This document shows, one piece after another, positions 1 to 22,877 of a stretch of 22,877 bases of DNA. The notes below the pieces were generated by a model. That model ran no database searches. It saw nothing but the letters and a program-made list of their open reading frames with translations, and was not told the DNA's origin. The stretch is from a virus: the IMG/VR virus record IMGVR_UViG_3300023435_000101, positions 1-22,877 of that record. One strand, written 5' to 3'. The translations under genes and the position numbers were made by a program. Position 1 is the first letter of the stretch; the number at the start of each line of letters is the position of its first letter.

Positions 1-89
1 AGATTATCTACAAAGGAGAACTTTAGTGCCTAACCTTAAATGGTTGGCAGAGGCGGACTATTACTATAGTCCTCCCTTATAGATAAGTT
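1..89 (+). other. structured non-coding leader
   Basis: No gene is visible in this stretch. It holds two clear hairpins. One at 28-48 has GCC and AACC pairing with GGTT and GGC around a TTAAAT loop, with one bulged T. The other at 55-72 has a perfect 7-bp GGACTAT/ATAGTCC stem around TACT. The second hairpin is preceded by GGCAG and followed by TCCTCCC, then by ATAAGTTATG, where the first gene starts. A similar order recurs at 8391-8456. An AAAGGAG run at 13-19 is too far from any ATG to act as a ribosome binding site. The role is unknown; a terminator, RNA-processing site or regulatory leader is possible. Confidence 0.45.
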
Positions 90-188
90 ATGCAGTACCC
101 AGAAGGAGACAAAATAACTACTAGATTAGTTTGGTTTATCTTAATTATACTTTTTGCAATAGGAACATATTATGCTTTTACAGGATAA
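90..188 (+). CDS. small single-pass membrane protein (32 aa)
   Basis: This is a very short open frame starting at ATG in the context AAGTTATG and ending at TAA. The peptide has a polar head (MQYPEGDKITTR) followed by about 18 hydrophobic residues (LVWFILIILFAIGTYYAF) and ends TG, so it is a probable one-helix membrane peptide. It sits directly behind the structured leader and ahead of a zinc-ribbon gene. No family is recognised. Small membrane peptides in phages can be holins, spanin-like proteins or host-modifying peptides, but nothing here decides between them. The clean hydrophobic pattern and the typical local start context support it being a gene; the short length lowers confidence. Confidence 0.5.
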   Translation: MQYPEGDKITTRLVWFILIILFAIGTYYAFTG

Positions 189-209
189 ACTTAAACCAGA
201 GACAATTCT

Positions 210-443
210 ATGGATAAAACAGTACCAGGAAGAATTAAAGAATCCGAAACTAAAGAAACCAAAGAACTGGTACAAGTCTGCAAAAACTGTGGTAAAGAAT
301 ATTATTACTTAAATCTTTATAAAGGACACTGCGTTAATTGTTTAAATAAAAAACTATGTCAAAAGAAGAAAAGCACGTACTCAACGCTGAAGAGCTATCC
401 CCAGAAGACAAAAAGAAATTCAAAGACTACGAAAAAAGATTAG
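210..443 (+). CDS. small zinc-ribbon-like protein
   Basis: A 77-residue protein with two cysteine pairs, CKNC near residues 24-27 and CVNC near residues 41-44, spaced as in a zinc ribbon. The spacer (GKEYYYLNLYKGH) is typical of such folds. The tail after residue 45 is lysine-rich and overlaps the next gene by 88 bases in another frame, so that tail may be only tolerated sequence. There is also a competing open frame at 172-312 (46 residues, helical, charged) that overlaps the first part. I prefer the zinc-ribbon frame because of the paired CxxC motifs. The function is unknown; nucleic-acid or protein binding would be usual for the fold. Confidence 0.55.
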   Translation: MDKTVPGRIKESETKETKELVQVCKNCGKEYYYLNLYKGHCVNCLNKKLCQKKKSTYSTLKSYPQKTKRNSKTTKKD

Positions 444-622
444 AGAGTTTTCAAGAAGCTCTACAAAAACTAGAAGATAAATACCAAGTAAGAGCCCAGA
501 TGAGTTATAGAATGGTTTATGCTGACTTAAAACTATATGATAAAGCCCAAGACCACAAAGAAGCTATCGACAAAAAGGTTGATGAACAAATCAAAGAAGC
601 CATTGATAAAACAACTAAATAA
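356..622 (+). CDS. small charged coiled-coil protein, unknown function
   Basis: An 88-residue, highly charged protein (many Lys, Glu and Asp) with heptad-like spacing in the middle (YEKRLESFQEALQKLEDKYQ), so probably mostly alpha-helical and coiled. It begins with MSKEEK inside the upstream zinc-ribbon frame and ends at TAA, seven bases before the next start. No catalytic motif is visible and I do not recognise the family. Its position ahead of the terminase genes is where many phages carry small packaging or regulatory proteins, but no specific job can be assigned. Confidence 0.65.
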   Translation: MSKEEKHVLNAEELSPEDKKKFKDYEKRLESFQEALQKLEDKYQVRAQMSYRMVYADLKLYDKAQDHKEAIDKKVDEQIKEAIDKTTK

Positions 623-628
623 TAATAT

Positions 629-805
629 ATGCCAATTAAAAAAAAGACATCAAAGAAATTAGTATCCAAAACAACTAAAAGAATAAAGAAGGTACTAGAA
701 CCTATTATTGAAGAACCTAAATTTGTTATCCGTAATGGTGTAAAGATAGCAAGACTACCTAAACACGACAAAGAACTATTAAGAGGTAAAGTAACCTTAG
801 TTTAA
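629..805 (+). CDS. small basic protein, unknown function (58 aa)
   Basis: Starts at ATG in AATAATATATG, matching the start style of the other genes, and ends at TAA with only one base before the next ATG. The first 21 residues are very basic (MPIKKKTSKK and following), then comes an acidic patch with IIEEP and a more ordered C-terminal half containing KFVIRNGVKIARLP. The basic tail could bind nucleic acid or be disordered. The TAA-T-ATG junction suggests it is translated with the small terminase gene. It is unrecognised; position and start/stop context are the evidence for it being real. Confidence 0.6.
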   Translation: MPIKKKTSKKLVSKTTKRIKKVLEPIIEEPKFVIRNGVKIARLPKHDKELLRGKVTLV

Positions 806-806
806 T

Positions 807-1220
807 ATGGCAGAGGTACAGACAGAAAGACAGAAAGCACTAGCAAAAGAGCTCATAGCAAACACTAAGAGGGCTAAACCTTTGAATAAAAGTGAGATGT
901 TGGAGTCAGTTGGATATACTAGAAATACTGCAAGACACAAAACACCCGATATAATCAATGCTCCAGGAGTACAGAGAGATGTATTACCAGTAGTAGAGAA
1001 GATGATTAAAGCTAGGGATAGAGCTATAGACTTATTAGCTGGTAAGGAAGAGAAAGCTAACTACTCTGATATTACTGGTGGAATTGATAAACTTACTAAG
1101 AACATAGAACTATTAAGTGGTGGAGTTACAGATAGAACAGAATCTTTACTCACACAAGAGCAATTAGATGAACTACTCTCACGAAGACAAATTAAAGATA
1201 TTACAGACGGGGAGGCATAG
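807..1220 (+). CDS. terS: probable terminase small subunit
   Basis: A 137-residue, mainly helical protein immediately upstream of the large terminase, which is the usual place for the small subunit that recognises phage DNA and hands it to the packaging motor. Residues about 27-45 (NKSEMLESVGYTRNTARH) look like the helix-turn-helix common in terminase small subunits, where a G-Y-[ST] turn is typical. The central segment around residues 50-100 has helices suited to ring assembly. The 3' end overlaps the large-subunit gene by 53 bases, so the two are probably translationally coupled. The assignment rests on position and HTH-like pattern rather than a strong motif. Confidence 0.7.
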   Translation: MAEVQTERQKALAKELIANTKRAKPLNKSEMLESVGYTRNTARHKTPDIINAPGVQRDVLPVVEKMIKARDRAIDLLAGKEEKANYSDITGGIDKLTKNIELLSGGVTDRTESLLTQEQLDELLSRRQIKDITDGEA

Positions 1221-2577
1221 TCTAGTAGACTTCTCTATTGTTACGAATAGAACATACAAACCTGCTAGTATTCACGAGACTATAGCTGATAAGTTAGAAG
1301 CTGTAGAGCGTGGGGAAATTAAAAGGTTAATGATATTCGTCCCACCGAGGCACGGAAAATCACAACTAGCAACTATAAACTTTCCTGCTTGGTACTTAGG
1401 TAGAAACCCTGATAAGGAGATTATAACAGCATCTTATTCTGCTGAGTTAGCTCAGGACTTTGGTTCTAAGACAAGAGAACTATTTAAAGATGACATATTC
1501 CAAAAGATATTTAAAACAAGATTAAAAGCAGATGAACAGAACAAAGCTAAATGGAAAACTGATGGTGGAGGAAGTTACACTAGTGTAGGTATCGGTGGTG
1601 CTATTACTGGTAGGGGAGCTGATATTCTAATTATAGATGACCCTATCAAGAATAGAGAAGAGGCTGAAAGTAAAACCATTAGAGACAAGCATTGGAACTG
1701 GTATACTTCTACAGCCTATACTCGTTTAGAGAAAGACGCTGCTGTTGTACTTATCCTTACTAGATGGAACATAGATGATTTAGCTGGTAGATTATTGAAG
1801 AAACAAGAAGAAGATGGAGACAAGGGAGATAAGTGGGATGTAATTAAGCTACCTGCTATTACAGATGGTAAACCATTGTGGGAAGAGAAGTATGACTTAG
1901 AGGCTTTAGAGAAGATTAAAGATACTGTTGGGCTGTATGATTGGTCAGCTTTATATCAACAAACCCCTATTATGAGTGAATTACAGGAATTTAAACAAGA
2001 TTGGCTAAGACACACTACTAGAGAAGAAGTAGACCGAATGAAAACAAGGAACTTTCTTATAGTAGATACTGCAATGAGTAAGAAGGACAGTGCCGATTAC
2101 TGTGGCTTCTCAGAGAACTACGTTGACAAAGAAAACAACTGGAACTTAGCAGGGTATAGAATGAAACTTAACCCTAAAGAGTTAGTTGATTACCTTTTTA
2201 CAATACAAGATAAAAGAAACTTTGAAACAATAGGAATAGAAAAGACAGCCTATACTTGGGGATTAAAGCCTTACTTGGACGAAGAGATGAGGAAAAGGAA
2301 TAGGTTTCTACCCATAGTAGAGGTTGAACACAAGGGAGTGAACAAAGAAGTTAGAATCAGAGGTCTTATACCTCGGTATAGCAGTGGTTCAATCTATCAC
2401 ATCAAGGGAGAATGTACTGCACTAGAAGAAGAGCTATTTACCTTCCCACAGTGTATTAACGATGATGTAGTTGATGCTACTCAGTACCAACTAGGTATAG
2501 CTAAACAACCAGATTTAGAATCTAATAATTATAAACAGCCCGATTGGGAGGAATCCTTCTCAGGGATAGGCGGATAA
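1168..2577 (+). CDS. terL: terminase large subunit (packaging ATPase/nuclease)
   Basis: A 469-residue DNA packaging motor. The ATPase half shows Walker A PPRHGKS (59-65), the strongly typical GGAITGRGAD (143-152), Walker B ILIIDDP (153-159) with its acidic pair, and coupling motif LTRWNIDDLAG (197-207). The C-terminal nuclease half has the RNase H-like acidic set: D300 in FLIVDTAMS, E358 in IGIEKT and the D432/D433/D436 cluster in NDDVVDA. Length is normal for a TerL. The start inside the small-subunit gene is favoured because it includes the conserved region before Walker A (PASIHETIADKLEAVERG); no later ATG would keep it. It docks on the portal protein encoded next. Confidence 0.95.
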   Translation: MNYSHEDKLKILQTGRHSLVDFSIVTNRTYKPASIHETIADKLEAVERGEIKRLMIFVPPRHGKSQLATINFPAWYLGRNPDKEIITASYSAELAQDFGSKTRELFKDDIFQKIFKTRLKADEQNKAKWKTDGGGSYTSVGIGGAITGRGADILIIDDPIKNREEAESKTIRDKHWNWYTSTAYTRLEKDAAVVLILTRWNIDDLAGRLLKKQEEDGDKGDKWDVIKLPAITDGKPLWEEKYDLEALEKIKDTVGLYDWSALYQQTPIMSELQEFKQDWLRHTTREEVDRMKTRNFLIVDTAMSKKDSADYCGFSENYVDKENNWNLAGYRMKLNPKELVDYLFTIQDKRNFETIGIEKTAYTWGLKPYLDEEMRKRNRFLPIVEVEHKGVNKEVRIRGLIPRYSSGSIYHIKGECTALEEELFTFPQCINDDVVDATQYQLGIAKQPDLESNNYKQPDWEESFSGIGG

Positions 2578-2581
2578 ATTT

Positions 2582-4564
2582 ATGTCAAAAGAACAACTTA
2601 TACTTGATCAGTCGTTAAAAGAATACGATAAAGCCTTAAACTATAGAAGCACGAGAGTGTCTTCTTCTTGGCATCCTAACGAAGACTTATACTATGGTAG
2701 GAAACAAAAGAAGATGAAAGGTAGACACAATGTACTATTAGGAGAGATGCAGGGCTTTATTGAGACCCTTATATCTAAGATAGATGACGCTCCATTCATA
2801 ACCTATGAGCCTACAGACGAGGCTGATGTTAGAAAAGCAGAGAAGGTCACCAAAGCATGGGAACAAGATAGCTCTCCTAGTCGTGGTGATTGGAAAACTA
2901 AAGACCTTATGGGTAAGAAGATAGCAGGATTATATGGCAGAGCAGTATATAAATACTTTGCTGATAGTGAACCTGAATATAGTTCTAACCTAGTCCTAGT
3001 AGACTCTTACGACTTCCTAGTAGACCCTTTAGCTGGTGGTGAGAGTATTGAGGAGGCTAACTATATGGGTCAGGACAATATCTTTAAAAGTGTGGACGAA
3101 CTAGAAGAAGATGAAAGATACGACCAGAAACAAGTCTTTATCCTAAAGATGGCTAAGTCTAAAGATACCGAGGTTGATGACGAGAACGAACTACAAGAGA
3201 AAGGTAACAAGTCTAGCCTTATAACTGGTAGAGACACCAAACGATACCAGAGTCTTGCTACTGCTACACTAGTGGAATGGTACACGACTTATGAAGGTGT
3301 TAGATACATCTGTACTTATGACAGACCTACTAAGACTTGGATAAGAGTACAACCACTAAAAGAAGTTTTTAAAACTAAAGAATACCCTAATGGAGACCCT
3401 CTATGGTGTTTTGATAGCTGGGCTTTCTTTCCTGATGCATTTGAGTTCTGGACACCTAGTCCTGCAGACCAAGTTAGAGATACTATCATCTCAAAGAACA
3501 TATTGATTAACCAAGCCCTAGACAACAGACAGTATAGGAACTTCGGAATGAAAGCTTACGATACAAGTGTATTTAAGAACCCTGCACTGTTAGAGCCTAG
3601 ATGGGCTGGACTTGTACCTGCTACACCTGATAACGGGAAAGATGTACGAAGTGGTATATATGAGTTCCAATATCCTGATGTAGGAGACACTAAACAGCTT
3701 TATAGTCTAGTAGATGGAGCTCAATCAAGAAACTCTGGTATTACTGCTGGATTACAAGGTGCTAGTGAAGATGATAAGAAGGTTGGTGTATTTGAAGGAG
3801 AACTGGCTCAGAGTGCTGATAGACTTGGATTGTTTGAAAAGTCTTATGGTTGCTTCTGGATTAGAATGGGTAAACGCTACATAAATGGATTGAAAGAACA
3901 TATGCCAGAGAAACTAGCTATTAAGATGTTAGGTGAAGCTGGTGTACAATGGGATGAACTTATCAAAGAAGACCTTAACCCTAAGTACGATATTACTGCT
4001 AAAGGACTTAACGCTGAACTACAAGCCGATGCTCGTAAGAGAAGAAGTAAGTTCGAGAGCTTATCAGTAGAAGTACAGAATCCTTTAATCAATCAAAAGA
4101 CTGCACTAGAAAAGAAACTAGAAATATCTGGATTTGAACGAGAAGAGATTAGAGCTTTACTTAACATAGAGAATGAAGGCAATAGCGAATCTGTATTACA
4201 AGCTGCTGAAGAGAATGAAAAGATGTTGAAGAAAGATATTGAACCTAACGAATACGCTACTCCAGCTCATATTGAGAAACATCTTGACTTTATGGCTGAT
4301 AACGAGATTAAAGACGATGTAGCTGATAGAATTACTGCTCACGCTTCTGCTGAAATGGAATTTGCTCGTAAGAATGTAGTTAAATCTGTGTTTGATAAAC
4401 TTGCCAAAGAAGGGCAGTTACAGAGTGGTTTAGTAGAGGGTGGGATGATTGAACCTGAATTACCTATAAACCCTCAAGAACAGCCAAGTATTAAGCCTGA
4501 GGGACTAATAGGACAAGGGGTACAACCTAATCCACAAAGAGAATCATTATTACCTCAAGTATGA
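2582..4564 (+). CDS. portal protein
   Basis: A 660-residue protein following the terminase, in the size range of P22-like podovirus portals. The portal forms the dodecameric ring at one head vertex through which DNA is packaged and to which the neck attaches. Supporting features are an N-terminal helical region with WHPNEDLYYGR, a segment similar to portal wing regions (LVLVDSYDFLVDPLAGG), the DRPTKTWIRV beta strand, and a long helical C-terminal part ending in a Pro/Gln-rich tail (after about residue 610) that could form the barrel or be disordered. It is the only gene in the window ending in TGA, and that stop overlaps the next start (ATGA). Confidence 0.88.
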   Translation: MSKEQLILDQSLKEYDKALNYRSTRVSSSWHPNEDLYYGRKQKKMKGRHNVLLGEMQGFIETLISKIDDAPFITYEPTDEADVRKAEKVTKAWEQDSSPSRGDWKTKDLMGKKIAGLYGRAVYKYFADSEPEYSSNLVLVDSYDFLVDPLAGGESIEEANYMGQDNIFKSVDELEEDERYDQKQVFILKMAKSKDTEVDDENELQEKGNKSSLITGRDTKRYQSLATATLVEWYTTYEGVRYICTYDRPTKTWIRVQPLKEVFKTKEYPNGDPLWCFDSWAFFPDAFEFWTPSPADQVRDTIISKNILINQALDNRQYRNFGMKAYDTSVFKNPALLEPRWAGLVPATPDNGKDVRSGIYEFQYPDVGDTKQLYSLVDGAQSRNSGITAGLQGASEDDKKVGVFEGELAQSADRLGLFEKSYGCFWIRMGKRYINGLKEHMPEKLAIKMLGEAGVQWDELIKEDLNPKYDITAKGLNAELQADARKRRSKFESLSVEVQNPLINQKTALEKKLEISGFEREEIRALLNIENEGNSESVLQAAEENEKMLKKDIEPNEYATPAHIEKHLDFMADNEIKDDVADRITAHASAEMEFARKNVVKSVFDKLAKEGQLQSGLVEGGMIEPELPINPQEQPSIKPEGLIGQGVQPNPQRESLLPQV

Positions 4565-4896
4565 TATTAGATAAAATAGAACAACTTAAAAGACAGATGC
4601 TAGACTTTAGAGGTGAGATAGATGTAACTACTGAAAAGAGTATTAAAGTATGGCATCAACAGATTAGAGAGAACCAAAGCTTAGTTGACTTACTTGGTAC
4701 ACCTGGAATGAAAGTATTGATTAAAGAAGTTAGAACACAACTAGCCCAGATAGATAACAGTCTCAAACCTTATGAGGAAAAGAACGACCAACTTATAGCT
4801 TATAGAGGAGCTTGGACTGAGATACTACAATTACTTTCTGGAGCACCTAACAGACTTAAATCTTTAGAAGACCAAATTGATTACGAGTTAGAATAA
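4561..4896 (+). CDS. small helical protein of unknown function
   Basis: A 111-residue protein, nearly all alpha-helical by pattern, with charged amphipathic segments (ILDKIEQLKRQMLDFRGE at the start, LKSLEDQIDYELE at the end). Its ATG overlaps the portal stop codon as ATGA, the classic coupled arrangement, so it is probably made in proportion to the portal. It lies between portal and scaffold genes, where phages often keep small head-assembly factors. No catalytic or metal-binding motif is seen and the family is not recognised. Confidence 0.75.
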   Translation: MILDKIEQLKRQMLDFRGEIDVTTEKSIKVWHQQIRENQSLVDLLGTPGMKVLIKEVRTQLAQIDNSLKPYEEKNDQLIAYRGAWTEILQLLSGAPNRLKSLEDQIDYELE

Positions 4897-4934
4897 TTTA
4901 ATAATGGACAGTCAAGTCCTTAACAAATCTATAT

Positions 4935-5816
4935 ATGTCCGATGACATTAAGGTCACTTACGGTGATGAGCTCTCACCAGAGCAAAAAGAACGCTTAGCC
5001 GATTTAGATGGCGAAGTGAAGGAAGAACCAAAGGAAGAACCTCTTACGGAGGAAGAACCTGAGGAGAAACCTGAACCCACAGAAGAAGCACCTGAAGAAG
5101 AAGAAGTCGTTGATGACGATGACTCTGATGAAGATGTTGAACCTGAGGAAGAGGATGAGAAGCCTACTAGAACGAGTAAGTTTGTCAACCTAGATAAGCA
5201 CAAGAAGATGCGAGAAAGAGCACACGACGCTGAAGCTAAACTAAAAGAACTTGAAGCTCAAAAGAAAGAGTATCAAGCAAAACCAGACCAGTCTAACGCT
5301 GAAGATTTGGTTTCATCAATAGATGAGTATGCCGATGAATTCGGAGTTAGTAAAGAATCAGTGAAGAAACTCTTAAAACTTGCAGAAGATGGTGCTTATA
5401 AGAAAGTCAAAGAAGAACTTGGCTCAAAGATAGATAATTTTGAGACCGCTACCAAAGCTGTCCGAGAGGCAGAAGAAGAAGCCCAACAGGAGAAGCTATG
5501 GCGTAAAGACCTTGGTAAACTCAAGGAAAAATACCCTGATGAAGATGTTGACGCTATCAGAGGTAAACTAAAACGCAATTACTTTTCTGAAGAATACTCT
5601 AAGACTCCTATTGATGTAATATATCGTGGAGTTGAAGGACTTAGGCCTGTTAAAGGTTCTAAGACGGTTGAGAAGGGCAAAGGTGGTTCAAACAAAAACA
5701 ACCCAGCATACGATTTCAAGGCAATTCTTGAGTCTGATGATGGGGAAGCTATCGGGTCAATGGATACTAAGACTTTCGCAGAGTTTAGAGAATACGTCTC
5801 TAAACATAAAGTCTAA
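4935..5816 (+). CDS. probable capsid scaffolding protein
   Basis: A 293-residue protein directly before the major capsid gene. The first 85 residues are extremely acidic (long Glu/Asp runs such as EEPKEEPLTEEEPEEKPE). A charged coiled-coil-like region with AEAKLKELEAQKKEYQAK follows, then helices and a basic, glycine-containing C-terminal part before a final helix ending KHKV. Acidic, helical proteins at this position are typically internal scaffolds: they guide capsid shell assembly, contact the coat through a basic C-terminal helix and leave before or during packaging. No protease motif is visible. The start ATG follows CTATAT, fitting local start style. Confidence 0.85.
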   Translation: MSDDIKVTYGDELSPEQKERLADLDGEVKEEPKEEPLTEEEPEEKPEPTEEAPEEEEVVDDDDSDEDVEPEEEDEKPTRTSKFVNLDKHKKMRERAHDAEAKLKELEAQKKEYQAKPDQSNAEDLVSSIDEYADEFGVSKESVKKLLKLAEDGAYKKVKEELGSKIDNFETATKAVREAEEEAQQEKLWRKDLGKLKEKYPDEDVDAIRGKLKRNYFSEEYSKTPIDVIYRGVEGLRPVKGSKTVEKGKGGSNKNNPAYDFKAILESDDGEAIGSMDTKTFAEFREYVSKHKV

Positions 5817-5835
5817 TTAAATTAACCCCAATAAA

Positions 5836-6132
5836 ATGGCAAACGCATTAGGAAATGGTTTGTTGAATGCTGCATATTGGTCAAAAGTGATGCAAGAAGT
5901 CCGCTATAAAGATTTGGTTGCAATGGCTATCGCAAGCGTTGAACTACGCTCTACACTAAAAGACGGTGACACCGTGCACAAGCCCTACCGTTCAGCTGTG
6001 ACTGGACAAGCTTATACAAAAGGAACTGCTTTCACAGTACAGGATATCTCAGGTACAGACGATACTCTAGTGGTAAATATCGCTCGTATCGTACCTTTCT
6101 ACCTCGATGACGTAAAAAACATTTTTCACTTT
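5836..6132 (+). CDS. major capsid protein, exon 1 (residues 1-99)
   Basis: The first part of the coat protein. It opens MANALGNGLLNAAYWSKVMQ and continues through RYKDLVAMAIASVEL, HKPYRSAVTG and IVPFYLDDVKN, a run typical of P22-like HK97-fold coat proteins at their N-arm and early beta strands. The open frame continues to a stop at 6175-6177, but the extension after about 6132 loses protein character and falls in the intron. The proposed 5' splice site, after T6132, comes from a P1 helix with a U-G pair (U6132/G6149). Joined to exon 2 the phase is correct and gives a 401-residue protein. The exact junction could differ by a few codons. Confidence 0.8.
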
Positions 6133-6304
6133 TTAACTGGGAAGTTAAGAAGTAGTGTCTGCGTCTTTGCACAGTAATGTGCATTTATTAACTTGGCTAT
6201 ATCGGGGGAAGTCTCAGAAATGAGATTATCCCGACGGAAGAGCATACTTCGTGAGAAGTGGTAAACTCCCGCTAGAGACTACACGCCGAGTATCCTGAAA
6301 GCCC

Positions 6305-6333
6305 TTTACATTTTAATGGAAAGTTGATATAAT
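6305..6333 (+). promoter_or_regulatory. sigma-70-type promoter inside the intron
   Basis: TTTACA at 6305-6310 and TATAAT at 6328-6333 are separated by exactly 17 bases, an almost perfect housekeeping promoter. Transcription would start near 6340, only a few bases before the endonuclease ATG at 6343, giving an essentially leaderless message. This would let the homing endonuclease be expressed separately from the late capsid transcript. Confidence 0.6.
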
Positions 6334-6342
6334 ACAAGGTAT

Positions 6343-7008
6343 ATGAAATATATCAACCAATCAGATTACAACAAAAAATATTACCAAAAAAATAAAGAAA
6401 GAGAAAAAGCTAGAGCTAAGGAATATAGAGAGGATAACTTAGATAAGGTTAAATTAGCTTCAGCAAAAAAGTATAAAGAAAGTGGTAAAGAATACAGACA
6501 GGCAAATCTAGAAGCTTTTCGTAAACGCTCAAGAGAGTGGGCAAGAAAAGATAGATTAGAAAATCCTGAGAAGTATAAAAAGTTTGTTAAATCTGATACA
6601 AACAAGAAGATACAAAAACGATATAGAAAAAATAATAGGAAAAAAGTGTCTGAGATAGCTCGTGTTTATCACAGTAAAAAAGTAAAAGAAGACACTAATT
6701 ATCGTTTGAGAGGGTTATTAAGAAGTAGGGTAAATATAGCTATTAAAAGACAACTAGGTAACAAATGTTTTAAAACAATAGAATTACTTGGTTGTTCGAT
6801 TCAAGAAGCCCGTGAACATATAGAAAAACAGTTTCAACACTGGATGACTTGGGAGAATCACGGTACTTGGGAAATAGACCATATTATACCAGTCTCTTCT
6901 TTTGACTTAACGAAGCCAGAAGAACAAAAGAAATGCTTCAACTATAAAAATCTTCAACCATTAGAATGGAGGACAAATAGAATAAAATCTAACAGGATAG
7001 TGATATAG
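6343..7008 (+). CDS. intron-encoded HNH homing endonuclease
   Basis: A 221-residue protein inside the group I intron. The N-terminal 120 residues are very basic with repeated tyrosine/lysine motifs such as YNKKYYQKNKE, as in many phage HNH enzymes. The C-terminal nuclease domain has EIDHIIP (177-183) with the D179/H180 pair, FNYKNLQPL (199-207) and the closing N-x4-N stretch (212-217). Such enzymes nick or cut intronless alleles so that the intron spreads. The likely target is an uninterrupted capsid gene of a related phage. The TAG stop (7006-7008) is the first half of the P7 3' strand, so gene and ribozyme are fused at their edge. Confidence 0.93.
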   Translation: MKYINQSDYNKKYYQKNKEREKARAKEYREDNLDKVKLASAKKYKESGKEYRQANLEAFRKRSREWARKDRLENPEKYKKFVKSDTNKKIQKRYRKNNRKKVSEIARVYHSKKVKEDTNYRLRGLLRSRVNIAIKRQLGNKCFKTIELLGCSIQEAREHIEKQFQHWMTWENHGTWEIDHIIPVSSFDLTKPEEQKKCFNYKNLQPLEWRTNRIKSNRIVI

Positions 7009-7081
7009 TCCGTTCTCTATGGTGACATAGAGAGGTGAGCAGAAATGACTCATCCGCCCGAAAGGGTAGTAACAAATATGG

Positions 7082-7990
7082 GATTCTATCCAAAATTCAT
7101 ACAACACTGCAGATGAATTTGCAGCTGATTCTATGGATAAACTTAACCGCTTTGTTGATGCTGATGTACTTGGCGAATATGCTAACGCTACATCTGACAT
7201 TGATGACGGTGATGTTGGTGGTACAGCTGGTAACACAATTGTTATCGGTACAGGTAATATACAAAAAATCTTTACAGCTGGTGCTCGTAAAATGGACTTA
7301 CTAAATGTAAGCTCAAAGAACAGATTTGCTGTTATCTCTCCTTCAATCTTAGAAATTCTAAGACAATACTTAGAAGGTAAAGATACTGCATTCGGAGACC
7401 AAGTTGGTAACAATGGTAAAGTAATGACAAGATTTGGCTTAGAGCTTTATCTTTCAAACAATCTTTCCTATACAGCTACTTGGACACCTTTAAATGAACC
7501 TACTGAAGCTGATACTATTACCATCGCTGGTGTTGCATTCACTTTCAATGCTACTCCATCTGGAGCTGGTTCAATTAACTTAGGTGGTACAGTTGCTGCT
7601 ACTCTTGATAACTTAGTTGCTTGTATCAATGGTACAGGTACTGCTGGAACAGATTACATTGCGTTGTCTGATGCTAGCAAGGCTACCTTAGAAGGTCTTG
7701 TAGCTACTGATGGTACTACTGCTATGACTATCGTATTCCACGGTGGTTCAGAAGTTGCTTTAGCTGCTAGCGAAGCTGCTGATGTTTGGAGTGTAGAAAC
7801 ACTACACGTATTGATGGGTCAAAAAGGTGCTACAAACTTGGTTATGCAAAAATCTCCAAGTGTAGTTATCAAAGATGTACAAGATAAACTTGGTAAAAAC
7901 TATGCTCCTTGGATGTTGTATGGTCTAAAGACTTTCAACAATGATAAGGACAAATTGGTTGATGTCAAGATTGACGGTTCAGCACTATAA
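7082..7990 (+). CDS. major capsid protein, exon 2 (residues 100-401)
   Basis: The remainder of the coat protein. The first codons read DSIQNSYNTADEFAADSMDK, then LNRFVDADVLGEYANA, the spine-helix region typical of HK97-fold coats. The ATG at 7133 is internal, not a start. Around mature residues 228-338 there is an inserted beta-rich domain (ADTITIAGVAFTFNA and following) of a type common in phage structural proteins, comparable to the surface insertion domain of P22 coat. The C-terminal part returns to coat-like sequence (NLVMQKSPSVVIKDVQDK, YGLKTFNNDKDKLVDVKI). The frame is open upstream only to the TAA at 7070-7072, so it needs splicing to exon 1. Confidence 0.85.
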   Translation, partial: DSIQNSYNTADEFAADSMDKLNRFVDADVLGEYANATSDIDDGDVGGTAGNTIVIGTGNIQKIFTAGARKMDLLNVSSKNRFAVISPSILEILRQYLEGKDTAFGDQVGNNGKVMTRFGLELYLSNNLSYTATWTPLNEPTEADTITIAGVAFTFNATPSGAGSINLGGTVAATLDNLVACINGTGTAGTDYIALSDASKATLEGLVATDGTTAMTIVFHGGSEVALAASEAADVWSVETLHVLMGQKGATNLVMQKSPSVVIKDVQDKLGKNYAPWMLYGLKTFNNDKDKLVDVKIDGSAL

Positions 7991-8015
7991 TTCACCCATT
8001 CGTAATTCATAAACT

Positions 8016-8381
8016 ATGAATAAAGAAACTTTGACGAAAATTGCGTTGGTGGTGGGTATAGTGATTATGTTGTTTGTGTTAGTCTCAATGGTTACAGGAC
8101 TAGTAAAAGGAAAAGATATTGACCCAGCTACTTTAGGTGGTGTCTATAATCATCCTACTGGTGTTATAACTGCTGATCTAACAGGAGACGTTACAGGAGA
8201 TGTAGTCGGTGATGTGACTGGTGATCTTACTGGTGACGTAACAGGCGATATCACAGGTGACGGTGTTTTAACAACATCTACTATTACAAATTTATTTGTT
8301 AATAATGGTACTGATTGTACTAAAATTAGTTTTGATGGAAGTACAACTACTCCAACCTACGCTACAAGTACATGCCCATAG
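8016..8381 (+). CDS. membrane-anchored T-G-D repeat protein
   Basis: A 121-residue protein with a short cytoplasmic N-terminus, a transmembrane helix at about residues 9-30 (ALVVGIVIMLFVLVSMVTGL), a linker, then seven tandem tetrapeptides of the form [LVI]-[TV]-G-D (residues 55-82). A C-terminal tail carries Cys101 and Cys120 and ends TSTCP. Repeats of this kind usually form a small beta-solenoid. The membrane anchor should place the solenoid outside the cell, unusual for a gene between capsid and fibre genes. It could be a host-surface display protein, for instance in exclusion, or a virion fibre with a buried hydrophobic anchor. No family is assigned. Confidence 0.75.
   Translation: MNKETLTKIALVVGIVIMLFVLVSMVTGLVKGKDIDPATLGGVYNHPTGVITADLTGDVTGDVVGDVTGDLTGDVTGDITGDGVLTTSTITNLFVNNGTDCTKISFDGSTTTPTYATSTCP
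8178..8261 (+). repeat. seven tandem 12-bp repeats in the coding region
   Basis: Seven in-frame units of roughly [CG]TN-ACN-GGN-GAY code for the T-G-D tetrapeptides of the membrane-anchored protein. Third positions differ between units while the residues stay the same, so selection has kept the protein pattern. Copy number could change by slippage or recombination. Confidence 0.85.
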
Positions 8382-8383
8382 GC

Positions 8384-8429
8384 CTTATTTAGGCAGGGAA
8401 TGGACATTCTATGTCCTGCCCCTAATAAG
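8384..8429 (+). other. long imperfect stem-loop in intergenic region
   Basis: CTTATT-T-AGG pairs with CCT-AATAAG on the outside, CAGG pairs with CCTG inside, and GACAT pairs with ATGTC around a TCT loop, with bulges between. It is followed by TCTTAATTAAAT rather than a U-run, so it is a poor intrinsic terminator. It lies between the T-G-D protein and the next virion gene and resembles the leader before the first gene of the window (GGCAG ... GGAC ... GTCC ... CC). It may be an RNA-stability or processing element. Confidence 0.5.
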
Positions 8430-8453
8430 TCTTAATTAAATAACATAAGTTAT

Positions 8454-8861
8454 ATGGACTCAAGAATTAAAACATACCTAAGTGCTACAACACTTACAGC
8501 GGCTTACACTGACAATGTATTTTCCGTAAATACAAATGGTTATACAGACCTAGTTTTACTTGTTAGCTACACTACTGGTGGTGGCGAAACAAGCAATGTT
8601 TTCACAATGAAGGCAGAGGTATTCGGTGATGACGAGACAGATTTGTATAGTGTTACATCACTAGCAGACTCAAGTGGTACTATTACAGCTTCTAACTCAG
8701 AGTGGGAATATACTGGAGCCGCCGCCGCAACTGAGTATGCATTCTCAATCCCTATTGAAACTAGAGACAGAACTATTAAGTTTTCAATCAAAGAAGTGGG
8801 TGTAGCTTCTAACTACGGTACTCTTACTGTAAAGGCAGTTCCATCAGCTAACTACAAATAA
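8454..8861 (+). CDS. beta-rich virion protein, possible head decoration
   Basis: A 135-residue protein with alternating polar and hydrophobic residues typical of beta strands, no cysteine and no obvious catalytic residues. Segments such as YTDLVLLVSYTTGG and RTIKFSIKEVGV look like strands of a jelly roll or Ig-like fold. It lies shortly after the capsid gene behind a structured leader, which fits a head decoration or minor capsid protein. The next gene starts one base after its stop. I do not recognise a specific family, so the role is inferred from fold pattern and location. Confidence 0.65.
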   Translation: MDSRIKTYLSATTLTAAYTDNVFSVNTNGYTDLVLLVSYTTGGGETSNVFTMKAEVFGDDETDLYSVTSLADSSGTITASNSEWEYTGAAAATEYAFSIPIETRDRTIKFSIKEVGVASNYGTLTVKAVPSANYK

Positions 8862-8862
8862 T

Positions 8863-9753
8863 ATGAAGTGTAGACAGATACAACAATCAACAGTGAAAGC
8901 TGTTAAAGTTAGCTTACCCCAAGCTAAGAAAGATGCTTTATCTGTTTTGGCTTCTAAGATGAAAGCTGCTACTGAAGAGGTAGAGGCTTTGAGAAAAGAG
9001 AAGGCTATTCTCCCAGGTGAGATAGCTGACTTAAAGAAACAGTCTAAGATGGCTGAGACAGAATTAGACTTGCTCAATTCAGATGTTAAAAGTGTAAAAG
9101 ATAAAGAAACTAAAATTAAGAAGGACATTGAAGAAATGGGTTTTCTTATTGTTGCCAATAAAGAAGAGATAGAAGATACAACTGAAGAATTAGCTGGACT
9201 TCTTATGAAAGCTAAGAATGCTTTGAGTGAGGTCAACAAACAAGAGGCTATCAATGAAGCATTAAAAAATGAAATAGATAGCAACAAACAATTACTTGCC
9301 ACTAAACTTTGTGACTTGGAGAGTGAAATAGACACTAAGTCAAAGAAACTCTCAGAAGTTAAGATTCAAAAAGAAGGACTAGAAAAAGATGTTAAGTCTT
9401 ACACAACTACATTGAAAAAGACCCGAACTGAACTAGCCAAGACAGAAGCAGAAATGAATGACAAAGGTATTGAGTTAGTAAATGCGACACAAGAACTAGA
9501 TGTATTGAAAGTTGTAAACGATAATACAGTCAAGGAAGTAGAGAAGCAATTAAAAAGTATTGAAGATGCAGTTGAAAAGAAAGACACTGTTCTTGATGGA
9601 CGCTCTACTAGAATTAAAAAGTCTATGGAATCCTTGAAAGAAAGAGAAAGATTATTCAATCATCGTAAGGAAGAATTGATGAGACACATTGCTGTTTTAA
9701 AGACAGATGATGCAAATGTAGCTAAAGTATTAAATCAAATAGAGAAACTGTAA
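8863..9753 (+). CDS. long coiled-coil protein
   Basis: A 296-residue protein that is almost entirely charged alpha-helix with heptad spacing from about residue 25 to the end, for example KLSEVKIQKEGLEKDVKSYT. As one continuous helix it would be roughly 40 nm long; folded back it could make a fibre or stalk. It joins the upstream and downstream genes by TAA-T-ATG, so all three are probably made together. It is not a tape measure in any recognisable form: it lacks hydrophobic membrane segments and is short. Possible roles are head or neck fibre, internal scaffold-like protein or ejected protein; none can be proven from sequence. Confidence 0.7.
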   Translation: MKCRQIQQSTVKAVKVSLPQAKKDALSVLASKMKAATEEVEALRKEKAILPGEIADLKKQSKMAETELDLLNSDVKSVKDKETKIKKDIEEMGFLIVANKEEIEDTTEELAGLLMKAKNALSEVNKQEAINEALKNEIDSNKQLLATKLCDLESEIDTKSKKLSEVKIQKEGLEKDVKSYTTTLKKTRTELAKTEAEMNDKGIELVNATQELDVLKVVNDNTVKEVEKQLKSIEDAVEKKDTVLDGRSTRIKKSMESLKERERLFNHRKEELMRHIAVLKTDDANVAKVLNQIEKL

Positions 9754-9754
9754 T

Positions 9755-10048
9755 ATGCCTAATCCAATCACAGAAGGTATAGACCCTATTGGGATAAGGA
9801 ATACCAGTGATACACAAATCAACCCTGCTACAGAGGATAAGCAGGATGAGATTATTGCTGCTATTGGTGGTGGTCTTGTTTCTGGAGCTTATGATTATAT
9901 CGCTTTGACTTATGTTGCCGCTGGTGATGGTGTTGGAGAAATTGAAACTGCTACTTATAAAACAGGTGGAGCAGGTGGTACAACAATATCTACGATAACA
10001 ATAACTTATAATTCCCTGGATGAAATCGCAACAGTAACATCAGCATAA
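9755..10048 (+). CDS. small virion protein with NPATEDKQD motif
   Basis: A 97-residue protein. The N-terminal part contains INPATEDKQDEIIAAIGG, a motif widespread in small phage structural proteins near fibre and neck genes. The rest is glycine and threonine rich and beta-patterned (TTISTITITYNSLDEIATVT). It has tight TAA-T-ATG junctions on both sides. The motif is known from predicted tail or baseplate-associated proteins but has no defined activity that I can name. A structural adapter for the beta-helix protein encoded next is a reasonable guess. Confidence 0.65.
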   Translation: MPNPITEGIDPIGIRNTSDTQINPATEDKQDEIIAAIGGGLVSGAYDYIALTYVAAGDGVGEIETATYKTGGAGGTTISTITITYNSLDEIATVTSA

Positions 10049-10049
10049 T

Positions 10050-11402
10050 ATGGCATTTAAACTCAACCCAATAACTGGTAAATTTGATGCTATTATAAGG
10101 TCGCATTGGAAGATAGTAAGTGGCATTTTAAGACCTATAGTTGCTGGAATAAACGTACTGATTGATGGGAATTTAACAGTAGAAGGTATATTATCCGCAG
10201 CTTTTACTTTTGTAGAAGGAGATGTTGTTCTTTACATTTCACCCACTGGAAATGATACTACTGGGGATGGTAGTGTTGGTAATCCTTGGGCTACACCTGT
10301 AAAACTTCTAATTGAAATGGGAAGATACAGGACTACTGGTACTATTACAGGAAATGTAGCAGATGGAACATATACTAACCCAAATTATCTAGTAGACTGG
10401 TTAGAAATACCAGACTATGCACAAGGGGATTGGATAATAACTGGAAACAATATCACTCCTACAAATGTTATTTGGGATGGTGCAGATGCAAACCCTGTAA
10501 CTGGTAATACTTTATTTAGGCACGAAAATACAAACATCAACTTATCTGTGTCTGGTATCAATTTCAAAAATGCAAGTCAGCATATTGTAATGTCTGGCTC
10601 AAGAATATATATAAATAATTGTCAGTTTGATAATTATAAGTATGCTTTCAATATATCAAATTATTGTACATTGGAATCTTTGAATGGAGCAAGTACATTA
10701 ACATTTAATGGTGCTTCATTAAACAGTACAATAGGTATCAGGATGCTTGATAATTGTATTGTAAAAATTGCTAGTAATGTCAGAATGACTGGCAATAGGT
10801 ATGACTTTTCTGGGGCTGGTTTCTGCTTTTTAAAATTAACAAGTTCAGTTCACTCAACATACGAGTCAGTATTAGACGCAACTTATGGCACAAGCTCTTT
10901 CATTTTTAGTCGTGATAGTGGATTTGAAGTGGCAATGAATATGACACTTGATGGAAATGGTAGTGGAAGTATCCCTATAAATTTGAGTAGTCGTGCAAGA
11001 CTATATTCATTTGGTACTTATACTCATAGTATTATAGATTATTCAGCAGGTATATTTTGGCTAGGTGTTAATGTTTATATGGAAGAACCTGTCAGCTCTA
11101 CTTGGAATGTATCTGGTACTACACCGAGTACGATGTATGCTGATTATTCTGTTATTATTAATAGTGCAGACTCATTTGACACCAGTATTATCTGGTTAGA
11201 TTTAGGGGATATTCGTGGGTATGATAGTCGCTATGAAAGAATTGGAGAAAACTATACACCAAATGTTTTTGACCAATCAGCCGAGCCATCTGTAACAGAT
11301 ATACCAGCAGGACAAATGGCAGTCTGGACTGATACAGATGATAGTAAATGCTATATATGTTATAACCACGCTGGGACTATTAAAACAACAGAATTAACAT
11401 AA
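10050..11402 (+). CDS. right-handed beta-helix protein, probable tailspike or host-contact protein
   Basis: A 450-residue protein. It opens with FKLNPITGKFD, an N-terminal motif common on phage fibre and minor structural proteins that probably attaches to the particle. From about residue 65 (YISPTGNDTTGDGSVGNPWA) it follows the pattern of pectate-lyase-like beta-helices, with repeated asparagine-rich turns such as ISGINF-type and YINNCQFDN coils through about residue 370. The C-terminal 80 residues form a separate region with AVWTDTDDSKCYICYNHAG, typical of small fibre-tip or capping segments. Known relatives of this architecture bind or cut surface polysaccharide. Catalytic residues cannot be named from sequence alone. 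Confidence 0.78.
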   Translation: MAFKLNPITGKFDAIIRSHWKIVSGILRPIVAGINVLIDGNLTVEGILSAAFTFVEGDVVLYISPTGNDTTGDGSVGNPWATPVKLLIEMGRYRTTGTITGNVADGTYTNPNYLVDWLEIPDYAQGDWIITGNNITPTNVIWDGADANPVTGNTLFRHENTNINLSVSGINFKNASQHIVMSGSRIYINNCQFDNYKYAFNISNYCTLESLNGASTLTFNGASLNSTIGIRMLDNCIVKIASNVRMTGNRYDFSGAGFCFLKLTSSVHSTYESVLDATYGTSSFIFSRDSGFEVAMNMTLDGNGSGSIPINLSSRARLYSFGTYTHSIIDYSAGIFWLGVNVYMEEPVSSTWNVSGTTPSTMYADYSVIINSADSFDTSIIWLDLGDIRGYDSRYERIGENYTPNVFDQSAEPSVTDIPAGQMAVWTDTDDSKCYICYNHAGTIKTTELT

Positions 11403-11407
11403 ATTAT

Positions 11408-11608
11408 ATGGCAATACACGATATAAAAAAGAAAATAGTATTAGTAGAAGGTGTAGAGTTTTTAAAAATAACTTCTACTTACATTACCCTTACACCCAAA
11501 GAAGACCTAGAAGAAATTAAAGTAAAAGAGGATAACGAGAAAGTAAAGGATGACAAAAAGATAAAAGACATTGAAGACGATTTAAGTTTATTTAAAAAAA
11601 TTAAATAA
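11408..11608 (+). CDS. small charged protein, unknown function (66 aa)
   Basis: The N-terminal half looks like a small beta unit (IVLVEGVEFLKITSTYITLT). The C-terminal half is almost purely charged helix (about half Lys/Glu/Asp). It starts at ATG in AAATTATATG six bases after the beta-helix gene and ends at TAA shortly before the signal-peptide protein. It is not recognised. Its position suggests an accessory virion protein or chaperone of the neighbouring fibre genes. Confidence 0.6.
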   Translation: MAIHDIKKKIVLVEGVEFLKITSTYITLTPKEDLEEIKVKEDNEKVKDDKKIKDIEDDLSLFKKIK

Positions 11609-11621
11609 TAACTCATACATT

Positions 11622-13403
11622 ATGAAAAAAATACTTTCATTTGTAGCCATAGTAGCGTTGCTAGTACCAATGACTACTTCGGCTTATACAGTACAGCCAG
11701 GAGACACTCCTTACCAATTGTGGGGGTCTGAATGGCAAGAAGAACTTAGTTATCAAGTTGGTACTTCTGACCCTACTAAACTACCTGTAGGGATAGAGGT
11801 AGACTTAGAACAACAACTTGGGGCTAAACCTATCATTACCCAGACTTCTTATTGGGATGATGACGGAACGACTCTTACTCCTAAGAAAGATAGAGAAGTG
11901 GAAATTGGTTCTGCTACTTTCACAACTGGAACAATAGATACATTATCTACTTCTGATGTCAAAGTGACAGCTACCACAACTTATACAGAAACTCTAACAG
12001 ACGGAACTTTCGCAAATTGGAATACCTATAATGTACCAGATGAATGGGAGTATAGTGATTTTGATGATAATGCAAATTTTGATTTAATGTTACGCTCAAC
12101 TGACAAACACGCTGGGGTTTATGCTATGCAAACCGAGGCTGGTACTTCTTGGAGTGGTGTTTATATGTCAGATATATTATTTTCAGCTACTGATACAGTT
12201 TTTGTAGCAGATGATACAGTACAAATTACTGCTTATGCTAAAACAGTTTCAGGTGCAGGACAATATTGTGCTATGTATTCTTATATAGATGATTCAGATG
12301 ATGATGTTTATTATAATTTTACTGCTGATACTTGGGATGTTGGATTTGGTGCTGGAAGTACAAATTGTTTAACGCCAACATCAGAATATACTTTACTTGA
12401 ATTTGAAGAAGCAACTGCCCCTAGTTCTGGTGTAAATGAAGGTGTGGCTTTCTTTGCTTATTTTGCTACAACTGATGGACCAACGGCCTTAGTAGATGAT
12501 GTTCAACTTTTATATAATGGAGTAAATGGAGCTGATAACACTGGATTTGAAGATTGGTCTCTAATGGCAAATCCTGATGACCCTCTAGTTAGTTGGGATT
12601 ATACTCCACAAGCAGATGGTGATGAGGGTATATCTATATCTACTGACGCTGTAACAGGAGATTATTCTGTGAAGATTACTGCTGACGAGGGTAGTGTTGC
12701 AACAGATACTTTATCTTATATATTACAAGAGTATGAAGGTGTATCTACAACGGAAATGACAGCAAATATTTATAGTAAATGTGAAAGTAATACTTATGAT
12801 GATGATGGTACAAAGTATCTTTCTCCTGGTGTAATGTTTACTAATGCGACAAGTAGCTATACAGAAGTTTGGAATGTGTCCTCTAATTCTTGGATAGCGA
12901 CTACAACACCTCTTATAGATTTATTTGGTACTGGTGTAGATTTCTCAATGGGAGATTATGGATTAGGATTATCTACTACAACTGACTGGGTTCAAGGTAC
13001 AGCAACTACCACTATTCCTACAAATGGTACAGTAGTAATGAATATAATGGGTGGATTTGGTGGAGATAATGGAGCTAGTTATTTCTTTGATGATGCAGAA
13101 CTTATTGAGGCAGTAGATGTAGGTTCAAATACAATAAATGTATTAAAAGGATACAATGAGAGTGCCTTGACTGACTTAGAAACTAAAGACTCTATTATAA
13201 ATATCCTGATGAATACAAGTACAGATGCTTTTAGATTAGATGGTACTGGTGTGTTTCATACAGATTTAGCTAGTTTAAGTTTTGAGTTAGAACTTCTAAA
13301 ATTTAAATGTATTGCTGTGCTAGATACTGATGGTGGGGGTTATACTTATCTCACAACACTAGATGGAGATTTAACCTCCACCACTACACCTTGCACACCT
13401 TAA
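11622..13403 (+). CDS. secreted protein with LysM-like motif and two jelly-roll-like regions
   Basis: A 593-residue protein with a textbook Sec signal peptide: basic MKK, hydrophobic ILSFVAIVALLVPM, and likely cleavage after TTSA at residue 21. The mature end begins YTVQPGDTPYQLWG, which matches the first strand and helix of a peptidoglycan-binding LysM domain, though the domain seems shortened. Two similar beta-rich regions, roughly residues 120-305 and 310-510, read like carbohydrate-binding jelly rolls (WNTYNVPDEWEYSDF; DNTGFEDWSLMANPDD). The last 30 residues hold C563 and C591 with DTDGGGYTYLTTLDG between. It may be a phage-encoded cell-surface protein or an exported virion part. A cleaved signal peptide is odd for a structural gene. 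Confidence 0.75.
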   Translation: MKKILSFVAIVALLVPMTTSAYTVQPGDTPYQLWGSEWQEELSYQVGTSDPTKLPVGIEVDLEQQLGAKPIITQTSYWDDDGTTLTPKKDREVEIGSATFTTGTIDTLSTSDVKVTATTTYTETLTDGTFANWNTYNVPDEWEYSDFDDNANFDLMLRSTDKHAGVYAMQTEAGTSWSGVYMSDILFSATDTVFVADDTVQITAYAKTVSGAGQYCAMYSYIDDSDDDVYYNFTADTWDVGFGAGSTNCLTPTSEYTLLEFEEATAPSSGVNEGVAFFAYFATTDGPTALVDDVQLLYNGVNGADNTGFEDWSLMANPDDPLVSWDYTPQADGDEGISISTDAVTGDYSVKITADEGSVATDTLSYILQEYEGVSTTEMTANIYSKCESNTYDDDGTKYLSPGVMFTNATSSYTEVWNVSSNSWIATTTPLIDLFGTGVDFSMGDYGLGLSTTTDWVQGTATTTIPTNGTVVMNIMGGFGGDNGASYFFDDAELIEAVDVGSNTINVLKGYNESALTDLETKDSIINILMNTSTDAFRLDGTGVFHTDLASLSFELELLKFKCIAVLDTDGGGYTYLTTLDGDLTSTTTPCTP

Positions 13404-13404
13404 T

Positions 13405-13623
13405 ATGTCAGCAGAAGATAGAAGACTCACAATTAAAGTTTTTCTTACCACTGTTGGTTTATTAGTCACAGTTTGGTCTTGTGCTTATGGTTATACCTGG
13501 GTAAGATTGGGGACAGTAGAAACTAAGACAGAAAAAGTATATATGGAGCATACAGGCTCTATGGCTCAATTGAGCCAGATACAAACAGATATTAGTTGGA
13601 TTAAAAATTCATTAGATAAATAA
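13405..13623 (+). CDS. membrane protein with coiled-coil tail, possible lysis accessory
   Basis: A 72-residue protein with one transmembrane helix at about residues 11-31 (VFLTTVGLLVTVWSCAYGYT) and a polar C-terminal part ending QIQTDISWIKNSLDK, a pattern seen in XhlA-like lysis proteins, although here the helix comes first. It lies just before a papain-like peptidase and a second membrane protein and is joined by TAA-T-ATG on both sides, which fits a lysis cassette. It could also be a spanin-like or anti-holin partner. Confidence 0.6.
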   Translation: MSAEDRRLTIKVFLTTVGLLVTVWSCAYGYTWVRLGTVETKTEKVYMEHTGSMAQLSQIQTDISWIKNSLDK

Positions 13624-13624
13624 T

Positions 13625-14590
13625 ATGTATAAAAACCCTGGATTCAATCCTAGTTTACAAGAAGAACATCAACACGAAGATGACTTTGTTCTTGGGTCTA
13701 AACTTCCTAGCGAGGTCTTAGTAGAGAACGGAGATTGGAGACCTTACTATCCTAAATTAGAGGTTCAAAGAAACAACCATTTTGATACTTATTCTTGTGT
13801 GTCCTTTGCTAACTGTAATGCCTCTGAGATGATGCACAAAGTACGCTATGGCGAGGATATGGATTATTCGGATAGGTTTATGTCTGTTATATCAAACACC
13901 AGGCCAGGAGTAGGAAACTCCCATAAGAACGTCGCTGAGACTAGAAGAAAGAAAGGCTCTGTATTAGAAGAGGTTTATCCTTTTACTATGGATATGACAC
14001 AAGCAGAGTTCTTTCAATCTGTACCTAGTGATGTTAAAGAGAAAGGCTTAACTTGGGTAGAAGAAACTGAGTATGGTTATGAGAAGGTTAGAAGAAATGA
14101 ATTTAAAGAAGCACTTAAACTAAGTCCTATACAAGTAGCGGTAGACTCTAGGACTAATAAGACTTCTAACTTTAGAGGAGCTGACCATTCTATTGTGTTA
14201 ACTCACATAGACGGAAATGGAGTACCTTATTTATTTGACTCGTACTTGAATAGATACAAGACTTACGATATAGATTATCCTTTCTCGTATGGTTTACGAT
14301 TCCATTATAAAAAGATTATTACTCTTAACTATGATTCTATGTCTTTAGAACTCATCAAGGGAGACAAAAAACCAGAGATTTATTTATTAGATTATGATGG
14401 AAATAAACACCATATTGACGCTCCGTTTACATTAGAGGATTTATTCGGTGCTAGTGCTTGGTACAAGTACATTACTAAGCCACAAGCAGAGGTAGACTCA
14501 ATGCCAGAAGGTATAAAAGTATCTACTAAAAGCCATAACTTAATAGAAGGTTTGAAAAGGTTAATTCAATCCTTCGGAAAGAAAAAATAA
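13625..14590 (+). CDS. papain-like cysteine peptidase, candidate endolysin
   Basis: A 321-residue protein with the layout of a papain-fold (C1-like) peptidase. A nucleophile region DTYSCVSFA has Cys58, ADHSIVLTHID has His189, and LFDSYLN has Asp206 where the family usually has Asn or Asp. The N-terminal 45 residues are polar, perhaps a propeptide or linker. About 90 C-terminal residues after the core are of unknown type. There is no signal peptide, so it would need a holin to cross the membrane, and it is flanked by two small membrane proteins. A peptidoglycan peptide-cutting endolysin is therefore likely; a virion-maturation or host-factor protease is the alternative. Confidence 0.7.
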   Translation: MYKNPGFNPSLQEEHQHEDDFVLGSKLPSEVLVENGDWRPYYPKLEVQRNNHFDTYSCVSFANCNASEMMHKVRYGEDMDYSDRFMSVISNTRPGVGNSHKNVAETRRKKGSVLEEVYPFTMDMTQAEFFQSVPSDVKEKGLTWVEETEYGYEKVRRNEFKEALKLSPIQVAVDSRTNKTSNFRGADHSIVLTHIDGNGVPYLFDSYLNRYKTYDIDYPFSYGLRFHYKKIITLNYDSMSLELIKGDKKPEIYLLDYDGNKHHIDAPFTLEDLFGASAWYKYITKPQAEVDSMPEGIKVSTKSHNLIEGLKRLIQSFGKKK

Positions 14591-14591
14591 T

Positions 14592-14777
14592 ATGGAATAT
14601 CTAAAGAAAATGCTAAAAAGTAAAAGTATCTGGGCAGGCTTATCACAAATTGTGATTGGTCTAGGTCTTTACTTCACAGGTGAACAATCTCTTAATGAAA
14701 TGTTTTTGGGTGCTTCTGGTATTATAATGATTATCTTCCGTTTGATTACGACTGAAAGTATTGGAGCTAAAAAATAA
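14592..14777 (+). CDS. holin-like small membrane protein
   Basis: A 61-residue protein with a basic N-terminus (MEYLKKMLKSKSIW), a first hydrophobic helix at about residues 13-30 (WAGLSQIVIGLGLYFTG), a short loop EQSLNE, and a second hydrophobic helix at about residues 36-52 (MFLGASGIIMIIFRLI), with a charged C-terminal end. Two short helices plus charged ends is the class II/III holin layout, and the segment KSKSIWAG...GLYFTGE is similar to many predicted phage holins. It follows the peptidase gene by TAA-T-ATG. It would form the membrane lesion that releases the lytic enzyme. Confidence 0.75.
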   Translation: MEYLKKMLKSKSIWAGLSQIVIGLGLYFTGEQSLNEMFLGASGIIMIIFRLITTESIGAKK

Positions 14778-14944
14778 AACATCACTGCACGACCTAGTAG
14801 AAGTTATGGCGTGATAGAGAGAACCCTCTAGTAAAGCCTAAATGCCTACAATACGGGTACGACAATGAGGTCAGGACTTACGGAATTATCCGTATGTCTG
14901 CCTAGCTCCTTTACTGGGAGTTAGCCAGACTTAATTAAAAAAAT
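14778..14944 (+). other. structured non-coding region
   Basis: A 167-base gap, the largest inside the late operon, with several stem-loops. ATCAC/GTGAT at 14781-14815 encloses a large loop. TAGAG/CTCTA spans 14815-14830. TACGGA/TCCGTA spans 14879-14894. A strong hairpin at 14896-14930 has GTCTG and CTAGCTCC pairing with GGGAGTTAG and CAGAC around a short loop, with a single C/C mismatch. It is followed by TTAATTAAAAAAAT and the connector gene. There is no U-tract after the strong hairpin, so termination is doubtful. It separates the lysis cassette from the neck genes; RNA processing, attenuation or a regulatory RNA are possible. Confidence 0.5.
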
Positions 14945-15595
14945 ATGACAGGCAATTCACTAAAAACATACTTTGAGTTCTTGGTAGATGACTCTATTGA
15001 GGACGATAGATTCTTAGATATAATTCAAATAGCAGCTCGCAGACTTTGGACACAAAGACCTTGGGAGTTTTTAAAGACAAGTGTTGACACAACTTCTGCC
15101 ACTGTAGGTACAACTACTTATTCTCTACCTAGTGATTTCTTATTACCACTACCTATTTGGGCAGGTGATGTACAAATTTACCCTATCGCTAGAGACCAAA
15201 GAAGATTATTTAGAAACTCTTTTAATAGATACTACCTAGATATTAAGAATAGTAATTTTATCTTTACTCAAAGCCCCACTAAAGAAGACATTATATACTT
15301 TGATTATATTTATAATCCTACTAATTTGGCTCTTGATGATGTTGATATAGAAACTACTATCCCTGGCTTTCTAGGTGCATTTCATCCATTACTTGCGTAT
15401 GAAGCTGCTAAGACTTTTTTCTATCAAGACACTGGTGCTAAGTCAGATAGCTGGGCTTCTGAACATCAAGCTGAATACAACAATCTTTATAGACAAATGG
15501 TGGATTATGACCACGCTTTAAAGACATCCGCACAAAATAGTGCTATACCTGATATATATTATCCAAGCAATAACTCAAATGTTATAGACGAATAA
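14945..15595 (+). CDS. head-tail connector (adaptor) protein
   Basis: A 216-residue protein. The N-terminal helices (FLDIIQIAARRLWTQRPWEFL) followed by a beta part with TTTYSLPSDFLLP and IYFDYIYNPTNL match podovirus connector proteins that sit under the portal. In these families the pattern is: helices, a tryptophan-containing R-x-W-x-F-L turn, then Y-x-LP-x-DF. The C-terminal helices (HPLLAYEAAKTFFYQ) also fit. The next gene, a beta-propeller, is its expected partner in the neck. It starts with ATG directly behind an A-rich stretch after the strong hairpin. Confidence 0.78.
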   Translation: MTGNSLKTYFEFLVDDSIEDDRFLDIIQIAARRLWTQRPWEFLKTSVDTTSATVGTTTYSLPSDFLLPLPIWAGDVQIYPIARDQRRLFRNSFNRYYLDIKNSNFIFTQSPTKEDIIYFDYIYNPTNLALDDVDIETTIPGFLGAFHPLLAYEAAKTFFYQDTGAKSDSWASEHQAEYNNLYRQMVDYDHALKTSAQNSAIPDIYYPSNNSNVIDE

Positions 15596-15597
15596 TT

Positions 15598-17466
15598 ATG
15601 AGCAATCTACTTGTTAAAAATGAAGTATTTAAAAACGGCATAGTTAATAAATATGAAGCTAAAGCTATTCCTAGAGGGGCTGCTTCTGCTGGTTTTAATT
15701 TCCTTACCCTTTTGGATAAAGTGGAATTGGTCAGAGGTAGACAGTTACTTGGTACAGAAGTTACTGGGACTGGTAAAATAACAGGACTACACGTTGCACA
15801 AAAAGCTGATGGTACTGAGGTATTGTATGATTCTTATGGTACAAATGTTAAATACTATGATACTGTTACAGAAGATTGGATTTCTGTTAAGAATGATATA
15901 ACCGATGGGGAGCAAGTAGCTTTTTCTAACTATCACACAACTTCTGGTGCTCAAATGTGGTTCTCTACTAAAGAAGAAGGACTATACAAAGTTATGACAG
16001 CTAACCCTGCTGATGAATACGACCAGTACGATGCTGCTAAAAACTTTAGAGGTAAGATAGTTATCAAAGATAATAGAATATTCCTTTGGGATAGAAAAGA
16101 AGACGCTACTGGTCTTTACTTATCTTATATAGATTCACTTAATCAGACTGATGTTGCAGATGAAGTAGTTGGAGCTTCTGGTTCTCAGACTTATACAGGT
16201 ACTCTTGCTTTCAAAGCTGGTGATGCTAAAAGAACTTGCTTTAGTATCTTAATGACTGAGAATGCTGGTGAGGTATTCACCGACAACTTTAGCGGTGTCC
16301 TCACAGGCTCTGCAGGAGGCACAGGAACGATTAACTATGCTACTGGGGCATATAGTGTCACTTTCAATGCAGTAACCTCAGACGCTGTTACAGTGGACTA
16401 TTCGTGGGAAGACTCTACTGATGGTGGAATTGCTGATTTCTCTTTCTCATCTCCTAGAACAGCTGGGCAAGGTGGAATATTTAGACAAGATGTAGGTGGT
16501 GATAGAATAATGAACGTAAAGACTTACGGTACAGACATTTATAGTTTCAAAGATAAACGAGTTTATAGACTCTCATTAACTTCTGATGATACTGATGCCA
16601 CTAACGTAGTATACAGAGAACAGGCTGGTAGCCCTTACTGGGGAGCTCAGACTGAAACAGAAGAAGGTATTTACTTTATAGATGATAGTACAGAGTTTGA
16701 AGCTAAACTCCGTATAATGAAGACTGGAACTAATAACGACACAGTTATTCCTGTATCTGCTACTGAAGGATTTAACATAGGGAATTACGACTTCTCTGAG
16801 TGTTCAATGGTTACTTGGGGAGACTATGTAGCCTTTACTGGCAGAACGACTGATGTAGATTACAATAATAAACTATTCCTTTTCAATAGAATATACAGAA
16901 GTATTGATGTTATAAATTGGTCACTAACTAAGTTAGCTGTATATAACGGAGCTTTAATTGGTGGAGAAAGTTTCTCTAATAATGTTTACACTCTATTCTC
17001 TGGGTATGATGATGATAATTTTGGCTATGAAGCTGAATGGGAAAGTAGCCTAGATAACTTAGATGTTGAAGGATTAAAGAAAGTAAAACGCCTAAGGTTC
17101 AATGGAGCCATTGGAGTAAGTCAAAAGATATATGTTTATGTAGCTTACGACAATGATAGTTATGGACTCTTGATAGATGACGCTCACCCAGAAGGAGCTA
17201 TTGATGGTGGCGGAAGTTACATTGATACCTCGTCTTCTGTTGCTGTAGGTGCTGTTACTCTTGGTAGAGAAGAATCAGGTGGCGGTGGAGATGGAATAAG
17301 TGCCTACAACTACAAGACTGAGTTCAAATTAAATAGTGGAAAGTTTGAAAGAATTAAATTGAAGTTTGTTACTACGAGTGAGAACACAGGTTATGCTTCA
17401 GTATCACTATACGAGTATTTCGATATAAGGAAAAAAAGCAACAAGCTAAATAAAAAATACAGATAA
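15598..17466 (+). CDS. beta-propeller neck protein (packaged-DNA stabilisation type)
   Basis: A 622-residue beta-rich protein. The opening IPRGAASAGFNFLTLLDKVELVRGR is typical of the beta-propeller stoppers related to P22 gp10, which close the neck after packaging. Blade-like repeats follow, for instance GLHVAQKADGTEVLYDSYGT, GKIVIKDNRIFLWDRK and DIYSFKDKRVYRLSLTSD. A region around residues 195-285 (TYTGTLAFKAGDAKRT, then DAVTVDYSWEDSTDGG) looks like an inserted Ig-like domain. The last 120 residues form another beta domain, possibly for fibre attachment. It lies two bases after the connector gene, matching assembly order. Confidence 0.75.
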   Translation: MSNLLVKNEVFKNGIVNKYEAKAIPRGAASAGFNFLTLLDKVELVRGRQLLGTEVTGTGKITGLHVAQKADGTEVLYDSYGTNVKYYDTVTEDWISVKNDITDGEQVAFSNYHTTSGAQMWFSTKEEGLYKVMTANPADEYDQYDAAKNFRGKIVIKDNRIFLWDRKEDATGLYLSYIDSLNQTDVADEVVGASGSQTYTGTLAFKAGDAKRTCFSILMTENAGEVFTDNFSGVLTGSAGGTGTINYATGAYSVTFNAVTSDAVTVDYSWEDSTDGGIADFSFSSPRTAGQGGIFRQDVGGDRIMNVKTYGTDIYSFKDKRVYRLSLTSDDTDATNVVYREQAGSPYWGAQTETEEGIYFIDDSTEFEAKLRIMKTGTNNDTVIPVSATEGFNIGNYDFSECSMVTWGDYVAFTGRTTDVDYNNKLFLFNRIYRSIDVINWSLTKLAVYNGALIGGESFSNNVYTLFSGYDDDNFGYEAEWESSLDNLDVEGLKKVKRLRFNGAIGVSQKIYVYVAYDNDSYGLLIDDAHPEGAIDGGGSYIDTSSSVAVGAVTLGREESGGGGDGISAYNYKTEFKLNSGKFERIKLKFVTTSENTGYASVSLYEYFDIRKKSNKLNKKYR

Positions 17467-17482
17467 TAACTAACTAATATAT

Positions 17483-18733
17483 ATGGCAACACTACCAAAA
17501 GCATACGCATTGTTTGAAACAACTTTGCAAGACAGTATAACAAGTGCAGGAACTTCTATGACACTTGTAACTGGTACTGATAAAGAGGGAACTAACCTCG
17601 CAGGTACAATAGGATACATTATAGACGAGGGTACAGCCTCAGAAGAGTTTGTGATAGGTGCTACAACAGCAACTGCCGTTACATCAATGGCTAGAGGAGT
17701 TTCATCTTCTGATGGTACTACTGAAGTAGCAGAAAACAAAAAGGCTCACAGAAAAGGAGCTAGTATTAAGATTACAAATCATCCTCTACTTATTAGACTT
17801 TATAGAATAGCTAATGGTGATGATGCTTTTCCAGACAACGCACAGACTCTAGGAGATGGTTCACTTTTGGCTAGTAGTGCCGCACCTACATCTGATGCTA
17901 TGATAGCTAATAAAAAGTATATAGATGATACTGCTATCGCTGGTGGTGCTAAAGCAACAGAGGTAATTTATGGTATTTCCAAACTTAGTGTAGCCGCTGA
18001 TAGTGCAGTTGCACCTATAGCAGTTGGGGATAACGATAATCGTGTACCAACAGTAGATACTTCAACTGTAACTGCTGATATGGTAGCTGCTCTAGCAGGA
18101 ACTGGAACACCAAATGGAACTACTGGTAAATATGTGACTCTTGATAGTGCAACTGCAACCCCTACAGCTTCTAAAATTCCTATTGCTGATGGGAGTGGGA
18201 AGTTGGATGGTGGGTGGTTAGGTGTTGATACAGCAGGAGATATAATTTATTCTGATGGTACAGATTTACAGAAATTAGGTATTGGAACTGGTGGGCAAGT
18301 TCTACAAACAAATGCTGGGGCTACTGCTCCTGAGTGGGGATTACCTTTCGCTACAGGACAAACCACTAGATTAACTGATGCTAGTACTGGTAGCCAAAAT
18401 ATAGCACATGGGCTTGGAAGAATACCGAATGGTGTAATTATTCAAGCTTATAGGGTTACATTAAATGGTGCTACTAATGACGTAGCTGAAAGTTATGGAA
18501 CAGCAACAAGCATTACAACAGAAACTTGCTCATATATGGCTATACAATTAGGAAGTGGAAATGGAAAATCAATAGGACAAAATGCAAGTGCTATTATAGA
18601 TTTACAAAATAGTGCTGGGACTGCCGTTAGTGTAGCAACTCTTTCAACATTAGATGCAACAAACATAACACTTAACTTCACTACACATAGTGATTCTGGT
18701 GCAGTTCTTATGATACAGTGGTCAGTTTATTAA
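17483..18733 (+). CDS. tail or head fibre protein
   Basis: A 416-residue protein rich in Thr, Ser, Ala and Gly. The N-terminal 110 residues form a beta domain (TSMTLVTGTDKEGTNLAG), a helical bridge with SDAMIANKKYIDDTA follows, then a fibre segment with GDIIYSDGTDLQKLGIG and GQVLQTNAGATAPEW, a motif found in many phage fibre proteins. The C-terminal domain from about residue 300 (SQNIAHGLGRIPNGVIIQAY) looks like a receptor-binding tip with an H-type-lectin-like pattern. It follows the neck genes and is followed by a strong hairpin. It would be the main candidate for host recognition besides the beta-helix protein. Confidence 0.8.
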   Translation: MATLPKAYALFETTLQDSITSAGTSMTLVTGTDKEGTNLAGTIGYIIDEGTASEEFVIGATTATAVTSMARGVSSSDGTTEVAENKKAHRKGASIKITNHPLLIRLYRIANGDDAFPDNAQTLGDGSLLASSAAPTSDAMIANKKYIDDTAIAGGAKATEVIYGISKLSVAADSAVAPIAVGDNDNRVPTVDTSTVTADMVAALAGTGTPNGTTGKYVTLDSATATPTASKIPIADGSGKLDGGWLGVDTAGDIIYSDGTDLQKLGIGTGGQVLQTNAGATAPEWGLPFATGQTTRLTDASTGSQNIAHGLGRIPNGVIIQAYRVTLNGATNDVAESYGTATSITTETCSYMAIQLGSGNGKSIGQNASAIIDLQNSAGTAVSVATLSTLDATNITLNFTTHSDSGAVLMIQWSVY

Positions 18734-18746
18734 ACTAATCTACTCA

Positions 18747-18775
18747 CTCACTCTCTCAGTCTTTGGGAGGGTGGG
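18747..18775 (+). other. strong stem-loop after fibre gene
   Basis: A 12-bp stem, CTCACTCTCTCA with TGGGAGGGTGGG (including T-G pairs), closes a GTCTT loop just downstream of the fibre stop. The sequence after it is ATGAATAAATTAAC, so there is no U-tract. It may protect the upstream message end or act as a partial terminator before the ejection genes. Confidence 0.5.
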
Positions 18776-18799
18776 ATGAATAAATTAACATAATACTAT

Positions 18800-20368
18800 A
18801 TGGTACAAGTATATAAACCAGCCGATAAAACTATTGGTGGTAAAGTGAAAACAAGAGATATTGACGAAAGCCAGCTTGGTGCTTTTAGTAATGCTGGGTT
18901 TACAGTTGGTACTCCACCAGCAGATGTCGAACCCACAGTAGGAGAGATTAAAGGAGAAGGAACTTACTCCCCTAAAGACACTTCTGCTTTGGATAGATTT
19001 GAGACAGCTAGTGCTCAACCAGACCAAGCTGCACTTAGAGCCGATGAACAAGCTCGTATCAAGGCACAGATAGAAGCCTTGCAGAGACAAGCAGATGTAG
19101 AGAGGGCTGTTATCGCTCAAGAGAGCCAACAAAGAACAGGAAGAACTAGAGCAACCTCTGGAAGGTCTGGACTTTTAGGTTCTACATTTGGGGCATCTCA
19201 AGCTACTCAGACAGAACAAGCTAATCAACAGCAGAGAGAACAGTTTGAAGCTCAGATTGGTGCTCAGATAGCTTCTATCCAATCTAACTCAGAAGATAGA
19301 TTATCTAAGAAAATAGAAGCAGAAAGACTTTATGCTGATACTCAGTACGATAAATTCCAAACAGAACGTAGCAACTTACGGGGAGAAGCTAGGACAGAAC
19401 TAATAGCACTTGGCTCAACTGGTGGTACTTTAGATGACCTAGACCCTGCTTCTAAAAAGTTAATCTTAGAAGATACTGGAATGAGTGAGTTCGCTGCTAA
19501 CGCTGTTATGCTTGCTAATAACCCTGAATCTAACGCTAACTACCAAGTGATAGGAAACAAGATTGTAGGTTATTACTTTGACCCTAAGAGTGGTTCTATC
19601 AAAACTATGGAAAGTGAAGATTTAGGTGGAGCAGTATCACCTGGAGATGAATTACAAATGATTGATAATATACCTTATGTTATGAGTAGAGATGAAGAAG
19701 GGAACTTACAAGGTAAAGTCTTGCCTGGTTACCAAGCCCAAGAAGAGACACTGAGCACTAAAGAAACATTAGATATACAAAGTAAACAACTAGACATAAA
19801 GAAAAAAATAGAAGAACTAAATAGTACAGATTTAGATACAAAAACAATTACACAAGTTGATAAACTTTCTTCAAGTTTCGACTCAGCTCCTATTGTAAAA
19901 CAATTTAATGAAGTTCTTAACAAGAAATTAAGTGTAGATAGAATAATAGATTCTGGTGTTGGTGGTCCAGGAGATTTAGCATTAATATTTGAATTTATGA
20001 AAGCTCTTGACCCAACATCTGTGGTTAGAGAAAGTGAATACGATGCCGCTGCTAAATCTGGTAATATTTTTTCTGGAGTATGGACTAAGTTTAATAAAGG
20101 ATATTTTGACCCTAAAGGTGGAATTATACCTGAGGAGGTTAAAAAATCTTTCCAAACTCTTATTGGTGAAAAATTTAATGTTATTGATGGTCAATATAAT
20201 AACCTGAGAAATGAAAAAGCAAGATTGATTGATAAAAAGACGGGACAAGGAGATGGTGCTAGTTACTTAATTGATTATTCTAGTGATGTCGTCGGCGGTG
20301 ATAGTGGTTCTACTGAAATTAAAACAGAGACAATAAATGATTTAGACGACATTGATTGGAATTTTTAA
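18800..20368 (+). CDS. probable internal (ejection) virion protein
   Basis: A 522-residue protein. The N-terminal 90 residues are polar and low complexity. Residues about 70-200 are Gln/Ala-rich helix with ARIKAQIEALQRQADVERA, suggesting coiled coil. The centre (GNKIVGYYFDPKSGSIKTME) is a small beta domain. The C-terminal third contains GDLALIFEFMKALDPTSVVRE, a sequence typical of podovirus internal proteins that are injected with the DNA. No transmembrane or enzyme motif is seen. It sits next to a transglycosylase-containing ejection protein, and the two probably build the conduit through the cell envelope. ATG follows ACTATATG. Confidence 0.75.
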   Translation: MVQVYKPADKTIGGKVKTRDIDESQLGAFSNAGFTVGTPPADVEPTVGEIKGEGTYSPKDTSALDRFETASAQPDQAALRADEQARIKAQIEALQRQADVERAVIAQESQQRTGRTRATSGRSGLLGSTFGASQATQTEQANQQQREQFEAQIGAQIASIQSNSEDRLSKKIEAERLYADTQYDKFQTERSNLRGEARTELIALGSTGGTLDDLDPASKKLILEDTGMSEFAANAVMLANNPESNANYQVIGNKIVGYYFDPKSGSIKTMESEDLGGAVSPGDELQMIDNIPYVMSRDEEGNLQGKVLPGYQAQEETLSTKETLDIQSKQLDIKKKIEELNSTDLDTKTITQVDKLSSSFDSAPIVKQFNEVLNKKLSVDRIIDSGVGGPGDLALIFEFMKALDPTSVVRESEYDAAAKSGNIFSGVWTKFNKGYFDPKGGIIPEEVKKSFQTLIGEKFNVIDGQYNNLRNEKARLIDKKTGQGDGASYLIDYSSDVVGGDSGSTEIKTETINDLDDIDWNF

Positions 20369-20379
20369 TAAATAAAAAT

Positions 20380-22302
20380 ATGGATTTAGACTTGCAACGA
20401 CAACTAGAAAAAAGAGGTTTAAACCTAAATACAGGTATATCCTCTTTAAGAAAACAACAGGAGGATAAACTTGTAGAAACAGGGCAAATTTCTCGTGGTT
20501 TTGAAAAATTAGACCCTCGTATAACCTCTATGATGAAGGCAATGAGAGAGGTAGAGAGTGGTAATAAAGCAGTTCTTCCAGCTGAAGGTGCTAATCTTGG
20601 TGGTGCTTCAATTTATCAATATACAAAGGATACTTGGAAAGAAACAGCACGAAAGTATTTAGGAGATGCAAATGCTCAACTTACTAGAGAAAACGAAAAT
20701 AAGGCGACTTATTTAAAAATAAAAGACTGGAAAGAAAATAAAGGATGGACACCTCCACAAATAGCTTCAGCCTGGAATGCTGGGGCTGGCAGACCGAACG
20801 CTTACAAAGAAGACCATAAAGGAGTAAATGATTTTGGTGTTTCATTTGACACCCCAGCTCACGTTCGCAAAGTAATGAATAAACTCAAAGAAGTTGCTCC
20901 TCAAGAAATGGCTTTACACGAAAGAATAGGTACTAAGTATAAAGATACTTACGTAGAAAAGGAACCGAGTGTGGCAGAAAAAACAGCAAGAGTATTGTCA
21001 ACTAAGAGTGTAGAAGGTTTTGGAGAGACACTTGGAACTGCTTTAGCTACTCCAGGTCTTAAAAAACAAGAAGAACAAGAGACTGAAGAGAATATAGCTT
21101 TACAAAACCAAATTATCAAAAGACTGCAAGACCCTAATGTAAGCAGAGAACAAAAAGACAAATTGGCTGAGTTAAGTCAAGAATTAGGTATCTCTACTAT
21201 TGGGCAAGTTGACGCTGTACAAAAAACAGCTAAAGATGTAGGGGCAGAAGCTCTTGGTACTTTGGGTACAATAGCTTTGGGTGCTAAACCAGGTAAGAGT
21301 TTGATTGGAAGACTTGGTATGGCAACAGCTTTTGGTACTGGTGCTGGTACTAAAAAAGGTCTTGAACAAGACAAACAAGCTGTTGATATTTTAAAAGAAG
21401 CTGCTAAAGGCGGTGCTATTGGGTTGGCGACAGGAGTTTTCTTCGAAGGGTTGATGAGGGGTGTAAAAGGAATTTCTAAAACTATAGGTAAAAATACTTA
21501 CAATAAAGAATTACAACCTAATGTAAATGAAATGGCAGCGAGAATAAAGAAGAACGCTGATACATTCGGAGTGCAAGTTAGAAATGTAGTAGACGACTCT
21601 GGTAAGCCAGTTTATGTCGGTGGTTATAATAAATTATTGTCACAAGGTAAGAGAGAAGTAGCTAATAACGGTAAAAAATTAGAAACATTGCTAAAGCAAG
21701 CGGATAAAATAGATGACTTTAGTATCTCAAGAGATAAGGTAGCTGGTGAAATTGTAAGTAAATTTAAAAATCAGTATGGTTCATTAGAGAAAGGTCAGTT
21801 AAAAACTATAAATATGTTTTTAAAGAAGATGCCTATTAGAATGAATAGGACAGATATGTTACAAAATAAAAGAATGTATGATGGTTTTTTAAAGAATACC
21901 GACTGGGGAAAGGTTGCCACTGATAATCAACTTGCTTTTGCTAGTGATGTTAAATATTTTTTAAGAACTAGCCTTAAAAAAGGAATAGAAAATAGCACAG
22001 ATGATGTGGTAGTTAAAGGTTTAAATAGTAGAATGGGTCTAGGTATGGAGGTTAGAGATTTAGTAGCTCAACAATTAGCACAAAGAGCTAGAATGAAGAT
22101 AAAATCTGGTGGTGGATGGGTTATAGGCAAACTTGTAAGTAGAATTTGGGATGATGTTTTGTTTGCACCTGCTTTAACGACCAGGGTCTCACAATTTACA
22201 AAAGGAACACCCACTGGTTTAGTGGGTGCAGGAGTACAAAAGATATTAAAAACAGTTCCGCCTGTAGCTGAGAAATTGATTACTAAAAAAATTGTTGACT
22301 AG
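20380..22302 (+). CDS. ejection protein with lytic transglycosylase domain
   Basis: A 640-residue protein from ATG20380; an in-frame TTG eight codons upstream is less likely because ATG sits in the usual AAAATATG context. Residues about 45-150 form an SLT-type lytic transglycosylase: catalytic Glu59 in REVESGN, a middle motif GGASIYQYTKDTW, and IASAWNAGAG (128-137). Glycine- and alanine-rich hydrophobic stretches at about 286-325 and 340-362 could insert into membranes, as in podovirus ejection proteins. The C-terminal half is basic and helical (residues 365-640). During infection it would cut peptidoglycan locally and help form the DNA channel. Confidence 0.82.
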   Translation: MDLDLQRQLEKRGLNLNTGISSLRKQQEDKLVETGQISRGFEKLDPRITSMMKAMREVESGNKAVLPAEGANLGGASIYQYTKDTWKETARKYLGDANAQLTRENENKATYLKIKDWKENKGWTPPQIASAWNAGAGRPNAYKEDHKGVNDFGVSFDTPAHVRKVMNKLKEVAPQEMALHERIGTKYKDTYVEKEPSVAEKTARVLSTKSVEGFGETLGTALATPGLKKQEEQETEENIALQNQIIKRLQDPNVSREQKDKLAELSQELGISTIGQVDAVQKTAKDVGAEALGTLGTIALGAKPGKSLIGRLGMATAFGTGAGTKKGLEQDKQAVDILKEAAKGGAIGLATGVFFEGLMRGVKGISKTIGKNTYNKELQPNVNEMAARIKKNADTFGVQVRNVVDDSGKPVYVGGYNKLLSQGKREVANNGKKLETLLKQADKIDDFSISRDKVAGEIVSKFKNQYGSLEKGQLKTINMFLKKMPIRMNRTDMLQNKRMYDGFLKNTDWGKVATDNQLAFASDVKYFLRTSLKKGIENSTDDVVVKGLNSRMGLGMEVRDLVAQQLAQRARMKIKSGGGWVIGKLVSRIWDDVLFAPALTTRVSQFTKGTPTGLVGAGVQKILKTVPPVAEKLITKKIVD

Positions 22303-22382
22303 CCACCTATCTCCCTGACAAAGTAGGCAATTATGTTGCCTACTACCAGAATGATGAAGAACCAGATAATGATTGAAAACAT
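22299..22382 (-). CDS. possible 27-aa hydrophobic peptide
   Basis: On the - strand, ATG follows TATATAAGT and a 27-residue frame ends at TAG, overlapping the stop codon of the ejection gene. The peptide is almost one membrane helix (MFSIIIWFFIILVVGNIIAY) with a charged end FVREIGG. It lies downstream of the two other - strand genes with no U-rich terminator in that direction. A perfect hairpin falls inside it, and a + strand frame of 30 residues (22333-22425) competes, so this may be chance. Confidence 0.3.
   Translation of the reverse strand: MFSIIIWFFIILVVGNIIAYFVREIGG
22323..22343 (+). other. perfect 8-bp hairpin after ejection gene
   Basis: GTAGGCAA and TTGCCTAC form a perfect stem around TTATG. 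There is no U-tract. It lies 20 bases after the ejection gene stop and 50 bases before a proper terminator, so it may stabilise the 3' end of the late transcript. Confidence 0.5.
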
Positions 22383-22394
22383 ACTTATATATTT

Positions 22395-22423
22395 GACTCC
22401 CTTAATTGGGAGTCTTTTGTTTT
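22395..22423 (+). terminator. intrinsic terminator of the late operon
   Basis: A perfect 7-bp GACTCCC/GGGAGTC stem with a TTAATT loop is followed by TTTTGTTTT. This is a classic rho-independent terminator for the + strand. In the other direction the hairpin is followed by AAATATATAAG, so it should stop + transcripts mainly. Its U-tract overlaps the stop codon of the - strand gene that ends at 22422. Confidence 0.9.
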
Positions 22424-22553
22424 AAAAACTTTCTAACCAATCTGTCACTACTTTATCATCATAGTCAAACTGATACGCTCTCCCAGCCTCATAACCATTA
22501 GCATATATCATTCCCATTAGGAAGTCTCGTAGTAGTTCGATTGGGTTTTTCAT
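22422..22553 (-). CDS. small protein of unknown function (43 aa)
   Basis: Its start follows the stop of the upstream - strand gene by one base (TAA-T-ATG), the same junction used by many + strand genes, which strongly supports it. The peptide (MKNPIELLRDFLMGMIYANG, then YEAGRAYQFDYDDKVVTDWL) looks amphipathic and helical with an acidic C-terminal half. It ends at TAA in the U-tract of the late terminator. It is not recognised. Its orientation, opposite to the late operon, suggests an early or regulatory module. Confidence 0.65.
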   Translation of the reverse strand: MKNPIELLRDFLMGMIYANGYEAGRAYQFDYDDKVVTDWLESF

Positions 22554-22554
22554 A

Positions 22555-22773
22555 TTACATTTTTTTAAATATAAATTTAGTTATAGCAAACCAAGCTACC
22601 ATTCTTTCTATAAATGCTGGCTTAGCTCCCAATACAGACATAGTAAAACCAGTAATTTCTATATCTAAAGCTTTATTAGGCTCAATAAAATTAAATGCAG
22701 TATCACCTCTATTTATTATAAAATCATTTTTTCCATCTAAATAAATTTTATCTTTCACTTTTGATATTTTCAT
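22555..22773 (-). CDS. small protein of unknown function (72 aa)
   Basis: A 72-residue protein on the - strand starting in TTTATATATG, the local start style, behind an unstructured AT-rich leader. The N-terminal part looks beta-rich and charged (KISKVKDKIYLDGKNDFIIN), the middle holds FNFIEPNKALDIEITGFTMS, and the end is basic and hydrophobic (MVAWFAITKFIFKKM), possibly membrane-associated. It is the first gene of a convergent operon and is followed by a 43-aa gene. No family is recognised. A predicted pseudoknot lies 27 bases upstream of its ATG. Confidence 0.7.
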   Translation of the reverse strand: MKISKVKDKIYLDGKNDFIINRGDTAFNFIEPNKALDIEITGFTMSVLGAKPAFIERMVAWFAITKFIFKKM

Positions 22774-22800
22774 ATATAAACTTAATGAATAAAGAATGAA

Positions 22801-22829
22801 TCCTGTTTATGAAGCGAACAGGAACGCTT
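22801..22829 (-). promoter_or_regulatory. predicted H-type pseudoknot in the - strand leader
   Basis: Read on the - strand, AAGCG (22829-22825) pairs with CGCTT (22816-22812), and TCCTGTT (22823-22817) pairs with AACAGGA (22807-22801). The two stems interlock: a 1-base first loop spans the 7-bp stem and a 4-base loop spans the 5-bp stem, a feasible H-type geometry. A 27-base unstructured AT-rich stretch separates it from the ATG at 22773. The remaining 48 bases to the window end (22830-22877) show a weak AGACA/TGTCT hairpin and no gene. Confidence 0.45.
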
Positions 22830-22877
22830 GGTGAGGCTAGACAAAAGGTGTCTCTACTACATCGGCGTAGCTACACG

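Follow-up and report, generated by a model that had tools for sequence, protein, structure and literature searches.

A group I intron carrying an HNH-type endonuclease frame in the major capsid gene of an uncultivated phage and its relatives at two adjacent sites

The major capsid gene in a 22,877-nucleotide stretch of viral DNA (IMG/VR record IMGVR_UViG_3300023435_000101, positions 1 to 22,877; hereafter the window) is broken into two reading frames by a segment that does not read as coat protein, which raises the question of what this segment is, where it would be removed and how it came to lie there. The comparisons described below indicate that this is very probably a mobile group I intron that interrupts an HK97-fold major capsid gene, is spliced at 6113/7080 and encodes an HNH-type protein that most likely serves its homing. 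A sequence-only reading of the window had proposed that the capsid gene is split by a group I intron in which an HNH-type ORF lies, and the proposal was supported by intronless relatives, three homologous introns, covariation, an Rfam match for one of the homologues and a structural model with the HK97 fold.

The interrupted gene was identified as the major capsid gene because of its profile matches, its head-gene context and the fold of a modelled relative. In a profile search both halves matched the PHROG 267 major head protein over consecutive stretches of the profile, with 5836-6177 aligning to profile positions 44-122 (E=4.4e-9) and 7133-7990 to positions 141-277 (E=3.8e-7), and terminase and SU10-type portal genes are located upstream. 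The capsid model of the intronless relative L007 (pLDDT 84) grouped in Foldseek with the HK97-fold capsids of cyanophage A4, P-SCSP1u and P22, so that fold and gene context both place the protein among the HK97-fold major capsid proteins. The insertion site falls in a short helix of this model (residues 92-97) just ahead of the long spine helix (102-128). Capsid relatives from isolated phages were remote, at 27-32% identity. Directly after the capsid gene, positions 8016-8381 encode a small protein whose N-terminus is hydrophobic and which contains GDVTGDV/GDLTGD repeats in tandem.

The splice sites were placed after U6113 and after G7080 by intronless relatives and by three homologous introns. 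Over the site the insert-free IMG/VR relatives L005 and L007 read FYLDDV-DSIQNSYN, and L006 and L008 are similar. Introns related to that of the window, each with a related ORF, were found in three more capsid genes, L009 (contig 3300009149_000902), L021 (3300020171_000073) and L074 (3300025661_000147), giving four homologous introns with the window included, and in each of the three the capsid sequence becomes continuous once a segment preceded by U and terminated by G is excised. Joining the window exons at U6113/G7080 yields GAT GAC GT/G GAT TCT ATC, or DDVDSIQ (the slash marks the junction), and a spliced product of 395 residues that aligned end to end without gaps to L013, L014 and L015 (77-86% identity). 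Because this product aligns ungapped to intronless homologues, the intron was assigned to 6114-7080 (967 nt).

The internal guide pairs completely at these sites, with five of five pairs in P1 and four of four in P10 (9/9 in all). The U.G at the 5' splice site is U6113.G6161 and the omega-G is G7080, as expected of a group I intron. Equivalent guides were recognized in the homologues: L021 has GACAU/AGAC with guide GUUU-GUGUC (5 and 4 pairs), L009 has UACGU/UGAU with guide UUCA-GCGUC (4 and 3 pairs) and L074 has UACGU/GGAU with guide GUUU-GCGUC (4 and 4 pairs). A G-to-A change in the L021 exon is matched by a C-to-U change in its guide.

Table 1. Positions of the exons, intron elements and reading frame in the window
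Feature	Position	Strand	Basis or remark
Exon 1, major capsid gene: codons 1-92 plus two bases of codon 93; last bases GACGU	5836..6113	+	PHROG 267; boundary set by comparison with intronless relatives and three homologous introns
Group I intron, 967 nt, ending with omega-G	6114..7080	+	Relatives, helices, covariation; Rfam below threshold here, above for the L009 homologue
Hairpin CUUUUUAACU-GGG-AAGUUAAGAAG in P1 loop, earlier taken for P1	6129..6152	+	Sequence; absent from three homologous introns
Internal guide GUCU-GCGUC	6157..6165	+	GCGUC with exon 1 GACGU (6109-6113) forms P1; GUCU with exon 2 GGAU (7081-7084) forms P10
P2 hairpin, GUAA loop; contains in-frame stop codon (6175-6177) ending unspliced exon 1 frame	6168..6183	+	
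P3, 5' strand	6191..6197	+	3' strand 6285-6291; P4-P6 between
P7, 5' strand GACUA	6277..6281	+	
P8, 5' strand AUCCUG	6292..6297	+	3' strand 6993-6998; ORF within P8 loop
Promoter-like site TTTACA-17-TATAAT in P8 loop, 9 nt ahead of ORF	6305..6333	+	11/12 matches
HNH-type endonuclease ORF, 221 aa; stop codon within P7 3' strand	6343..7008	+	PHROG 1035; three other capsid introns carry intact relatives
P7, 3' strand UAGUC	7006..7010	+	
P9 (7015-7032), then P9.1 and P9.2 up to intron end	7015..7080	+	Double-sided covariation
Exon 2, major capsid gene	7081..7990	+	PHROG 267; HK97 fold of intronless L007

Helices P2 to P9.2, including the whole P3-P8 core, all form in the window, and the three relatives have equivalents of each. 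P3 (ACUUGGC/GCCGAGU) and P7 (GACUA/UAGUC) are present as the earlier reading gave them, while its statement that every core hairpin ends in a GNRA loop held on the sequence for P2, P5, P6b, P9 and P9.2 and failed for P9.1. Double-sided changes among the relatives occurred in P3, P4, P9 and P9.1. When the 3' domains of the four introns were aligned, 96.8% of cells paired and seven pairs had changed on both sides, compared to 2.4 +/- 1.2 after shuffling (0 of 500 shuffles reached 7), and shifting the pairing partners by one to three columns destroyed this signal. The unspliced exon 1 frame stops inside the P2 hairpin in the window, L009 and L021, and does not do so in L074; such a stop would keep ribosomes out of the intron core.

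A covariance search with the Rfam model Intron_gpI (RF00028) had been suggested as a check, and its outcome was divided. The whole window gave no match at gathering level. The window copy has the P1-P9 order of the family and its P3 and P7 are as expected, but it differs in carrying its ORF in a very long P8 and scored 28.4 bits against a gathering threshold of 50; matched in two halves, it gave 22.8 and 17.9 bits. The L009 homologue passed the threshold at 51.5 bits and L021 reached 35.8 bits. An assembly error is unlikely since an identical insert was found in three other metagenome contigs. A DNA similarity search against isolated phages returned only one match, in which about 75 bases at the intron 3' end (7002-7076) matched at 79% an annotation-free stretch in Lysinibacillus phages LysYB1 and LysYB2; this suggests that these phages may carry a related intron.

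The ORF in the P8 loop matched PHROG 1035 endonuclease VII (E=3.6e-5), with a Pfam HNH match below the cut-off. An NCBIfam search with the ORF returned nothing and a sequence search of the PDB nothing useful. A WEIDHI...NLQP...N motif is kept in the aligned relatives of the ORF, which is open and homologous in all four introns. Identity between the window endonuclease and its three counterparts is 51-55% (55% for that of L074 by tblastn), and the window capsid shares 42-59% identity with the capsids of those relatives. Similar promoter-like sites with 11/12 matches lie ahead of the ORF in L009 and L074, and the one in L021 was unconvincing.

Comparative sequence analysis shows the boundaries, the core structure and the patchy distribution of the intron, and splicing, cleavage and homing are inferred to proceed as follows. 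In the folded capsid pre-mRNA the guide GUCU-GCGUC would base-pair both with the last bases of exon 1 (GACGU, with U.G at the cut) and with the first bases of exon 2 (GGAU), and two transesterifications would excise 6114-7080 and join DDV to DSIQ in a capsid protein of 395 residues. The HNH-type protein would be made from the P8 loop, probably via its own promoter, and would most likely cut intronless capsid alleles of co-infecting relatives, with repair copying the intron in. That capsid supply depends on splicing, as the earlier reading held, is a fair inference.

The splice proposed by the sequence-only reading, at T6132/G7081, has in its favour that the frame is preserved and that T6132 takes part in a U.G pair of a hairpin. 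It would join ...CACTTT to GATTCT, where the corrected exons run from ...GATGACGT to GGATTCTATC, and would read FYLDDV-KNIFHF-DSIQN, giving a coat of 401 residues rather than 395 with KNIFHF inserted just ahead of the spine helix. These six residues are present in no relative, in which the junction equivalent to U6113/G7080 is conserved, and the hairpin at 6129-6152, formerly taken for P1, lies within an extended P1 loop and is missing from the three homologous introns, which use a guide equivalent to 6157-6165. The same intron being spliced at T6132/G7081 is therefore highly improbable. Hardly credible at all is a dead or misassembled insert, with the phage making a truncated or split capsid: the window copy does fall below the Rfam threshold, but its core, guides and ORF are intact, the identical copy recurs in other contigs, and exon 1 and exon 2 are each 77-86% identical to intronless capsids.

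The intron might also splice while the ORF product, degenerate or acting elsewhere, plays no part in homing, with spread occurring by guide-directed reverse splicing. ORF relatives are common in other phages, and the homologous introns are found at two sites separated by 9 nt, where no guide fits the unoccupied copy better than the occupied one; both observations would be consistent with this account. However, the reading frame has been kept open in all four introns and HNH proteins borne by phage introns are usually homing enzymes, and the use of both sites could also be explained by an endonuclease that tolerates the near-repeat. We consider a non-homing ORF unlikely and retain homing by the HNH-type protein as the preferred explanation.

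The two sites are as follows. Site A, between V/I93 and D94, holds the introns of the window and L021, and site B, F-Y-V/D-D, holds those of L009 and L074; B is located 9 nt upstream of A in the same codon phase. They are near-repeats of one another, encoding DVD (GAY GTN GAY) at A and YVD (TAY GTN GAY) at B. The guides of the window and L021 pair better with the occupied copy than with the other copy. In L009 the copies are equal in pair count and only the occupied one lacks a mismatch beside the splice-site U, and in L074 P1 ties as in L009 while P10 favours the occupied copy.

A different intron-like insert was found in a related capsid gene at codon 10 in L022 (2071-2757, 687 nt) and also in L023. 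Its ORF in L022 (2162-2623) encodes a LAGLIDADG protein (PF00961, E=1e-6), and removing the insert restores MANTLTAFAPELWTP. A possible P1, CGCCU with GGGCG, could be drawn; Rfam did not support a group I assignment for the L022/L023 insert, and model R1, built on the intron 3' domain, found its 3' end weakly (22.1 bits). The pattern across these genes may mean that the capsid gene of this lineage, to whose relatives likely phages of code-25 Patescibacteria belong, is a recurrent intron target. One group I family would shift between two copies of a degenerate target (YVD and DVD) spaced 9 nt apart, the guide following the occupied copy, either through reverse splicing or through an endonuclease of relaxed specificity, and an unrelated LAGLIDADG-bearing intron would have invaded this gene in a further relative; we offer this reading tentatively and with more doubt than confidence.

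Among approximately 60 capsid relatives, nearly all apart from the insert-bearing ones were uninterrupted, including the nearest neighbours of the window, L005 and L007 (about 86% identical). On a capsid tree of 16 rows, in which L022 was scored as free of the HNH intron although it holds a different insert, the four introns need four state changes, all forced by supported branches. This patchy distribution would imply repeated gain or loss; repeated acquisition by homing suits it, with repeated loss as the alternative. Degenerate P7-P3-P8 pattern matches in L067, L069 and L071 were rejected as chance matches in coding sequence. Model R1 also matched L216 at 251-316 (27.6 bits, E=3e-4), which may mark one more group I intron; the L216 contig has no more than a short domain in common with the capsid.

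Introns in phage capsid genes are already known, and what is new here is that one intron family uses two adjacent sites and that the gene has been targeted repeatedly. The closest parallel is mycobacteriophage LittleE, in which splicing of a major capsid intron was shown by RT-PCR and N-terminal sequencing (PMC3706429). There too an intron of about 0.8 kb with an endonuclease ORF lies in the major capsid gene, the exon ends in U and the intron in G, and close relatives are intron-free. In LittleE the ORF is of a LAGLIDADG-like type and runs on the opposite strand, whereas the ORF here is HNH-type, on the capsid strand and in the P8 loop. Lactococcal phage Tuc2009 is cited in PMC3706429 as another case in which a group I intron interrupts the gene for a capsid subunit. 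In phage PhiPA3 an intron endonuclease interferes with a co-infecting phage (PMC11620839); the endonuclease is likewise borne by a group I intron and might be of similar use against intronless relatives here, although interference was demonstrated in PhiPA3 and is a possibility for the window, and a different gene is interrupted.

The window adds a well-bounded intron in the virion gene whose protein is needed in the largest amounts, so that efficient splicing is required. The occurrence of related introns at two neighbouring sites offers a natural test of how an intron changes address, by its endonuclease or by guide-directed reverse splicing. Annotation can split or miss capsid genes of uncultivated phages.

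A search of genome contigs for a host with capsid and terminase queries returned no relative. In-frame TGA codons occur in the capsid relatives L026 (2764-3927), L029 (2710-3906), L180, L182, L188, L189 and L190, where most of them align with conserved glycines; this suggests the use of code 25 and Gracilibacteria or Absconditabacteria as hosts. Reading TGA as an amino acid is the code of these two groups, and their phages may use either code (PMC10746230). The window uses the standard code, and the stops of its 24 called genes comprised one TGA (portal, 4564), 18 TAA and five TAG, while TGA and TAG trinucleotides were equally common in the window. The scarcity of TGA stops would fit a present or former host in which TGA encodes an amino acid, and a patescibacterial host for the window phage would be a reasonable guess.
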